A DNA stretch of 64,000 nucleotides, taken from contig JAGVKB010000030.1 of the NCBI GenBank assembly GCA_020050835.1, positions 1 through 64,000 on the forward strand, in the 5' to 3' direction. The notes beneath the pieces are model-generated. The model searched no databases, was not told the DNA's origin, and saw only the letters and a list, made by a program, of their open reading frames with translations. Position 1 is the first letter of the stretch; each line of letters begins with the position of its first letter. The DNA is from Candidatus Obscuribacterales bacterium (lineage in GTDB: Bacteria > Cyanobacteriota > Vampirovibrionia > Obscuribacterales > Obscuribacteraceae). This document shows, one piece after another, positions 1-64,000 of the stretch. The translations under genes and the position numbers were made by a program.

Positions 1-381
1 AGTGCGGTAAAACTCGCCCAGGTCGTGGATTCTGAACGACCAGGGGCGTGATGTTTTTCCACCAGTTGCTTGCGCAACAAACCAATCTTTCGGCTTGTAT
101 TCGTCTATCAGTTCAATCAGCGCCTTTGCAAGTAACTGCGGTCCGCCCAATTCCAGAAGTCTTTCGACGGTTTGGAAGTTGCGCTCTCGCTTTCCTATCG
201 AGCCAGGCGTGTTATACCTGACGCTTTTCTTGTAACAATTCTGATTGCATGTCGTCGTTGCCACGTCGCCGCAAACTTCCTCGGGCGGTAGTGCAAATGA
301 CGGTCCGGCCTTACTGTTATCGGTAGCCTCCAGTCCGTACTTGAAAGAAGTAATTTCCGTTCTGTTCTTGAGCGTTTGCAT
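1..381 (-). CDS. GP88-like plasmid/phage protein (3' end outside window)
   Basis: The frame starts at ATG 381 and stays open to base 1, so at least 127 residues are present and the C-terminus lies outside the window. The sequence has the layout of the phage 'gene product 88' family: an early NSK-G-P-F-LPP segment, then spaced cysteines (VCGD, TTTCNQNC, then YKK), then a later FRIHDLGEF segment. The family is found on phages, plasmids and integrative elements and its biochemical role is not established. A strong ribosome site (GGAGG about 8 bases upstream) supports the start. It is the last gene visible in the left backbone block and lies just downstream of a large hairpin (418-521). Confidence 0.7.
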   Translation of the reverse strand, partial: MQTLKNRTEITSFKYGLEATDNSKAGPSFALPPEEVCGDVATTTCNQNCYKKSVRYNTPGSIGKRERNFQTVERLLELGGPQLLAKALIELIDEYKPKDWFVAQATGGKTSRPWSFRIHDLGEFYRT

Positions 382-417
382 TGTTTGTCCTCCATGCGTT
401 CCGCGCGGAGGCTCGCC

Positions 418-521
418 ACCGGCTTGGCTCTGCGGGTCAAGCCGTGCATGCAGGGAATTGGTATAAAAAAAGACTCTTCAGATGGGAAGGATGGCTTGAC
501 GCGCGGTGGTGCCAAGCCGGT
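418..521 (-). repeat. Two-stem hairpin element, copy 1
   Basis: The outer arms ACCGGCTTGGC (418-428) and GCCAAGCCGGT (511-521) pair perfectly over 11 bp. The inner arms GTCAAGCC (436-443) and GGCTTGAC (493-500) pair perfectly over 8 bp. An asymmetric internal loop of 7 and 10 bases separates the stems, and the apical loop is 49 bases. The element lies 37 bases upstream of the GP88-like start codon, so it would be in that gene's leader if transcribed leftward. A second copy with the same stems and a different loop is at 1852-1954. It could be a structured RNA leader or a DNA hairpin used in recombination or transfer. Confidence 0.75.
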
Positions 522-613
522 AGCATGAAGAACCGCGGGACGCAGGAGATGGATCGTTCTTAGCAAAAAGGAAAAGGTGGAGTGGATCAGATCCACCCCA
601 CCTTAGATGTGTT

Positions 614-802
614 CTAGTTTTGGGCTCGGGCTGCAGGAATGAGCAATTGATCGAGAATGAGGATGTCGCAGAAGTCGCAGAAGATTCTTATCGGTTCCGT
701 TATCGGTATGCGCAAGGTGCGCATGGATTCATCGGCACAGCCCGGACAAGCGACATAATCAGTTTCGTGATCAAGAAAGATGATGGTCTCTTGTTCAGGC
801 AT
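614..802 (-). CDS. Small protein with two CxxC pairs
   Basis: This 62-residue product has an acidic N-terminus and two cysteine pairs, CPGC near residue 19 and CDFC near residue 42. That spacing is compatible with a small zinc ribbon. Its ATG overlaps the stop of the preceding gene in a TAATG arrangement, which indicates translational coupling with the 120-residue protein. No family was recognised. It is the last gene of a four-gene leftward block lying between the two hairpin copies. Confidence 0.6.
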   Translation of the reverse strand: MPEQETIIFLDHETDYVACPGCADESMRTLRIPITEPIRIFCDFCDILILDQLLIPAARAQN

Positions 803-1164
803 TATTTATGTGTTCTCCCGTTGCTCTTTGCGGACTCCCATGGTGTGACGGAGACGCCGGACAGCAGTTGCTTCAGCGTCTCTTGAACCAGTTTGGCAGC
901 GCTTTGTTCGACCGGCTCCCACTCAACAGGCAACGGTAAATAGGTCGGCTTGCCCTGCATTTGGCGAGTGATGTGCCAGAAGTGACTGATGTGCAGGAAA
1001 AGTCTCAGTATGAGCTGGGATTCTGGATGGTAGTAGTTAGCTTTTGTAATTGCCTCGAATTCCTCTGGAGAGAGAAGCTGCATCGCCAGCTCTTTCTGGT
1101 TGATCTTTACTGTCGGTTTCGGTTTTGTTTGCGTTGTTGTTTTGCTCACGGTCTGCTTTGGCAT
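802..1164 (-). CDS. Hypothetical backbone protein, 120 aa
   Basis: The protein has a Lys/Thr-rich, probably disordered N-terminus (about residues 1-25) followed by a mostly helical segment containing LSPEEFEAITKAN and HISHFWHITRQMQGK. A good ribosome site (AGGAG about 7 bases upstream) supports the start. It is coupled by a one-base stop/start overlap to the downstream CxxC protein. I do not recognise a family. Its setting among DUF7007-like, ribbon-helix-helix and GP88-like genes points to a maintenance or accessory role on the mobile element, which is inference. Confidence 0.6.
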   Translation of the reverse strand: MPKQTVSKTTTQTKPKPTVKINQKELAMQLLSPEEFEAITKANYYHPESQLILRLFLHISHFWHITRQMQGKPTYLPLPVEWEPVEQSAAKLVQETLKQLLSGVSVTPWESAKSNGRTHK

Positions 1165-1218
1165 GATTGTTCTCCTATAAGTGTTTGATCAATGTCAGTA
1201 ACATTGGGAATTCGAACG

Positions 1219-1482
1219 CTAGCCTCTGAACCGCTCTGCATACTCCGGGAAGGGCGCGAGTATGATACTTGCGTCGCAGTCTTCTTCGTACCAGCCCTTC
1301 ATTCCAAGCTGTAAGAAGGTGGATTGCCTCAGCCTGAGTGGCACACATGCGTTTCGCTCATCGCTCAGGTGGAATCCACCGTGGCTGGCGGTCGAGTAGA
1401 AGGTAATGCCTGGCGCGATTACTTCGCTGGTTTGAGCGGCTCCCCAGGGGGTTTCCGGCAGTTTTTCAATCTTCGTGTTCAT
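1219..1482 (-). CDS. DUF7007-like protein
   Basis: This is an 87-residue protein. The central motif order TPWG-AQ, IAPGI-FYSTASHGGFHLS, then GWYEEDCD and a closing FPEYAERF matches the DUF7007 domain that I know from plasmid and integrative-element genes of Proteobacteria. It is shorter than many members and appears to be little more than the domain itself. GGAG lies about 9 bases upstream of the ATG. The function is unknown. Its presence ties the left flank of the window to mobile-element backbone rather than to the host chromosome. Confidence 0.7.
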   Translation of the reverse strand: MNTKIEKLPETPWGAAQTSEVIAPGITFYSTASHGGFHLSDERNACVPLRLRQSTFLQLGMKGWYEEDCDASIILAPFPEYAERFRG

Positions 1483-1564
1483 GGTGTGATTCTCCGTTGC
1501 TGTATGACTAAAAAGCGGGCAGGTCGTTTCCGTCCCTGCCCGCCTTGCAGCCAGCTTCCAATAC

Positions 1565-1795
1565 CTAGTTGATCACTCTGGTAGAGAGTGCGTAGGATTG
1601 TTCGAGCTGTTGCCGTTCAGGTCCTTCTGCGGACGATTGCACGCACGAAGCAATGTCCGGCAGACGAAAGCTAGCCACGTAACGGCGTAACGCTTCGCGC
1701 ATCAAATCGCTTCGTGTCCGGTGCTCCGCTTCCGCGACATAGTCAACTTGCGCCAGTAGTGACGGTGGAAGTCCGATCAATACCTTTTTAGCCAT
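1565..1795 (-). CDS. Ribbon-helix-helix (CopG-type) DNA-binding protein
   Basis: This 76-residue protein begins KKVLIGLPPSLLAQVDYVAE and continues with an RTRSDLMREALRRYV helix pair. That is the beta strand plus two helices of a MetJ/Arc/CopG fold; such proteins bind DNA as dimers through the paired strand. A clear ribosome site (GGAG about 9 bases upstream) supports the start. It is the first gene of the leftward block, and hairpin copy 2 sits 57 bases upstream. A role as autoregulator of the block or as an antitoxin-like repressor is plausible, but no toxin partner is visible next to it. Confidence 0.75.
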   Translation of the reverse strand: MAKKVLIGLPPSLLAQVDYVAEAEHRTRSDLMREALRRYVASFRLPDIASCVQSSAEGPERQQLEQSYALSTRVIN

Positions 1796-1851
1796 AGCTG
1801 AAATCTCCTTGCTTTAGTCCGGCCACACGCGCAGCCGTGCGCTCTCCCGGC

Positions 1852-1954
1852 ACCGGCTTGGCTCTGCGGGTCAAGCCGTGGATGCAGGAGGACAATGTGG
1901 TCAGGTCGCAGCTAGAGGGCGGGCTGGCTTGACGCGCGGTGGTGCCAAGCCGGT
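1852..1954 (-). repeat. Two-stem hairpin element, copy 2
   Basis: The arms are identical to copy 1: the 11-bp outer stem uses 1852-1862 and 1944-1954, the 8-bp inner stem uses 1870-1877 and 1926-1933. The internal loops are the same (TCTGCGG and GCGCGGTGGT). The apical loop is 48 bases and, after its first dozen bases, unrelated to the loop of copy 1. The element is upstream of the ribbon-helix-helix gene. Together the two copies bracket the four-gene block 614-1795. Confidence 0.75.
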
Positions 1955-2019
1955 AGCATAAGCGCACACGGCGGCGGGTTTAATCTCATGAGAGGTACCA
2001 GGCGCTAGAATTGCGGTAC

Positions 2020-2072
2020 GGTATCATCACCTTGAGGCGGGTTTGCAAATTTGCCTCCGCGGTGGTGATATC
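2020..2072. repeat. Long hairpin in the backbone-cargo junction region
   Basis: GGTATCATCACC (2020-2031) and GGTGGTGATATC (2061-2072) pair over 12 bp including two G-T pairs, and GAGGC/GCCTC add an inner stem. Five T residues follow on the plus strand, so it could end plus-strand transcription. It could equally be a leader or binding site for the leftward operon beginning at 1795. No gene occupies 1796-2205. Confidence 0.5.
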
Positions 2073-2168
2073 TTTTTGGGGTCAGGAGCTCTCTTCCTGA
2101 TATCACAAGAAATCTGGGCGCAATCCCGCCAGTCCTTGCACTTGATATCCCAAGTTCTTGGGCCGGAT

Positions 2169-2196
2169 ACTTGTGATATGTCTACGTATCACAAGT
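2169..2196. other. dif-like 11-6-11 inverted repeat, left copy
   Basis: The arms ACTTGTGATAT (2169-2179) and GTATCACAAGT (2186-2196) are inverted repeats (10 of 11 positions) around a 6-base centre, GTCTAC. The 28-bp 11-6-11 layout is that of XerC/XerD recombination sites. A related half-site, GATATCACAAG, lies at 2099-2109. A matching dyad occurs at 16109-16136, and the pair borders the metal-resistance cargo. An operator for a dimeric repressor is the alternative. Confidence 0.5.
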
Positions 2197-2205
2197 TTTC
2201 TGAGG

Positions 2206-2445
2206 TTAGGGGTCCGCCGTCTGGCTATTCCGTAGACCAAGCCATCGTTTGAAAGCAACACCCGACCATACTAGTTCCACAATGCCGAATGGCCATGCCC
2301 CCTGAGCAAAGCCGTAAACTGACGCAAGAACGCACGACGCTGCAAATGCAAGAACACACCAGTGAGAACGTCCTTCAAGCGCATAGAACAAAAGCATCAA
2401 CAAGACCGAAACGAGGCCATAAATTGTTAGCAGGTCAAATTTCAT
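2206..2445 (-). CDS. Small membrane protein, cargo-side paralogue
   Basis: I take the ATG at 2445 (79 residues, MKFDLLTIYGLVSV...) because AGGA precedes it at the right distance and because the paralogue at 21719-21958 starts at the same point. The protein has two or three hydrophobic segments and the family signature YGLVSV-LMLLFYALEGRS, then GF-QGAWPFGIVE. The family is widespread and uncharacterised. Finding one copy inside the element and another just beyond its att site suggests exchange between chromosome and cargo. Confidence 0.7.
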   Translation of the reverse strand: MKFDLLTIYGLVSVLLMLLFYALEGRSHWCVLAFAASCVLASVYGFAQGAWPFGIVELVWSGVAFKRWLGLRNSQTADP

Positions 2446-2552
2446 CGGAGAAATCCTTTTCCAGAAAGTGTAAGCCACCGAGACTGGTTGCTGTGATGTA
2501 GACAAATAGGTCTTTTATCTACCGCTTGTTTTTCGGTGCATGCACTCAGCAC

Positions 2553-3188
2553 CTAATGACAGGCGTTGCAGCAAGATTTACCCCTTACACCTTCCCAGCC
2601 TTCCTTTGCAATGATCGGAACCATCAACATCGCGGAAATAGGATCAGCCCACCACCAACCAAATAGAGAATTGAGCAGAAGCCCGGCTAAAAGAATCCCT
2701 GATAGGTACACGCAAAAATCAGTTTGCTTTGCATCAGCAGCCAGCGACCGGCTATTGATTGCAGCCGCAACTTTTCGTTTCTGATTGGCCAACCAGGGCA
2801 TGACAATGAGCGACAAGACTGCCAGTGCGATCCCGATCACGCTTTTGCGTGGCGGCTCGTGATTTAAGAGCATAGAAATCGAATCGAATCCCACATACGC
2901 AGACAGAATCAAGAACGAAACTCCTACGAGTCGATGGCTAATATTCTCAATTTTTTCTCGTCTGGCTTCGTTGGCATCGAGAGAGAGACGAACCCACATT
3001 ATTAGCCCTGACAGGACCTCAATCCCGCTGTCAAATCCAAATCCGACTAGAGCGATGCTGGCGGCGATGATACCGCTGGCGATGGCAATTAACCCTTCAA
3101 ATGAATTCCACACAATGGTGAAAGTCGCCAGCCGACGCCCTTTCTTTACGAGTGTTGCCCTGTCGGACTCGGTAATCGATATCTCCAT
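2553..3188 (-). CDS. Cation diffusion facilitator family metal exporter
   Basis: At 211 residues this is the short type of CDF transporter, consisting of the membrane domain with little cytoplasmic tail. Transmembrane helix 2 carries FDSGIEVLSG and helix 5 carries ADAKQTD, followed by WWADP; the acidic residues at these places are the usual divalent-metal ligands. The tail ends in a cysteine/histidine cluster (SCCNACH) that may bind soft metal. It is four bases from the downstream end of the repressor gene 3192-3524, so the two form a leftward regulator-exporter pair. Zn, Cd or Pb are likely substrates given the CmtR-like regulator. Confidence 0.85.
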   Translation of the reverse strand: MEISITESDRATLVKKGRRLATFTIVWNSFEGLIAIASGIIAASIALVGFGFDSGIEVLSGLIMWVRLSLDANEARREKIENISHRLVGVSFLILSAYVGFDSISMLLNHEPPRKSVIGIALAVLSLIVMPWLANQKRKVAAAINSRSLAADAKQTDFCVYLSGILLAGLLLNSLFGWWWADPISAMLMVPIIAKEGWEGVRGKSCCNACH

Positions 3189-3191
3189 CTC

Positions 3192-3524
3192 TCAGTTCCG
3201 GAAATCTAAAGTGTCGCATTGATCGACTTGGGCTGCGCACGTGTCCAGTATTTCGTCAGCGACCAACAGCAACGTGTGAATTTTTGGAACATTTAGCGAA
3301 TAAGTCACGCTGCGGCCTTTTTGTTGGCTTGTGACCAGCCCGCAGCGCTTCAGGCAAGCCAGATGGTTGGATACATTGGGCTGAGTAAGATTAGTGAGTT
3401 GAACGATTTCGCTCACGGTTTTTTCCGAGGCTTGCAAAGTTTCCAGTATCAACAGCCTGGATTCGTCGGCGAGTCCTCTAAAAAATTTGGCTTTGGTTGA
3501 GCGGCGGTTTGTTTCTGTTGACAT
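3192..3524 (-). CDS. ArsR/SmtB-family metal sensor, CmtR-like
   Basis: The start at 3524 (MSTETNRR, 110 residues) removes an unconserved extension. The winged-helix core is intact (ADESRLLILETLQ, then QPNVSNHLACLKRCGLV, then the KGRSVTYSL wing). Two cysteines four residues apart in the recognition helix (ACLKRC) are the arrangement of the Cd/Pb sensor CmtR. Further cysteines near the C-terminus (CAAQVDQC) could complete the site. In this family metal binding releases DNA. It is cotranscribed with the CDF exporter and divergent from the czc operon, so it probably controls both from 3525-3664. Confidence 0.8.
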   Translation of the reverse strand: MSTETNRRSTKAKFFRGLADESRLLILETLQASEKTVSEIVQLTNLTQPNVSNHLACLKRCGLVTSQQKGRSVTYSLNVPKIHTLLLVADEILDTCAAQVDQCDTLDFRN

Positions 3525-3664
3525 CGGTTTGAAATCCATCAGCCTGTAATGATATGATAACAATAAACCTGGTTTAGCGCATACTGTTTCTAAGGGTTCT
3601 CGATTGAGTTGCAACGTGTAGGCAAATATGAGATAAACGGCTTCGCACGCATTGACCGATAAAT
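3525..3664. promoter_or_regulatory. Divergent control region between CmtR-like gene and czc operon
   Basis: The 140 bases between the leftward repressor gene and the rightward operon are AT-rich. They contain imperfect symmetrical ATAT/ATAA stretches (for example TGATATGATAACAATAAA near 3550) of the kind bound by SmtB/ArsR repressors. I see no single convincing palindrome. Assignment rests on gene arrangement. Confidence 0.4.
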
Positions 3665-4054
3665 ATGAAAACGAAATCTATTTTCGTCCTTTTACTAACT
3701 TTGCTTATTTGTTTTGGTCTCGACCGGAACAATGGAAATTTGCGTGGTTGCATCTGTCCATCAGAGCTGACAACAGCGCATGGCATACCGGCAATTGCAA
3801 ATACTCTCAACTACATCTGCAGTGATTGTGGTCATACATCAAATTGTTGCTTCAGTCACAAGGAAATACCTTTTGTTGGTTCACTAACGCTTATCCCGAA
3901 TGAGTTGCAACAAGAGTTGCCTACAGTAGTTTCTACAAACTGTACGACCGTCAATGCCTGCTCGACTACGCTGGCCAAAAGTGGCGTGAACAAGGCGCCA
4001 CCATGGAGCCTGCAACAGACGCTTGTTTCATTGCATCAAAGACTCCTTATTTAA
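3665..4054 (+). CDS. Small secreted cysteine-rich protein ahead of czcB
   Basis: This 129-residue protein has an N-terminal signal-like segment (KTKSIFVLLLTLLICFGL). The mature part contains about nine cysteines, including a CSDCGHTSNCC cluster near residue 53 that also has histidines. The cluster suggests soft-metal binding in the periplasm, or disulfides. It is the first gene of the czc-type operon and no family was recognised. Small periplasmic metal-binding proteins are known at the head of some efflux operons, so a metal buffer or delivery role is a reasonable guess. Confidence 0.6.
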   Translation: MKTKSIFVLLLTLLICFGLDRNNGNLRGCICPSELTTAHGIPAIANTLNYICSDCGHTSNCCFSHKEIPFVGSLTLIPNELQQELPTVVSTNCTTVNACSTTLAKSGVNKAPPWSLQQTLVSLHQRLLI

Positions 4055-4137
4055 ACGCGGAATCAAATACAGATGAGGCGAGAGCATAGGCTCTTGTGCC
4101 TTTTTATTTGGTTCCAAAATTTGCAAGGAGTACTCAG

Positions 4138-5511
4138 ATGCAAGCGCCTGAGGAGACAGAATCACCGCAACGCAGACAAGAGCCGGCCAAAAATGCTCGT
4201 GGCTGGTTGTTTACAGCAATCATCATAGGCATCGCAGGAATCATCTGTGCTGCTATGTGGTTTGGGCTATCAAAGCGGGCACCAAGCGAGCCCGCTGCCA
4301 AAGAGAATGAAACCGGCAGCGAGGCAATAGATATCAATGCTGCCGCTGCCGGCGTGCGCGTGGTAGCTGTCAGCACTCTGGCTCCAGCTGCGACATTCAC
4401 TGTGGCAGGCACGGTCGAGCCAAACCAGCAACAACTCCAGCAAGTTACACCACTCGTGTCCGGACGTGTCCAAAATGTTTATGTTGCTTTGGGCGATTAC
4501 GTAAAAGCGGGCACGCTGTTGCTTCGCATAGACAGTCCTCAGGTTGCCGAACAGCATGGGAAATTACATGAGGCCGAAACAAGACTTCGACTGGCAAAGA
4601 TCAACTTGGACCGAGTGCAGCAGGCTGCAAATCGCGTGTCAGTATTGAAAGCAAAAGCGACTCTTGATGAAGCAGAAGCTAGTTTAAAGCGCACCAAGCT
4701 GCTTGTGTCAGAAGGTCTGACCGCGCGCAAAGACTTGGTGGCAACACAATCCGAATACGATCGAGCCAAAGCTGACTACAATTTCCAAAAAGAGATTTCA
4801 CTCAACCGCGAAGTAACTGAAGCAAAGGCAGAATTGCAAACTGCCCAGACCGAAACTGAGCACATACGAGATGGCCTAAAAGCTATGGATGCGCACCTTG
4901 GCGGTGAGAACGACGGAGTTGAGCACGAGATTTCCAAAATCGAGCTGCGCTCGCCGATGTCCGGCACAGTGATTGAGCGTTTTGTAAACCCAGGTGCTGG
5001 CTTTGAGCAAGGAAAACCACTTCTTACTATTGCTAATACGGCAATTCTCTGGGTAATAGCCAATGTACCGGAAAGCCAGATGGCAACCATTCATGTAGGC
5101 AGTTCGGCGACGGTTAAGTTGGGGCGCAAGGAAGTGTCCGGGAGGGTCAGCTATGTTGATCCTCGCCTCAACGAAGACACACGCACTTCACGAGTGCGCA
5201 TTGAGATAAGCAACCCGGGCAATAGGATTCAAGTTGGCAGTTTTGCTCAAGTTGAATTTACGACCCCGGCAGCCGAACAATCTACGGCCTTCGTGCCTGA
5301 GGCTTCCGTTCAGACGGTCGAAGGTAAGCCGGTTGTTTTCGTAAAGGATGGTAGCGGTAGATTTCTTGTGCGCAAAGTGCAGATAGGAACGGCGTCTGCC
5401 GGGATGGTTCCGATCTTGAGTGGCCTGCGAGCTGGCGAGCATATTGCTGCTGATGGCTCGTTTGTTTTGAAGTCAAAACTACTTAGAGAACAATTCGGAG
5501 ATGAGGACTAA
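4138..5511 (+). CDS. czcB: Membrane fusion protein of HME-RND efflux (CzcB type)
   Basis: The start at ATG 4138 (457 residues) is chosen because AAGGAG lies about 8 bases upstream. After a short cytoplasmic leader comes one membrane anchor (residues about 20-40), then the barrel-sandwich half (AAGVRVVAVSTLAPAATFTVAGTVEPN), a long coiled-coil hairpin (about 140-260), the second lipoyl half (IELRSPMSGTVIERFVNPGAGF) and the beta-barrel and membrane-proximal domains. It links the RND pump to the outer-membrane channel in the periplasm. Its stop overlaps the czcA start by one base (TAATG), indicating coupled translation. Confidence 0.9.
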   Translation: MQAPEETESPQRRQEPAKNARGWLFTAIIIGIAGIICAAMWFGLSKRAPSEPAAKENETGSEAIDINAAAAGVRVVAVSTLAPAATFTVAGTVEPNQQQLQQVTPLVSGRVQNVYVALGDYVKAGTLLLRIDSPQVAEQHGKLHEAETRLRLAKINLDRVQQAANRVSVLKAKATLDEAEASLKRTKLLVSEGLTARKDLVATQSEYDRAKADYNFQKEISLNREVTEAKAELQTAQTETEHIRDGLKAMDAHLGGENDGVEHEISKIELRSPMSGTVIERFVNPGAGFEQGKPLLTIANTAILWVIANVPESQMATIHVGSSATVKLGRKEVSGRVSYVDPRLNEDTRTSRVRIEISNPGNRIQVGSFAQVEFTTPAAEQSTAFVPEASVQTVEGKPVVFVKDGSGRFLVRKVQIGTASAGMVPILSGLRAGEHIAADGSFVLKSKLLREQFGDED

Positions 5512-8500
5512 TGATCGACGGCATTATCCGATTCTCAATTAAGCAGCCGCTTTTGGTTTTGATGATGGTATTTTTCCTCATCGGAACAGGTTGGTTCAGC
5601 CTGCAAAAACTGCCGATAGACGCAGTACCTGATATAACCAACGTGCAAGTGCAGGTTCTTACTGCCGCTCCTTCTCTGGCTCCATTGGAAGTCGAGCGAC
5701 AGATTACTTTTCCGATTGAAATTGCCATGAGCGGCTTGCCTGGAGTGAGCCAGGTGCGATCAGTATCAAAGTTCGGATTGTCGGCCGTAACAATTGTTTT
5801 TGATGATTCAGTTGACACATACTTTGCACGTCAGCTTGTTCTTGAGCGCCTATCAACAGTCCGTCAGCAAATCCCAGAGTCTATTGGATCGCCGCAGATG
5901 GGACCGATCTCCACTGGTCTTGGCGAAATTTATCAATACGAAGTAAAACCGTCAAATGGTGCCGTAAGAGACCCAATTGCGTTGCGCACGATTCAAGACT
6001 GGATCGTCCGTCGACAGCTAATGGGAACATCAGGAGTAGCAGAAGTTAATAGCTACGGCGGTCAAAAGAAACAGTACCAAGTACGTGTTGATCCCGCGAA
6101 ATTGCAAGCTTATGGCTTAACGCTGCGCGACGTTCTAAATGCCGTAATCTCCAATAATGAAAACGTCGGCGGCGCTTACATCGAGCATTCTGGTGAACAG
6201 TATGTGTTGCGCGGGATTGGTCTGGCCCAAACAACAAATCAAATTGCCAATATCATTGTCAAAACCGGCAAAGAAGGTGTGCCTATATTTGTCAGAGATT
6301 TAGCCACAGTGGCAATAGGCTCGGAAGTAAGACAAGGTGCTGTTCTTGCCGATGGCAAAGGCGAGATTGTTGCCGGCATTGTAATGATGCTCAAAGGCGA
6401 GAATTCTCGAACGGTGGTTGAGAAAGTAAAAGAACGTGTCGCTCAAATAAAGAAATCCCTACCTCCGGGTATTGAAGTAGTGCCTTTCTACGACCGATCA
6501 GAATTGGTCGATAGAACCATTCATACAGTCGAATCTAACTTGTTTGAAGGCGCGATACTGGTCATTGTGGTATTGCTTGTGGTACTAGGCAATTGGAGAG
6601 GAGCTTTGCTTGTCGCCAGCGTAATTCCCTTATCAATGCTCTTTGCAGCAATCTGCATGAACATGTTCAAAGTGTCTGGCAACCTCATGAGCTTAGGTGC
6701 CATCGACTTTGGACTCATAGTCGATGGCGCAGTAGTGATGGTTGAAAACGCTGTACGTCGATTGGCAGAAGCGCAGCATGAAAAACTTTCTGAAGATCGT
6801 AAGACGACTATATTGAAAGCCTGTTTGGAAGTTGGCAGACCGGTTGTCTCTGCTGTGGCAATTATCGCTATTGTCTACCTGCCTATACTTAGCCTCAGCG
6901 GAATTGAAGGCAAGATGTTTAAGCCAATGTCGATGACCATTGTCTTTGCCTTGGCTGGATCTCTTCTGCTCTCGCTTACGTATGTCCCGGCGGTATTGAC
7001 GCTTGTCATGACCGGTTCAATCACAGAAAAGGAGAGCTGGTTGCTGCGTCTGGTTAAGCCGCTATACAAGCGTTCGCTAGAGCTTGCTTCGTTGTACCGG
7101 GCACAGACATTTGCCATTGCAGCCAGTCTTCTGATCTTCAGCGCCATTACTTTCCCCATGCTGGGATCGGAATTTATACCGCGCCTAGATGAGGGAGCAT
7201 TTGCTATTCAAATGCAGCAGCTCCCAAGCGTGTCCCTGACTCAATCAATTACCAGTACTACGCAAGCCGAGCGCGTCTTGATGTCATTTCCAGAAGTGAC
7301 CAAGGTCGTAAGCAAGATAGGACGAGCGGAAGTAGCAACTGATCCTATGGGCGTAGAAAGCTGTGACATGTATGTCGAGCTTAAGCCAATTGCGGCATGG
7401 AAGACCGCTAGGACACGGGAAGAACTCATTGAAAAAATGTCCAAAGCACTTGAGGAAAAGGTACCTCAGTCGGTTTTTAGCTTCTCACAACCCATTGAGC
7501 TTAGGACAGCCGAACTAATCGCTGGCGTGCGTTCAGACATTGCTGTGAAAGTTTTTGGTGATGACCTTAATGTGCTGCGCGAAACAGCCGAGAAAATCAA
7601 TCGGGTCATTACCAAGGTTCCTGGAGCGGCCGATGTGAAGGTCGAGCAAACTGCAGGCCTACCACAACTTTCAATCGAGGCGGACCGCGATGCTATATCG
7701 CGCTATGGCATCAATGTTGAAGATGTGAACAATATCGTCCAGTCGATCATTGCTGGAAAACCGGCCGGCATTGTCTACGAAGGCGAGCAACGTTTTGACA
7801 TGATCGTCAGACTCAATGAGGGTAGCGGTCAGGACATCGAATCCATTCGCAAACTCTTGGTCTCAGCCCCCGCAATGATTGCCGGCAGCTCCGGAGCGTT
7901 GATACCACTTTCTGCACTTGCGAAAATATCCGTTGAGGAGGGGCCGGCACAGATTTCGCGTGAAGACAGACGGCGCAGAATCGTTGTCGAACTCAATGTC
8001 AGAGGACGCGACTTAGGCGGCTTTGTCAAGGATGCGCAAGGTGCGATCGAGAAAGAGATCAAGTTACCTGAGGGATATTACATAACCTGGGGTGGGCAGT
8101 TTGAGAATTTGCAGCGAGCAACGTTGACATTGTCGATAGTGGTGCCCATAGCGCTTCTTTTGATCTTCATTTTCCTCTTTATGACCTTCGGCTCTGTGAG
8201 CGAAGCCTTGCTTATTTACACCGGCATTCCCTTTGCTGTGGTTGGTGGCATTTTTGCACTTGCTCTACGTGGCATGCCCTTTTCAATTTCTGCTGGCATA
8301 GGCTTCATTGCTTTGTCCGGAGTAGCAGTTCTGAACGGGGTGGTTATGGTTAGTTACATAAACAGCTTGAAAGAACATATGGATACTGAGGCTGCCGTTA
8401 TACAGGGCGCGCTCACGCGACTACGTCCGGTGTTGATGACAGCCCTTGTCGCAAGCCTTGGATTCTTTCCGATGGCTTTTTCCAGTTCTGCCGGTGCAGA

Positions 8501-8678
8501 AGTGCAACGACCGCTGGCCACAGTTGTTATTGGCGGACTTGTTACATCGAGTGTCCTCACTCTATTGCTCTTGCCTAATTTATTCATTTGGTTTGAAAAC
8601 ACTGCCAAGCAACTAGCGCGCAGAAAAATTCGACCGAGAGCTTCCACAACCCCTTCAAGCGAGCCTTTGATCAAGTAG
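5511..8678 (+). CDS. czcA: HME-RND heavy-metal efflux pump (CzcA type)
   Basis: Full-length 1,055-residue inner-membrane proton/metal antiporter with the duplicated RND layout: 12 membrane helices and two large periplasmic loops. Helix 4 carries DFGLIVDGAVVMVEN near residue 398; the two Asp and the Glu are the proton-relay and substrate residues typical of divalent-cation pumps (Co, Zn, Cd, Ni), unlike the Cu/Ag CusA type. It forms the tripartite complex with the neighbouring CzcB and CzcC proteins. The reading frame is intact. Confidence 0.95.
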   Translation: MIDGIIRFSIKQPLLVLMMVFFLIGTGWFSLQKLPIDAVPDITNVQVQVLTAAPSLAPLEVERQITFPIEIAMSGLPGVSQVRSVSKFGLSAVTIVFDDSVDTYFARQLVLERLSTVRQQIPESIGSPQMGPISTGLGEIYQYEVKPSNGAVRDPIALRTIQDWIVRRQLMGTSGVAEVNSYGGQKKQYQVRVDPAKLQAYGLTLRDVLNAVISNNENVGGAYIEHSGEQYVLRGIGLAQTTNQIANIIVKTGKEGVPIFVRDLATVAIGSEVRQGAVLADGKGEIVAGIVMMLKGENSRTVVEKVKERVAQIKKSLPPGIEVVPFYDRSELVDRTIHTVESNLFEGAILVIVVLLVVLGNWRGALLVASVIPLSMLFAAICMNMFKVSGNLMSLGAIDFGLIVDGAVVMVENAVRRLAEAQHEKLSEDRKTTILKACLEVGRPVVSAVAIIAIVYLPILSLSGIEGKMFKPMSMTIVFALAGSLLLSLTYVPAVLTLVMTGSITEKESWLLRLVKPLYKRSLELASLYRAQTFAIAASLLIFSAITFPMLGSEFIPRLDEGAFAIQMQQLPSVSLTQSITSTTQAERVLMSFPEVTKVVSKIGRAEVATDPMGVESCDMYVELKPIAAWKTARTREELIEKMSKALEEKVPQSVFSFSQPIELRTAELIAGVRSDIAVKVFGDDLNVLRETAEKINRVITKVPGAADVKVEQTAGLPQLSIEADRDAISRYGINVEDVNNIVQSIIAGKPAGIVYEGEQRFDMIVRLNEGSGQDIESIRKLLVSAPAMIAGSSGALIPLSALAKISVEEGPAQISREDRRRRIVVELNVRGRDLGGFVKDAQGAIEKEIKLPEGYYITWGGQFENLQRATLTLSIVVPIALLLIFIFLFMTFGSVSEALLIYTGIPFAVVGGIFALALRGMPFSISAGIGFIALSGVAVLNGVVMVSYINSLKEHMDTEAAVIQGALTRLRPVLMTALVASLGFFPMAFSSSAGAEVQRPLATVVIGGLVTSSVLTLLLLPNLFIWFENTAKQLARRKIRPRASTTPSSEPLIK

Positions 8679-8686
8679 GAGCGAGC

Positions 8687-9211
8687 ATGAATTACACAAA
8701 CTCGATTCACAAGAAGCTAAACCTGCATCGCAAGCTAGCATCTGCCTTGCTGCTTTTCGTAGCGGTCTCCATAAGTGGATGCTCAAATCCAGAAGCTGCT
8801 CAGAAGCCGGAACAAGCGTCGGGAATGCTGCCGATCCTGCAAGTAAAGCAAGGACCATATATGTTCTCAATGTACCCACAATTTGAAACTGAGACTAACT
8901 CGCGTCTCAAATTAGACGTTCGTGATAGTCACGGCGCTTTCATTCACGGTGCTCGTGTTGTTGCCGATCTGATTGCAAAGGATGGACACAGACAAAAGAC
9001 AGAATTCGAAGAAAATGCACAGCTAGAAAAGTACGTTGCTGAGATTCCTCTTGCGCACCATGAAGACTACGTCATTAGCGCTCACATTGAGCTTTCAGAT
9101 TCACCTGCAACTAAGTTCACGCCCAGATTCACCTTCCATTGCTGTGACCCGCTACCAGAACTAATTGATGACGATGCTTCCGGTGATAAGGAAGGAGGCC
9201 ATTCCAAATGA
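8687..9211 (+). CDS. Lipoprotein within the czc operon
   Basis: This 174-residue protein has a signal sequence ending in a lipobox (VSISGC, Cys near residue 32). The mature part looks like one beta-sandwich, similar in outline to FixH/YtkA-like periplasmic domains, and ends in a histidine-flanked FHCCDP motif and an acidic tail. AGGAG precedes the ATG. The gene sits between czcA and czcC and its stop overlaps the czcC start by four bases (ATGA), so it is translated with the pump. A metallochaperone or assembly role is inferred. It is not part of the textbook CzcCBA set. Confidence 0.75.
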   Translation: MNYTNSIHKKLNLHRKLASALLLFVAVSISGCSNPEAAQKPEQASGMLPILQVKQGPYMFSMYPQFETETNSRLKLDVRDSHGAFIHGARVVADLIAKDGHRQKTEFEENAQLEKYVAEIPLAHHEDYVISAHIELSDSPATKFTPRFTFHCCDPLPELIDDDASGDKEGGHSK

Positions 9212-10527
9212 CTCGTGTCTCGCACTTTGTAGTAGCCGGAATTTGTGCGGCGTTTCTTCAGAGTACATACATAGCTTCCTGGGCAGCTTCTATTGATCCA
9301 GCGATAATGAATATGCCTCAACAAGGCGATCCACAAATTATGACAGCACTGTCGGCTGTCTTTGACGAGTCATTGGTCAATAGTCCCAGAGCTGCCACTA
9401 TTCGAGCTCAACTGGGTATATCAAAGGCCGCTTATGCTCAAGCTCTCACTCTGCCAAATCCGTCGTTTTTCTTTCTCAACGATACGGCCCAATTAGCACG
9501 TCAATTTGGTGCTTCAGTACCAATCGAGCCACCTTGGAAGCTGGCATTTCGATTGCTTTTAGCAAAGTCCCAAGTTAAACAGGCGGATTTTGAGATCCAG
9601 CGCAATCTCTGGCAATTGCGCAGTACGGTAAGAAGAGCTTATCTCGACGTAGTTATGGCAACGGAAACTCGCGAGACCTATGACGAACTCTACAGTCTTT
9701 CGTCTGGCCTGGTAACAGTTGCTCAGAAGCGGTTTGCCGCTGACGATGTTGCCGCATTTGATGTCAACCGAGCAGAGTTAGCCACCTACCAGGCAGAAGC
9801 CGATCTGAAACAAGGCGAAAAGAAGTTAGATCAGGCGAAGCAGCGCTTGAGCGTCATTATGGGTCGAGATTACAAGAACACTATACAGGTCCAGCGACTG
9901 CCACAGTTCCAATTGAAAGCGGAAGTAAATGAGTTGCTGCCGGATTTCAGCAAGGAAGTACCTTCATTGGACAGTCTCATTGCAGATGCATTGAAGAGTC
10001 GCTTGGACTTGAAGGTCGTCAGACAGATACTTGCTGTAAATGAAGCTAGCATGCGGACCGCCATCGGAAATATTCTTCCGAATCCTCAATTAAATGTAGG
10101 CAGTTCATACTCCGGTAATCCACCTGATGGTCCGGCGACCAGAGGCTATTTCGTTGGTGTCACTCAGGAAATTCCTGTTTTCAACATTCAACAAGGCGAA
10201 AGAGCCAGGCTGCGCGCTCAGAATATTCAGATCAAACGTGAACTTGAATCAACGAGAAACGTAGCAACCGAGGAAGTCGTTTCTGCTTACCAACAGTTAG
10301 CTGCCGCACGGCAGCGAGTAGCCTACTTCCAGGAGAAGATTCTACCTACTTCCGACAAAGTCGCACGAATGGCCAGGCGCGGTTACGAAGTTGGTCAAAC
10401 CGACCTCACCGCAACGTTGGCTGCACAACAAGCTAACGTGCAAACAAAGGCCGCATATCTTGAGGCCGTTCGTAATTATCAACAATCTTTGACCGATTTA
10501 GAGCAAGCAATTGGGCATCCGCTCTAA
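9208..10527 (+). CDS. czcC: TolC-type outer-membrane factor of the Czc pump
   Basis: The 439-residue protein has a signal peptide, two OEP repeats (about residues 50-230 and 240-435), long amphipathic helices and an Asn-Pro pair (LPNPSFFF and LPNPQLNVGSS) at corresponding places in each repeat. These are TolC/CzcC family features. It provides the outer-membrane channel for the CzcAB pump and so implies a Gram-negative-type envelope. It overlaps the upstream lipoprotein gene and is followed 37 bases later by the P-type ATPase. Confidence 0.9.
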   Translation: MTRVSHFVVAGICAAFLQSTYIASWAASIDPAIMNMPQQGDPQIMTALSAVFDESLVNSPRAATIRAQLGISKAAYAQALTLPNPSFFFLNDTAQLARQFGASVPIEPPWKLAFRLLLAKSQVKQADFEIQRNLWQLRSTVRRAYLDVVMATETRETYDELYSLSSGLVTVAQKRFAADDVAAFDVNRAELATYQAEADLKQGEKKLDQAKQRLSVIMGRDYKNTIQVQRLPQFQLKAEVNELLPDFSKEVPSLDSLIADALKSRLDLKVVRQILAVNEASMRTAIGNILPNPQLNVGSSYSGNPPDGPATRGYFVGVTQEIPVFNIQQGERARLRAQNIQIKRELESTRNVATEEVVSAYQQLAAARQRVAYFQEKILPTSDKVARMARRGYEVGQTDLTATLAAQQANVQTKAAYLEAVRNYQQSLTDLEQAIGHPL

Positions 10528-10564
10528 TTGCGCTCAACCTTAATCCAGGAAGCCCAAGCATATC

Positions 10565-12940
10565 ATGCAAACGACATCAGACAAACCTAAGTTACAGCTT
10601 GACCTTGAGCTGCTTTTGCCGCATCTTCCAAATGAACGCGATCGATGCATTCAAAGATTGGAGCAGGAACTGCGCATCACGCGTGGTATCACGCAAGCGC
10701 ATATAAAACACGAGGGGGACAAATTTGTACTCTGCCTGCATTACGATCCCATAGTTCTCAGTCTGGCGGGTCTAAAACGCACCGCCCTTCGAGTCGGAGC
10801 GAAGATCTCCAATCGTTACCAACACGAACTGTTGCCTGTAGCTGGTATGGACTGTTCTGATTGTACGCTTGTAATAGAGCATGGAGTAAAACGATTAGAG
10901 GGCATACTTGATGCTTCAGTCAGTTATGTTGCCGGCACTCTGAAGGTTGAATACGACAGCGAGAAAGTAAGCAATGCTGAAATCAAGGCACGGGTTAAGG
11001 GGCTTGGTTATGAAGTCGTTGAGACCGGACTCAAAGCAATAGTCAAAGAGCGGCGAGAGCTTATCTTCTCTGTATTGTGTGGACTGACTTTAGTTACTGC
11101 CTGGCTGTCGCCGTCATTATATATACCGGTGCAAGTTACTTACGCTCTGTTTGCGGGCACCTATTTCTTTGGTGGCTACGATATTGCCCGCCATGCGCTA
11201 CACTCGGTCAAAGAGCGCCAATTTGATACAGATTTGCTCATGATACTAGCCGCAGCGGGTGCTGCGTACCTGGGTGAATTTATCGAGGGTGGACTTCTGC
11301 TGTTCCTATTCAGCTTAGGGCTTGCCCTTGAAGAGCTGGCACTGGATAAAGCGCGTGATGCGGTAAGCAAGCTTGGCAAGTTGACTCCCAAAACTGCAAC
11401 TGTCCTACGTGACGGCAATGAAGTCGAGGTTCCTGTCGATGAAGTCAAAATAGGCGAATTGGTAGTAGTTCGCCCAGGTGTCCGCATACCCGTGGATGGC
11501 TCAATTACAGTCGGTGTTTCAGCCATTGATCAATCGCCGATAACAGGCGAAAGCATGCCTGTTGAGAAATCCCCCGGCGATCAGGTCTTTGCTGGTTCTG
11601 TCAATGGCAATGGTGCTCTTCAGGTGCGGGTGACTAAACTTGCTAAGGACAATACATTGGCTCGTGTGATGCTGCTGGTGGAGGAATCACAAACACAAAA
11701 AACAAAGACTCAACAACTTACTGAAAGATTCACCGGCTGGTTTGTGCCCGCAGTACTGATAATCGATCTATTGCTGATTGCATTACCGCCGGTCTTTGGA
11801 ATACCAATCCGAATCGCATTCTTGCGTGCAATGACCTTTCTTGTGGCTGTGTCACCTTGCGCGCTCGCCTTGGGTCCACCGTCTGCCATGCTTTGTGGCA
11901 TTGGTCAAGCCGCACGTAATGGCTTATTGATCAAGGGTGGTATCCATTTGGAAACACTAGGCAAAGTTGAAGCTATAGCTTTTGACAAGACTGGCACACT
12001 GACTCACGGCAAACCAGAAGTTACCGATGTTGTTATCACTGGCAAGATGCCAGAGGATGAATTGCTGTCACTTGCCGCGGCCTGCGAAAGCCGCTCCGGT
12101 CATCCGCTTGCAGCAGCTGTTGTTGATGCTGCACGCACCCGAGGAATCACAATACCAGAGCCTGAAAAGCTCGACTCGGTTAATGGACAAGGACTCATTT
12201 GTATCGTGTCAAGGAGAAGCGTTCTGGTCGGCAACAGGAAGCTGATGAAAACGCAGGATATAACCTTGCCCGACGAAGTGAGCAGCAAGCTTCAAGCATT
12301 CGAGGAAGAAGGGAAAACCAGCATTCTGGTCGCTGTCGATGGCGAAATTGCCTCAATCATTGCCCTTGCTGATACGCCGCGACCAAATGCCAGACAGGCT
12401 CTTGAAGAGCTACACAAAATTGGTATCAAACAGATCTTTCTTCTATCTGGTGACAACATTCGTGTAGCAAAAAAGTTAGCCAACGATCTCGGAATCGACG
12501 AGGTCAAAGCAGAACTTATGCCCGAAGAGAAGGTGCAAGCCATGAGGCAGCTAGCATCTGATCGCGTCGTGGCTATGGTTGGAGATGGTGTTAATGATGC
12601 CCCAGCGCTTGCTGCAGCCAGTGTTGGCATAGCTATGGGCGGCGCCTCAACAGATGTTGCTTTAGAAACGGCTGATGTCGCCCTTATGGGTGACGATTTG
12701 AGTAAGCTGCCCTTCGCTGTCAGTCTCGGTCGAGCGACTCGCTCTGTTGTCCTGCAGAACTTGGTCATCTCCATTGCCACCATATTGGGATTGGCTGGAG
12801 CCGCCATTTTAGGCACTACCACAATCGGTTGGGCCATTCTCTTCCATGAAGGCAGCACTCTCTTGGTGGTGGGAAACTCGCTGCGGCTGCTTGCTCACAG
12901 CAGTAAGTCAGCTCAAGTTAGGAGGTCATCCAATGAATAA
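10565..12940 (+). CDS. P1B-4-type heavy-metal ATPase with N-terminal HMA domain
   Basis: This 791-residue inner-membrane pump has an N-terminal ferredoxin-like metal-binding region with GMDCSDC near residue 97, an actuator TGES, an intramembrane SPC motif near residue 430, the phosphorylated Asp in DKTGT near 473, GDGVND near 675 and HEGST near 761. The combination of SPC in helix 6 and HEGST in a late helix is diagnostic of the P1B-4 group (Co, Zn or related export). It follows the czc genes in one direction and would move cytoplasmic metal to the periplasm, where Czc could take over. Confidence 0.9.
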   Translation: MQTTSDKPKLQLDLELLLPHLPNERDRCIQRLEQELRITRGITQAHIKHEGDKFVLCLHYDPIVLSLAGLKRTALRVGAKISNRYQHELLPVAGMDCSDCTLVIEHGVKRLEGILDASVSYVAGTLKVEYDSEKVSNAEIKARVKGLGYEVVETGLKAIVKERRELIFSVLCGLTLVTAWLSPSLYIPVQVTYALFAGTYFFGGYDIARHALHSVKERQFDTDLLMILAAAGAAYLGEFIEGGLLLFLFSLGLALEELALDKARDAVSKLGKLTPKTATVLRDGNEVEVPVDEVKIGELVVVRPGVRIPVDGSITVGVSAIDQSPITGESMPVEKSPGDQVFAGSVNGNGALQVRVTKLAKDNTLARVMLLVEESQTQKTKTQQLTERFTGWFVPAVLIIDLLLIALPPVFGIPIRIAFLRAMTFLVAVSPCALALGPPSAMLCGIGQAARNGLLIKGGIHLETLGKVEAIAFDKTGTLTHGKPEVTDVVITGKMPEDELLSLAAACESRSGHPLAAAVVDAARTRGITIPEPEKLDSVNGQGLICIVSRRSVLVGNRKLMKTQDITLPDEVSSKLQAFEEEGKTSILVAVDGEIASIIALADTPRPNARQALEELHKIGIKQIFLLSGDNIRVAKKLANDLGIDEVKAELMPEEKVQAMRQLASDRVVAMVGDGVNDAPALAAASVGIAMGGASTDVALETADVALMGDDLSKLPFAVSLGRATRSVVLQNLVISIATILGLAGAAILGTTTIGWAILFHEGSTLLVVGNSLRLLAHSSKSAQVRRSSNE

Positions 12941-12955
12941 CAACCAGAGGCAATC

Positions 12956-13278
12956 ATGAAGACATCGACCAAGAAGACATTGCCACCCGCTTGTATTGCG
13001 CTTGCAGCAGTCCTATTATTTGGAGCCAGCACGCCGGCTGCCAAATTATTGATTGGCCAAGTTCATCCGCAATTGCTTGCAGGTCTTCTTTATTTCGGTT
13101 CCGGTTTAGGATTGCTTTTGGTAGGCACTGTCTTCAAAGCCTTCCAAATTGGCGGACGAGAACCCAATTTGAGACGAGCAGATCTGCTGTGGCTTGCCGG
13201 AGCAATTATTTTCGGCGGGGTGGCCGGACCCTCTTATTGATGATTGGGTTAACGACCAAGACTTTACTGCTCTAATCT
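12956..13278 (+). pseudogene. Truncated, frameshifted EamA/DMT-family permease
   Basis: The first 90 residues or so (LAAVLLFGASTPAAKLL, then GLLYFGSGLGLLL, then WLAGAIIFGGVAGP) match the N-terminus of EamA-family transporters. One C is missing after GGVAGP near base 13230. Restoring it continues the family sequence as LLLMIGLTTKTLLL to about 13278, after which homology stops. The gene is therefore both frameshifted and cut short. It has the direction and spacing of a former last gene in the czc/ATPase operon. Confidence 0.75.
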
Positions 13279-13401
13279 GTCGGCTGACGTGGCTTTCCGG
13301 CTTGTCGGGCATTATCGCAGCTTCCCTACACATGCCCCTTAATAGCAAAAGAAGGTCTCGAAGGACTCCAAGGCAAATCGTGTTGTGACGCTTGCCGCTA
13401 G
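13279..13401 (+). pseudogene. 3' remnant of a second CDF transporter
   Basis: A short frame ending at TAG 13401 reads IAKEGLEGLQGKSCCDACR. It is nearly the same as the last residues of the intact CDF protein at 2553-3188 (IAKEGWEGVRGKSCCNACH). Just upstream, one frame over, GIIAASLHMPL fits the preceding WADP-ISAMLMVP stretch of that protein, implying a one-base shift near 13341. Only the last 35-40 codons survive, directly abutting the truncated EamA gene. A deletion apparently fused the two. Confidence 0.65.
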
Positions 13402-13794
13402 CAACACGGTCGAGAAATCTTGCGATATTTCTACCTTTCACAAGTTCTGCCTGCACTTTCGCTTTACAGCCAGGTTAAACAGGTATACCACAACGAGGGC
13501 AAAATCCGTTGACCAGACCAAGAGGATCACAGTTCTACGGTTCTCTTGCTGCAGCCGGTGATATAGAATCCAGTACTGCGCCTAACCTGATCGTTAGATT
13601 ACCTCTTACAAATTCGGTCGGCGGAAAACCAGCCAGAAACCAGATTGGTATTACCAAAAAGGTTATTACACCGATGAAAGTTTCAGCGGCATTTTGGTAG
13701 ATCGGTTTGCAAAGGCGATTCCAAATCGTTTTGTTTCCTTGATGTTGCTTGCCGCAAGTGTTTGAGCCTCGTTACATCACGAAAACGCCAGTTG
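13402..13794. other. Degenerate gap between czc and ars operons
   Basis: I see no intact gene in these 393 bases. On the minus strand a hydrophobic fragment (about 13535-13765) reads ETFIGVITFLVIPIWFLAGFPPTEF within a frame bounded by stops at both ends, with no start codon or ribosome site. It looks like a remnant of a membrane protein of unknown family. The gap separates the rightward czc operon from the leftward ars operon, which converge on it. Confidence 0.4.
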
Positions 13795-14865
13795 TCATTC
13801 GTTGGCATACCAGCCCTTGGTTCGATTTACTACGTGCACCACCGACAACATTACCGGCACTTCGATTAAAACTCCGACCACGGTGGCTAGTGCGGCACCA
13901 GATTGCAAGCCGAACAAACTGATCGCTGTCGCCACCGCGAGTTCAAAAAAATTGCTTGCTCCTATGAGCGCCGATGGACAAGCAGCGCTGTGGGCCACTT
14001 TTAGTTTCCTGTTCAACAAGTAAGCCAGCGTCGAATTGAAGTAGACCTGAATTAGAATCGGCACGGCGAGCATTGCTATCACCAGCGGTTGCTTCAATAT
14101 CGCTTGTCCCTGGAACGCAAACAAGAGAACCAGCGTGGCAAGCAATGCCATTAATGAAGCCGGCCCGAGAATTTTCAACGCGCCGTCAAAGGCAGCCTGC
14201 CCGCGTTTTAGCAAAACCGAGCGAACGACCTGAGCAACTATTACCGGCACCACGATGTATAAACCGACAGAAGTTAGAAGCGTATCCCATGGGACCGTAA
14301 TCGACGAAAGCCCTAGCAGCAGCCCCACTATGGGCGCAAATGCAAACACCATAATCAAGTCATTGAGAGCAACTTGGGTCAACGTGAAATAAGGATCGCC
14401 ATCGGTGAGCTGACTCCATACAAACACCATTGCAGTACAGGGAGCCGCCGCAAGCAGAATCAAACCGGCAATGTAGCTGTCAATTTGGTCATGCGGCAGG
14501 TAAGGCGCAAACAACACTTTGATGAACAAGTAAGCGAGAATTGCCATGGAGAACGGTTTGACCGCCCAATTTATCAACAAGGTTACTCCCACGCCCTTCA
14601 AATGTTCCTTCACTTGATGCAATGCACCGAAATCAATCTTTAGCAACATCGGAATGATCATGACCCAGATGAGCAGCCCGACCGGGATGTTGACTCGCGC
14701 TACTTCAAGCTTAGACACAGCATCAAAAAAGTTTGGCACCAGTTGACCGAGCACTATTCCGACACCGATGCACAAAAAGACCCAGGCTGTGAGCCATCGT
14801 TCAAAGAAGCCAATAGATGGTCGTACTGATTTTTCTTGGCGGATGCCTTTTGTTTGTCCCGTCAT
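13795..14865 (-). CDS. acr3: ACR3-family arsenite efflux permease
   Basis: The 356-residue protein has ten predicted membrane helices. It carries the ACR3 signatures NIPVGLLIWVMIIPMLLKIDF (helix 2), LAAAPCTAMVFVWS with the essential cysteine, and ASNFFELAVATAISLFG near the end. It exports As(III) with the proton motive force. It is the last gene of arsR-arsI-arsC-acr3; its ATG overlaps the arsC stop by four bases, so it is translationally coupled. Confidence 0.93.
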   Translation of the reverse strand: MTGQTKGIRQEKSVRPSIGFFERWLTAWVFLCIGVGIVLGQLVPNFFDAVSKLEVARVNIPVGLLIWVMIIPMLLKIDFGALHQVKEHLKGVGVTLLINWAVKPFSMAILAYLFIKVLFAPYLPHDQIDSYIAGLILLAAAPCTAMVFVWSQLTDGDPYFTLTQVALNDLIMVFAFAPIVGLLLGLSSITVPWDTLLTSVGLYIVVPVIVAQVVRSVLLKRGQAAFDGALKILGPASLMALLATLVLLFAFQGQAILKQPLVIAMLAVPILIQVYFNSTLAYLLNRKLKVAHSAACPSALIGASNFFELAVATAISLFGLQSGAALATVVGVLIEVPVMLSVVHVVNRTKGWYANE

Positions 14866-15266
14866 AATGCTTCCTTTGGCTTATCCTGATTTTTCGCGAT
14901 GAGGGATTCTACGCGAGCTTTAACCTCGTCGCGAATCACACGGACGTGCTCCAGCGGCTTGCCCTTCGGATCTTCCAAGGGCCAGTCTTCCCGCTTCAGC
15001 CCCGGCACGTATGGGCAGGCTTCGCCACAGCCCATAGTGATAAGCATGTCGGCGCTGTTGGCCAGCTCTTCCGTAAGTTTCTGAGGTTTGGCCTCACTCA
15101 AATCGATCCCGACCTCTTTCATAACGGAGGCAACTTCCGGGTGAACGCGTTCGCCTGGTTCGGTGCCAGCTGATACTCCTTCAGAACTGCCTGTGAGTGC
15201 GTTATAGAACGCCGCCGCCATCTGAGAGCGGCCGGCGTTGTGCACGCAAGCAAATATGACCTTCAT
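14862..15266 (-). CDS. arsC: Arsenate reductase, thioredoxin-coupled (LMW-PTPase fold)
   Basis: This 134-residue enzyme reduces As(V) to As(III). The P-loop is CVHNAGRSQMA at residues 7-17, and MGCGEACPYVPG near residue 79 carries the second and third redox cysteines used to relay electrons from thioredoxin. The LEDP segment that follows holds the general-acid Asp. It overlaps both neighbours (arsI and acr3) by four bases, giving a tightly coupled operon. Confidence 0.93.
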   Translation of the reverse strand: MKVIFACVHNAGRSQMAAAFYNALTGSSEGVSAGTEPGERVHPEVASVMKEVGIDLSEAKPQKLTEELANSADMLITMGCGEACPYVPGLKREDWPLEDPKGKPLEHVRVIRDEVKARVESLIAKNQDKPKEAL

Positions 15267-15736
15267 TTAGGTTTGATCTCCACTTGTACGGACTCGACCG
15301 ATGGAGCGCAGCACGCGGACTGTTTAACCATTGGAACTTCAGCCGCACTGACATTGTGGTCATCACCATATTCCGTTGCACTGCCAGTGGTTAAAAAGGT
15401 TTCCCATGCGATTCCCTGAGGATCGATAGCCCATTCTTTTTCCGATTTTGCATAGCAACAGGTCGTTGCTCCTTCATCTAGAACCTGCATGTTTGCGGCT
15501 TTCAAACGTGCCGACACTTCTTTCAGTTCCTCGTCCTGCTCGACTTGTATGCCTAAGTGATCCAAGCCAGGCCCGCGTCCGCGAGCTGAGATCGCAAAGT
15601 TTACGCACGGATCGTCTAACATCCATTTCGCATAATCCTCTTTCAAAACTGTAGGGGGAGAGCCGAACAGCCCCTTATAGAACTGTATTGATTGCTCCAA
15701 ATTTTCAACCGCTACATGAACGTGAAATCTCTTCAT
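15263..15736 (-). CDS. arsI: ArsI/CadI-type vicinal-oxygen-chelate protein (C-As lyase family)
   Basis: This 157-residue single VOC/glyoxalase-fold protein has its first metal ligand in FHVHVAV. A CC pair in the ATTCCYAKSEKEWAIDPQGIAWETF segment (about residues 95-120) is the organoarsenical-binding feature of ArsI, and the late Glu is a metal ligand. ArsI cleaves methyl-As(III); close relatives are annotated CadI. The C-terminus has another CC (SACCAPS). A fragment of a second copy is at 32107-32187. Confidence 0.85.
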   Translation of the reverse strand: MKRFHVHVAVENLEQSIQFYKGLFGSPPTVLKEDYAKWMLDDPCVNFAISARGRGPGLDHLGIQVEQDEELKEVSARLKAANMQVLDEGATTCCYAKSEKEWAIDPQGIAWETFLTTGSATEYGDDHNVSAAEVPMVKQSACCAPSVESVQVEIKPK

Positions 15737-16034
15737 TGCTGCACCCCTGTTTGCCTTGACAGCAGTTTTCCATGAGGTAGGCTATCAACCGCTGCATCTG
15801 CTCATAATTCGCTCTGTATATGATCGAGCGCCCGTCTCGCGTTGACGAAACCAGCCCAGCTTGACTGAGCTGGTCCAAATGGTGCGACATAGTGGCGGGG
15901 GTTATGCCAAGCTGGGCAGCAATGCTGCCAGCCGCCAATCCATTGGGGCCTTGTTGTACCAGAAGACGAAACACTTTTAGGCGCGACTCTTGCGCCAGCG
16001 CTCCTAAGGCTTCTATTGCTGTCTCCATTCGCAT
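15705..16034 (-). CDS. arsR: ArsR-family arsenic-responsive repressor
   Basis: The winged-helix protein is 109 residues, or 107 if the second ATG at 16028 is used. The helix-turn-helix is QLGITPATMSHHLDQLSQAGLV and the wing RDGRSIIYRA. Arsenite-binding cysteines are near the C-terminus in ENCCQGKQGC, the arrangement of the ArsR type with C-terminal Cys. It is the first gene of the ars operon and overlaps arsI by 32 bases. A perfect palindrome covers its start codon region (16033-16048). Confidence 0.9.
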   Translation of the reverse strand: MRMETAIEALGALAQESRLKVFRLLVQQGPNGLAAGSIAAQLGITPATMSHHLDQLSQAGLVSSTRDGRSIIYRANYEQMQRLIAYLMENCCQGKQGCSNEEISRSCSG

Positions 16035-16048
16035 ATTTGTACAAATAT
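16033..16048. promoter_or_regulatory. Perfect 16-bp palindrome, probable ArsR operator
   Basis: ATATTTGTACAAATAT is a perfect palindrome that ends in the arsR start codon (first ATG at 16034). Its AT-rich symmetry and position fit an ArsR autoregulatory operator. If ArsR binds here, translation probably starts at the second ATG (16028), just downstream. Confidence 0.6.
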
Positions 16049-16108
16049 CAAATTATTGCTGGTTCGTCAAGATGGCTATCTCGCGTATCATAAGTTTCTG
16101 TTGCAAGA

Positions 16109-16136
16109 ACTTGTGATATCCATAGGTATCACAACT
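16109..16136. other. dif-like 11-6-11 inverted repeat, right copy
   Basis: The arms ACTTGTGATAT (16109-16119) and GTATCACAACT (16126-16136) flank a 6-base centre, CCATAG. The left arm is identical to that of 2169-2196, the right arm differs by one base, and the centre differs. An extra outward half-site GTATCATAAGT lies at 16085-16095. The dyad is 6 bases past the stop of the backbone gene 16143-16784, at the right border of the metal cargo. Confidence 0.5.
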
Positions 16137-16142
16137 TTTGGA

Positions 16143-16784
16143 TTATGTTTCATCTCGCCGTCTCCGAGAATGCCCACCTGCTTTGGGTTTTGCTGCTTTG
16201 GGTTTTGTCGCCTTGCGCGCTTGGGTCCTTCCCTTTTGAGGGACACTCTTGGGTTTGATCCCGACTTTTCGCTTTAACTTCTCTTGATACTCCGCCTCCT
16301 CTTCTTCCGTCCAAGAGCCATCGGCTTTCCACATATCACGCAACAGAGCAGCCGTGTCCTCATCGTCGGACCACGGAGCATCTGACTCCAAATCGCCTGC
16401 TAGTTCCCTGCGCTCCTTCAGTTGTTCATACGCTGCCTTTCCCGCGACTTTACCGCGTTCTTTCAATTGACGTTTGCAGTTCTCCCAAAACTCCGGCATC
16501 CACGGAAGTGGCGCGTTAGCTTGCTTGCGTTCCGGTCTCTCTACCTGTGCCCAGTTCATAACTGCCATCTCGTACAATTCGATAAGCGTTGCCTCGATGG
16601 TCGAAAGCCTGTCATTTAGCTGCCTTAGCTCGCGTGGCGTTGTGGAGTTCAGTCCGTCCTCTACGAAGTGCCTGAGCATCTCTGACACAGTCACGCCCCG
16701 TCTCTCTGCAAGTTTCATGACTTCCAGGTACGTCTCAGGCGAGACCACGCATCCCATATTTCTTGTCAAAGTGGCTGTTTCCAT
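16143..16784 (-). CDS. Putative DNA-binding backbone protein with basic tail
   Basis: The N-terminus of this 213-residue protein (CVVSPETYLEVMKLAERRGVTVSEMLRHFVEDGL) has the helix pattern of ribbon-helix-helix or plasmid-partition-type DNA-binding proteins. The middle is coiled and acidic, and the last 45 residues are Lys/Arg/Pro-rich (KATKPKAAKPKAGG), probably contacting DNA non-specifically. GGAGG about 9 bases upstream supports the start. It is the first backbone gene right of the cargo, and its function is not known. Confidence 0.65.
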   Translation of the reverse strand: METATLTRNMGCVVSPETYLEVMKLAERRGVTVSEMLRHFVEDGLNSTTPRELRQLNDRLSTIEATLIELYEMAVMNWAQVERPERKQANAPLPWMPEFWENCKRQLKERGKVAGKAAYEQLKERRELAGDLESDAPWSDDEDTAALLRDMWKADGSWTEEEEAEYQEKLKRKVGIKPKSVPQKGRTQARKATKPKAAKPKAGGHSRRRRDET

Positions 16785-17016
16785 CGATGTTTACCTCCGC
16801 TATATCTGCTCCAACGGTTTATTGTTCAAGTACTGCTCGCCTCTTCCGAGTAACCTTATAACGAGCCTGCGCCCATCTCTTCCTCGTTTTCGCGTCCAGC
16901 ACCTGCCCACTGTTCACTCTATGCCAGACCAGGATCTCCGATGCTTTGAACCGGTGCGCCAGTTAGCGGAAAGTCGAAGGACTGCGTAATACAATTACAA
17001 GCAGCAAATACTTGGC

Positions 17017-17048
17017 GAGTGGCGCCACCGTTACCGGTGGCACCACTC
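17017..17048 (-). terminator. Strong hairpin after the excisionase gene
   Basis: GAGTGG and GCCACCG (17017-17030) pair with CGGTGGC and CCACTC (17035-17048), giving 13 bp with one mismatch and a 4-base loop. It lies 11 bases beyond the xis stop on the minus strand. No T-run follows, so a protein-dependent terminator, an mRNA-stabilising 3' hairpin or a DNA site are all possible. The surrounding 16785-17016 holds no gene I can support. Confidence 0.5.
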
Positions 17049-17058
17049 CAGGCGGAAG

Positions 17059-17200
17059 CTAGCTAATCTGCGTCCGGTTAGCAATGAATGCATCGAGGTC
17101 GGACTTGCGGTATTTGGCTAACCGCCCGATCTTAACGACCGGCAGGCTATAACGCCCGGTGGTTTTCCAAATGGCCAACGTTTGTTCAGCGACCCCGAGG
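17059..17200 (-). CDS. xis: Excisionase-like DNA-binding protein, exon 2
   Basis: This is the 3' part of a gene split by a group II intron. It encodes the end of the MerR/excisionase-type winged helix: LGVAEQTLAIWKTTGRYSLPVVKIG followed by RLAKYRKSDLDAFIANRT. Joined to exon 1 (19139-19239) after removal of 17201-19138, it gives one 80-residue frame whose junction codon TAC (Tyr) is completed by the first base of exon 2. A longer unspliced frame here (start at 17304) would merely translate intron domains V and VI. In integrative elements this type of protein bends att DNA to direct the integrase to excision. Confidence 0.85.
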
Positions 17201-19138
17201 GTAGGGTCGAGCACTGGCGCGGTAACTTCCGTCCCGTTTCCAGCACCCGCCACCTCAAACCGGACAGGCGGTTTTCCCGCATCCGGCTTTCCTGGGAGTT
17301 TCATTGCGGGGGTTATGTAGCTTGTCGAACTGGGGTGACTGTCGGACCTGCATACTGCACCCGGTAGTCGTTGAACAGACCCAGGGCTTCGTATAGCAGT
17401 TCCTTACTCCATCGCTCCCAGCCGACACCCTTGCGCTTACAGGCTTTGCTCAAGTGTCGGCGCACTTTCCTTTCCACCCAGTCTTTGATGTAGCTGAAGC
17501 ATGAGCTGGAATGGCCAATGCGAAAGTAATTGACCCAGCCCCGGATAATCGGGTTGATTGTTTCAATTACCATTCTTGCCGGCCAGGATTTCATTTGTTT
17601 GAATTCTTGGCTTAGCTTGGTCATCAGCTTATCCCGGCTCTTTGCCGCCGGTGAAAAGTGTGGTGCGAACTTGCCCTTACGGGTTTTCATTCGGTAGAAC
17701 TGAAATCCAAGAAACTTGAATGTCTCCCCGTTTCGCAGGCAGACGACTTTCGTCTTCTCGCGATTCATTTCGACTCCAAGTTTATCGAACTCCTGTCTAA
17801 GCCGTTTCATGACTTGGGCAGGAAGTTTCGTCCATGTGGGATGTCCGTCCACCAAAACCACCAGATCGTCGGCGAATCGCGCGTACTCAAGGTGGAAGTA
17901 TCTATCCTTCCCATATGTGTATCGCTTTGCCTTCTCAAGCATCTTATCGATTTCATTCAGATAGATGTTGCTGAGTAGCGGTGATAGCGGGCTTCCCTGG
18001 GCTATTCCAGTTCTTGCGACCGATTTCAGAATCAGCTTAATTAGGCGCATGACCTCATTGTCGTTGACTCGCTCTGCTATTTTGGTGAGCAAAGTGTGAT
18101 GCCGGACGCTTCCGAAGAAGTCCTTCAGGTCAATATCAATCACCGTCGTCTGATAGCGCACTATCGCTTCTGCCACTCTGGTGATTGCCTGGTGAGTGGT
18201 GCGCTTTGGTCTGTATCCAAATGAACCTGTCTGGAAGTCTGCTTCGAAGACGGGTTCCAGGATGAGTGTCAGCGCACCTTGCACCACTCTGTCTCGGATC
18301 GTTGGAATCGAAAGCGTTCTGGTTTTTCCATTTCCTTTCGGTATTTCAACTCGCCGAGGTCGCGTTGGTCTGTAACTGCGATTCCGAAGGTCGGCTTGTA
18401 TGTCGAATAAGAAGGCATCGAGACCGCTTTGCTCGACCTGGTCAAACGTAACGCCGTCCGCTCCTGGAGCGCCGCCGTTTACCTCTGCCAGTCGGTAGGC
18501 TTCTCTCAATGTTTCCAGCTTAACGACATGGACAAACATGCCCCAGAATCGCTTGCTCGGGTTGGCTTTCGCCTCGCAATATATTCTCCGTCTCAGGTCC
18601 TGCAAATTAATGGACGCCTTTATCATCTCGTCCTTGCCTCCCTTCTGATTGAGAAGTTTCTTCCAGTAAGGTCCCTTTGCTCCTCAGGCGTTACCCTGCC
18701 TCATCGCTACTACGGACCTCTCCGTCACCCTGCCGACTTTCGGTTCATTTCCTTGTGTAAAAGTTATTGAACCTACCTTGCTTCCGTGATTTCTCATCCG
18801 GGTCGAGCAGGGTTTCTCCAGTTCCGGTACGTGTCCTGTGCCACCATGTCGTCGCTGCTACTCCGCCGAGGTGAAACGTTGCGTCGGTCGTATTTCAACG
18901 TTTCCTGTTGCTTTCGCCCCTACATAACGGGCTCAGCTCTCGGATTTTAGCCTTTCGAAGCTACTTGTGCGTTCACTCTCGTTACGACCTACTGGCTCGC
19001 GAATGCCCTTCGGCATCCTTGTCAGATGGGCTTCGAGTACTTCGTTACCTCCGTCCCCGCCATCTTAGCTACCGGGTTACGACTTTTACCCGGGTGGGTC
19101 TTACTCCCACTGAACACGTCCAGCTTCGCTGGACGCAC
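17201..19138 (-). mobile_element. Complete group II intron with maturase, inserted in xis
   Basis: Read on the minus strand, the element opens with GTGCG at 19138 and ends CGACCCTAC at 17201. About 510 bases of structured RNA (domains I-IV) precede the reverse transcriptase frame. Domain V is at about 17256-17289 (AGCCGGATGCGGG, a GAAA-type loop, CCGCCTGTCCGGTT), followed by a domain VI hairpin. Excising 1,938 bases joins the two xis exons in frame, which fixes both boundaries. A loop closed by CCC/GGG near 18917-18931 holds TATGT, able to pair with the GCATA end of exon 1 (candidate EBS1). The intron appears splicing-competent. Confidence 0.9.
17313..18626 (-). CDS. ltrA: Group II intron reverse transcriptase/maturase
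   Basis: This 437-residue intron-encoded protein contains RT blocks from GGAPGADGVTFDQ through PKGNGKTRTLSIPTIRDRVVQ, QGSPLSPLLSNIYL and the active-site YARFADD near residue 250 (FADD replaces the commoner YADD). The maturase domain X follows (NPIIRGWVNYFRIGHSS). There is no HNH endonuclease domain, so mobility would rely on reverse splicing into replicating or single-stranded DNA. The frame lies in domain IV of the intron and is intact. The protein should assist splicing of the interrupted excisionase transcript. Confidence 0.93.
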   Translation of the reverse strand: MIKASINLQDLRRRIYCEAKANPSKRFWGMFVHVVKLETLREAYRLAEVNGGAPGADGVTFDQVEQSGLDAFLFDIQADLRNRSYRPTRPRRVEIPKGNGKTRTLSIPTIRDRVVQGALTLILEPVFEADFQTGSFGYRPKRTTHQAITRVAEAIVRYQTTVIDIDLKDFFGSVRHHTLLTKIAERVNDNEVMRLIKLILKSVARTGIAQGSPLSPLLSNIYLNEIDKMLEKAKRYTYGKDRYFHLEYARFADDLVVLVDGHPTWTKLPAQVMKRLRQEFDKLGVEMNREKTKVVCLRNGETFKFLGFQFYRMKTRKGKFAPHFSPAAKSRDKLMTKLSQEFKQMKSWPARMVIETINPIIRGWVNYFRIGHSSSCFSYIKDWVERKVRRHLSKACKRKGVGWERWSKELLYEALGLFNDYRVQYAGPTVTPVRQAT

Positions 19139-19239
19139 TATGCTGCAGCTTCTTTACGGCTGAGTAGACCAGATTCGAACCTTGAGAATCGATTGATTTC
19201 GGGTTCCGAAGAGCCCTGTTGCTCAGAGTTCTTGTGCAT
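19139..19239 (-). CDS. xis: Excisionase-like protein, exon 1
   Basis: Exon 1 begins at ATG 19239 with AAGGAG about 8 bases upstream and encodes 33 codons plus two bases. It ends in the first half of the helix-turn-helix (GLLSRKEAAA, then TA of a Tyr codon). On its own the gene is truncated by the intron; spliced to 17059-17200 it reads LLSRKEAAAYLGVAEQTL across the junction, the usual excisionase signature. Translation of full-length product therefore depends on intron splicing. Confidence 0.85.
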
Positions 19240-19716
19240 TAAGATCTCCTTTTGTTTGCCTTGCGGCATTCTTTAAAGTGCCGGTTTTGAATCGGCACAG
19301 AAAACAGTCAGCCACTGTTTCCAGCGGCTGAACGAAAGAGAAAACAGCTTCGGAGCAGACCAACGCTCCCGCCTGCGGGCGTTACGATTTCGGGACTTAG
19401 AGCCTTTTGTCGCTCGCCCGACCACACCTTGTGGGTGCAGATCTATTTTGGCATATGTCCGGGCGGAAGGATTCGGCAAAGCCTGAAATGCAACGCTGGC
19501 GCGGACATAGAGGCATTTTGATAAGGAATGTAAATTACTGATGTTTTCCGTCGTTTCACGATGTTTTCTCTACTTCGACGGTTACCGCTACACGCAAAAA
19601 AGCTGGTGTCTCAATGCGATTATGGAGGTACGATACTCCGGTCAGTGCTAACCGAGGCAGTTGAAATGTTTACCGCACAAAGCAGAGCCCCACAGAAGAC
19701 TAATCCTGGAAGCGCT
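19240..19716. other. Leader of the xis gene, no supported gene
   Basis: These 477 bases lie between xis and the rightward small gene at 19717. A minus-strand frame at 19273-19479 is Arg/Ser-rich and has no recognisable ribosome site, so I do not call it. A stem AACG/CGTT plus CCCGC/GCGGG occurs near 19363-19384. Promoters for xis (leftward) and the 19717 gene (rightward) should lie here. Confidence 0.4.
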
Positions 19717-20019
19717 ATGAAAGTGATCGTCGACCAAAAACAGAGAGAGCTGACGGTTGAATTCGAGGGCGTGAGACTATGGATGATCGGGCAGGCAGGC
19801 GGGATCGCATTGCGGATTGAGAACACCGATGGTCATCAGGTGAGTCAGGAGCTGTTCAGCGACAATAACGAGGGGATTGAGATGGAATACAAGTCAGCTG
19901 TCGTTGAGCTGATGTCCACCATACCTGCAAACGATAAGATGGTATGGATTCTCGATCCGGCCAAACAAAGTCGAGAAGAGATCAGAAGCGCATTAGAAGT
20001 AGATGTTGTGGGCGAGTAA
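19717..20019 (+). CDS. Small acidic hypothetical protein
   Basis: The frame is open from 19561, but I place the start at ATG 19717 (MKVIVDQKQREL..., 100 residues) because GGA lies about 9 bases upstream and the upstream extension looks unrelated. The product is a soluble mixed alpha/beta protein with no motif I know. It is one of few rightward genes in the element backbone and converges on the integrase gene; a hairpin (20018-20049) lies between the two. Confidence 0.45.
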   Translation: MKVIVDQKQRELTVEFEGVRLWMIGQAGGIALRIENTDGHQVSQELFSDNNEGIEMEYKSAVVELMSTIPANDKMVWILDPAKQSREEIRSALEVDVVGE

Positions 20020-20049
20020 TGCGTTCAAGTTTTGGTATTTGAATGCATT
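20018..20049. terminator. Hairpin between convergent genes
   Basis: AATGCGTTCAA and TTGAATGCATT pair over 11 positions with one mismatch around a 10-base loop. It lies exactly between the ends of the 19717 gene and the integrase gene. No strong T-run follows, so bidirectional termination is plausible rather than certain. Confidence 0.45.
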
Positions 20050-20062
20050 GCCTGCACACACG

Positions 20063-21373
20063 CTAGAACTCAACTGTCTTTTCCGGTTTCAATTCAACGA
20101 CGTTTGACGGTTCTTGTTCTGGTTTCTTCTTGGCGAATATCTTCTCGTGGGCCTGAAGTCTGGCGGTTCTTTCGGCCGCGCGGGCGGACTGCGCATAGAC
20201 CTTTCGGGTAGTCGATACGTCTTTGTGATTGAGAGCATTTCCAATGACCGACAGGCTAACGCCGGACATGGCCATGTAGCTTCCTAAAGTGCGCCTCAAA
20301 TCGTGCAAATGTAGATCTTTGATCTTTGCTGCCTTCAGTATACGAGCCCATCCTTTCTTGGGGTCGCACAGGTGCTTGGTCTTGTCTGGACCGGGGAAGA
20401 CCCACTCGAAACTCTTTCTGTTGTCGAAGCGCTCTTTGATAATCTTCAGTTCGTCGGGCGTCAACAGTATTGTCTGGCTGGTACCATTTTTGGTATCAGG
20501 AATTGTCCACGTGCCGCTTTCGAGATCGATATGTTCCCAGCGCATGGTGAGCACATTGGTCTTCCTGGCACCGGTTGAGAGGCTGATCAACAGATAGTCG
20601 CGTATCTCGGCGTTCTCTTCGGCCTCTATTGCTTCAATCAGACGAGGCAGCTCGTCTTCCGCAACGAAGCGCTCACGCGATTGCAACTTGAACTTTGAAA
20701 CGCCGGCGGCCGGATTCTCGACATTGATAAGAGACCAGATCTTGCCTTTGTTGATCACTGCCCGCAAGAGTTCCAGCGTGCGATTTGCTGTGGTCTTGCC
20801 GCGTTCCTTTCCGAGCTTGTTAATAAGGAGCTGCACTTCGCCGCGAGATATTTCAACAACCGGGCGTCCCTTCCAGTCATTTAGATATCTATCGAAGCAT
20901 TCCTGCATGACCTTCCAAGTCTTGGTGTGCTCCATGGCGTATTTGTCGATGTACTCTTCGAAAAGCTCACCGAGGGTAATCTCGTTACCCTGCCTGCGCT
21001 TAATTTCACGGGGTCTGTCTCCGGCTGCCAGCTGACCCAAGACCGCCTGAGCCAGTTGTCTGGCGTGCTCGATAGTCAGTGTTGGATTTTTCTCCAGCAC
21101 GATGAGCGGATCAGCGTCGAATTCACGCGGCTGAAGCGCCAGAGGACTATATTTACCCAGCATCACCCGGTGGGAGCGCCCGTTGGTCCATCTACGCACG
21201 GCAAATGACTTGGCGCCAGTCGGGGTTACGCAAAGCTCCAGGCCTGGTATCTTAAGGTCATAGTAATAAAGGCGTTTGCCATCTGGTGAGGGGTTCAGCG
21301 ATTCTATGATTGATTTTGTTAAGTTTTGTTTCGCAAGAACCATCTTTTTTGCCTGTTTTTTGCCATCTGACAA
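20063..21373 (-). CDS. int: Tyrosine recombinase (integrase) of the integrative element
   Basis: This is a 436-residue integrase of the DUF4102 type. The N-terminal arm-binding domain (GLELCVTPTGAKSFAVRRW, MLGKYSPLAL) is about residues 40-95, a core-binding SAM-like domain about 130-220, and the catalytic domain follows with Arg in STGARKTN near 266, HDLRRT near 357, His in LNHKD and the nucleophile Tyr in RKVYAQS near 391. All catalytic residues are present. The longest frame starts with TTG at 21373; the first ATG is 21343. It faces a tRNA-Arg 3' fragment, the usual target of this family. Confidence 0.93.
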   Translation of the reverse strand: MSDGKKQAKKMVLAKQNLTKSIIESLNPSPDGKRLYYYDLKIPGLELCVTPTGAKSFAVRRWTNGRSHRVMLGKYSPLALQPREFDADPLIVLEKNPTLTIEHARQLAQAVLGQLAAGDRPREIKRRQGNEITLGELFEEYIDKYAMEHTKTWKVMQECFDRYLNDWKGRPVVEISRGEVQLLINKLGKERGKTTANRTLELLRAVINKGKIWSLINVENPAAGVSKFKLQSRERFVAEDELPRLIEAIEAEENAEIRDYLLISLSTGARKTNVLTMRWEHIDLESGTWTIPDTKNGTSQTILLTPDELKIIKERFDNRKSFEWVFPGPDKTKHLCDPKKGWARILKAAKIKDLHLHDLRRTLGSYMAMSGVSLSVIGNALNHKDVSTTRKVYAQSARAAERTARLQAHEKIFAKKKPEQEPSNVVELKPEKTVEF

Positions 21374-21423
21374 GGTTTCAAATTCCTTGTATCATAGCAC
21401 CTCTGGCAAAATTCTTCAAATCT

Positions 21424-21444
21424 CGGTGACATGCCGGTGACATG
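21424..21444. repeat. Tandem CGGTGACATG repeat near the att site
   Basis: CGGTGACATG occurs twice with one base between, 50-70 bases upstream of the integrase start and about 130 bases from the tRNA fragment. Direct repeats in this position commonly serve as integrase arm-type binding sites, or they may regulate int. Confidence 0.45.
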
Positions 21445-21573
21445 TTTTAGGGAAATTTGGGGGAACTTAGATATACCTCCAGAAAAAATGTGGTCGGTCT
21501 TTATGCTATGCTAGATTGTGTTTCCGGCATTTCGGGGTAACCAGCGGAAAATAGGGAAAATACCAAATGTCAA

Positions 21574-21617
21574 TGGCTACGAACCATGAGGTCGCAAGTT
21601 CGAGTCTTGCCGGGCAG
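21574..21617 (+). other. att site: 3' fragment of tRNA-Arg(ACG)
   Basis: The stretch has the anticodon arm (ATGG, loop CTACGAA with anticodon ACG, CCAT), a variable region and a perfect T-arm (GCAAG, TTCGAGT, CTTGC) followed by CGGGCA of an acceptor strand. No D-arm or 5' acceptor half is present upstream, so this is a 3' tRNA remnant and not a working tRNA. It lies next to the integrase and is followed by a terminator. It is best read as the attachment-site copy left when the element integrated into tRNA-Arg; the intact tRNA should lie at the other end, outside this window. Confidence 0.8.
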
Positions 21618-21644
21618 GTTTATTACACAAGCGTTTTCAGTTGC

Positions 21645-21664
21645 AGCCCTTCGGGGCTTTTTTT
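21645..21664 (+). terminator. Rho-independent terminator after the tRNA fragment
   Basis: AGCCC, TTCG, GGGCT forms a tetraloop hairpin followed by seven T residues. It is 28 bases past the tRNA fragment and is probably the original terminator of the tRNA-Arg gene, marking return to the chromosome. Confidence 0.85.
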
Positions 21665-21718
21665 GCCTGTCCCCAGTGTTAATGTTTTCTCGATCTTGAG
21701 GCAGGCGCTCCGCCATAG

Positions 21719-21958
21719 TTAGAGTGGAACTCGCTCGGCTTTTGTGCGCAAGAACCACCTTCCCAATGCGACCATGGACCAAATGGCCTCAACGATTCCA
21801 AATGGCCAGGCGCCTTGCAAGAAGCCATAAGCGGACGCCATGATGCAGGAGAATGCAAAGGACAAAACGAACCATGCCGATCGACCTTCGAGTGCATAAA
21901 ACAAGAGCATTAGTGAGACCGAGACTAAGCCGTAAAGTGTCAGCGGGTCAAGAGTCAT
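21719..21958 (-). CDS. Small membrane protein, chromosomal paralogue
   Basis: This 79-residue protein starts MTLDPLTLYGLVSVSLMLLFYALEGRS and contains GFLQGAWPFGIVEAIWS. It is clearly paralogous to the product of 2206-2445 in the element. The family is widespread, with two or three membrane segments and no known function. The gene lies just outside the att site. The tail differs from that of the paralogue (FLRTKAERVPL), so this is not a recent exact copy. Confidence 0.75.
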   Translation of the reverse strand: MTLDPLTLYGLVSVSLMLLFYALEGRSAWFVLSFAFSCIMASAYGFLQGAWPFGIVEAIWSMVALGRWFLRTKAERVPL

Positions 21959-22007
21959 TCTTCAAACCAAGACTTGATCGCGGTTCTCATGTGATTTCAT
22001 GGGCTGT

Positions 22008-22343
22008 TTATTCTCTCGCGCAAAGCAATTGTTCTAGCTCTTGCTTCTGAGCCCAGCAGTTCACGAGTATTGCTTTTGGCAATCCGTGCTGAGTTATCAG
22101 CTCTGTCACCTTTACCCTGTTCGAATCGATATGATCGACTTCGGCCTTGTACCAAACGTCCTGCTTATCGCCTGAACCGAATTCAATCATTCTTAGCGTC
22201 ACAATGCTTGCACCTGGTGGTCGCAACTTTTGACCAACTTCACGATAAGGAGGCGTCGATAGCCAGCCTTGTTCAACCAAATGAAACTCGAAAAACCATT
22301 TATTGATCGACATAACTAGTCCGTCACACCTATTGATTAACAT
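22008..22343 (-). CDS. Hypothetical protein, intact member of a duplicated pair
   Basis: The frame is 111 residues, or 101 if it starts at the internal Met of MSINKWFFEFHL. It reads MSINKWFFEFHLVEQGWLSTPPYR, then SIVTLRMIEFGSGDKQDVWYKAEVDHIDSNRV. The compact beta-rich look is compatible with a small host- or phage-type domain, but I cannot name it. A close, damaged copy lies at 23939-24238 in the same direction. The duplication also covers the Fic-like tail to its right. Confidence 0.55.
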   Translation of the reverse strand: MLINRCDGLVMSINKWFFEFHLVEQGWLSTPPYREVGQKLRPPGASIVTLRMIEFGSGDKQDVWYKAEVDHIDSNRVKVTELITQHGLPKAILVNCWAQKQELEQLLCARE

Positions 22344-22428
22344 CTCTCATTCTACGCTACCGAATTCGTATCGCTGGTAGTCATTTAACCAAGTGGTCAG
22401 GTAAAACCTCCAAGTAAAAGACCAACTA

Positions 22429-22740
22429 TTATGACTTCGAAACTAAGAAGCCATCAAATGCTTCTTGGACGATTGCCTGGAGCGTTTCAACCTCATTATC
22501 CGTGAGTTTGCCAAACTCGTCACGTCGCCCCTTCTTGGGCAGCATCCAATCATTTCGACGCAAAAACATAATGAAGTTCTCGGCCATCCGGTTTGGCATT
22601 TCCACGGTGTCCATGATTTGCTGCATGGCTTTGTCGTGACGCTTAAGATAATCGTTTTCCGGAGGATGTGCGTGTTTTGTCCACTGGTAACTCTTCCCAC
22701 CAAAAGATCGCAGCGATGGTCAGAAGACCGACTAAATTTC
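22429..22740 (-). pseudogene. C-terminal remnant, possibly of a Fic-type protein
   Basis: An open minus-strand frame without a proper start reads SYQWTKHAHPPENDYLKRHDKAMQ, then MPNRMAENFIMFLRRN, LPKKGRRDEFGKLTDNEVETLQAIVQEAF. The last part resembles the tail of Fic/DOC-family proteins, though the catalytic motif is absent. The 5' part is lost where the IS6-type remnant begins. A second, more decayed copy occurs at 24300-24500. Confidence 0.4.
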
Positions 22741-22980
22741 ACTTCAAGAATGGACTTCGTGGAACGCTTTCTTTGACTTTGATGTAAATTTCATCAACTT
22801 TCCACGAGTCGTTTTTCGGCTTCAGGTAAGGACGACAACGCTTCTCTAGCTCCGGTGAGTACGCCTGCACCCAGCGGTAGATTGTCGTAGGATCTAATGA
22901 TAGACCCCGCTCCAGCATCATCGCCTCAAGCTGGCGATAACTGAACGGATACCGCGAGTACCAGCAAACGCACAGTAGAA
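22739..22980 (-). pseudogene. IS6-family transposase fragment
   Basis: The minus-strand frame reads VCWYSRYPFSYRQLEAMMLERG, then PTTIYRWVQAYSPELEKRCRPYLKPKNDSWKVDEIYIKVK before breaking off. This is the N-terminal half of an IS6/IS26-type transposase, including the first catalytic Asp (VDE). The N-terminal start, the remaining catalytic residues and the terminal inverted repeats are missing. It lies between the two halves of a local duplication and probably helped produce it. Confidence 0.8.
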
Positions 22981-22981
22981 A

Positions 22982-23905
22982 CTAGTTCAACTTACGAATA
23001 CCACTGCGAATTACTTGCCGTGTACTTATATCTGCAACGTTAATCCAATCACCACTATGTGCCGTCATGTCTTTGTGTACAATCCAGTCCCACTGTTGTT
23101 CCCCATTGAGAAGAACAATTCCGGGCCCGCCTTGGTACTTCATTTCTTCCGGTGTGGCTTCGCGCCATTTTCCTTCTATCCATTTTTCAGGTGGATCGTC
23201 CGCCTCGATTTTCCAGATGTACGTATTGCCTTTCTCGATTGAGACGAATCCCTTTTTAGAGGCACTTTCTCGACTCGCATAAAATCCGGTGGCATTCGTG
23301 AACTGCAGCTCCCAGGGTCCAATCAACCATTGCGCAGAGACCGGCGCTCCATAGTTGTCTTGGATTGCATAGCGAACTATTGGCATTCCTCCGACTTTCA
23401 TAAACTCAGGAAGGTCCTGCCAATCGCACTTGAAGTTAACTCCTCTCTTCTTGATTGCAGCAACCACTGAAGCGTTCACCGCGTCTTTTCTCGGATGAGA
23501 TCCGCCAGTTCCAACATTCGCACGCAGGTAATCGAGGATCTGTTGCTTAGAAAGAGGACCCGTGCCGCTAAGCTCAGCTGCAGCTCCTCGCACGTCTTGG
23601 GGCTGCGCTGCCTGCGCGGGAGTTACTCCTCCGCCTGCAGCACCACCGCCACCAACACGAGTCAGCTCTGAAGGCTGAAGATAGCGATTTGCCCCGCCAG
23701 GCTTGAATGTTCCATCCTGCCAGTCTTTGAGAAGCACACAAACACCGCTTGCGTCTTGCTTGACGACCTGCACATCCGTCACTTCGCCATAGACCGTCGC
23801 CTTTACGATTTCTCCAGGAGTGAAAGTCTGGGCCAAACCAGGTTGCCCAGACATAATCGAAATTGCCGCACCGACCATCACGGAAGCGATTCTCATCTTA
23901 ATCAA
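22982..23905 (-). CDS. Secreted protein of unknown function, 307 aa
   Basis: A TTG at 23905 is the likely start because AAAGGAG precedes it by 7 bases (the first ATG is 23896). A signal peptide (about residues 1-25, ending GLAQ) is followed by a beta domain (FTPGEIVKATVYGEVTDVQVVKQD), a Gly/Ala/Pro linker (about 95-115), a helical segment, and a C-terminal domain containing SAQWLIGPWELQFTNATGFYASRE. No family was recognised. The gene ends two bases from the IS6 remnant, so its 3' end may have been altered. It lies between two copies of a duplicated region. Confidence 0.7.
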   Translation of the reverse strand: MIKMRIASVMVGAAISIMSGQPGLAQTFTPGEIVKATVYGEVTDVQVVKQDASGVCVLLKDWQDGTFKPGGANRYLQPSELTRVGGGGAAGGGVTPAQAAQPQDVRGAAAELSGTGPLSKQQILDYLRANVGTGGSHPRKDAVNASVVAAIKKRGVNFKCDWQDLPEFMKVGGMPIVRYAIQDNYGAPVSAQWLIGPWELQFTNATGFYASRESASKKGFVSIEKGNTYIWKIEADDPPEKWIEGKWREATPEEMKYQGGPGIVLLNGEQQWDWIVHKDMTAHSGDWINVADISTRQVIRSGIRKLN

Positions 23906-23938
23906 GCAATATCTCCTTTCAGATAGCTACATGCATAA

Positions 23939-24505
23939 GCTGTTTATTCTCTCGCGCAAAGCAATTCTTCTAACTCTTGCTTTTGAGCCCAGCAGTTCAC
24001 GAGTATCTACCCTGTTTGAATCGATATGATCGACTTCGGTCTTGTACCAAACGTCTGGCTTATCGCCTGAACCAAATTCAATCATTCTTAGCGTCACTAT
24101 GCTTGCACCTGGTAGTCGCAACTTTTGACCATCTTCACGAGAAGGAGGCGTTGATAGCCAGCCTTGTTCAAACAAATGAAACTCGAAAAAACATTTATTG
24201 ATCGACATAGCTAGTCCGTCACACCTTTTGACTAACATTTCTCATTCTACGCTACCGAATTCGTATCGCTGGCAGTCATTTAACCAAGTGGTCCGGTAAA
24301 ACCTCCGAGTAAGAGATTTACTATTATGACTTCGAAACCAAGAAACCATCCAATGCTTCTTAGACGATTGCCTGAAGCAATTCAACCTCATTATCCGTGA
24401 GTTTGCCAATCTCGTCACGTCGCCCTTGCTTGGGCCGCTACCAATCATTTCGACGCCTAAACAGAACGAAGGATTAGCCCATCCGGTTTGGCATTTCCAG
24501 ATAAA
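23939..24505 (-). pseudogene. Degenerate duplicate of the 22008-22605 region
   Basis: The segment aligns nearly base for base with 22008-22605. It lacks about 45 bases corresponding to roughly 22062-22110, which shifts the frame of the hypothetical gene after HIDSNRV, and it carries extra substitutions and stops in the Fic-like tail. Similarity ends at about 24500, just before the phosphoketolase stop. The order (hypothetical gene, then Fic-like tail) is the same as in the first copy. Confidence 0.8.
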
Positions 24506-24509
24506 GAGT

Positions 24510-26948
24510 TCAGTAGGGCCATTTCCAATCGGCGAACTCGGGTTTGTCTATTCCGTGCTCATGCGCATGGTTGCGGCAATCAATCTGCATGTCTCGAAGC
24601 TTGGATTTGGCATGCTCTCCCGCGATTTTCAATTGACGAACTCTGTCAATGACATCAATTGCGATGGTGAATCGGTCTACCTGGTTGTTGATGGCAAGCT
24701 CCAGCGGGGTATTGATATTGCCTTTCTCCTTGTAGCCGCGGACATGAAAGTTGTGATGGTTGGTGCGGCGGTAGGCAAGGCGGTGGATCAACCAGGGATA
24801 GCCATGGAAGTTGAATATGACCGGTTTGTCCACAGTAAACAGACTGTCGAAGTCCCGATCGCTTAATCCGTGAGGGTGTTCGCTTTCCGGTTGCAGCTTA
24901 AGCAAATCGACAACGTTGACAAACCGTATCTTCAGGTCGGGAAACTCATTGCGCAAGAGCACACTGGCAGCCAGCGCCTCCTGAGTCGGTATGTCACCGG
25001 CCGAGGCCAGCACCACATCCGGTTCGCATCCGTGGTCAGTGCTTGCCCACTCCCATATGCCTGCGCCCTTGGTGCAATGCTTGATGGCGAAATCCATATC
25101 CATGTACTGCAGGTGGCGCTGTTTATCGCAGACAATTACGTTTATATAGTTTTCGGTGCGTAAGCAGTGGTTGGCGCATGAGAGCAGTGAATTAGCATCC
25201 GGAGGCATGTAAATGCGTACTACGTTGGCACCTTTGTTTACCACCACGTCAAGGAAACCAGGGTCTTGATGAGTGAAGCCGTTATGGTCCTGCCTCCAAA
25301 CAGTCGAGGTGATCAGCAGATTGAGAGATGCGATATTGGCTCGCCAACCTATATGATTTGATATCTCCAGCCACTTAGCATGTTGATTGAACATGGAGTC
25401 AATAACATGCACGAATGCTTCATAAGTAGAAAAGAAGCCATGCCTGCCCGTCAACAAGTACCCTTCCAACCATCCCTCCAGGGTATGTTCGCTGAGAATC
25501 TCCATCACCCTGCCGTCTGTGGAAAGCTCTCCACCGTCAGCATCTTCCGGAAAGTAGTGCGCAATCCAGAATTTCTTACTTGCTTCATATACTGCATCAA
25601 GTTTATTGGATGTAGTTTCGTCAGGGCCGAACACTCGGAATGTAGTGGGGTTGGACCTCATCACGTCCCGCAAAAGGTTACCCAACGGCCTCGTGTTGTC
25701 CGCCTCTGAGTGCCCCGGCTTGGGTACTTCAATGGCATACTTCCTGAAGTCTGGCATCTTCAGCGCTTTGTGGATCAAACCGCCATTGGCATGAGGATTG
25801 GCGCTCATGCGCCGCCGACCTTTCGGAGCCAGTTCCTTCAGGTGAGATTTCAGGACTCCCTTCTCATCAAAGAGCTCCTCAGGCTTGTAACTCCGCAACC
25901 AGGTTTGGAGAATTTCTAGATGCTCGGGTTTTTCTTTGACACCTGCCACCGGCACTTGATGCGATCGCCAGAAGCCTTCCACTTTATGTCCATCAGCCTC
26001 CTTCGGTCCAGACCATCCTTTGGGAGTGCGAAGCACAATCATCGGCCAACGGGGCCGGCTGATATCACCAGTGGAGCGAGCCCGTTCTTGAATGGAACGT
26101 ATCTCCACGATACAGTGTTCGACTGTCGCTGCCATCGCCTGATGCATACTGTCGAAATCACTGCCCTCGACAAAATAAGGAGTGTATCCGTAACCCCGAA
26201 ACAGGCTGTCGAGCTCATCATGATCGATACGTGCCAGGATGGTCGGATTGTTTATCTTGTACCCGTTTAACTGCAGAATCGGCAAAACTGCTCCATCGCG
26301 CACCGGGCTGATGAACTTATTGGAATGCCATGCCGTAGCCAGCGGTCCGGTTTCAGACTCGCCATCACCGACGACCACCGCGCTAATCAGGTCCGGATTG
26401 TCAAACACTGACCCATAGGCATGAGAGAGGCTGTAGCCAAGCTCTCCACCTTCATGTATAGAGCCCGGTGTCTCCGGTGTGCAGTGGCTGCCAATTCCGC
26501 CTGGGAAGGAGAACTGTTTAAAAAAGGCTCCCATTCCTTCTTCATCTTCGCTCTTGTCCGGATAGATCTCCGAATAGGTGCCCTCGAGATAGACAGGTCC
26601 AAGCACGCCGGGAGCACCATGCCCCGGCCCGGCCACGTATATCATGTCGAGATCGTACTTGTTGATCACCCGGTTCAAGTGCGTGTAGATGAAGCTCAAG
26701 CCGGGACTGGTTCCCCAGTGACCAAGCAAACGACTCTTGATATGCTCAGGCTTCAACGGCTCCCTCAGAAGCGGGTTGGACTGCAGATAGATCATTCCGG
26801 CAGCCAAATAGCAACAGGCTCTCCAATAAGCGTGCATCTTCTGCAAATCTTCCGCGCCGAGCGGCTCGCCTGTAATTGTTGATCGGGCCTGGCCATAGGC
26901 GCTGATCGATGTATTATCATGGATAGATCTTTCGGAGGTTGCGACCAT
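24510..26948 (-). CDS. xfp: Phosphoketolase (xylulose-5-P/fructose-6-P)
   Basis: This full-length 812-residue TPP enzyme splits xylulose-5-P or fructose-6-P with phosphate to give acetyl-phosphate. Diagnostic stretches are [45 protein letters not shown], the TPP-binding [20 protein letters not shown] and the C-terminal [23 protein letters not shown] sits upstream of the ATG. No acetate kinase or phosphotransacetylase is adjacent. Acetyl-phosphate formation would suit fermentative or low-oxygen metabolism, in line with the NO/hypoxia genes further right. Confidence 0.95.
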
Positions 26949-27241
26949 TTATCTTCACCTAAAGAGCTCGTAGTGCATTAAACACCATTTTCGACTGCAT
27001 AGGGCAAATCCGCGAAAGATCGTCGGCTTGCGATGCAGGACAGAACCAGGGCTGCTTGCAATCTGCCACGTCGGCACAGTTAAGTTAGCGTTTTGTGTCG
27101 ATTTGATAAGAGGAACAGATTGCTCCTCTCTACCGCTACTGTCAAGCTGGCGATCCTCTGGCATCAGCCAATGAGTTCTGACCATAAGAGTCGTTCAATT
27201 ATGCGCGTTGTTCTGTTTGGTAAAATGCCAGGCCACTGGAA
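26949..27241. promoter_or_regulatory. Divergent intergenic region, xfp and modular secreted protein
   Basis: These 293 bases lie between the leftward xfp and the rightward gene at 27242 and must contain both promoters. A short stem AGAGGA/TCCTCT is near 27110-27131. A minus-strand frame at 26955-27185 has no family resemblance or ribosome site and I do not call it. Confidence 0.4.
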
Positions 27242-28390
27242 ATGGGTAAGTTGATGCGCACGTTGATAGCTTTACTAGTTGCCTGCTCAACCACTCTCGC
27301 TTTGACAGCTCAAGCATCGACTGAAAACGCTGTTCCAAATGAGCCCAGAGAGAGCAACCCTGCTGTCTCGTCGGACGACAGTAGTTCAGATATCAATACT
27401 GCAGCAACCTATCCAAGAATCTCAGCGCTCGAAACCGCCATTCTCAACCAGACATACACAAACGATCAATTGCCCGAGCGCCTTGCGAGACTGGAAGCCA
27501 AGGCATTTGGGAAAGTATCCTCCGATGATGATTTGGGAGAACGCACCGATCTGCTACAACAATATGTAGAAAGGACATTGCATAAGAAATGGATCTCAAC
27601 AGACACCTCATCGGAAGGCGAAATTAGCACGAACAATCAAGTCGAGAATACTCAAGCAAGCAATCAGGTTGAAGATAAGCAAGCAAGTAATCAGGTTGGC
27701 AACAATCAAGCCCAGTATCCGCGCATAACATATCTTGAGAGTGCCATTCTTGGAGAAACATTTGCTGGAGATACACCGGTGACTCGTCTGAGTCGACTCG
27801 AAATGAACGCCTTCGGACACCCTTCGAACAATTCTGATTTGAGCCTTCGCACAGAGTCTTTGGAGAAGTATGCAGATAAGAAGCTACACAAAAAGCCGCT
27901 GCTAGACCAGGAAAGCGACAGACAAAAGGCAAGTCAGAGAGGTCAGTCCGGCTCAGGCACTACCAAACAGTTCGCCACCATGCTCGGTACCACCCTGCTT
28001 GGAATGGCCGGTCTACCAATCATTCCATCAATGATGCCGAGCAACCAGCGGAGGCAAGGACAATCAGCTGCCAATCAAGATGGCGCGCATCAAGCGCAAG
28101 CCCGCAATACGCAGGCGGAGACACATCAAGACGACCCTCTGATCAATGCTCCAACCGCTCCGCCAGCTACCGCTAAACTAGTGACAAAAGTTGGGTGGTG
28201 CGAAATGCGAGCGTTGGGGAAAACTCATCCCGAGATGCACTTGCAGGAACGCCTCAGTCAACTCAATCGCGTGCTGAACTTCGCACCAGACAAAGTGGGA
28301 TTGGCCCTGATGGATGACATTCCAGCAATGATAAAGAGTGTCGAACTCAGAAAGACCTCTATTAGCGCAACGACCGACAACACATACTAG
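27242..28390 (+). CDS. Secreted protein with two ~60-residue repeats
   Basis: The 382-residue protein has a signal peptide ending LTAQAS. Two homologous modules follow: about residues 58-118 (YPRISALETAILNQTY, then ERLARLEAKAFGK, then LHKK) and about 158-220 (YPRITYLESAILGETF, then TRLSRLEMNAFGH, then LHKK). Between them is a short Asn/Gln repeat (NQVE, ASNQVEDKQASNQV). Residues 228-305 are Gln/Ala-rich with a hydrophobic stretch (TMLGTTLLGMAGLPIIP). I associate the LE-x-(A/V)-F-G module with Obscuribacterales-type genomes. Function unknown, presumably cell-surface. Confidence 0.75.
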   Translation: MGKLMRTLIALLVACSTTLALTAQASTENAVPNEPRESNPAVSSDDSSSDINTAATYPRISALETAILNQTYTNDQLPERLARLEAKAFGKVSSDDDLGERTDLLQQYVERTLHKKWISTDTSSEGEISTNNQVENTQASNQVEDKQASNQVGNNQAQYPRITYLESAILGETFAGDTPVTRLSRLEMNAFGHPSNNSDLSLRTESLEKYADKKLHKKPLLDQESDRQKASQRGQSGSGTTKQFATMLGTTLLGMAGLPIIPSMMPSNQRRQGQSAANQDGAHQAQARNTQAETHQDDPLINAPTAPPATAKLVTKVGWCEMRALGKTHPEMHLQERLSQLNRVLNFAPDKVGLALMDDIPAMIKSVELRKTSISATTDNTY

Positions 28391-28395
28391 TGCGT

Positions 28396-30108
28396 TCAGG
28401 CATTCATTGCATGAAGTAACTGCCGCCTTGAGGGGGTATCGTATTGAACGGAACCAACACCAGCCGCTCCAGCGCCGGAATCGGTCAGAAATGGTTCGTT
28501 GCCTGTGTGAACGCCGATTACAACCGGAAGCTTTCCTTGAGCCTTAGCTTCGGCGATCTTATCCTGGAGGTCCTGCTCGGAGTCGACTTTTACCGTATTG
28601 TTGCCCCGATACTTTGAATGATCGATGAACCAATCCTTTTCGTTTTTGCCTGTTATCTCGTTGCCGATGTTTACTATCTGGTCGTCACTCAACGCCGGCC
28701 TCTGCCCGACATTCTGCGGTGGCTTGGTACTGTAGTCCACAAGTCTCTCGCCAGTATCTCCCGGAGCAGCTGGATCCTTCTCCCTCTGCCGATAACGGAG
28801 GTCCGAATTCTCCTTCTGGTAACTGATGTTGACTGCCGTGACCTGGAAAAGCTGGCTAGCCAGACTTCTACCGCCATCGAGCGGCGGATTCGTTTTTGCC
28901 TCATCATGAGGGGCGAGGTCTCCCGGCACGAGCGTCACCTTTGTACCGTTCTTTGTGACGTACTCGCCGGTGGTGGCAACATCTGCAACCAGCTTGGCTG
29001 CCTCAGAAGGAGATCGGCTATACGTTCGCATCTCTACTACCGTCACGTTGCAAGTGCGATGCTGCCCCTGGTCAATCGATGTCGGCGTCGCAGCCTGGCT
29101 CATGACTTGCTCGGCGATTTCAACTCTTCTCTTTGAATCGAGCGGAATCTGCGGATTGTCGTTCGCCTCGAGCAATCGAGACATTTGACTGTAAGTCTTG
29201 GCGATCTCCTCATGCGCCTTCTTGGTGGCCTCCGCAGGGCTCAAACCCTCTTTCTGGTAGTTGTCCTCCAGCTGTTTTGATCTATCTTCGAAGCGCGCCA
29301 TATCGACCCGAAATTTGGCCAATTCGGTCGGATCCGTAATCTTTCTTTCAGCCAGATCATTCAAGCGATTACGTTCAGCTTCCACTTTGGGATCATTAAT
29401 CGGCTGATGCGGCTTATCACCAATCTCTGAAAATTCAGTGCGGCCGTCAGCGTGTTTCGTCAACTGGAATCTCGCTTCCGGTCTCGGTCCAGCATACAAC
29501 TCCTTGAAGCCCCCATGTCCATCTGGTATGCGCGTGCAGCTTCTTTTGTCAGGAGCCGGGCGCTCGATTCGTTCACTACCGTCATCCCATTTTGTGTGCT
29601 TATTGCCTGCACTATCTGATCCCTTCCAGGAGCCGTCAGGCTGCTTTGACAGCACATAACTATCTTGCGCTGTCGGGCCCCAGTGCCTTTCATTGACCGT
29701 GCCGTCCGGCTGGTGCTTACGCTCGTAACCGGTTCCGTCCTTGTTTTCTTGCCGAATATCGCCGTTGGTTTGAGTTATTCGTTTATTGCCGGCCGCATCG
29801 ACGAGCGTAGATGTGTCAGCCTCAGAGTGCTTTTCAGGCACTGAATGCGCGGCTGGTTGCCTCGCTGTCAGCTCATTTTTCTCCCCCTGTGCAGCCTTGA
29901 GAGCCTCCAGAAGCGCCGGGCTTTTCCCAAGCAACCGCGATGTATCGCCGGGCGGGCGGTTCTCCGATTTTTGATAAGCCTGGTCCTCACGTTGCTTCTC
30001 AATCAAGTCAGGCATGCCCTTAGCCGCCTCTTTAATCGCCGACCCGGCGGCATCCGCCGCTCTTCCGGACGATTTCTCAAGGTTGTTTTCAGCTTTCTCT
30101 TCGGTCAT
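28396..30108 (-). CDS. Modular protein with hydrophilic repeats and C-terminal protease-like domain
   Basis: I use the ATG at 30108 (570 residues, MTEEKAENNLEKSS) rather than the longer frame. Residues about 1-100 are charged and disordered. About 110-260 carry short RHS/YD-like strand repeats (GTGYERKHQPDGTVNERHW, then DGSWKGSDSAGNKHTKW). About 270-380 are helical. The last ~210 residues begin PTSIDQGQHRTCNVTVVEMR, where Gln-x5-Cys resembles the oxyanion-hole and nucleophile region of papain-like proteases, and contain VVIGVHTG with a candidate His. Protease activity is inference. The gene converges on 27242-28390. Confidence 0.7.
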   Translation of the reverse strand: MTEEKAENNLEKSSGRAADAAGSAIKEAAKGMPDLIEKQREDQAYQKSENRPPGDTSRLLGKSPALLEALKAAQGEKNELTARQPAAHSVPEKHSEADTSTLVDAAGNKRITQTNGDIRQENKDGTGYERKHQPDGTVNERHWGPTAQDSYVLSKQPDGSWKGSDSAGNKHTKWDDGSERIERPAPDKRSCTRIPDGHGGFKELYAGPRPEARFQLTKHADGRTEFSEIGDKPHQPINDPKVEAERNRLNDLAERKITDPTELAKFRVDMARFEDRSKQLEDNYQKEGLSPAEATKKAHEEIAKTYSQMSRLLEANDNPQIPLDSKRRVEIAEQVMSQAATPTSIDQGQHRTCNVTVVEMRTYSRSPSEAAKLVADVATTGEYVTKNGTKVTLVPGDLAPHDEAKTNPPLDGGRSLASQLFQVTAVNISYQKENSDLRYRQREKDPAAPGDTGERLVDYSTKPPQNVGQRPALSDDQIVNIGNEITGKNEKDWFIDHSKYRGNNTVKVDSEQDLQDKIAEAKAQGKLPVVIGVHTGNEPFLTDSGAGAAGVGSVQYDTPSRRQLLHAMNA

Positions 30109-30405
30109 GGCTGAGACCTCATACTGACCTTTTCCTGCTCCAGCTCGGAGCGATGATGAAGCTATGCTGATCCACATTACCAGAGTCCCAGATTGGTTAT
30201 ACCGCTAACCGAACCGGTGCTAACGTCGCTTACATACATCCCCTTCACACGCCCCTTCCAACTACGCTGCAACTCGGCATGAATCTTGCCGGCAAATAGG
30301 GGCGGGCATATAGGTTCCTGGCTGTCAAATGTTGTACCTGCTTGTCACTGCAAAGTCACTGCTTTGAGTACTTACTGTATTTGTCACTGGCAGGAGCGAC
30401 TAAAC

Positions 30406-31296
30406 ATGACACTAGAGAACCCAGAGCAAAGGAACCCAGCTAACAACAATGACCGCGTAGAACAAAAGGATAAGGCTGGCGATGCTGCGTTGGTGTCACC
30501 CTTAGCGAATCCAAAGCTTACTTACATGGACATATACAATGCACGCCAGGCGCAGGCAAAAGAACAGATGGAGTCAGTCAAAAACCTGCATTCATTGCAC
30601 TTAGATGGAATGCCTCAGCAAGACAACCTTCCAATGTTGAGAGATGGAACTGTTGTTGAACGGGATAAGCAAGGACGTGTCACTAGAACCGATGACGGAA
30701 AAGGTCATGTCAGCCAGTTTGAATATATAGGTAACAGTAAAAGTCCATCAGCAGCGACGGTAGATGGTCACCGAATTGAAATTCATGGAGATAATCCAGC
30801 CTTCCGTTCGATGAAAGATAAAACAACATACGTATCTATGATCGAGGCTCCAAATGAGCATGGTGACTTTGGTTATGGCTCTGAAGGAGGCCCACGCATC
30901 AGACGCTTCCATGATGGCGCAGAAGCTGCCTATAACGAACATAATCGAGTTATGCAAGTAAAAGACGCTACTGGTAAAGTTACTTCGTTCAAATATGATT
31001 TCCCTAACGCTATTTCACCCACCGAAATTGTAAATCTAAGTGGTATTACCGGTAAGTGGACTAGATATCAGGGTGGACTGCCGGGTACTGACAAGTACTT
31101 GCCGGTTGGAACTGATTCTGGTGCAACTGGCGTGGACCTGACTAATTTGAAAGTTGTGAATGGTGAAATTCGCTATACCCTTTCTTTTGCCGCACGTAAT
31201 TTTGGAGAAGGCGATTTGCGAGACGGGCTGATAGGTAAGCTTACCTCCGTAAATTATGTAAGGGGACGCGATGGCATAACTAGAATCGAACAGTGA
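30406..31296 (+). CDS. YD-repeat-like hydrophilic protein, 296 aa
   Basis: The start is ATG 30406 (MTLENPEQRNPANN), preceded by GGAGCG; an upstream extension of the frame is rejected. The N-terminal third is charged and disordered. The middle contains YD/RHS-like units: GTVVERDKQGRVTRTDDGKGHV, DGAEAAYNEHNRVMQVKDATGK and SFKYDFPNAISPTEIV. There is no signal peptide. It resembles the repeat part of the neighbouring divergent 570-residue protein, so the two may be a functional pair. A terminator follows at 31311. Confidence 0.7.
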   Translation: MTLENPEQRNPANNNDRVEQKDKAGDAALVSPLANPKLTYMDIYNARQAQAKEQMESVKNLHSLHLDGMPQQDNLPMLRDGTVVERDKQGRVTRTDDGKGHVSQFEYIGNSKSPSAATVDGHRIEIHGDNPAFRSMKDKTTYVSMIEAPNEHGDFGYGSEGGPRIRRFHDGAEAAYNEHNRVMQVKDATGKVTSFKYDFPNAISPTEIVNLSGITGKWTRYQGGLPGTDKYLPVGTDSGATGVDLTNLKVVNGEIRYTLSFAARNFGEGDLRDGLIGKLTSVNYVRGRDGITRIEQ

Positions 31297-31310
31297 GGGT
31301 GCTGCCAGCG

Positions 31311-31336
31311 AGTGCGGAGCTGATACTCCGCACTTT
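31311..31336 (+). terminator. Hairpin terminator after the 296-aa gene
   Basis: AGTGCGGAG and CTCCGCACT form a perfect 9-bp stem around a 6-base loop, 14 bases past the stop codon. Only two T residues follow, so termination may be weak or may need Rho. Confidence 0.65.
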
Positions 31337-31382
31337 GATCATCTGTCCGGGACAATGCAAACGTCATGAGCGCACACCGCGC

Positions 31383-31922
31383 CTACTTCTCGCAGAGAGC
31401 CTTTAAGTTCGCGAGCCCTCTTTGAAAAGCGTCTCCGCACATATCCTCACAGTTCATAAACACTTGCATTATCTTGCCTACGAGGTTATTGCGGCCATGC
31501 ATGGACCAAGTCATCTTGGTGCCATCGGGTTGCGGCTGCAGAACATACTCAACGGTGTTATCCCCTTCCATCGGTGTGACGAGATGGAGATTCATTACCA
31601 TCTTGGTTGGCGGATCGAATTCGAGAACTTCTATCCAGCCCTCACCGACTTCAGCATTGCCACTCCAGGTGTAAACGGACCCCTTGCCGGTGGCAGGTCC
31701 TTTGTATGTGCGTTTAATGTTGGGGTCCAGGTTTTCCCAGGGTGACCATTCGGGCGATCTGTGGAGATCTCCTATCACTGCAAAGATCTTCTCCGGTGGG
31801 GCTTTAATGACTGTAGAAGTCTCGACCCTGAACTCGTCTGGTTTGGTCAGTGCAATACAAAGCACAACAACCGCAGAAAGTAGCACAACAGCACCAGCAA
31901 TCAAAGCAATTTTCCTGATCAT
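31383..31922 (-). CDS. Membrane-anchored SRPBCC (START-like) protein
   Basis: The start ATG 31922 (179 residues, MIRKIALIAGAVVLL) has GGAG close upstream; the frame extends further 5' without support. One N-terminal membrane anchor (about residues 3-25) is followed by a polyketide-cyclase/START-like domain: VIKAPPEKIFAVIGDLHRSPEWSPW, then YTWSGNAEVGEGWIEV, then TKMTWSMHGRN. The fold binds hydrophobic ligands in many families and the ligand here is unknown. Confidence 0.85.
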   Translation of the reverse strand: MIRKIALIAGAVVLLSAVVVLCIALTKPDEFRVETSTVIKAPPEKIFAVIGDLHRSPEWSPWENLDPNIKRTYKGPATGKGSVYTWSGNAEVGEGWIEVLEFDPPTKMVMNLHLVTPMEGDNTVEYVLQPQPDGTKMTWSMHGRNNLVGKIMQVFMNCEDMCGDAFQRGLANLKALCEK

Positions 31923-32106
31923 TCCTAACTCTCCATCTGACTCTTGCATCGATTTTACAGTCATCCCCGTACATCTCGACGAAAGCCCTCTTGACTTACC
32001 GGAGAGGACAAGCCGGATCGTGCTTACTCCAGCTTTCACTTGAGCAGTTTTTGTAAGGCTGTACAAGATCAGCCACAAATCACTCTCAATTTTGACAGGC
32101 GTTCTA

Positions 32107-32187
32107 TTGAACGTTAGAGAATATCGAATAAAACTGAATGGATTGCTCCAGATTCCTAACGGCAACATGAACGTGAAACCTTTTCAT
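32107..32187 (-). pseudogene. 5' fragment of a second arsI/cadI gene
   Basis: Read leftward from ATG 32187 the frame gives MKRFHVHVAVRNLEQSIQFY, which differs from the start of ArsI (15263-15736) at one of 20 residues. It then diverges and stops. Only the first 20 codons or so remain. Intergenic DNA on either side (31980-32290) shows no other gene. Confidence 0.8.
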
Positions 32188-32294
32188 TGGCATATACCAG
32201 GACATAGCGGAACAAAGGGGCGAGACACGCTGAATGCTGTTCGACCGGCGGTAAGACTCCTGGGCAAAACCCCCTCGCTAATTTAGAACTACAA

Positions 32295-34169
32295 CTAGGT
32301 GCGTAGTTTTCCTGGTAACAACCGCGCCGAGTTCATGATGAAAATCAATTCCGAGCTGACGTGAATGAAAGCCGCCAGAAGAGGACTTAAGTAGCCAAAC
32401 GCTGCCAATAGTACTCCTATTCCATCCACAACGAGGGTTCCAACAAAGTTAGTCATTATAATTCGCCTGCACTGACGCGCTATGCGAATGGTTTCAACAA
32501 GGTGGCCTAAATCGTTTCCGATTAGAACTACGTCGGCTGATTCCCTGGCAACATCAGTTCCGGAACCAATGGCAACGCCTACAGAAGCCTCAATCAATGC
32601 TGGTGCGTCGTTGACTCCGTCTCCAACCATAGCCACCCGACGGCCGGCATCCGCCAGCTTCTTAATGTAGTCTTGTTTTTTGCCTGGCAATACATCGGCT
32701 GCTACTTCAGTTATCGTCAACTTGTCGGCGATACTTTGAGCAATCGGCTTGGCGTCACCAGTTAGCAGAATTGACTTTATGCCAATGGCTTTCAAATCTG
32801 CTACAGCTTGTTTTGCTTCCGGACGTAGAACGTCAGCTATGTGGATAATTCCAACGATCTTCTGAGTCTTGCCTACTAGTACTTCTGATGATTCGGTGCG
32901 CATAAGGGGCAACGACGCAACGGAATAACCGTTCTCCTCGAACAAAATCCTGTTGCCGACTAAAACCTGAGCAGCATCAAGCTTGCAAATTATTCCCTTG
33001 CCAGGTGTATATATAAATTGCTCTGGCTTCCTAATAGGAAGTCCCTTATTTAGCGCCTCTTGAACGATCGATTTGCCTAACGGGTGTTCCGATACGGATT
33101 CAGCGCCAGCAGCCAATTCCAAAACGTCAGATGGCGAAGCACCGTTCAGGCATTCCAAATCTACGACTGTTGGCGTGCCGTAAGTAAGCGTGCCCGTCTT
33201 GTCGAATACAACCGTATCAATTTGGCTTAACAGCTCCAAGTACAAGCCGCCTTTGATGATCGAACCGGACCTGGCTGCGCGTCCAACAGCGCCCAAGATC
33301 GCCAGTGGGGTCCCGGCGGCGATGCCGCAAGCACCGGCTACAATCACCACAGAAATCATTGCTTTCATATTGTGGGTCAGGAAAAACGTAAGCAATGCAC
33401 AACCAATAGCAAAGTACACGAGGTAGCCTGCTAAGCGATCCGCTGTCTTCTGTACGGGTGCCTTATACAGCTCAGCAGTTTCAACATAATGAATGATTTT
33501 TCCAAAAGCTGTATCTTCACCGATGCCAGTCGTTCTAACATCAAGCGTGCCAGACTGGTTAATCGTACCGGCATATACTACTGAGCCAGAAACTTTTTCC
33601 GCAGGAATCGACTCACCCGTGATCGTAGATTGGTCGATGTATGAATGCCCAGATAACACAGATCCGTCCACCGGCACGCGAGAGCCCGGCTTGATTACAA
33701 CTATATCTCCGATTTGCAAACTTGAGACTTTTCGCACCTCTACACTATCGCCATTGCGAATAGAAGCGTCCTGGGGCAGTAATGAAACCAGGTGTTCAAT
33801 AGCGTTTCGTCCCCGGCTCATGGTGAGTTTTTCCAATGCCTCAGCAATCAATACAAAGAATGTGATCAGCACAGCGGTGAAAGTCTCAGAAATTGAAAGC
33901 GCTGCGAACAAGGCAATAGACATGGATAGCTCCATGGTCATCCGCCGCTCTCGTAGATTAGAAATGGCCTCGTTAAAGATCGGATAGCCTCCAATAAGCG
34001 TTGCAGCGGTTGCTAGATAATTGAAATATGGCAAGTGTAGCCAACACAACAACACGGACAAGCCAACAAAGGCAATACGGATGAGGTCCGATTTCTCAAG
34101 TTTGTGCGCTTCGTATCCGTGTTGGTCTACCGCCAAAGCGGCATCGGCTTTCGTATCTGTGGCCGTCAT
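32295..34169 (-). CDS. P1B-type metal ATPase with unusual ACG intramembrane motif
   Basis: The 624-residue pump lacks an N-terminal HMA domain. The P-type core is complete: TGES near residue 185, DKTGT near 323, SEHPLG (the HP motif) and GDGVND near 516. The helix that normally carries CPC, SPC or TPC reads GACGIAAGTPLA near residue 281, so the canonical Pro is missing between the ligand positions. It forms a leftward operon with an RcnR/CsoR-type regulator (34183) and a symmetrical operator. The regulator suggests Ni, Co or Cu, and the atypical motif makes the substrate uncertain. Confidence 0.85.
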   Translation of the reverse strand: MTATDTKADAALAVDQHGYEAHKLEKSDLIRIAFVGLSVLLCWLHLPYFNYLATAATLIGGYPIFNEAISNLRERRMTMELSMSIALFAALSISETFTAVLITFFVLIAEALEKLTMSRGRNAIEHLVSLLPQDASIRNGDSVEVRKVSSLQIGDIVVIKPGSRVPVDGSVLSGHSYIDQSTITGESIPAEKVSGSVVYAGTINQSGTLDVRTTGIGEDTAFGKIIHYVETAELYKAPVQKTADRLAGYLVYFAIGCALLTFFLTHNMKAMISVVIVAGACGIAAGTPLAILGAVGRAARSGSIIKGGLYLELLSQIDTVVFDKTGTLTYGTPTVVDLECLNGASPSDVLELAAGAESVSEHPLGKSIVQEALNKGLPIRKPEQFIYTPGKGIICKLDAAQVLVGNRILFEENGYSVASLPLMRTESSEVLVGKTQKIVGIIHIADVLRPEAKQAVADLKAIGIKSILLTGDAKPIAQSIADKLTITEVAADVLPGKKQDYIKKLADAGRRVAMVGDGVNDAPALIEASVGVAIGSGTDVARESADVVLIGNDLGHLVETIRIARQCRRIIMTNFVGTLVVDGIGVLLAAFGYLSPLLAAFIHVSSELIFIMNSARLLPGKLRT

Positions 34170-34182
34170 CTAAGCAACCTCG

Positions 34183-34467
34183 TTACTTCAAATAAGATTT
34201 GACTAGCTCAATCAAGTCTTCCGCCGCCTGAGCCTGGACTCGCTTGTCCTCCGGCCCGCTGTCATTTGTTAGAATGTGGGAGCGGATATGTCCTTCGACA
34301 ACCTCAGCCATTAACCCATTCATGGCACCGCGACATCCTGCGATGTGATGCAAAATCGACGAGCAATCATTCTCTTCCTCTAGCGCTTTTTCAATCGCGT
34401 CAATCTGCCCGCGTATACGCCTGACTCTATCGATGAGTTTCTTTTTGCCTTTTGTCGTGTGCACCAT
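34183..34467 (-). CDS. CsoR/RcnR-family metal-responsive repressor
   Basis: The start at 34467 (MVHTTKGKKKLIDRVRRIRGQ, 94 residues) matches the family. This is an all-helical DUF156-type repressor. His3, a Cys in the first-helix end (ENDCSSILHHIAGCRGAMNGL) and a downstream His (EGHIRSHI) resemble the RcnR/DmeR/FrmR branch more than CsoR. These proteins leave DNA when they bind Ni/Co (or aldehyde for FrmR). It is the first gene of the two-gene operon with the P1B ATPase, and its operator lies at 34504-34522. Confidence 0.88.
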   Translation of the reverse strand: MVHTTKGKKKLIDRVRRIRGQIDAIEKALEEENDCSSILHHIAGCRGAMNGLMAEVVEGHIRSHILTNDSGPEDKRVQAQAAEDLIELVKSYLK

Positions 34468-34503
34468 AGCCACCGCTTTTCTACGCTCAAGTCGAATCAT
34501 AGC

Positions 34504-34522
34504 ATAGGGGGGTACCCTATAG
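34504..34522. promoter_or_regulatory. CsoR/RcnR-type G-tract operator
   Basis: ATAGGG, GGGTA, CCCTAT is a near-palindrome with a G/C tract, typical of the operators of CsoR/RcnR-family repressors. It lies 37 bases upstream of the regulator start, where autoregulation is expected. Confidence 0.75.
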
Positions 34523-34607
34523 TCTACCTAAACCAACTGAACAGCTGAAAATCGAGCTGGTGTTCATCAAAAGCGGCGGCGTTTGAAACATCCTGAAGGT
34601 AACTCGG

Positions 34608-34859
34608 TTGAAGAAGAAAAACACTGCCTACAGCGAGATTACTGTTCATCCCAAATTACGTGATCGGCTCGAAGAGACAGTTCGCTCGGACACTGGCAGT
34701 TTCCCGCGGAAGACCCTGAAACCGGGCATCTGGAGATTCAATCTCCTGGGATTCAACTGGCCTGACTACCAGGGAGTATGCTCTGTCAAACTCTACTTCT
34801 TATATAGCCATGAAATGGCGATGCACCATGAGAATGGACCTTTCATCCAACGAAATTGA
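34608..34859 (+). CDS. Doubtful 83-aa frame in a 460-base gap
   Basis: The gap 34523-34928 has one possible rightward frame, with a TTG start (KKKNTAYSEITVHPKLRDRLEETV). AAGG lies about 10 bases upstream. The product has no recognised motif and may be spurious. Nothing else in the gap is supported. Confidence 0.2.
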   Translation: MKKKNTAYSEITVHPKLRDRLEETVRSDTGSFPRKTLKPGIWRFNLLGFNWPDYQGVCSVKLYFLYSHEMAMHHENGPFIQRN

Positions 34860-34928
34860 TGCAAAAGAAACCGCATTTACGAAAATGTTCCCTTCGAGCG
34901 AAGTTCGTGCCGCAGTGGCAATCCACTA

Positions 34929-37900
34929 CTATTCAGCTTGTTTCAAGGTCTTGTTAATAGCGGAGCCAAGCGCTTTAATCATCGAATCGAGATTCGAGCG
35001 CTGTTGACTGGAAAGCTCCTTCTCCGATTTCCCTATCCCGGACAAAAGATCGCTCTTCAGCACCGACTCGGTAATGTCATCCTCCCTGCTCGGTGTCCTG
35101 GCTCCAAGGTACTTCCAGATGCTTGTCTGGGCGACTTTTTTCCAGCGGGTGGCGGGATTGATCTTAAGTTCAGCGAATGCGCCTTCCCGATCAAGTTTCT
35201 CGGCAGTCTTGATGATTTGCACCAGAAATGCGCCGACCTTAGCCTCCGGGTATGGACCGACTCTGTAGCTCACTTTCTCTTGACGAGAACCGGGAGGCTG
35301 CTCGATCTTGGTGGACACGCACATAGTGGGAATTAGCCTTCTGTGCTCCACACCTGGCGGTATCGTGACCTGGGTCCCAGGCAGCTTGCACATGGTCTGC
35401 TTGCTTGAGTTGTTGACCGGCACAAAAAAGATCCAGTCACCGATCTCGATATTCATAGTCACCGGAGTGACGTTTTTCATGGTCAAGAAATTCTCCAGAG
35501 TGTTCGGACCACCCTCCGGGCACTCGAGACCGGCTTCGATCTGGTTGTTCTTCTGGGCCTCCTCCAATAAAGTTACCGGCGCTGAGGCTGCCGTGATTGC
35601 GCCTCCGGGAGTGACGATGGCGACGGTCACGGGCTCTTCGCCATCCGTTGACTTGGCTTCTGTCGGCTCTGCACCACCAGTAGTGCCAGGCTGCTTGCTT
35701 GTCGCTTCTTTAGACGTCGACACATCCTCATTAGCCCTATGTCGGTAGCCTGGGTTCCACATTTTTCGCTTGCTATTTATATCGTATGTCACTCCGAGCC
35801 GAGGCTCAATTGCGGTCTGATCTTGCTCTTCAGCCGGTTGGCTCGGTACACCGGCGCTAGGATTCCATTCGCTAAGTTTCCATTCGCTAGGTTTCCATTC
35901 GCTAGGTTTCTGTTCGTCACTGCTTCCGTCCTTCACCTCACCCGAAGCGGAGTTCTGCATCTCTGGAGCGCTTAGCGGAGCTGTTACTTTCTGCACCCGG
36001 CCCCCTCTAGAAGGCTTGGATATCGGACCCGGTGGGTTGGAGTTTTTTTCACTCTGCGCAGTCTCCGTTGCATTACCTTTGTTCTCCGAGTCCGACGAGG
36101 GCTGGAGGTTGGGAGGTGGGCATGGCCACCCGTAAATATTCACCCAACTCTTGAGACTTTCGTCGTAGCACACGGCTACGAAGACGAAACCGAGGGCATT
36201 GGGTGTGTCACCATAACTAGCGTGTCCCGTGGAGGAAGCATCCTTTTTAGGCGCATCGCTGTCCTTATCTTCCGGCAGCGGTACTGGAGAATTGCCGTAA
36301 CAAACAAAGGTATTGGGAGGTGGATTGTGGCCGGCGGGGTATTTCGGTGGTGCATCGATGCGCTCGGGAGTGCTACCATAGCAGACAAAAACTCCCGCCG
36401 GTGGATTGTGACCGTCGGTGTCGGAACCGGAGCCACCGTCACTACCAGTAACACCGCCTGAAGACTCCTCGTCTTGGTCTGGAATCGGCGCAGTTCCGTA
36501 ACATACAAAGACTCCGTCTGGCGGGTTGTGACCGGTCGGTGGCGGAGTTTTGTCGCTCTCTGGCAGTTGGCCGTAACAGACATAAGTGCCTTCCGGTGGG
36601 CTGTGACCTCCTGGAGTCGCGTCCGACTCCGGCGGTTTGCCGTAGCAGACATAAGTGCCTTCCGGCGGCTGGTGTCCTGGCGGTGCTTCGGCCACCTCCG
36701 AGGTGCCCTTCATGGTCTCTATGACGGCTATAGCTTCTGTCACCGACTTCTCTGACACCTGCACATGAGTGAATATCGTGAGCGCATCACTGAGCGCCAG
36801 GCAGAAGAGACCGTCATCGGGACGACCCAGATGATCGACCGGGAACGGTACTGTATTATCACCCTCACTGTTCAGCGAGTGATATATCGTCACCCTCTGT
36901 GTTGCCGGGTCGTAAGCTGTGACCGCGTACAAGTGTGACCCGTTGAAACTATGAATGTTTTCGCCGCTTCTACCGAACATGACAGGGTGCTGAGTGTTAA
37001 ATGCATTGGTCAGCGCAGTATGTACGGCATTGACATCACTTGGGTCGAAAGCAATGAATCCTCCTCCGAGGATGGCTCGAAAGCCGCCGTCATCGCTGCT
37101 ACCTCCCTGCAAAGCTTCTTGCGGGAGGACGTCAATTCCAGGCGGTGCAATTGCATTGGCATAAGCTTTCTCCAGGATGGCCATCCAGATGCCGTTGGCC
37201 GTTCCTCGCGCATAGATAGATAACTCAGCATCGGTGGGTTCAGCAACTATGATCGGCCCGGTACCAGGCATAGTGACTCTAAACTTCCTCTCACCGACAG
37301 GAAAGGCTCCGACCTCTTCGATCATGCTCTTGATCAGGCTGGGTGACATAGAAGCGGTTCCAGCCGCTACGGCCTGGAAAAAGCAGGTGTTGAGATAACC
37401 CTGCGAGACACCATTGAAAGTGGGTCCTTCAGAGGTAAAGACATCACGCGTGGTGCCCATGTTGATTGACTGTCGATAACACGAAAGAACCTTTACGACT
37501 GCTTTGGACTCTGATGGCGGCAGACCTGTCAGGTCTGCGACCGTAACTCCATCATTATCGTCTCCCCATTCGTCGTTATGAATCTCTTGGACTGCGTTTA
37601 TCGTATCGTAGAGCGCAGTAACGAAGGTAGCGTTGAGTCCCTTGTAGTCTGGATTTGTTACTGCTCGTGCTGCCTCGTCCCTGGTAATGAAATGGTCACC
37701 GTTAGCGTCGATCTTATCGAAGTTAGACTTGATAAAGTCAGAGAATAGCTGATCGTTGGATGCACCCACTTCTTTAAAGGTCCAGCCGGTCGCCGGGCGA
37801 ATCGCTTTCACCGGCACCGTAGTAGTGTTTCGTGGACAGAGTGGCAGTTGGGGAAATCTCTGCCTGATCTCGAGCGACCACGCATTCAACGGCATCGGCT

Positions 37901-38780
37901 GGAACTGGGAAGTATCGACAATGACATTGCCTATCATGTGGACCGTCAACCTCGGAGCACACCAGAAGCGCTCTTCGGGCATTTGCACATTCGGTCCTGG
38001 TGGCTTGGGTGGTGGCGGCAGCTTTTTCCATCTGTTCTGGCGGTTGATGAGCTTTCGCACTGTGTCACTTACTTCTACTTTCAGGCTGCGCAAAACATGA
38101 ACGGCCATGACGTCGCCGTCGACATCCTCAGCGAAGCAGATTAAGGGTTGCTGCTCCTTTGATGTCGCACTAGGCGCTCTGAGTGTACTCAGCGAGCTGA
38201 TCAGGGGGTTGAACCAGTCAGCCTTTCGTTGTTCTTGCCAGGTTGAGAGCTTGCCGTTCAGCCTGGCTCGGATTTTGATCAGTTGAGCATCTCTAACCGC
38301 AGACTTTCGCCTTGTCAGCGGGATAACGAAATCCTGGCAACGGGCTGAGTCGACAACATCGATTCGTCGCATCGGAACCGCTATTACGCCGTCCTCTCGC
38401 CGGACAATCAACTCTCCTTTTCCTATTCCACAGATGTCGCCTTTAACCTCTGTCCCGTCGATCAACGTGATCTTGTCCTGGCTCTCGCCAAGAACTTCCT
38501 TTAAACGACTACCTCCATAAAGGAAGCACCTTCCCACTAGAGAATCACCGACTATCTGGAAGCCAAATCCGATTCCCTTGGCGACCTTTCTTTCCTTCTG
38601 CTTTATCTCGACCGAGTTGCCGTCTAGCAAAAATGTTGTATCGGTACCAAATAGATTTCCGATCTTATTTTGAACACTTGCCTGGCACCTGAGCCCCGGT
38701 TTTGCGTCCATCGCCTCGACTGAGCAGTGAGAAAAAAGTAAGGCGGCAGCGATTCCAACAGCCATTCTAATCCGATGCAT
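34929..38780 (-). CDS. Giant secreted protein: EF-hand, calpain-like domain, VCYG repeats
   Basis: I take ATG 38780 (MHRIRMAVGIAAALLF, about 1,283 residues) because it begins a signal peptide. The N-terminal ~250 residues contain an Lsm-like beta domain (LIDGTEVKGDICGIGKGELIVRRE). Near residue 390 is an EF-hand loop, DANGDHFITRDE. About 490-720 is calpain-like: QGYLNTCFFQAVAAG with the candidate nucleophile Cys, NGIWMAILEKAYA, and HSFNGSHLYAVTAY with the candidate His. Five GH-x-PP-x-G-x-(F/Y)-VCYG repeats (about 745-880) follow, then Pro/Ser-rich linkers with KPSEW units and a C-terminal segment (about 1,080-1,240). Possibly a Ca-regulated surface protease; activity is unproven. Confidence 0.75.
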   Translation of the reverse strand: MHRIRMAVGIAAALLFSHCSVEAMDAKPGLRCQASVQNKIGNLFGTDTTFLLDGNSVEIKQKERKVAKGIGFGFQIVGDSLVGRCFLYGGSRLKEVLGESQDKITLIDGTEVKGDICGIGKGELIVRREDGVIAVPMRRIDVVDSARCQDFVIPLTRRKSAVRDAQLIKIRARLNGKLSTWQEQRKADWFNPLISSLSTLRAPSATSKEQQPLICFAEDVDGDVMAVHVLRSLKVEVSDTVRKLINRQNRWKKLPPPPKPPGPNVQMPEERFWCAPRLTVHMIGNVIVDTSQFQPMPLNAWSLEIRQRFPQLPLCPRNTTTVPVKAIRPATGWTFKEVGASNDQLFSDFIKSNFDKIDANGDHFITRDEAARAVTNPDYKGLNATFVTALYDTINAVQEIHNDEWGDDNDGVTVADLTGLPPSESKAVVKVLSCYRQSINMGTTRDVFTSEGPTFNGVSQGYLNTCFFQAVAAGTASMSPSLIKSMIEEVGAFPVGERKFRVTMPGTGPIIVAEPTDAELSIYARGTANGIWMAILEKAYANAIAPPGIDVLPQEALQGGSSDDGGFRAILGGGFIAFDPSDVNAVHTALTNAFNTQHPVMFGRSGENIHSFNGSHLYAVTAYDPATQRVTIYHSLNSEGDNTVPFPVDHLGRPDDGLFCLALSDALTIFTHVQVSEKSVTEAIAVIETMKGTSEVAEAPPGHQPPEGTYVCYGKPPESDATPGGHSPPEGTYVCYGQLPESDKTPPPTGHNPPDGVFVCYGTAPIPDQDEESSGGVTGSDGGSGSDTDGHNPPAGVFVCYGSTPERIDAPPKYPAGHNPPPNTFVCYGNSPVPLPEDKDSDAPKKDASSTGHASYGDTPNALGFVFVAVCYDESLKSWVNIYGWPCPPPNLQPSSDSENKGNATETAQSEKNSNPPGPISKPSRGGRVQKVTAPLSAPEMQNSASGEVKDGSSDEQKPSEWKPSEWKLSEWNPSAGVPSQPAEEQDQTAIEPRLGVTYDINSKRKMWNPGYRHRANEDVSTSKEATSKQPGTTGGAEPTEAKSTDGEEPVTVAIVTPGGAITAASAPVTLLEEAQKNNQIEAGLECPEGGPNTLENFLTMKNVTPVTMNIEIGDWIFFVPVNNSSKQTMCKLPGTQVTIPPGVEHRRLIPTMCVSTKIEQPPGSRQEKVSYRVGPYPEAKVGAFLVQIIKTAEKLDREGAFAELKINPATRWKKVAQTSIWKYLGARTPSREDDITESVLKSDLLSGIGKSEKELSSQQRSNLDSMIKALGSAINKTLKQAE

Positions 38781-39060
38781 GAATAATCCCTGTATTGTGT
38801 GCCTGAACGCAAATGGGACTCCAGTAGGCAGGCCAAGCAGTCTATCATAATTAACAGTTATACGGTCACCCAGTAATGCCCAAAGAGCCTTGCTTAAAAC
38901 TGTATGCCTTGTATAATTCATTGCGTTCAAACTTTTTACGGTTTCAACGTCTTCTTTCAGCTACTATCTCTAAAGTCACGAGTCTGTACAACTGTTTCAG
39001 GCAGATTTCATCAGCAGGCCTTATCAATTTGGTAACGGCGAAGCATTATCAGGACGGCAA
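38781..39060. promoter_or_regulatory. Divergent region between giant protein and polyQ-tailed protein
   Basis: These 280 bases separate two divergent genes whose products share an N-terminal beta domain, so common regulation is plausible. No palindrome or riboswitch was recognised. Confidence 0.35.
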
Positions 39061-39906
39061 GTGAATACAGTTCTTCGCGTTTTTCTCATTGTTGCGCTTC
39101 TGGCACACTTCCCCACACGTGTTTTTGCGCAATCAATCACGGTCACCAAAGGTGAGGGCATTCAGTCGGCAAGCCTTAAGGCGAGTGCACCGGTCAATAA
39201 GGTCTCTTCGTTGTTCGGAGATGATTTGAACAACGCTTTGATGACGGTGGACAACAACCAGATCGATCTCCGCAAAGATGCCAGACACGCCCAAGCAATC
39301 GTCATTACGAAGCGACTAGAGAAGACGAGGCTAGAGTTGCTGGCCTGCTGGCGGAGTGGAGAATTGCTTGAGCCTGCCATTACGGGAGCTGATGCAAAGA
39401 AAGCAGTAGTCACTACCGATGATGGCACGAGGCACCACGGAGCGATATCGAAATTCAATTCACAAGTGTTGACGCTCGTCGCAGACGACGGCAAGGAAGA
39501 GACCATCCGCTGTACGTCTATCCGGTCGATAAACAGCAAAATTGCTTTCTTGCTCACGGCAAGATTGAGTGATGTCGACAGCCCGCCTGCGAGCTTTGAT
39601 AATAGCTGGTCAGGAAAGCTAACTGACGTCTCCATCAGGTCTTGCTATGACAAGCGCTCCTTAAACAGTTTCAGCAGTAGCACATCCTCGACAAAACCGG
39701 CAGACGCAGGAAGAGCCAGAAAGTTGGCGCTTGCAGTAGTAGGATTGATGGTGATTGGAGCGGCGATCGCCATTCCCCTGGCCGTCGCGATTCCGTTGGC
39801 AAATCGAAGAAAGGATAACCCGCAAGTATTCAATAGTCTTCTATTTCAGAACCCCCAACCGCAACAGCCGCCGCAACAACAACAGCAACAGCAACAGCAA
39901 AATTGA
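39061..39906 (+). CDS. Secreted/membrane protein with Lsm-like domain and polyQ tail
   Basis: It starts with GTG (281 residues). A signal peptide ending VFAQS is followed by a beta domain, AVVTTDDGTRHHGAISKF then SQVLTLVADDGKEETIRCTSIRSI, which parallels the N-terminal region of the divergent giant protein. A hydrophobic helix (about residues 222-250, VVGLMVIGAAIAIPLAVAIPL) is followed by a Gln/Pro tail with nine consecutive Gln near the C-terminus. The topology suggests a periplasmic domain anchored by a C-terminal helix. Function unknown. Confidence 0.65.
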   Translation: MNTVLRVFLIVALLAHFPTRVFAQSITVTKGEGIQSASLKASAPVNKVSSLFGDDLNNALMTVDNNQIDLRKDARHAQAIVITKRLEKTRLELLACWRSGELLEPAITGADAKKAVVTTDDGTRHHGAISKFNSQVLTLVADDGKEETIRCTSIRSINSKIAFLLTARLSDVDSPPASFDNSWSGKLTDVSIRSCYDKRSLNSFSSSTSSTKPADAGRARKLALAVVGLMVIGAAIAIPLAVAIPLANRRKDNPQVFNSLLFQNPQPQQPPQQQQQQQQQN

Positions 39907-39976
39907 AGGTATTTACTTTCAATTTTGGAGCGCAAAGCATACACATTACGCTGTACTTCAACTACGGATGGATGCT

Positions 39977-40132
39977 TTAGTTGATCGTTGCTGTTCCGCT
40001 TTTCGCCTCAGGCAGAATGGAAGAGACGGAGGCATCTGCTGTCTCGGCTATGCCTCTAGCCATGGCGTCCTGCCCGCTGCTAATCAAGACCAACAAGAGA
40101 CAGAGGACTGCAAGCGCTAAATATCTCAGCAT
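39977..40132 (-). CDS. Small secreted peptide, 51 aa
   Basis: The frame starts at ATG 40132 with AAGG upstream and begins MLRYLALAVLCLLLVLISSG, a convincing signal or membrane segment. A short polar remainder follows (GIAETADASVSSILPEAKSG). It lies in the 460-base gap between the polyQ-tailed protein and norB, where no other gene is evident. No family was recognised. Confidence 0.5.
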   Translation of the reverse strand: MLRYLALAVLCLLLVLISSGQDAMARGIAETADASVSSILPEAKSGTATIN

Positions 40133-40368
40133 GGCCTTTACCTTCGATCACTCTCAAATGCGGACGCACTATTATAGGCTTTGGTTCAAAATAGATTTCA
40201 AAGTCGGATCGAAACTACCTTTCGGCGTAAGCTTATGCAGCTGACCGGAAGGTCTTTCTAAAGAATACGACTTGCCCGTTAATGCCCTGCTTTTCAAGAA
40301 TTTCTGCGAGCGGATAAAACAGTTCCTCGCGATTCACCATCGCAGAAGCCTAAAGTACCGTGCAGTTA

Positions 40369-42594
40369 TTAAGCAGAAGCCGCCGGCCTCAGATGAAACA
40401 TTCCTCGCACGACCAGGACAACGAGCGGAAGCACTCCCACAACCACAAACGTTAGATCGCCTGCTACTCTCAACCATGTGAACATTTGGAAGAGATGCGA
40501 CTGAATGAACTCAGGGCTGCGAGCGAACCAGAAGCCTTCTTTGTAGCTGGCAATCATTTGAATGACACCGGCGGGAAAGATGTTCAACACAATCATCAGC
40601 ATGAGTCCGCTGTTCAATCCCCAGAACGACAATGCCGCAAGCTTGTTGCTCCAAGCGTCTACTGTCATTAGGTAGCGCGTGCAGAACAGAATCGCTGCTA
40701 CGGCAAGCATGCCGTACACACCCATCAAAGCAGCGTGGCCATGATTGGAAGTCAAATAGGTAGCGTGTTCGTAGTAGCTGACTATCGGCGTGTTTACAAG
40801 AAATCCAAACACACCTGCGCCTAAGAAATTCCAGAAACCGACAGCAATCAAAAACATCATCGCCCAGTAGTGTGAAAAATTCTTGATCGATCCTTCGACC
40901 TTAGCCAGATCAACGAACTTCCAGGCCTCCATGGTCAAAAGCGTTAAAGGTACTACTTCGAGCGCCGACATCATTGAACCCAGCGCCATATTGATCGCTG
41001 GTTGTGCAGTCCAGTAATAATGGTGTCCAATGCCCACGATGCCGCTGCCAAGATACAAAATGATATCGACATAGATGACAGAGAGAGCTGACTTTTCAGA
41101 AACCATCCCCAGGCTGCAAAAGAAGTAAGCAACGATGATTGTCGTGTATAGCTCGAAGATACCTTCAACCCAAAGATGCACAACCCACCAGCGCCAGAAA
41201 TCGGCAACCGCAAAATTAGTGCCAGGATGGTACATCATGCCGAAGCTGAAGAACAACGGGATTGCCATGACACCGTAAAGCAGCATATAGGGCAAGCTTC
41301 CGTGGTCCTTGCCCTTTAATAGCGGGCTGATGCTGCGGAACACTATGAAAGCCCACAACACCATGCCAATCGTCAAGAGTGCCTGCCAAAATCGTCCAAG
41401 TTCTAGATATTCCCAACCTTGATGACCAAACCAGAACCAAAGAGATCCCAGCATATTCTTGACACCGAGCCATTCTCCGCCAATGCTTCCCACTGCCACG
41501 ATGAGAATGGCAACGAACAAGACCTTGACGAGCCAATGTTGTCCTTTCGGTTCGTATTTGGATAACATGGGCGCCATAAACATTCCAGCAGCAAGCCAGG
41601 CTGTCGCAATCCAAAAGATGGAAAGCTGCAAATGCCAACTGCGGGTGATGCTATAAGGAAAGATACTTCGGATGTCGAACCCGTAAAATCCCTGCTCGAC
41701 TATGTAGTGCGCCGTGACAACTCCAAAGATAGTTTGAAAGAGAAATAGCAATGCCACCACGACGAAATAGGGATACAAAGATGTTTGAGAGCGATAAGGT
41801 TGATAGGATTTGACATTGTCCGTCATACCTTTTCCATCAGGTAGCCAGCCCAGTCCAGGGAAGGCGCTGAGGAGAAACTGAGTCAGTCCGATTCCGCCAA
41901 TGAGCATAATCAGGCTCATCGCACTCCAGAAGAAAATTTGCCAATTGGGTCCGTTTCCTACAGATTTGTCGGGCGGCCAGTTATTTGTGTAGGTGTAATC
42001 TTTGCCTGGTCGATTGGTGTTACATACCCACGCTCCCCAGGCGAAGAAGCGGCTTAGCTGCAATCGTTCGCTCGGATCGTGAATATAGTCCGTTGGCAAT
42101 GGAAGTTTACGTCCGGAACCGAATTCAGTGTCATAGTAAGGTACGAGCTGACGGTAGGCTTCGGTTTGACAATCGGTCCAGGTCAAGGTTTGGGATTGAG
42201 GATTATAGCGATTTACCTTCAATTCCCTTTGAAGCACATTTTCCAATTCGCCCTTGGCGCCGCCCTCCAGCTGAGTGTAGGGTTTGCCAAAACGCTGCAG
42301 AGACATTTTGTGCAGCGCTATTTCACCCTCGCGATGGAGATAGTCAGCGGAAAAATCTGGTCCGTTATAGGCACCATGGCCAAAAAAGGATCCAACATCC
42401 ATCAAACCATACTTTTGAAAGACGCCCTGGCCTGCGATTATGTCGCTGCCAGTGAAAAGCACCGCGCCCTTCGAATCAACCACCTTATCCGGTATTGGCG
42501 GCGCTTGACTGCTTGTCTCGTGCCCCATAAAGATCAGGGTCGAGAAACCTGCTATCAGCACAAACAGCACTGACAACTTCCATCTCCAGGACAT
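40369..42594 (-). CDS. norB: Quinol-dependent nitric oxide reductase (qNor)
   Basis: This 741-residue single-subunit enzyme reduces 2 NO to N2O with quinol. It has the N-terminal fused cytochrome-c-like extension of qNor (GQGVFQKYGLMDVGSFFGHGAYNGPDF) lacking a CxxCH haem-c motif, then the NorB core with His ligands in ITRSWHLQLSIFW, WWVVHLWVEGIFELY and IGHHYYWTAQP, and NHGHAALMGVYGMLA. The Glu after the active-site His is present. GGAGG precedes the ATG. With the globin at 44753 and the globin-coupled kinase it points to NO detoxification or respiration. Confidence 0.95.
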   Translation of the reverse strand: MSWRWKLSVLFVLIAGFSTLIFMGHETSSQAPPIPDKVVDSKGAVLFTGSDIIAGQGVFQKYGLMDVGSFFGHGAYNGPDFSADYLHREGEIALHKMSLQRFGKPYTQLEGGAKGELENVLQRELKVNRYNPQSQTLTWTDCQTEAYRQLVPYYDTEFGSGRKLPLPTDYIHDPSERLQLSRFFAWGAWVCNTNRPGKDYTYTNNWPPDKSVGNGPNWQIFFWSAMSLIMLIGGIGLTQFLLSAFPGLGWLPDGKGMTDNVKSYQPYRSQTSLYPYFVVVALLFLFQTIFGVVTAHYIVEQGFYGFDIRSIFPYSITRSWHLQLSIFWIATAWLAAGMFMAPMLSKYEPKGQHWLVKVLFVAILIVAVGSIGGEWLGVKNMLGSLWFWFGHQGWEYLELGRFWQALLTIGMVLWAFIVFRSISPLLKGKDHGSLPYMLLYGVMAIPLFFSFGMMYHPGTNFAVADFWRWWVVHLWVEGIFELYTTIIVAYFFCSLGMVSEKSALSVIYVDIILYLGSGIVGIGHHYYWTAQPAINMALGSMMSALEVVPLTLLTMEAWKFVDLAKVEGSIKNFSHYWAMMFLIAVGFWNFLGAGVFGFLVNTPIVSYYEHATYLTSNHGHAALMGVYGMLAVAAILFCTRYLMTVDAWSNKLAALSFWGLNSGLMLMIVLNIFPAGVIQMIASYKEGFWFARSPEFIQSHLFQMFTWLRVAGDLTFVVVGVLPLVVLVVRGMFHLRPAASA

Positions 42595-42661
42595 AAGAAA
42601 CCTCCATAAACGCCGCCAGTAAATTAGATTTCAAACCAGGCAATCGGTGGATGTGTTCATG

Positions 42662-42805
42662 CTACTTGGCGTCGACTATGAAAACTTTCGCTCGCATAGA
42701 GAAATAGATTCCAATGATTCCTGGCACTCGAAGCAGGTTTTCCTTATGACTTTGTGTTTCTCCAAACTTACTGACATTAGTTGCTTCAGCAGGATTGGCT
42801 TTCAT
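42662..42805 (-). CDS. 47-aa protein coupled to the DUF190 gene
   Basis: ATG 42805 lies one base beyond the stop of the DUF190 gene, and AAGGA of that gene's end serves as ribosome site. The product (MKANPAEATNVSKFGETQSH..., ending in FSMRAKVFIVDAK) has no recognised family. The tight spacing suggests it is the third member of the fluoride-riboswitch operon. Confidence 0.45.
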   Translation of the reverse strand: MKANPAEATNVSKFGETQSHKENLLRVPGIIGIYFSMRAKVFIVDAK

Positions 42806-42806
42806 G

Positions 42807-43145
42807 CTAACCGTCCTTGCGAGTGCGATAAAAGCGAATATGTACCTTTTCAACAGTAGCAAGTCCTTCTTCAATAACCGAATCGACAATCGACAAAAAC
42901 TCCTCGATTTTTTGCAGTTCGTCGACGATCTCGATGATGATTGGAAGGTCGGTAGCCAGATCGAGAATTTTAGCGGAGTGAATGTTACTGTGTGCACCAA
43001 AACCTTCCATGGCCCGGATGACGGTCGCACCAGCCAAACCTTCCTCCTTTGCTTTCCTCAATATCCATTCGTACAATGGCTTGTGATCATGCTTGTCTCT
43101 TTCACTGATGAAGATCCTCAGCAAATGTCCGTTTTCAGTCAACAT
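42807..43145 (-). CDS. DUF190-family protein of the fluoride operon
   Basis: This 112-residue protein has a P-II-like ferredoxin fold: GHLLRIFISERDKHDHKPLYEWILRKAKEEGLAGATVIRA, then GFGAHSNIHSAKILDL. DUF190 proteins are often encoded next to crcB and are thought to sense or assist, with no proven activity. It lies 10 bases downstream of crcB under the same riboswitch. Confidence 0.88.
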   Translation of the reverse strand: MLTENGHLLRIFISERDKHDHKPLYEWILRKAKEEGLAGATVIRAMEGFGAHSNIHSAKILDLATDLPIIIEIVDELQKIEEFLSIVDSVIEEGLATVEKVHIRFYRTRKDG

Positions 43146-43155
43146 GTCTCATACC

Positions 43156-43530
43156 TCATAACAAGCGACCAATGACCCAACCAATCCAGACGCAGAAAAG
43201 CCCAAGGACAACCTGCAAAACAGCATTGGTGATGGCAGACAAGATTTGACCATCGCGCAGCAACTGAAAGGTCTCATAGCTGAAACTCGAAAATGTCGTA
43301 TAGCCGCCAAGCAGACCTACAAATAGGAACAATCGCATTTCACTCTGCAATAGTCCCTTCGACTCAGTGAGTTGTCCGAGAATACCGATAATCAAACAGC
43401 CAAGCATGTTCACCGTGAACGTACCGATAGGAAAGTTCCAGTAATTGCAGGCACGTTGAATTGCTGGGCTCATTGCATAGCGCAAGACACCCCCGATTCC
43501 AGCACCAATGAAGACAGTCAAATAACTCAT
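43156..43530 (-). CDS. crcB: CrcB/Fluc fluoride channel
   Basis: I choose ATG 43530 (124 residues) because AGGGTGG lies upstream; a GTG at 43539 is in frame. Four membrane helices carry the family motifs GAGIGGVLRYAMS, NFPIGTFTVNMLGCLIIG (the Asn and Phe line the fluoride path) and LLGGYTTFSSFSYE. The protein works as an antiparallel dimer exporting F-. It is controlled by a fluoride riboswitch at 43553-43606. Confidence 0.93.
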   Translation of the reverse strand: MSYLTVFIGAGIGGVLRYAMSPAIQRACNYWNFPIGTFTVNMLGCLIIGILGQLTESKGLLQSEMRLFLFVGLLGGYTTFSSFSYETFQLLRDGQILSAITNAVLQVVLGLFCVWIGWVIGRLL

Positions 43531-43552
43531 GGCAACCACCCTGTAATAGACC

Positions 43553-43606
43553 CGAAGGGGTAGCAGTCATCAGCCGTACGGCGGTTATGGCGGACTCCAT
43601 CACCTT
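43553..43606 (-). ncRNA. Fluoride riboswitch (crcB motif)
   Basis: Read on the minus strand the leader has GGTGATGGAGTCCGCC, then AACCGCC, then GGCTGATGACTGCTACC in the order and spacing of the crcB/fluoride aptamer, including its pseudoknot-forming segments. It lies 22-75 bases upstream of the crcB ATG. Fluoride binding should turn on expression of crcB and the coupled genes. The short distance to the start suggests control of translation initiation or early termination. Confidence 0.92.
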
Positions 43607-43726
43607 TAAAACTTGAAGTATTCTATCACTAAGTTAGAATGCTTAGACGCCGGTTCGTGGAGACAACAGAGGCCAGTGTCTATCAAAAATATTCCTTCAG
43701 TCGATTGATTTACCTGGCGTCACAAA

Positions 43727-44446
43727 ATGACTGAGAACTGCATAAAACTTGCGTTGAATCCAGGTGTGGAGCTGAAGCCAGGCACTAAGCCAGGTATTTG
43801 CCGCGCCGTAGTGATCGACGCTGAAAGGCGTTTCGATTTGACATGGGATCGCTTCCACCGCCTTCATCGAACGGCGGAAGCAATCAAGCTGGATATGAAG
43901 GCATCGGTATCTATCTTAGATGTGGGTGGCTTCGACGGTGCGCTAGCCCTATTCTTGCCTCATTATGAAATTGATGTCCTAGATCCAATCACTACAGGCG
44001 GTAGCGGATTTGGTATTACAGTGGAGCCTTACGATGTGGTTGTGTCAATCGATGCTCTCGAGCATGTCGCCCCGGAAGAGCGGCAGTCATTTTTGGAACA
44101 ACTGTGCAGAGTTGCACTGCATTGGTGCGTAATCAATTTTCCTAGCAGCCATACTGCCACAGCACAGGAGTTAGTCTTCGAGCTGACCCAAAATCCGCTT
44201 GTTAAAGAGCACGTGGAATGGCCACTGCCAGAGATGGAAAGTGTTAAGCAGTACCTTGAGTCGTCCGGTTTTCGCGTCGAGACACAACGACATACGAGCC
44301 TGGCTCAGTGGATCTCTCAGTATCTTCTGCAATCTGTGGCTCCTGATCTGGCAGACAAAGCAAACCGCCACCTCTTAAGACACCACCTCGATGAGCCGAC
44401 TGGAACACTGCTGTACGATCTGCTTATTGGCCAGAGAATAAAGTAA
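43727..44446 (+). CDS. Class I SAM-dependent methyltransferase
   Basis: In this 239-residue protein motif I is SILDVGGFDGALALFLP near residue 63, the acidic motif II residue lies in YEIDVLDP, and YDVVVSIDALEHVAPEER is the post-II region. This gives a Rossmann-type methyltransferase. The substrate cannot be told from sequence. It lies between the crcB operon and the globin gene, and its own promoter should be in 43625-43726. Confidence 0.8.
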   Translation: MTENCIKLALNPGVELKPGTKPGICRAVVIDAERRFDLTWDRFHRLHRTAEAIKLDMKASVSILDVGGFDGALALFLPHYEIDVLDPITTGGSGFGITVEPYDVVVSIDALEHVAPEERQSFLEQLCRVALHWCVINFPSSHTATAQELVFELTQNPLVKEHVEWPLPEMESVKQYLESSGFRVETQRHTSLAQWISQYLLQSVAPDLADKANRHLLRHHLDEPTGTLLYDLLIGQRIK

Positions 44447-44752
44447 GTAGAGAAAGGCATCGATTGCGAGAAGCAATCGTATGAAAACCAATCCGGCTGA
44501 AGCAACTAAGTTTTCCAAATAGGGTTCACAGCTGTCTTTGAAACACCGGCTGGACAATCGACTGTCTTGATAGAAATAGACAGGTGTTGCGATTTGCACA
44601 ATGACCTGTGCATGAATCAATCGGAAGGATGATCTCCTCCTCCTCTCCAAGATGGACAAAACAGGAAGAGGTTTTTGAGACAATTCAGGCACACTAAAAG
44701 CAAAGTTGCGCCGCACTTGCCGAGCGATAGAGAAGTCGAGGAGGAGTCCAGT

Positions 44753-45274
44753 ATGTCATTAAATGTCAATTTGCTCAGAGAAACCTTTGAGCGAGCGAAA
44801 ATTGAGAATGGCGGTGTTACCGCCCTGGGTATGAGGTTCTATGCGCGACTCTTTGAAAAGTATCCGTCCGTCCGGCCGCTTTTCATTACTCCGCCGGAGG
44901 AGCAGCACAAGAAATTGCTGGCATCTGTCTCGGCTATTGTAGCTGCTGTGGAAAAACCCGATGTGCTCATCCCTTACTTGCACGCCATGGCTATTCGACA
45001 TCTAAAGTACAAGACGGAGAATACGCATTATCCGGCTGTAACTGAGAATCTTGTAACAGTCTTGGCCGAACATCTGAGTAAAGAAGGCAAGTGGACAGAC
45101 GAAATGAGGAATACGTGGGAAGCTGCTCTTGCAACAGTAAACAAAATCATGATTGAAGCGGCCGACAATCCCGTAAAATTCGCAGAAGAACTTGCCGCCA
45201 ACGGCTTCGAGCCAAACGGATTTAGGAAAAACGATCCACGACCATGGGTTCTTTCGCCGGAATTGCCAAAATGA
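44753..45274 (+). CDS. Single-domain globin (flavohaemoglobin-like)
   Basis: The start ATG 44753 (173 residues) follows GAGGAGG. It is a three-over-three globin: FYARLFEKYPSVRPLF is the B-C-D region with the distal side, and the proximal His is in AIRHLKYKTENTHYP near residue 85. There is no FAD/NAD reductase domain, so it would need a separate electron donor to act as an NO dioxygenase. The extra 20-residue Pro-rich C-terminus is unusual. It lies near qNor, supporting an NO or oxygen role. Confidence 0.85.
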   Translation: MSLNVNLLRETFERAKIENGGVTALGMRFYARLFEKYPSVRPLFITPPEEQHKKLLASVSAIVAAVEKPDVLIPYLHAMAIRHLKYKTENTHYPAVTENLVTVLAEHLSKEGKWTDEMRNTWEAALATVNKIMIEAADNPVKFAEELAANGFEPNGFRKNDPRPWVLSPELPK

Positions 45275-45284
45275 ACTCCTGCCA

Positions 45285-46019
45285 TCACTTCTTACTCAAC
45301 CGCCAACCAGGAAAGATCATTGACGTCTGGTCTTTGTAAACTAAGTACTTGTCACCAAGAGCCTCAGCCAGATCTCGCTCTTCAAAGAAAACACCGACTC
45401 GCATGTAGACGGTCATGGTAATCGCGAAAAGTAAGTGACCGAGAGTCATCGTTGGTGTAAACCAGAACGCGATCAGAAATCCGAGCATCAGTGGATGCCG
45501 AATAAACTTATACAGTCCCCTCACAACAAATGGTTGCGCGCTATATTCAAGACCGCGATAATTGAGCCACACCTGCCGCAGTCCGAACAGGTCAAAATGA
45601 TCGATCAAGAGTGTTGACCAAAACACATTTACCCAGCCGAGCATCGAGATGCCGAATAAGAGCCAATCTCCAGGTGGCGCACAGTTCCATACAAGCGTAT
45701 TGATAGGTCGCCATTGCCAGTAGAGAGTCGCCAGGACAAGACTTGTTACCAACACGAAAGTACTGCGCTCTGCTGAATGAGGAACGAATCTAGTAAGCTG
45801 CTTTTTGAACGCTGGCCGAGCCATAACACTGTGCGATCCGCCAAACAGCAGAACCAGGGCAGCATCAACAAGGAGCGCTTCTATCAGAGGTTCTTGGATC
45901 CCCGAATCAATATTTTTTGGAACAATGACACCATTAACGAAACCAATCATGTAGAGAATGGCGCACAGAAATGCCAAGTATGCAAAGATTCCATATGCCA
46001 GGATTAATGTTCTCTTCAT
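45285..46019 (-). CDS. mddA: MddA-like methanethiol S-methyltransferase (membrane)
   Basis: This protein of about 244 residues (ATG 46019; an upstream GTG at 46037 is possible) has five or six membrane helices. It ends with the NnrU/isoprenylcysteine-methyltransferase-like region GLRQVWLNYRGLEYSAQPFVVRGLYKFIRHPLMLGFLIAFWFTPTMT, then FEERDLAEALGDKYLVYK. RHPLMLG and FEERDL bind SAM. MddA makes dimethylsulfide from methanethiol. Converging on the globin gene and near a rhodanese gene, it fits sulfur or NO stress metabolism. Confidence 0.8.
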   Translation of the reverse strand: MKRTLILAYGIFAYLAFLCAILYMIGFVNGVIVPKNIDSGIQEPLIEALLVDAALVLLFGGSHSVMARPAFKKQLTRFVPHSAERSTFVLVTSLVLATLYWQWRPINTLVWNCAPPGDWLLFGISMLGWVNVFWSTLLIDHFDLFGLRQVWLNYRGLEYSAQPFVVRGLYKFIRHPLMLGFLIAFWFTPTMTLGHLLFAITMTVYMRVGVFFEERDLAEALGDKYLVYKDQTSMIFPGWRLSKK

Positions 46020-46193
46020 GCAATTTACCGGCTCCACTGTCCCCTGATCAGATCATACTGCAGCGTGCCGATTGCATCTCGGTGGAGAAGCAGGCGATGG
46101 AAACTCCCTGAACGCAGTAGCTGCGCTCCTTACCATCGACCAGCAGACACTCGCCTGCTTCAGGCCGTATCAGACCGAGCACATCCAAACAAG

Positions 46194-46532
46194 CTAACGC
46201 CCGGTAAACTCTTTCATCACTTGACCATAGCGCTTACCGACGGCGCCGCACACGATCTCGCACAGCTCGTAGATGGTGCTATCACCAATACTGTAACAGA
46301 CAAACAGCCCCTGCCGACGCTTCTGAACAATACCCTGCTCAGCCAACACAGAGAGGTGCTTACTGACATTCGCTTGGCTCATTTCAGTCAACTCACACAA
46401 TTCTTGGACGGAACGCTCGCCATTAAAAAGGTTCTGCAAAATCTGTAGCCTCGATGCGTCCGATAGCGCCCGAAATCTAGCTGCTACGATTTCGAGAGCC
46501 GGTCTCGTCAACAGTGCCTTTTTACTTTTCAT
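46194..46532 (-). CDS. ArsR-family regulator, possibly sulfur/redox-responsive
   Basis: The winged-helix repressor is 112 residues: DASRLQILQNLFNGERSVQELCELTEMSQANVSKHLSVLAEQGIV. The cysteines QELCEL (about residue 46), LFVCYS and YELCEIVC could form a disulfide or polysulfide switch, as in BigR/SqrR, or bind metal. It is divergent from the rhodanese-membrane protein gene at 46664. That is the usual BigR-type arrangement, so persulfide sensing is a fair guess. Confidence 0.8.
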   Translation of the reverse strand: MKSKKALLTRPALEIVAARFRALSDASRLQILQNLFNGERSVQELCELTEMSQANVSKHLSVLAEQGIVQKRRQGLFVCYSIGDSTIYELCEIVCGAVGKRYGQVMKEFTGR

Positions 46533-46663
46533 TCGCCCTTATCTGCGGAATCTTCCTACTAAGGATACCACCGTTTGGTTTATTGCTCAATCCTTCCTTC
46601 GATTGATTCACCATATAACCACAGAGTGATATAGTCGAGTATGTAACCAGAGGGGACTCCTAA
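46533..46663. promoter_or_regulatory. Divergent promoter between ArsR-type regulator and rhodanese gene
   Basis: The region contains the loose symmetry CATATAACC...GTGATATAG near 46612-46635, close to the rhodanese start, which may be the repressor's binding site. The symmetry is imperfect. Confidence 0.35.
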
Positions 46664-47224
46664 ATGTCAGAACAGGTAAATTCCACAGTCTGCCCACATG
46701 TCGAAGCTGCTGATATAGCTTCATTTAAAGGCGACCTCGTGCTTGTGGACGTTCGCAGCCCGATCGAGTTCGAAACAGAGCATATTGCAGGCTCTGTAAA
46801 TGTACCGCTTGACTCGCTCGATTCGAGCTTCGATGCGGTGCCAAGACAAGGGCGACTTGTCGTTGTATGCCGCACCGGCAAAAGAGCTGAGCGGGCCGCA
46901 TTTATCCTTATGAGCAGGGGCTTTCAGCCCCGAGTGCTGGAAGGTGGATTGGTGGCCTGGCGCAAAGCGGGGCTCGTTATAGAGGAAGGGAAAAAGAGAC
47001 TCCCAATCGAGCGCCAGATACAGTTAATCGTGGGTCTTGGCACTTTGACAGGCGTGCTGCTGGGCGCATTCGTCAATCCTTGGCTCCTCATCATTCCTGG
47101 GTTCTTCGGAGCGGGACTGACTTTTGCAGGTTTGTCTGGAACTTGCGCCTTAGGAATTCTTTTAGGGAAGGCTCCCTGGAACAAGCTTGAAGTCCGTTCC
47201 GAGCAAAAGGAGCGCTGCAAATAG
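46664..47224 (+). CDS. Rhodanese domain fused to a DUF2892-like membrane domain
   Basis: The N-terminal half of this 186-residue protein is a rhodanese domain (LVLVDVRSPIEFETEHIAGSVNVPL) with active-site Cys in VVVCRTGKRA near residue 69, so it can carry persulfide sulfur. The C-terminal half has two membrane helices (LIVGLGTLTGVLLGAFVNPWLLIIPGFFGAGLTFAGLSGTCALG) of DUF2892 type. Such fusions occur with sulfide or persulfide detoxification genes. A tiny membrane peptide follows 23 bases later. Confidence 0.88.
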   Translation: MSEQVNSTVCPHVEAADIASFKGDLVLVDVRSPIEFETEHIAGSVNVPLDSLDSSFDAVPRQGRLVVVCRTGKRAERAAFILMSRGFQPRVLEGGLVAWRKAGLVIEEGKKRLPIERQIQLIVGLGTLTGVLLGAFVNPWLLIIPGFFGAGLTFAGLSGTCALGILLGKAPWNKLEVRSEQKERCK

Positions 47225-47247
47225 AGAAGCAAGGAGCGGCTAATCCC

Positions 47248-47337
47248 ATGGAAAGTCTAATTTGGTTTTTGGGCTTCATAGTATTCTATTTTGCAATGCA
47301 GCTATGGATTCTGCCGAAACTCGGCATACCTACTTGA
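47248..47337 (+). CDS. Tiny membrane peptide, 29 aa
   Basis: The frame starts MESLIWFLGFIVFYFAMQLW and ends LPKLGIPT. It is one membrane helix with a short tail and AAGGAG about 11 bases upstream. It follows the rhodanese gene closely and is probably cotranscribed. A further 32-codon frame (47338-47436, MSKSCSVEQKG...) starts immediately after its stop (TGAATG) and might also be translated. Neither was matched to a family. Confidence 0.45.
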   Translation: MESLIWFLGFIVFYFAMQLWILPKLGIPT

Positions 47338-47496
47338 ATGTCGAAAAGCTGCTCGGTCGAGCAGAAGGGCGCTACAAATCTCCAGAAAGAGAAACAGCCG
47401 ACGGTGAAGCATGGTGAATCGGGCGACAGCAACTAAAAATTGTGGGCAATGAAACCTAATGATTAACCAACTAGAGAGGAATAGGTAGGGCAGTTC

Positions 47497-48888
47497 ATGG
47501 AAATCACTTTGTATGGCGCGGCAGAGGAGGTAACAGGCTCTTGTTATCTGGTGGAAACAGGCTCGAATAGAATCCTCGTCGACTGTGGACTGTTCCAGGG
47601 TTCTGAGAAAATCGAGCGCCTCAACGCAATTCCACGCAACTTGTCGCCAAAACGTATTGATGCTGTCGTCGCCACACATGCTCACCTCGACCATACAGGA
47701 AGACTTCCCCTTCTGGTCAAGAGCGGATTTAACGGGCCTATCTATGCCACCAGTGGCACCATTGATTTCGCCCGACTCATTCTCTACGACGCCGCCAAAA
47801 TCAAGAAGCAGGATGCAGACTGGGCGAACAGAATCCGGGAGCGCACCGGGAAACCAAAAGTCGAACCGCTATACACTTCACACGATGTGGAGCGTGCCTG
47901 TGCACAAATGCGTACACTCGATTACAATCATTGGCACGAAATAGCCGACGGCATCAAGGTCCAACTTGTAGAAGCCGGACACATTCTTGGCTCCTCCTGT
48001 ATTCAAATGGCAGTCGATCAAAATGGTGGTCGACGCAACGTAGTGTTTTCTGGTGACTTGGGACCCTGGGGAGCGCCCATCATGCGTGACCCTGCGCGCA
48101 TCGACTATGCTGATGCCGTCTTCATCGAGTCCACATATGGCGACCGAGATCACCGCTCATTGCGTGAGACAATCCTGGAGTTCGAGGACCTGCTCAAGAG
48201 CGCTGTCGAGAAAAGAGCCAAGGTGCTCATTCCTACGTTTGCTGTGGGACGAGCCCAGCAACTTCTTTACCATCTTGCCCAGTTGTTCCGCGATCAAAGG
48301 CTTAAGCCGTTCCCAATTTATTTAGACAGCCCGATGGCGATTGCAGCCACCGAACTTTATGCTAAGCATCTGGACATCATGGATGAAGAAGCAGTAACAC
48401 TGCAGCGGTCAGGTCAACTCAAGTTAGATATGTCCACGCTCATTCCGTGTAAGACAGCTGATGAATCGCGTGCTCTCAACAACGTCGAAGGACCATGTGT
48501 CATCCTTGCCGGCGCCGGCATGTGCAATGCCGGGCGTATCCTGCATCACCTAAGGCACAACCTGAGCATTGCGGGCACTGTCGTAATGATTGTCGGTTAC
48601 CAAGCCCGCGGATCGCTCGGACGACTTCTGGTCGATGGTGCATCAAGAGTCAAGATATTCGGGGAAACCGTACCGGTACGCGCCACGATACGTGGTCTTG
48701 GCGGTTTCAGCGCTCACGCCGGACAATCAGACTTACTAACTTGGCTGCAACCGATGACCAGACACATGCCGCGAGTGATCATAACCCACGGAGAAGATCA
48801 TCCTCGACACCAGCTCGCCTTTAAGGTTCAAGAGCTATATGGCATTAAGGCAGAGTTGCCAAAGTTGTATGAGACCCTTGAGCTTTAA
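47497..48888 (+). CDS. Metallo-beta-lactamase/beta-CASP ribonuclease-like protein
   Basis: The 463-residue protein carries the MBL motif HAHLDH near residue 57, the further ligands in AGHILGSSC and SGDLGPW, then the beta-CASP domain with IPTFAVGRAQQLLYHL and GSLGRLL, and a final RMMBL segment FSAHAGQSDLLTWL with a His ligand and THGE. It belongs to the YSH1/CPSF-73-like bacterial RNase group. In several bacteria this gene sits among hypoxia/stress genes, as it does here. All zinc ligands appear present. Confidence 0.9.
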   Translation: MEITLYGAAEEVTGSCYLVETGSNRILVDCGLFQGSEKIERLNAIPRNLSPKRIDAVVATHAHLDHTGRLPLLVKSGFNGPIYATSGTIDFARLILYDAAKIKKQDADWANRIRERTGKPKVEPLYTSHDVERACAQMRTLDYNHWHEIADGIKVQLVEAGHILGSSCIQMAVDQNGGRRNVVFSGDLGPWGAPIMRDPARIDYADAVFIESTYGDRDHRSLRETILEFEDLLKSAVEKRAKVLIPTFAVGRAQQLLYHLAQLFRDQRLKPFPIYLDSPMAIAATELYAKHLDIMDEEAVTLQRSGQLKLDMSTLIPCKTADESRALNNVEGPCVILAGAGMCNAGRILHHLRHNLSIAGTVVMIVGYQARGSLGRLLVDGASRVKIFGETVPVRATIRGLGGFSAHAGQSDLLTWLQPMTRHMPRVIITHGEDHPRHQLAFKVQELYGIKAELPKLYETLEL

Positions 48889-48930
48889 GCTGAATACTGC
48901 GCTGCTAGTCAGATGCATCAGAGCTTAAAG

Positions 48931-49512
48931 TTAAGCTGGTACCTTCGTTTCCGGTGACACGCGAATCGCCTGAGGGAGTTTCAGTCTCACTTGTACCGCA
49001 GCGAATACATCTTGAAACACAACCGCAAGTCCGCAGTGCGCAAATACCTCCAACATTTTGCGGTTGTCTGGATGCACCAAGGCAGTAAATTCCGCAATTC
49101 CTGCAGATTGAGCAATCTCTGCTAGCTGCCTGAGCAACGCAGTCGCAACTCCCATACCCTGGTATTCCTCCTCTACGGCAAATGCCAATTCCGCAGAACG
49201 TGCACGCTTCGCCTCCTCATTAACGAAGTATTCTCCAAGACCAATCGGCACCGTTTCCCCATTTTCGACTAAGAATGCTACGAGCGCCAAGTGATGCTTG
49301 ACATTTACGTCTGCAAACAAGGCTAAGTCATCGACTGTTGGCTCATCTTTCAGTGTCAAGTATCGAAAGTAGCGTGATTGCGGACTTAAATGATGCATCA
49401 CTTCGCTCAGAATAGCTTTGTCCTCCGGACCGACAATGCGAACGGCAAACTCACGCCCGTCACGCAACTTGTCGTGAGCCAAGTATTTTCTTGCTGGAAC
49501 TTCGATGTTCAT
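48931..49512 (-). CDS. GNAT-family acetyltransferase
   Basis: The 193-residue GNAT fold includes LRDGREFAVRIVGPEDKAIL, a long central sheet, the acetyl-CoA pyrophosphate loop EEEYQGMGVATALLRQLAEIA near residue 115, and FTALVHPDNRKMLEVFAHCGL. It resembles the acetyltransferase domain of Pat/PatZ-type enzymes and stress-linked single-domain GNATs. The start at 49512 is reasonable. It converges with the beta-CASP gene. Confidence 0.85.
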   Translation of the reverse strand: MNIEVPARKYLAHDKLRDGREFAVRIVGPEDKAILSEVMHHLSPQSRYFRYLTLKDEPTVDDLALFADVNVKHHLALVAFLVENGETVPIGLGEYFVNEEAKRARSAELAFAVEEEYQGMGVATALLRQLAEIAQSAGIAEFTALVHPDNRKMLEVFAHCGLAVVFQDVFAAVQVRLKLPQAIRVSPETKVPA

Positions 49513-49903
49513 AGGGCACCTGCTTCAACCCACGGCTTCCTGTAGATTACTTTCACAGAAATGAGCAGTTAGCACCTCAATCTACGTGCTGAATTCAATA
49601 AACTGTATTTGCAATCTATTCATTAAGTTGTTCGACCAGAACAAAAAATAGACCCCAGCGATTGCTGGGGTCTTCAGGTTCGAAGCATTGCTCGGTTGCC
49701 TGCTGCCCTCACAGGTCTTTGTTCCTGCCTGGGTTTCTCTTTGCACTTTCAGTCTACCGCGGCCGGCACATCAACACATTCTTCTGAGGGATGATTTTGC
49801 AACCAGACAAGAATCATCCTTTTGGCCGAAGTAATTGATAATCCGGATTGAAAGGAACTTTCGGTCACACTGGCGACAATGCCGAATTCCACTCATCACC
49901 AGG
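49513..49903. other. 391-base gap with one terminator, no gene
   Basis: The gap separates the leftward GNAT gene from the end of a leftward cation ATPase gene. It holds the terminator at 49651-49672, an AT-rich stretch (49560-49650) that may contain the GNAT promoter, and no frame with coding character on either strand. Confidence 0.5.
49651..49672 (-). terminator. Rho-independent terminator after the cation ATPase gene
   Basis: GACCCCAGC and GCTGGGGTC make a perfect 9-bp stem with a 4-base loop. On the minus strand it is followed by TATTTTTTG, so it ends leftward transcription from the 52.7 kb ATPase gene. Confidence 0.85.
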
Positions 49904-52669
49904 CTATGTGCTTTGGTACTTCTGCCGCAGACGCAATCCAAACTTGCGAGATTCATCCAGCAAGATAATCGCTGGAGTCCATGCCAATGCGAAGGTCCAT
50001 TCGATAATACTGACTGGCGCTGTATTGAACAGATTTTGAAGTACAGGCACATGCATTAATGCAAGTAGCAGCAGGAGCTCTGTTGCAATACCAATCAGAA
50101 CCAGGCGATTGCTGAACGGGCCGACAGTGAAAAGCGAAGCTCGTTCGGTGCGGCAGCAAAGTACGGCACCGATTTGCGCTGCGACGATACCCATAACTGT
50201 CATTGTGGTGGCCATCCTGTATCCATCACTGCCTGGAGCGGCAAGGGCAACTGATGGCCAGCCATGCAACAAGTTGGAGAAGAAATAGCAGGATAGTCCA
50301 GCCGTCGCTTCAATCAATCCATACCACAGCAGCGCGCGACAAAGCAGCTGCAGATCAAGCAGCGGCGCCTTCAGGCTTCTAGGCTTAGAACTCATTATGC
50401 CAGCCTCTGCAGCCTCTGTCCCCAGACCCAGAGCCGGCACCATGTCGGTGCCAAGATCTATCGACAGAACCTGCATTACAGTCAATGGCAGTGGAATGGC
50501 GCCACGTGAAAATAACGTTACAATGAACGGCAGCGCTTCGGCCATATTGCTGTTGAATACATAGATGGCAAACTTTCGTATGTTGGCGTAGACAGCACGT
50601 CCCAGCTCCACGGCGCTAACAATTGAGGCAAAGTTATCATCCGTCAGAATCATATCGGCAGACTCCTTCGCAACATCGCTGCCAGCTACCCCCATCGCAA
50701 TGCCAATATCGGCTTTGCGCAAAGCCGGAGCATCATTGACACCGTCTCCGGTGACTGCAACAATGTGCCCAAGATCCTGAAAAGCGCTTACAATATTTAG
50801 CTTATGCTCTGGTGCGACCCGTGCAAAGATCACGTCGCTCTCCAAGCATCTGTGCAATGTCACTTCGTCCATAGTATCCAATTCAGAGCCGTGGACTACT
50901 CTGCAGCCATTCGTTATGATACCGACATGCCTGGCAATGCTTTCGGCTGTCAGCCCGTCATCTCCGGTAATCATCACAATCTTGATCCCCGCCTGGTGGC
51001 ATTTCGCAACAGCCTCTGGGACACCCTCGTGCGGTGGATCTAGCATAGCTACAAGTCCGCGGAAAGTCAGATCTCGCTCTAAAACATGTGGAGTGAGCTC
51101 ACCAGAGTCGGTGGGAACAACGCGGTCGGCAAGAGCCAAAACGCGTAACCCCTGACGAGCATATCGGTCACTGGCAGTGATAATGAGGGCTCTGTCTGTA
51201 TCGTCAATCTGCCGCTTTCCATGATCGCCGTCGACGTCTATGCACCGAGAAATCACCTCCGCTGGCGCTCCCTTTAGGTAGAGCACCCGGGCCCCGTCAA
51301 CATCGTAGACAGCGCTCATGCGCTTGCGATGCGAGTCAAACGGAAATTCACATATCCGATGGGCGTGACCAAACGCTAAGCCTCCCTTTCGCGCGGCGAC
51401 AAGGAGCGCCCCTTCCGTGGGATCTCCCAGAACCGACCAGCCTGGCACATCCACGTGCGGCGGTATGAGCCGGGCGTTATTGCAACGTACGCCAGCAATC
51501 AGCAACTTCTCAAGCAAAGACTGGTTAACAGTTTTGAAACTGTGATCGTCCACTTGTTGAATTTCACCTTGAGGACAATAGCCAGTACCGCTCACGCAAT
51601 ACTCCCCGTCCCAGACCCAAATTCTCTCCACTGTCATCTGATTTTGAGTAATCGTTCCCGTCTTGTCGGTGCAAATGACACTTGTGCAACCTAGTGTCTC
51701 AACTGCGGATAGCCTCTTAACCAGCGCATTTCGCTTGGCCATTTCCTGTACCGCCAGGGCAAGCGCCAGGCTCACCGTCGGCAACATTCCTTCCGGCACG
51801 AATGCTACGATCATTCCCATGGCAAACACGAAGCCATCTGCTGGGTTGATGTGTGCGATAAAGACTGCCAGTAAAAAGAAAGCTGCTCCTATGCTCGTGG
51901 CAAGAAGAGTCACTGCTTTGGTTACCCGGGACATTTCCTTTTGCAGTGGGCTGGCGTCTTCTTTTATGCTCTGCGTAAGATGAGCAATTTTGCCGAAACG
52001 TGTGCCCATACCGGTTGCCAAAACGATCGCTCTGCACGTGCCGGATAGGACGCTTGTACCTGCATAGATTACATTCGTCAAGTTCTGGTGCTGGTGTTCA
52101 ACGGAAGATGACTCTAGATCAGCGGACTTTCTGACAGGGCGTGATTCGCCCGTCAATGTAGACTCATCCACGGAAAATGCGAAGGCACTGATAATTCGAG
52201 CATCTGCCGAAATGTGATCACCTTCCTCTAGGAATACAATGTCACCGGGAACAAGTTGCTCTGCTGGAATTCGCATCTCTTGTCCATCTCTAATTACATG
52301 AGCGTTCGGTGGAAGCAGTCCTAACAGAGCTGCAGTTGCCCTCTCTGCTCTGTACTCCTGCCAAAAGCTAAAACCGCCGTTGATTAGGTTGACCATCCAA
52401 ATTGCAACGCCCAACTGAGGCATTCGTGCCAAGAAGGCTATTCCGCCGCCAATCCACAAAAGCAAAGCCATCAAATGCGTGAAGTTTCCAAGAAACTCTT
52501 TGGCTAGCGAGCGCTCAGCGACTCGCTCGATTGTATTTGTTCCATACAGCTCGAGACGCTCCTGCGCCTCAATCTTTGTAAGACCATCCGCGCCAGTGTT
52601 CTGAGTTTCATAAACATCAGAACCTGATGCGCCTGGCGTGCGTCCATGTTGTTCGTGTATTTGCAACAT
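49904..52669 (-). CDS. P2-type cation-transporting ATPase
   Basis: The start at 52669 (MLQIHEQHGRTPG, about 921 residues) is the more likely of two in-frame ATGs. Domains in order are cation-ATPase N-domain (AQERLELYGTNTIE), actuator TGES, FVPEGMLPTVSLALALA in helix 4, DKTGT near residue 335, and [20 protein letters not shown] near 645, with C-terminal helices. The helix-4 sequence PEGML and the following AVQEMAKRNALVKRLSAVETLG resemble Na/K- and H/K-type as well as PacL-type pumps, so the cation is not settled. It is one of two P2 pumps in the stress island. Confidence 0.9.
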   Translation of the reverse strand: MLQIHEQHGRTPGASGSDVYETQNTGADGLTKIEAQERLELYGTNTIERVAERSLAKEFLGNFTHLMALLLWIGGGIAFLARMPQLGVAIWMVNLINGGFSFWQEYRAERATAALLGLLPPNAHVIRDGQEMRIPAEQLVPGDIVFLEEGDHISADARIISAFAFSVDESTLTGESRPVRKSADLESSSVEHQHQNLTNVIYAGTSVLSGTCRAIVLATGMGTRFGKIAHLTQSIKEDASPLQKEMSRVTKAVTLLATSIGAAFFLLAVFIAHINPADGFVFAMGMIVAFVPEGMLPTVSLALALAVQEMAKRNALVKRLSAVETLGCTSVICTDKTGTITQNQMTVERIWVWDGEYCVSGTGYCPQGEIQQVDDHSFKTVNQSLLEKLLIAGVRCNNARLIPPHVDVPGWSVLGDPTEGALLVAARKGGLAFGHAHRICEFPFDSHRKRMSAVYDVDGARVLYLKGAPAEVISRCIDVDGDHGKRQIDDTDRALIITASDRYARQGLRVLALADRVVPTDSGELTPHVLERDLTFRGLVAMLDPPHEGVPEAVAKCHQAGIKIVMITGDDGLTAESIARHVGIITNGCRVVHGSELDTMDEVTLHRCLESDVIFARVAPEHKLNIVSAFQDLGHIVAVTGDGVNDAPALRKADIGIAMGVAGSDVAKESADMILTDDNFASIVSAVELGRAVYANIRKFAIYVFNSNMAEALPFIVTLFSRGAIPLPLTVMQVLSIDLGTDMVPALGLGTEAAEAGIMSSKPRSLKAPLLDLQLLCRALLWYGLIEATAGLSCYFFSNLLHGWPSVALAAPGSDGYRMATTMTVMGIVAAQIGAVLCCRTERASLFTVGPFSNRLVLIGIATELLLLLALMHVPVLQNLFNTAPVSIIEWTFALAWTPAIILLDESRKFGLRLRQKYQST

Positions 52670-52917
52670 CAAGCACTCACAATAGCTCAGCGCGACCAAA
52701 GATTGTCTCGCCACCTAGCCTTACTCTACCGTTCTATCCAACGCCACACATCGCCCAATTGGCCGATCAACATTAATGTGCCCGCAGCTGCCCGACCCTT
52801 TATCCATCCATCAGGCTTCCTTCTAATGAAGATCATCCTTTCGAATCTTGTCGGACACTTAGCCGAATGCAAGAATTGATAAGACTTTGTCCAGGTCTTT
52901 CTCCCGGGAGGCGAGCC

Positions 52918-53196
52918 ATGATTGAAGGCATCTTGACCATTAATCTAGACCCGCCCTATTTATCATTCCATCCGAATGACAGCACTAGTTCTGCCTGTTT
53001 GCGCGAATGCGCAACCGCGGACATTTATGTAGCGCTTGGGGAATTGGCTCCCCTTCTCAACAGTGTCCACCAGCTTGACGATTGCGTCGTCCGGTTGCAG
53101 GGAAACTTTTCAAAAGGTAGACTGTCAAAATTAGGACTCCTGCGTGGGCACCTGGAGAGTCTATCAAGCCGCTTGTCGATCCAACTTGCCAATTGA
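52918..53196 (+). CDS. Small hypothetical protein, 92 aa
   Basis: ATG 52918 is preceded by GGGAGG at the right distance, so I prefer it to the longer frame from 52867. The product (MIEGILTINLDPPYLSFHP, then YVALGELAPLLNSVHQLDDCV, then LGLLRGHLESLSSRLS) is soluble and partly helical, with no recognised family. It is flanked by two divergently or convergently placed cation ATPase genes. Confidence 0.5.
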   Translation: MIEGILTINLDPPYLSFHPNDSTSSACLRECATADIYVALGELAPLLNSVHQLDDCVVRLQGNFSKGRLSKLGLLRGHLESLSSRLSIQLAN

Positions 53197-53224
53197 GCGG
53201 CTTACTATCGTCCCGTACAAGTAG

Positions 53225-53285
53225 GACTCTGAGTTAAGCTACCTGCGGTGCGACAGCAAATGCGTTTTTTGCTACCTTCAGAGTC
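53225..53285. repeat. 61-base inverted-repeat element
   Basis: GACTCTGA (53225-53232) and TCAGAGTC (53278-53285) form a perfect 8-bp stem, and inside it AGCAAA and TTTGCT can pair. The element lies between the 92-aa gene and the end of the leftward ATPase gene and may act as a terminator or structured RNA. A 54-codon rightward frame at 53295-53459 follows but lacks a ribosome site. Confidence 0.45.
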
Positions 53286-53446
53286 GTCTTCTGCATGGTC
53301 ATGACTTCCATCTTTGCCGACGAAGCTTTGTCTCAAGGCAAGGGTAAATCGCGATCTTCAGCCCAGAAGACCACGCACCGTCAGTTGAGCCGCAGCGAAA
53401 TCGGCAAGCGTGTATTCCTGGTCAATAATACTGAGCTTGCAGTCGC

Positions 53447-56179
53447 TCAGCCTTTCTGAACCCAGCGCAGGCGGAGAACAAAATCAGAAGCAAGCATTGA
53501 ACAAACGGACAGCACAATCACCAAAACGACTTCAGGTCCGTTGAGTGAGCTGGTTTTCAGAACAGACTGCAATCCTGGTGCATAAATGGCTGCCAGAAGC
53601 AACAAGCTAGAAATTGCTATGTTTATTGCCATCGGCCAGTTTATTCTTCCGGGCTTTTTCTCTGCCAAATGTCCACTATCTACCCGTGACCAGGACAGAG
53701 CTTGAAACAGAAGAGCGAGCGAGAGGGTGCCAAAGCCGATTGTGGTTGTCTTGTCCGTAGCCAACCCGAATACTGATTGCAGCTGTAGAGAGCACAGTAC
53801 CGCTATCGCTACAATCAGGCTCCGAATTAGGATCTGCTGCTTTGTCTCCGCACTCAGCAATTGCTCGGATCGCCCTCGCGGGGGGCTGTCCATCACCTTA
53901 CTATCGCCACGCTGCAGTACTATCCCCAGTCCAGGGAAGACATGCATGATCAAGTTCAACCATAGCAATTGCAACGGAGAAAGGGCCAAGCCCATGCCGA
54001 ATATGACAGCACCGGCTACACACATCACAGATGCCAATCCTGCAGTTAGCAGATAAGCGATGGACTTGCGAATGTTGGCATAAATGATGCGGCCTTGCCG
54101 TATTGCTTTGACAATGGTGGCAAAGTTATCATCCGTTATCACCATGCTCGAAGCCTCGCGGGCAAGGGCAGTGCCACTTCGTCCCATGGCAATGCCGATG
54201 TTCGCCTGCCGCAGAGCCGGTGCATCATTGACACCGTCGCCGGTCATAGCCACAATCTCACCATCGGACTGCAGTCCTTTTACAACCGCCAGCTTCATTT
54301 CCGGTGTCACCCTTGCCAACACCGTTGCGTCTCTGAGCGCCAGGCGCAGCTCTGCATCGTTCATCTTACTCAGCTCGCTGCCCGTTAGTACAGCATCACC
54401 GGTTGTGCCCGGACTCAGAATCTTAAGATCCTCTGCCACGGCCTTAGCTGTGGTAGGTTGATCTCCTGTAACCATGATTACTTTGATGCCGGCATTTCTA
54501 CAGTTTTCAATCGCTCCCTCAACTCCGTTTCGAGGACGGTCTGACATCCCTACCAAACCCAGTAGGGTCAGGTCCTTTTCGATCATTTCTGCCTCTAGCT
54601 CCGCAGGAATTGAATCTAGCTCTCTGCAAGCAACGGCTAGCACTCGGAGTCCATGCTGAGCGAGCTCTTCGTTCTTGTTCCGAAACCACTCCCGCTCACT
54701 GACCGTAAGTTTCCGGTCACCATTCAGCGCGTGAACATACAAAGACCTGCTGAGGACGGATTCTGGAGACCCCTTCACATAAAGAACCAGCCGGCCATCC
54801 GGTCTTTGATGAACTGTACTCATTCTCTTGCGTGCTAAGTCAAACGGTATCTCACCAATTCGCGGATAAGAGCCACCAAGTTGCTGATGATTGAGTCCTA
54901 CTTTGCCGGCAGCCGCTATCAAAGCTCCTTCGGTCGGATCACCGTGTACGTGCCAGCCAGTTTCTCCGCTGTGTTTCTCAATTTTGGCATCATTGCAAAG
55001 TGCGCCGGCTCTGAGCAATTCGACAAGTACGCTATCTTCAAGAGCGCACACCGGATTGCCAAGCTCGGAAACTTCTCCCACCGGCTCATAACCAGTGCCC
55101 GAGATCTTCAGGTGTCTATTGTTGCAAGCAAGATCGGTGACCACCATCTGATTCTCGGTGAGGGTGCCAGTTTTGTCACTGCAGATCACAGTGGTGCACC
55201 CGAGCGTCTCCACAGCAGCAAGCTGTCGCATGAGAGTTCGGGCATGCACCATACGCTGCGTACCCACCGCCAGGGCCAAGGTCGCTACGACCGGCATTCC
55301 TTCCGGTATCGCTGCAACTGCTAGCGCTATTGCAGTCTGAATCATTAGCCATGTATCTTCCCTTTGCCAGATACCGACAGCAGCCAATGCTGCACACAGA
55401 ACTACGACTAGAATGGTTAGTTGTTTGCCGAGCTCCTCAAGCCGCTCTTCCAATGGCGTTCTTCCGAATACCGACTCTGTGAGCAGTTGCCCGAGATGCC
55501 CCAATTGTGTGTGATCGCCAGTAGCCACAACCACGCCACGTCCGCGACCAGCCAATACCAGAGTTCCCTGTAAAGCCATCAATATCGCTCCGGTATCGCC
55601 ATCGATACTGCTGGCAGACTTGTACACCGGCACACTTTCACCTGACATAGACGACTCATCAACGCTCAGCCCGGAAGCGTCGATCAGACGCAAATCGGCG
55701 GGCACACGTGCACCGGCATCCAAAATAACAATATCTCCAGGAACTAGCTGATGGCCAGGGACCTCTCGCTCGTAACCGGCTCGAAGAATACGCGCCGTCG
55801 GTCCCGCCAGGGCTTCCAATTGCTCGAGCGATATCTTCGCTTTCCACTCTGTAAAGAAGCCTATCACCGCATTGATGACGACAGCAATCGCAATGCCAGC
55901 AGCTTGAATTACTTCATGCGAGGCATACGATATGCCGGCTGCAACAATCAGTAGTATCACTACTGTACCTTGAAACTGCCTCACAAGAATGGTCAATGCG
56001 CCCTGTGTCTTGCGTGCCTTCATTCGGTTCGCCCCAAACTGCTTCAGGCGCTGGGCTGCTGTTTCTTCGCTCAAACCTGAGTGTGGATCGACGCAATAAT
56101 GCTGGAGGACACTGTCCAGCGACTCCATCTCAAACCTTTCGTCAATCTGGTTTGATGACACCAATGAGCTTGCAGCCAT
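53447..56179 (-). CDS. P2A-type cation ATPase (Ca-type)
   Basis: The start ATG 56179 (910 residues) follows AAGGAG. The pump has the N-domain ([17 protein letters not shown]), TGD/SGES (SMSGES), [22 protein letters not shown] in helix 4, [11 protein letters not shown] near residue 335 and [20 protein letters not shown] near 650. PEGMP and the overall pattern fit SERCA/PMR1-like and PacL Ca/Mn pumps and the mycobacterial CtpF. It is the second P2 pump in this island; CtpF is a member of the DosR hypoxia regulon. Confidence 0.9.
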
Positions 56180-56362
56180 GACAACACTCCTTTCTAGCCT
56201 CAATACTATTATTCGAAGCTAGAGCTGGTTTGTAATCGACCTTCTGAATGGTCTTTTGCTATCTTACGAAGCACCTGGTTGCGACTAACCCACACCGCTA
56301 ACACTTTCATGCTGCGGCAGTCCAAGCAAGGATCAGCCTCCCAGTGGATATTGCAATCATCA

Positions 56363-56866
56363 CTACGGCTGAAGCTCTACAGAATCCGCAACTTCCTGTT
56401 GGTCGGCCTCTGCTTTCAAATGCTGTGACTGGGGTCTCACGACCAGGACCGAGCATGGTGCAGCGGAACAAACTGCTTGAGAGACGCTGCCTAGCAACAG
56501 TCGCTTGATGCCACGGCGTCCATGCGAGCCGACAACAATGAAGTCTGCAGGCCACGACGTAGCAAACTCTATGATTTCTTCTTTGGGAAAGCCTTCAACG
56601 ACTTGTTCCTTTACAGAGACAGCAGGATAGCTTTGCCGAAGCTTCTGTGCGATTGTCTTCACAAGCGCTGCGCCCTCAACTTTCGCCTTGTCGTTGATTT
56701 CCGCCAGCAAGGCTGATGGCAGGATACTCATATAGCTTCCCACCAACAAAGGCTCGACGACGTAGAGTACGCTGAAAGAGACCCGGTTATCCCAGTTATG
56801 CCTGAAGACGAAATTCAGCACGGCGTCGGCAAAAGGACTTTCATCGATGGCTAACAAAACGTTCAT
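56363..56866 (-). CDS. Universal stress protein, single domain
   Basis: The start ATG 56866 (167 residues, MNVLLAIDESPFADAVLNF) fits the family. The nucleotide-binding signature is near the end of the domain: VVGSHGRRGIKRLLLGSVSQAVCSAAPCSVLVV, the G-x2-G-x9-G-S form that binds ATP. A charged C-terminal extension follows. It is probably upregulated under energy or oxygen stress, and its neighbour is the Ca-type ATPase gene. Confidence 0.9.
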   Translation of the reverse strand: MNVLLAIDESPFADAVLNFVFRHNWDNRVSFSVLYVVEPLLVGSYMSILPSALLAEINDKAKVEGAALVKTIAQKLRQSYPAVSVKEQVVEGFPKEEIIEFATSWPADFIVVGSHGRRGIKRLLLGSVSQAVCSAAPCSVLVVRPQSQHLKAEADQQEVADSVELQP

Positions 56867-57146
56867 AACTGGACCTCGGCAGGATAAATGCGCCACCTGT
56901 GCCAACCACAGTAGGCACTCTGTATGGAAAAGATTATCGCTCAGCGATGATACCATGTCTAACACCGTACGATTGATTCCGCCTCGTTTCCTGGAGCCAT
57001 CTATAGCCTCCGTAGAGTTCAACTCCCAGGCGCCCGACACGTCAAGTCAGTCGATAGGCTGACGCGAATCCACCGTAAGAGCGTGGCTTTCACTGCTGTG
57101 ACTGACTAGACTGGTTGCATCGACAAAGTTCTACGGAGATGCCGCC

Positions 57147-57725
57147 ATGACCAACAAAGCACAAGAGACCGATCCAGACTGTCTCAGCCCCGATCGATGC
57201 GGCTTCCAACCCAGCTACGCCGGGGGCGGTAATAAAGCCGAAATAACAAACCAGTGCCGGTGTGCACCAAGCGCTTCTTCTCAGCAGTGCTACTGCCTCA
57301 CCTTGAACGAACCCGGGCTGCGGAATTCCTTCAGCCATCGACCACAGCGAACTGGGCTCGTTGCCTATGTGCGAGTCACTGACGATGAATTAGATGCCCA
57401 GAAGCAGTTAGAAGTTATACAGCAATACTGCTTTGAGCACGGTTATCGCATCGCCAGAGCATTTAAGGATAAGGGAAAGCCATCATTTGGATTGGCCGAG
57501 GCTCTGGAAGCCTTGCCTCAAGTCGATGGCTTGATTGCCGTTGACTTGAATCGCTTTGTGGAGCATCAAGATGATCGCCTCCGTGATCTGAGACCATTCA
57601 TTCATCACTTCTTCTGCCACACAAACAAGCATTTGATAGCGGTCGAGGAAGGAATTGATACCCGGGCAACAGCCCGGCAAAGATCGGCCATAGAGATAAT
57701 CAATCAGGTTCGAGACATGCCGTGA
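57147..57725 (+). CDS. Serine-recombinase-like protein lacking the catalytic Ser
   Basis: This 192-residue protein has a Cys/Pro-rich N-terminal ~65 residues of unknown type, then a resolvase N-terminal-like fold: GLVAYVRVTDDELDAQKQLEVIQQYCFEHGY, DKGKPSFGLAEALEALPQVDGLIAVDLNRFVEHQD, and AVEEGIDTRATARQRSAIEI. In active serine recombinases the first motif reads Y-x-R-V-S; here Thr replaces Ser. There is no C-terminal DNA-binding domain. It may be a regulatory or dead derivative. It sits among stress genes and not in an obvious mobile element. Confidence 0.65.
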   Translation: MTNKAQETDPDCLSPDRCGFQPSYAGGGNKAEITNQCRCAPSASSQQCYCLTLNEPGLRNSFSHRPQRTGLVAYVRVTDDELDAQKQLEVIQQYCFEHGYRIARAFKDKGKPSFGLAEALEALPQVDGLIAVDLNRFVEHQDDRLRDLRPFIHHFFCHTNKHLIAVEEGIDTRATARQRSAIEIINQVRDMP

Positions 57726-57854
57726 AGCGGTTTCTGCTCTTGATAAAAGTTACTCATCCCAAAGAATGATGTTTGCTTGCTGCAATGCTGCCATCATTCA
57801 ATGTAGGCTCTCATGCCCAATTCCCAGATACTAGAAGAGATTGAATGAGAAGTT

Positions 57855-58259
57855 ATGTCCCTCCGGTATCCAATCCCCAGGTTACTTATTCTCGACCTGT
57901 TATCCAACCAGAAATACAGCGTGTCCGAAGCAATAGCGAAGAGTGCCTGTCAATATGGACTCATTGCACCCGAGCATGTCTGTGATTTGCTGGTTGAAGC
58001 AAATGGGCAGTGCACATGCATGCCTACTGCCAAAAACGTCCTATTCAAGCACTTTGAGTGCAAAGACAGGCAAACAGGTGTTCCGCCTGTCAATGTAAAC
58101 GATGTTTGGTCAGAGGTTGAGCGCTTGGTCGACGCCTACCAAGGATGTAATTCCAGCGCCGCCCGAGAATGTGGCAATCAGGCCCAGCAGCATAATTGCG
58201 CAAGGCTTGCGCCGGCGGTTTTTGATTATCTGCTTCAGCAACTTAGTCGATATCCGTAG
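57855..58259 (+). CDS. Hypothetical protein, 134 aa
   Basis: This soluble protein contains about seven cysteines in its middle part, including NGQCTCMPTAKN, FECKD and GCNSSAARECGN. No recognised fold or motif. It lies between the recombinase-like gene and the 3' end of the histidine kinase gene, converging on the latter with 15 bases between. Possibly cotranscribed with 57147-57725. Confidence 0.5.
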   Translation: MSLRYPIPRLLILDLLSNQKYSVSEAIAKSACQYGLIAPEHVCDLLVEANGQCTCMPTAKNVLFKHFECKDRQTGVPPVNVNDVWSEVERLVDAYQGCNSSAARECGNQAQQHNCARLAPAVFDYLLQQLSRYP

Positions 58260-58274
58260 TCGCTGCATGAGCCA

Positions 58275-59870
58275 TCACAGTTCAATATAGAATGTGCTGC
58301 CATGCCCGACGCTACTCTCGCACCATATCTTGCCACCGTGAGCTTCCACTATCCGCCGGCACAAATACAACCCCAAGCCGGTGCTGGCATAGTATCGACC
58401 AGTTGACCCCGCTTGCCAAAACCGCTGAAACAGCTTCGGTTTATTCTCCTCCGGGATGCCCTTCCCGGTGTCAGCGACGCTGATGCTTGTTGTCTCGCCT
58501 GCCTGCTCCATGGTGACCGTAATCGATCCTCCAGTTGGTGTGAACTTCAATGAGTTGTCGACAAGGTTCTGGATGACTCTTCTGATCTCATCCTTGTCAC
58601 AAGAGATATCTTTTGCATTACCTGGGAGTAGTGCCTTCAACTCGACACCTTTATGATGTGCCAATGGCATTATCTCGGCCACCATCTGAGTGATGATCGC
58701 GGCGAGATTGCAGCTTTTCATGTGCAAATCCTTGACACCACTATCAAATCGATAAACATCCAGCAATGTCTGAACCAGGCTGTATAGCGCACTGTTGCTC
58801 TGAAGAACAGTCTCGAGAATCTCCTTTTGAGAGTCGGGGACGACGCCAAAATCTCCCTCCAATAGATATTTGATAGCGCGATTTGTTGCCAGCACCGGCG
58901 TCTTAAGATCGTGGGTCAATGTCGCAACAAAGTCTTCGCGCTGCTGCTGCAATAACACCCTGTCTGAGGCGTTGGCAAACATCGCCACCAGCCCCGTTAT
59001 CTTGCCCGAATCATCCTTTACCGGCCACGCTGCCCAATCCCAGTACGAATTCTCGCCAGTGCCTGACTTCGAGAGATTAAGCCTGTCGGCAGATTGCCGG
59101 CATGGTTGACCGTTACGCAATATCTCTTGAAAGAACTCTCGGTTGAGAGCAGGAGCCAGCTCAAACAATGACTTGCCGACCGCATCTTTACGGCTCGCTA
59201 ATTCCAGGATGGATACCAACTCTTCACTGCATTGCAAGCAAACAAAATCCTGACTCAATGTCACAATGCCGATTGGCGCGCCTTCCAGGATACCTTTTAT
59301 CACCCGTTGCTCGGTCTGAAGTTCATGGATCACATCACGGTGTTTCCGAATAGCTAGCTCCTTGGCACCAATATAGCTCTCGATTGCCAACCCCATGTCG
59401 AAATACACGATTTTTTGCAGCGACAATAAGGTTTCAGAGAGCCGCTTGTTATCACCGCTTAAGCGCTTGACCAACATAGGTATGATCAGTGCCAGAATGC
59501 GGTTATATGCCCCGATGTACCATTTCGGATCAAGCTCGATGCGATGATGTGTGGAGCCAATCCGCAGCCTGTCCCGCACATAGTCTTCATCATAGTCTCC
59601 CTGAGTCAGTCGCAGAAAATATGCTTTCTGAGCAGACTTAGCTCGACTTAGAGTCTCATCGTCTGGAAAGAAACCGCGCGTCTCTTCAAACGCCAGAAAA
59701 TGCGCGTACATCGAGTCCATCATTTCATCGACATGCTCGCTCACTATGCCGTCGATCTCTTCCTTGATGATTGCCTCGTCGCGCTCACCAAATTCAAGCC
59801 ACGCCTTTCTAAGGACAACCTCAAGGTCATTAACAACTCCGCTTCCAGTTTCATTCTCACTATCGGTCAT
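58275..59870 (-). CDS. Globin-coupled sensor histidine kinase
   Basis: The start ATG 59870 (531 residues, MTDSENETGSG) follows GAGGGAAG. Residues about 20-180 form a protoglobin/globin-coupled-sensor domain with candidate proximal His in RIGSTHHRIELDPKWYIGAYNRI near residue 108. A PAS domain (about 200-310) follows. HisKA has the phospho-His in THDLKTPVLA near 320, and the HATPase has N-box DNSLKF near 440 and DTGKGIP/GLGLYLC. There are no membrane segments, so it is a soluble O2 or NO sensor. It is divergent from its probable partner, the NarL-type regulator at 60002. Confidence 0.9.
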   Translation of the reverse strand: MTDSENETGSGVVNDLEVVLRKAWLEFGERDEAIIKEEIDGIVSEHVDEMMDSMYAHFLAFEETRGFFPDDETLSRAKSAQKAYFLRLTQGDYDEDYVRDRLRIGSTHHRIELDPKWYIGAYNRILALIIPMLVKRLSGDNKRLSETLLSLQKIVYFDMGLAIESYIGAKELAIRKHRDVIHELQTEQRVIKGILEGAPIGIVTLSQDFVCLQCSEELVSILELASRKDAVGKSLFELAPALNREFFQEILRNGQPCRQSADRLNLSKSGTGENSYWDWAAWPVKDDSGKITGLVAMFANASDRVLLQQQREDFVATLTHDLKTPVLATNRAIKYLLEGDFGVVPDSQKEILETVLQSNSALYSLVQTLLDVYRFDSGVKDLHMKSCNLAAIITQMVAEIMPLAHHKGVELKALLPGNAKDISCDKDEIRRVIQNLVDNSLKFTPTGGSITVTMEQAGETTSISVADTGKGIPEENKPKLFQRFWQAGSTGRYYASTGLGLYLCRRIVEAHGGKIWCESSVGHGSTFYIEL

Positions 59871-59907
59871 GCTTCCCTCGTTACTTGCATCCCTCTTGGA
59901 CCCCTCA

Positions 59908-59929
59908 ACTTGCCACCGGGATGACAAGT
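59908..59929. promoter_or_regulatory. Inverted repeat between kinase and response-regulator genes
   Basis: ACTTGCCA and TGACAAGT are inverted repeats (7 of 8) around CCGGGA, located 38 bases upstream of the kinase start and 73 bases upstream of the regulator start. It could be an autoregulatory site of the NarL-type regulator. Confidence 0.45.
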
Positions 59930-60001
59930 GCCAACGCTCATTTCGGCAGAGTTCACCATATCAGCATATAATTAACAAATTCACCTCAGCTTACCAAGAC
60001 C

Positions 60002-60742
60002 ATGATCGAAGAATCCAATCCAGAAACTCATTCGAGTCCCGCTATCAAAGTGCTCCTGGTCGAAGATCATGCCTTGACAAGGATGGGTCTGAAAGCGGCT
60101 CTCAAGAGAACGACAGATATCTCTGTCGTCGGTGAAGCTAGCAATGGCGAAGAAGCGCTCGCGGCTGCTGACAGCCTGAATCCAGATGTAATTTTGATGG
60201 ACGTAGGAATGCCTCACATGGATGGCATACAGGCAACCCAAAAGATTCGTGATAAAAATCCTGCGGCCAAAGTAATCATGCTCACACAGCACGACAATGA
60301 TCGTGACATTCTCGCTTCTTTAGCGGCAGGGGCGTCCGGATACTGCCTCAAAGACGTAGAACCAGAAAGGCTCTATATCGCCATTCGTTCAGTCAACGCG
60401 GGCGATGCCTGGCTAGACGCTACCATCGCCGGTCGTGTTTTGCGGCACTATTCAACGCAAGAGGCAAAGCCTTCTGCGGAAGCGCAGCCTGCCCCTGTCA
60501 AATCTTCAGCTCCCCAGCCAGAGTCGCAGCCAATGGATAGGCCTTTTGCCGAGCCTTTATCGGCTAGAGAACTGGAAGTTCTGAAGCTGATTGTCGATGG
60601 GCTCTCGAATCAAGAAATTGCCGATAAACTGATTATTTCTCTTGCTACCGCCAAGACGCATGTTCGCAACATTTTAAATAAACTTGCTGTTGATGACAGG
60701 ACACAGGCGGCCGTTCACGCTATGCGTCGCGGCCTTGTCTGA
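60002..60742 (+). CDS. NarL/LuxR-family response regulator
   Basis: The 246-residue protein has a receiver domain (residues about 15-135) with acidic pocket VEDH, the phospho-acceptor Asp in VILMDVGMPHMDG near 66, Thr in MLTQHD and Lys in GYCLKDV. A Pro/Gln/Ala linker (about 155-180) follows, then a GerE helix-turn-helix LSARELEVLKLIVDGLSNQEIADKLIISLATAKTHVRNIL. Functionally it would resemble DosR when paired with the globin-coupled kinase. Confidence 0.92.
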   Translation: MIEESNPETHSSPAIKVLLVEDHALTRMGLKAALKRTTDISVVGEASNGEEALAAADSLNPDVILMDVGMPHMDGIQATQKIRDKNPAAKVIMLTQHDNDRDILASLAAGASGYCLKDVEPERLYIAIRSVNAGDAWLDATIAGRVLRHYSTQEAKPSAEAQPAPVKSSAPQPESQPMDRPFAEPLSARELEVLKLIVDGLSNQEIADKLIISLATAKTHVRNILNKLAVDDRTQAAVHAMRRGLV

Positions 60743-60763
60743 GGTCCTGAATCAAGCTGGACA

Positions 60764-61006
60764 TTAGGCCGTTTTAGCAGGCGTACTTTCGACACAGCCT
60801 CTTGATCGCAGGCTGTTGATTCGCACTTCTGTGGGCGCATGATTGCCACCGAACATGATGCTTGCCTTGACACGCCGGTCGATACTGTACCTAACAGATA
60901 CGGCTTTACGGCTGGACGTGTGCGGTATACCCATCACTATCAGATAAGCGACTGGAAATGGCCGCATCAAAAGTTCGGGAGCAGGCAGAAAACCATGCGC
61001 TTTCAC
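60764..61006 (-). CDS. Possible 80-aa protein coupled to the CoA-transferase gene
   Basis: A GTG at 61006 overlaps the CoA-transferase stop (GTGA), giving a coupled frame. Its later part (SVRYSIDRRVKASIMFGGNHAPTEVRINSLRSRGC) loosely recalls a PilZ-like strand pattern, but the PilZ Arg motif is not clear. It may be a real gene or chance. Confidence 0.3.
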   Translation of the reverse strand: MKAHGFLPAPELLMRPFPVAYLIVMGIPHTSSRKAVSVRYSIDRRVKASIMFGGNHAPTEVRINSLRSRGCVESTPAKTA

Positions 61007-62355
61007 TTCAGCCAGGGCAGCGACCGTAGGTCCTTCTCAAGATCGCGCCGAAAATCCGGGTGGGCGATGCTGACTAACGCTCTTACTCTCTCTCTCAGCG
61101 TCTTGCCATAGAGTTGCGCCACTCCGTATTCAGTAACTACATAATGTACATCGGCGCGAGATGTGACGACACCGCTACCGGGCTCTAGACTGGCGGTGAT
61201 TCTTGAGACCTTTCCGTTCTTGGCGGTTGATGGCATGGCGATTATTGCCTTGCCACCCTTGGAGCGCGAGGCCCCTCTTATAAAATCGACCTGTCCGCCA
61301 AAGCCGCTGTACAAGTAATTGCCGATGGAGTCGGCAACTACCTGACCGGTCACATCTACCTGTAGCGCCGAATTTATCGCCGTCATTTTGTAATTTCTTG
61401 AGATCACGAACGGATCGTTGATGAAGTCGCTGGTTTGGAACTCCATGAGCGGGTTATTGTCCACGAAGTCGTAGAGCCGCCTGGTTCCCATGACGAAGCT
61501 TACCGCTACTTTGCCGGGGAGCACCGTTTTGGCATCGTTGGTCACTACACCCTGTTCGATTAAATCCACTATACCGTCAGACAGCATCTCGCTGTGTACA
61601 CCGAGATTTCGTTTAGTGCTCAAGTACTTGAGCACCGCATTTGGTATCGCTCCTATCCCCAGCTGAATTGTTGCTTCGTCGTCTACCAGCCCCGCAACAT
61701 TCCTGCCAATGGCTTCCTCTACAGCGGTAGGCACTGCCGGATGTAACTCCGGCAGTGGATGATTGCTTTCCACTATGCGGTCGAGCCTGCTTACATGAAC
61801 AAATGAGCGCCCAAGCGTTCGTGGCATTTGTTTGTTGACTTCAGCTATCACCAGGCGCGCCCGCTTGCGCGCAGCAATTGTGCAATCGACTGAAACCCCA
61901 TAGCTGCAAAAGCCATGAGCATCCGGTGGCGATACCTGAATCAAGCAGACATCTACCGGCACTTCTCCTGACTCAAACAAACCAGGAATCTCGCTTAGAA
62001 ATATTGGCATGTACTCGGCACGCCCTTCATTTACGGCCTTTCTCACATTCGGGCCAATAAACAATGCGTGTAGTTTGAATGAATTGCCGTACCTCTCCTC
62101 GACGTATTCTGCCTTGCCCAGGGTTAAAATATGCAGTACTTTCACATCCGCAAGCTCTGAGGCTCTCCCAACCATCCCATTGACGAGTATTTCGGGTGCC
62201 GCAGCGTGTGAATGGATGTAGACAGAATCCCTTGATTTGATAACTTGAACAGCTTCCTGAGCGCTCATAACTTTGCGCGCGTAGTCTTCCTGCCAGCTCA
62301 TTGTGGCGCCTGTACTCAATTTCGGCTCCTCGACTAATAGTCCCTCTCCAGTCAT
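61003..62355 (-). CDS. Acetyl-CoA hydrolase/4-hydroxybutyrate CoA-transferase family
   Basis: The start ATG 62355 (450 residues) is preceded by GGGAG. The catalytic Glu is in LGVHSEMLSDGIVDL near residue 255; FGGQVDFIRGASRS is the CoA-binding glycine loop, and TEYGVAQLYGKTLRERV closes the domain. The enzyme exchanges CoA between acyl-CoA and acetate or another short acid, giving ATP-sparing acetate or butyrate metabolism. It is part of the low-oxygen island together with xfp. Confidence 0.92.
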   Translation of the reverse strand: MTGEGLLVEEPKLSTGATMSWQEDYARKVMSAQEAVQVIKSRDSVYIHSHAAAPEILVNGMVGRASELADVKVLHILTLGKAEYVEERYGNSFKLHALFIGPNVRKAVNEGRAEYMPIFLSEIPGLFESGEVPVDVCLIQVSPPDAHGFCSYGVSVDCTIAARKRARLVIAEVNKQMPRTLGRSFVHVSRLDRIVESNHPLPELHPAVPTAVEEAIGRNVAGLVDDEATIQLGIGAIPNAVLKYLSTKRNLGVHSEMLSDGIVDLIEQGVVTNDAKTVLPGKVAVSFVMGTRRLYDFVDNNPLMEFQTSDFINDPFVISRNYKMTAINSALQVDVTGQVVADSIGNYLYSGFGGQVDFIRGASRSKGGKAIIAMPSTAKNGKVSRITASLEPGSGVVTSRADVHYVVTEYGVAQLYGKTLRERVRALVSIAHPDFRRDLEKDLRSLPWLK

Positions 62356-62367
62356 CGCCTTTTACTC

Positions 62368-62656
62368 CCTTATCTGTACCCTGTGCGTGGCCCAAGTATT
62401 GCAAAGATAATACGATCTCACCAGTGTCTCTATAAATCAGAAGCGCCTCTTCGGCGGGATAGAAGTACTTTCTGAATGGCAGGATTGTCCTTAGCGTTTC
62501 GACGGCGATTTCGTCAGCCAACTCCACCTTGCGGAATGAATGAGACTGGTCCGACACCTTCACTGATGCATAGACAGCTCCCAGAGAAGTCAATGATTGG
62601 AAGAACTGATCAAACGAGACTTTGTGAATGGATACAGCAATGGCGGCCTCAGGCAT
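62368..62656 (-). pseudogene. N-terminal fragment of a 4Fe-4S hydrogenase-type subunit
   Basis: The minus-strand frame from ATG 62656 reads SFDQFFQSLTSLGAVYASVKVSD, then ILPFRKYFYPAEEALLIYR. That matches the start of the iron-sulfur beta subunits of group 3b hydrogenase/sulfhydrogenase and AsrA-type proteins. After YRDTGEIVLS the cysteine clusters expected later never appear, and the frame runs into the CoA-transferase gene. It looks truncated by a deletion. Its start overlaps the end of the maturation protease gene. Confidence 0.5.
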
Positions 62657-63230
62657 CGCGCCTCAACGTCTCCAGTACTGTAGTCACAAGTAGCGAGAGA
62701 TTTCTTGCAAGATGTGGCAGCTTTACTTCCAATGTTCTGCTTAGGTTCTCTGTCCAATCAACGTCGTCAACTTCAACTCCAATAAAGACGACGCGTTTAG
62801 GTAGTGTGCGATCCTGCTTAGCGATACGCAGCTCGCCTGCTAGAGAAAACCCATGACAGGACCCTATATTCATGATCGTGGCTCTCTCTGACATGGCTCC
62901 CAGGTCCATGATAGAAACGCTGCCCGGTGCAGTACCGTTCTGAGTAGAATCTATAACGATTGCTGCCCTATGACCAGAGAGGCAGTCACTGAGAAAACCA
63001 GTATAAGTGCCGAGTTCGAATCGGCAGACATCTTTCAATGCCGACTCCGGAAGCATGTTGCATAAAACGGAGGCGAGACCATCGTCTCCACGCAATGAAT
63101 TGCCAATTGTGATGAGGGCAAGCCCTGATGGCTCTTTCAATACTTTGTGGGCGCAATGCGCATTGTCTAGCCTTTTAACGCTCTGCATGACCTTTTCCTG
63201 ATTCGTAGCCGCTACCGGCTGAGCATCCAT
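62649..63230 (-). CDS. Hydrogenase maturation protease
   Basis: The HyaD/HybD/HoxW-family nickel-dependent endopeptidase is 193 residues: LALITIGNSLRGDDGLASVL with the first metal Asp or Glu, IVIDSTQNGTAPGSV with the second, and GSCHGFSLAGELRIA with the His. Such proteases remove the C-terminal tail of [NiFe]-hydrogenase large subunits. No large subunit is present in the window, only a truncated Fe-S subunit fragment, so the hydrogenase may be lost or lie elsewhere. Confidence 0.85.
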   Translation of the reverse strand: MDAQPVAATNQEKVMQSVKRLDNAHCAHKVLKEPSGLALITIGNSLRGDDGLASVLCNMLPESALKDVCRFELGTYTGFLSDCLSGHRAAIVIDSTQNGTAPGSVSIMDLGAMSERATIMNIGSCHGFSLAGELRIAKQDRTLPKRVVFIGVEVDDVDWTENLSRTLEVKLPHLARNLSLLVTTVLETLRRDA

Positions 63231-63370
63231 TTAAATCCTGGCATGGCAGCTCTATTTACGAATCGTTCGAACGACTGACGTTTCGCCTGCCTCCAATCAT
63301 TCCTACGATCAATTCGCCCAACGGCACATGCATGGTTCAATCGGAGAAGCTCCGATGGAGGGTGCGAGTT

Positions 63371-64000
63371 ATGACTTTCAAGAAAATCCTTGTGGCGCTC
63401 GATGGCTCTCAAAATAGCCAGATCGCCGCTAATTATGGTTTTTGGTTGGCTTCCAATCTACAAGCTGACCTTGCTGGACAACATGTTGTTGACCCTCGAC
63501 TGGTGGACTTGTTCATTGAGCCGGAGTTTGCCGAAGAATTAGGTTTCAGTCAATCAATTGAAACATCAGAAAAGGTCTTTTCTGCCTTACGAAAAATTGG
63601 CAAAGTAATACTTGACTTGTTTTCCAAGGAAGCTGCCGGTCGGGGCTTCAAAACAACCACCTTTCTCGACGAGGGCTATATCGTAGACGAGATACTCAAG
63701 TATGCCGAAGAGTTCGACTTGCTAGTCATGGGTCATCGAGGGCGCGGACAGAAGAAGCTACCCACTGGGCTGATGCTCGGTTCTGTAGCTGAACGCGTCG
63801 TCGTTGGGTCTGATGTGCCAGTCTTGATTACCGTGCAGCCGGTGACCGAGATCAAGCAAATCTTAGTTGCGTTCGATGGCAGTGAACCATCGCGCGGCGC
63901 GCTCTTGATGGCGGAGAATCTGGCAAAGCGAACCGAGTCGAAACTGAAAGCCCTAACCATCATCCCTTCTGAAAAGCACAAGGAAGATGCCAGGATTATA
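63371..64000 (+). CDS. Tandem universal stress protein (3' end outside window)
   Basis: ATG 63371, with GGAGGG upstream, opens a frame that continues to the end of the window (210 codons). The first Usp domain has FKKILVALDGSQNSQ and the ATP-binding loop MGHRGRGQKKLPTGLMLGSVAERVV near residues 120-145. A second Usp domain begins ITEIKQILVAFDGSEPSRGAL-like near residue 160 (EIKQILVAFDGSEPS). Two-domain Usp proteins of this kind (Rv2623 type) belong to the hypoxia/NO dormancy regulon in mycobacteria. It is the second Usp of the island. Confidence 0.88.
   Translation, partial: MTFKKILVALDGSQNSQIAANYGFWLASNLQADLAGQHVVDPRLVDLFIEPEFAEELGFSQSIETSEKVFSALRKIGKVILDLFSKEAAGRGFKTTTFLDEGYIVDEILKYAEEFDLLVMGHRGRGQKKLPTGLMLGSVAERVVVGSDVPVLITVQPVTEIKQILVAFDGSEPSRGALLMAENLAKRTESKLKALTIIPSEKHKEDARII

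Follow-up and report, generated by a model that had tools for sequence, protein, structure and literature searches.

The closest described relatives, in manner of working, of the hairpins discussed here are the single-stranded promoters of conjugative plasmids. Frpo of F is a stem-loop that rebuilds the -35 and -10 boxes and gives early expression in recipients (PMC9849209). Anti-defence and other leading-region genes lie on the transferred strand, where homologues of Frpo have been found by BLAST and more candidates by pattern search; the known single-stranded promoters are mainly five Frpo/ssi sequences together with these BLAST relatives and pattern candidates (PMC11541004).

The window analysed here is the first 64 kb (64,000 nt) of a 123.5-kb contig from a Candidatus Obscuribacterales genome of 7.0 Mb, and it holds two hairpins, copies a and b, which we compare with these promoters. 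What they would have in common with Frpo1 and Frpo2 of F and with ssi of ColIb-P9 is that the transferred strand folds and so restores -35 and -10 boxes upstream of leading-region genes (PMC9849209, PMC11541004); several copies are present per element, and the genes are read towards oriT. The leading region of F, which we read as a yardstick, has the same general layout as the hairpin loci. However, the Obscuribacterales hairpins have no A+T-rich UP stem, while they do have a 19-nt spacer opposite 15-16 nt, a bubble the size of an open complex followed by a downstream duplex, and an invariant internal loop (GGTGGY/TCY), all unlike Frpo/ssi. Their host phylum is another one, and so are the genes behind them (GP88, RadC-like, ribbon-helix-helix or RHH, sigma factors). 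The covariance model of the hairpins, R1, gave no match in the F leading region. Since there is no sequence relation to Frpo, our claim is that the hairpins work like Frpo and not that they are its homologues. In our opinion they are very probably Frpo/ssi-like single-stranded-DNA promoters of a new, sequence-unrelated family, situated in the leading region of a conjugative or mobilizable element of Obscuribacterales. They share with the Frpo-like candidates of anti-defence islands (PMC11541004) the -35/-10 hairpins before leading-region genes on the transferred strand; those candidates came from BLAST or pattern searches, whereas here the fold, the strand and the bubble are backed by covariation and wobble asymmetry over about 80 copies.

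The first-pass annotation had described two hairpins with identical stems and different loops, and the measurements agree with it. The perfect 11-bp stems (P1) at 418-428/511-521 in copy a and 1852-1862/1944-1954 in copy b are identical, as are the perfect 8-bp stems (P2) at 436-443/493-500 and 1870-1877/1926-1933. The strands of the internal loop are the same in both, the apical loops of 49 nt (copy a) and 48 nt (copy b) are unrelated, four minus-strand ORFs lie between the copies, and minus-strand ATG codons follow at 381 and 1795, 37 and 57 nt off. A third, outer stem, P0, which the annotation had missed, is also present. Within the 64-kb window CCGGCTTGGC-N7-GTCAAGCC occurs without mismatch only at the two copies, and shuffled sequence gives 0.07 matches even with up to 3 mismatches. 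For copy a we propose folding of the plus strand, which is the template of the GP88 gene. From the geometry of the -10 element, transcripts are predicted to start near 406, reading leftwards to the ATG at 381, and for copy b near 1840. The terminator-like hairpin listed in the table would end the upstream gene block ahead of copy a. No ordinary sigma-70 promoter match faces the GP88 or the RHH gene in the stretch scanned. Elsewhere in the window there are Rfam matches to group II introns (17201-17291 and 18851-19103, minus strand) and to a fluoride riboswitch (43554-43613, minus strand, 53 bits).

Table 1. Hairpin elements and associated genes in the window, with the support for each where given
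Feature	Position	Strand	Support
GP88 gene (PF17338), truncated by contig end, served by copy a	1..381	-	E 1.3e-9
Copy a P0, 5' strand, pairs with 532-544	395..406	+	
Copy a hairpin core (P1, internal loop, P2, apical loop)	413..526	+	covariance model, 96.6 bits
Copy a predicted -35 element TTGACG, non-template arm of folded strand	496..501	+	consensus over 74 copies
Copy a 19-nt spacer, non-template arm, with conserved CGCGGTGG internal-loop side and P1	502..520	+	
Copy a predicted -10 element TAGCAT, mostly unpaired, at base of P1	521..526	+	TANNNT consensus
Copy a P0, 3' strand	532..544	+	
Terminator-like hairpin, 14 pairs then T-rich tail	574..604	-	
62-aa ORF, copy b block	614..802	-	
120-aa ORF without Pfam match, copy b block	802..1164	-	
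DUF7007 (PF22653) gene, in block read from copy b	1219..1482	-	E 1.1e-24
Ribbon-helix-helix (CopG-like) gene, served by copy b	1565..1795	-	clustering; homologous family scored RHH_1
Copy b P0, approximate 5' strand GTGCGCT, pairs with AGCGCAC near 1961-1967	1836..1843	+	
Copy b hairpin core; folded strand plus, template of RHH gene	1847..1959	+	97.4 bits
Copy b predicted -35 element TTGACG	1929..1934	+	
Copy b predicted -10 element TAGCAT, 19 nt past the -35 element	1954..1959	+	

The two hairpins are not alone. A pattern and BLAST search of the same genome gave 11 copies in all, nine of them beyond the pair in the window, and these vary mainly in P1 and the apical loop; the 11 are distributed over contigs C101 (2), C104 (3), C90 (2), C94 (2), C46 and C149. 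The block on C104, with its three hairpin copies, is homologous to that of the window, about 80% identical and with the same starting base. Side by side, positions 1-1508 of the window and 1-1521 of locus L006, from the same genome, have a common starting base within GP88 and share about 80% identity over 1.5 kb; they are two related elements whose shared continuation is unassembled.

The check that had been suggested, a structure-based search for more copies in relatives, did find them, with covarying stems. R1, built from the 11 copies of the window's genome, recovered 77 coding-strand copies in 33 of the 382 genomes sampled from the class, all of them Obscuribacterales, and no match outside the window's own family. 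In a second sample of 386 genomes of the phylum the only genome with a match was that of the window. A pattern scan of named genomes returned records titled Candidatus Obscuribacterales, Obscuribacter or Melainabacteria, and single records with Cyanobacteria and Proteobacteria titles. The phage collection and IMG/VR had no match to the hairpin, BLASTN against the plasmid collection gave only a 30-nt chance match (E 0.3), and no Rfam family reaches its gathering threshold. It is highly likely that the two hairpins are among about 80 members of a hitherto undescribed family of folded-DNA promoters carried by mobile elements of Obscuribacterales.

P1 and P2 covary across copies, and the kind of mismatch that is tolerated tells which strand folds. 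Read on the coding strand, all pairs except the outermost in 74 distinct copies comprise 1465 Watson-Crick pairs, 107 A.C or C.A and 4 G.U. The excess persists when related copies are thinned out, the ratio of A.C to G.U being 63:4, then 29:1 (23 representatives), then 12:0. An A.C mismatch corresponds to G.T on the complementary strand, so selection has kept the fold of the template strand, which in the window is the plus strand. The computed DNA folding energy is likewise more favourable for the template strand in nearly all of 45 copies.

This result bears directly on the conserved RNA leader that the first-pass annotation had offered as one explanation; we take this as a riboswitch-like or protein-binding structure in the 5' untranslated region that controls translation. 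Like riboswitches and other structured leaders, the hairpins covary, stand at a near-fixed distance ahead of start codons and are linked to gene families. However, an mRNA fold would accept G.U, while we count 4 G.U against 107 A.C; it is the strand complementary to the mRNA that was selected to fold, and that strand carries the -35 and -10 boxes. A leader would also explain neither why TANNNT is conserved and unpaired, nor the 19-nt spacing, the symmetry of the bubble or the orientation towards oriT, and there is no match in Rfam. The annotation was probably mistaken on this point, and we regard a leader as very unlikely.

The anatomy of the fold is promoter-like. On its 3' arm the folded strand bears TTGA(C)G and TANNNT, separated by 19 nt in 71 of 74 copies; TANNNT is present in 85% of copies and in 44 of the 45 best. 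The information content of this second box (T 1.2, A 1.7, N 0.06, then 0.8 and 0.65, and T 1.8 bits) is like that of a -10 element, and the base opposite the conserved -10 A is random (0.08 bit). This arrangement accounts for the pattern of conservation: P2 is nearly invariant because the -35 element sits there, the outer part of P1 covaries freely because it is spacer, and the outermost bases are invariant because they belong to the -10 element. The opposite arm has 15-16 nt against the 19 nt of the promoter arm, and the effective spacing may be near 17 because of the 6/3 internal loop. That loop (GGTGGY on the non-template arm, TCY on the template arm) hardly varies, and neither does the GC/GGC next to it (columns 18-25 and 187-196 of alignment A3).

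Two features of the fold count against reading the hairpins as promoters. The GGTGGY/TCY loop is more conserved than recognition by sigma-70 needs and is kept even in copies without a TTGAC box, and it is the most divergent copies that lack this box. The loop might act structurally and make the spacer shorter, or it might be bound by a specific factor; both are possible.

The outer stem P0 scores 14.6 with a copy's own flanks and 9.4 (sd 0.44) with swapped flanks, over 49 representatives, and the gaps on its two sides are nearly equal. An unrestricted search for P0 gave a weak signal, and the restriction to near-equal gaps was chosen afterwards and applied equally to the controls. Covarying P0 pairs include GGCTTTTC/GAAAAGCC, GCGTTTC/GAAACGC, GCGCTA/TAGCGC, CCGTC/GACGG and GCCGCA/TGCGGC. 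Between P1 and P0 there remains a symmetric unpaired bubble, which starts at about -11 and ends somewhere from +1 to +4. A stretch from -11 to about +3 matches the size of the transcription bubble in bacterial open complexes. In double-stranded DNA the same boxes form a promoter directed away from the gene; in the fold they direct into it, because the template of the folded strand is then its 5' arm and 5' flank, which is also the template of the gene.

The wobble asymmetry would equally suit RNA or any other nucleic acid that has the template-strand sequence, and hence an antisense RNA, or the 3' end of a convergent transcript, that is structured and regulates the gene. Such an RNA predicts neither -35 and -10 boxes in the fold, nor a bubble the size of an open complex, nor a constant orientation relative to oriT, and in our opinion it has only a slim chance of being correct.

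Nearly all copies end some 30-50 nt ahead of a start codon that has a ribosome-binding site. The proteins encoded downstream belong mostly to GP88 (29), sigma-70-like (19), RadC-like JAB (10) and ribbon-helix-helix (8) families, with singletons such as DUF2958. Where the start of a GP88 gene is readable, a hairpin, degenerate in some cases, precedes it in 23 of 26, and the other three genes stand directly behind an RHH gene, as if in the same operon. Where a contig has two or three copies, these share a strand; on the 1.8-Mb contig G103:C2 there are two loci of opposite strand, each internally consistent. A sigma-70-family (ECF-like) gene follows about a quarter of 74 hairpins (for example L006:1531-2061, L071 and L084). 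Other neighbours include an AEP-TOTE-type primase upstream of the hairpin genes on G087:C7 (L128:3585-5402) and an ORF resembling AEP-TOTE primase at L006:5741-7537.

The association with genes is also what separates a promoter from an ssi that mainly primes the copying of the entering strand into its complement and serves gene expression only secondarily. Priming needs the same fold and the same strand, and Frpo is described, in the title of Masai and Arai 1997 as cited via PMC9849209, as serving both transcription and primer synthesis. Priming alone, however, does not need copies that are tied to particular genes, that lie 30-50 nt before starts with a ribosome-binding site and that occur up to three times per element, and we consider it improbable as the principal function.

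The attC logic invoked by the first-pass annotation holds in part, in that, as in integron attC, a folded single DNA strand with conserved stem elements and a free loop is very likely functional. Still, almost no credence can be given to a recombination site of mobile gene cassettes: copies do flank a gene block, but promoter elements are conserved in them, the R-box GTTRRRY is indeed absent from both sequence and alignment, there is no cassette logic, and the hairpin type tracks the downstream gene family across genomes (four families at a near-fixed distance, the 23 of 26 GP88 genes among them, often as single copies), so that they are not cassette boundaries.

The position of the hairpins relative to transfer functions could be computed in relatives. 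PF03432 relaxase genes are present in 15 of 16 hairpin genomes tested, and no MOBF/TrwC relaxase was found in them. Relaxase-bearing contigs hold 31 hairpins; for 21 of these the relaxase gene follows at 2.8-12 kb downstream, on the same strand (three of these pairs treat the G143 contigs as circular), and hairpins within 13 kb of a relaxase are on its strand in 24 of 25 cases. Three copies before sigma-factor genes lie past the relaxase and not ahead of it, which counts against our reading.

Between the hairpin genes and an RHH-plus-relaxase operon, which was read out at one locus, a conserved, oriT-like intergenic region with GACGCGCAA and GTAAKGCAAGATAMA is found in 12 of 12 loci. These are L128, L130-L133, L135-L137, L125-L127 and L028, in which the region is upstream of the RHH and relaxase (MobA/VirD2) genes. 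GTAAKGCAAGATAMA has 61 matches, spread over 27 of the 48 family genomes scanned, and the reversed pattern has one; the relaxase lies 0.6-1.2 kb beyond the site in 22 of 24 cases. There are 25 hairpins with such a site at 25 kb or less, and every one of them is upstream of it and on the same strand. Four of these relations assume that the G143 contigs are circular; for one of these contigs, C134, end overlap gave no confirmation of circularity. For two further hairpins the nearest site lies the other way, at 34 and 41 kb.

The invariant core of the region, TATCTTGC, is the reverse complement of GTAAKGCAAGATAMA and is identical at 7 of 8 positions to the MOBP nick consensus (C/T)ATCCTG(C/T), at which the relaxase attaches to the 5' end (PMC3772185). 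The nick would fall at TATCTTGC, so that it is the template strand of the hairpin genes that would be transferred, just what the promoter model calls for. On the 5' side of the putative nick there is an inverted repeat, distinct in some loci; its weakness in several others and the single mismatch to the nick consensus count against the model. Apparently the region represents an undescribed oriT family. The contig of the window stops within GP88, and an attempt to join it to the starts of relaxase-bearing contigs found no overlap; its oriT and relaxase context comes from relatives, from which we infer that an oriT adjoins the window's own copies. A small gene pair, coding for an HTH protein (LLTRREAAxYLGVSEQTL) and a membrane protein of about 90 aa (IEQILLIIFMLMVFVGIAGGNPSMV), is located between the hairpin genes and oriT, some 0.7-1.5 kb upstream of the relaxase, in L125, L126, L127, L130, L135, L137 and L028.

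Three features of the Frpo/ssi class are found here: a single-strand stem-loop with -35 and -10 boxes, a folded strand that is the template of the downstream gene and, in relatives, a leading region on the strand transferred first, the nick strand being taken from the motif. As members of the class the hairpins would also have to be transcribed by RNA polymerase from single-stranded and not from double-stranded DNA. A single-stranded promoter of this kind could work as follows. Once the transferred strand (in the window, the plus strand) has begun to enter a recipient, each site would fold, with P2 and P1 as the upstream duplex and the 3' arm bearing TTGACG and, 19 nt on, TANNNT. The asymmetric internal loop, with 15-16 nt on the other arm, would probably bring the effective spacing to about 17. 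Positions -11 to +3 would stay unpaired on both arms and P0 would provide the downstream duplex; with its unpaired bubble and P0 duplex, the fold resembles a promoter pre-melted for RNA polymerase. The polymerase would bind and then move out of the hairpin over the 5' flank, which serves as template for the gene 30-50 nt further on, and mRNA for GP88, RHH, RadC-like protein or sigma factor would be made before the second strand is copied. Since the -35 and -10 boxes point away from the gene in double-stranded DNA, the genes would be silent or weakly expressed in the donor.

A more far-reaching view is that the hairpins form an independently evolved class which pre-forms the whole open complex, in which the 6/3 loop is an adaptor that makes the 19-nt spacer work only when folded, which faces the wrong way in double-stranded DNA and is active in the entering strand, and which through about a quarter of its copies starts a sigma-factor expression cascade. 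We would put the chances of this at about even. It would be unusual for an element to express a sigma factor so early on entry, with its first genes.

Compared with the known single-stranded promoters, the hairpins are an unrelated family from a distant phylum. Because the family is large, covariation and wobble asymmetry show both the folding strand and the melted bubble, which provides a test for single-stranded promoters, based on sequence only, for any conjugative element. For the Obscuribacterales, the hairpins would indicate which genes their mobile elements express first, namely GP88, the DUF7007 block, RadC-like, RHH and sigma-factor genes, and this makes these genes candidates for functions in establishment or anti-defence.
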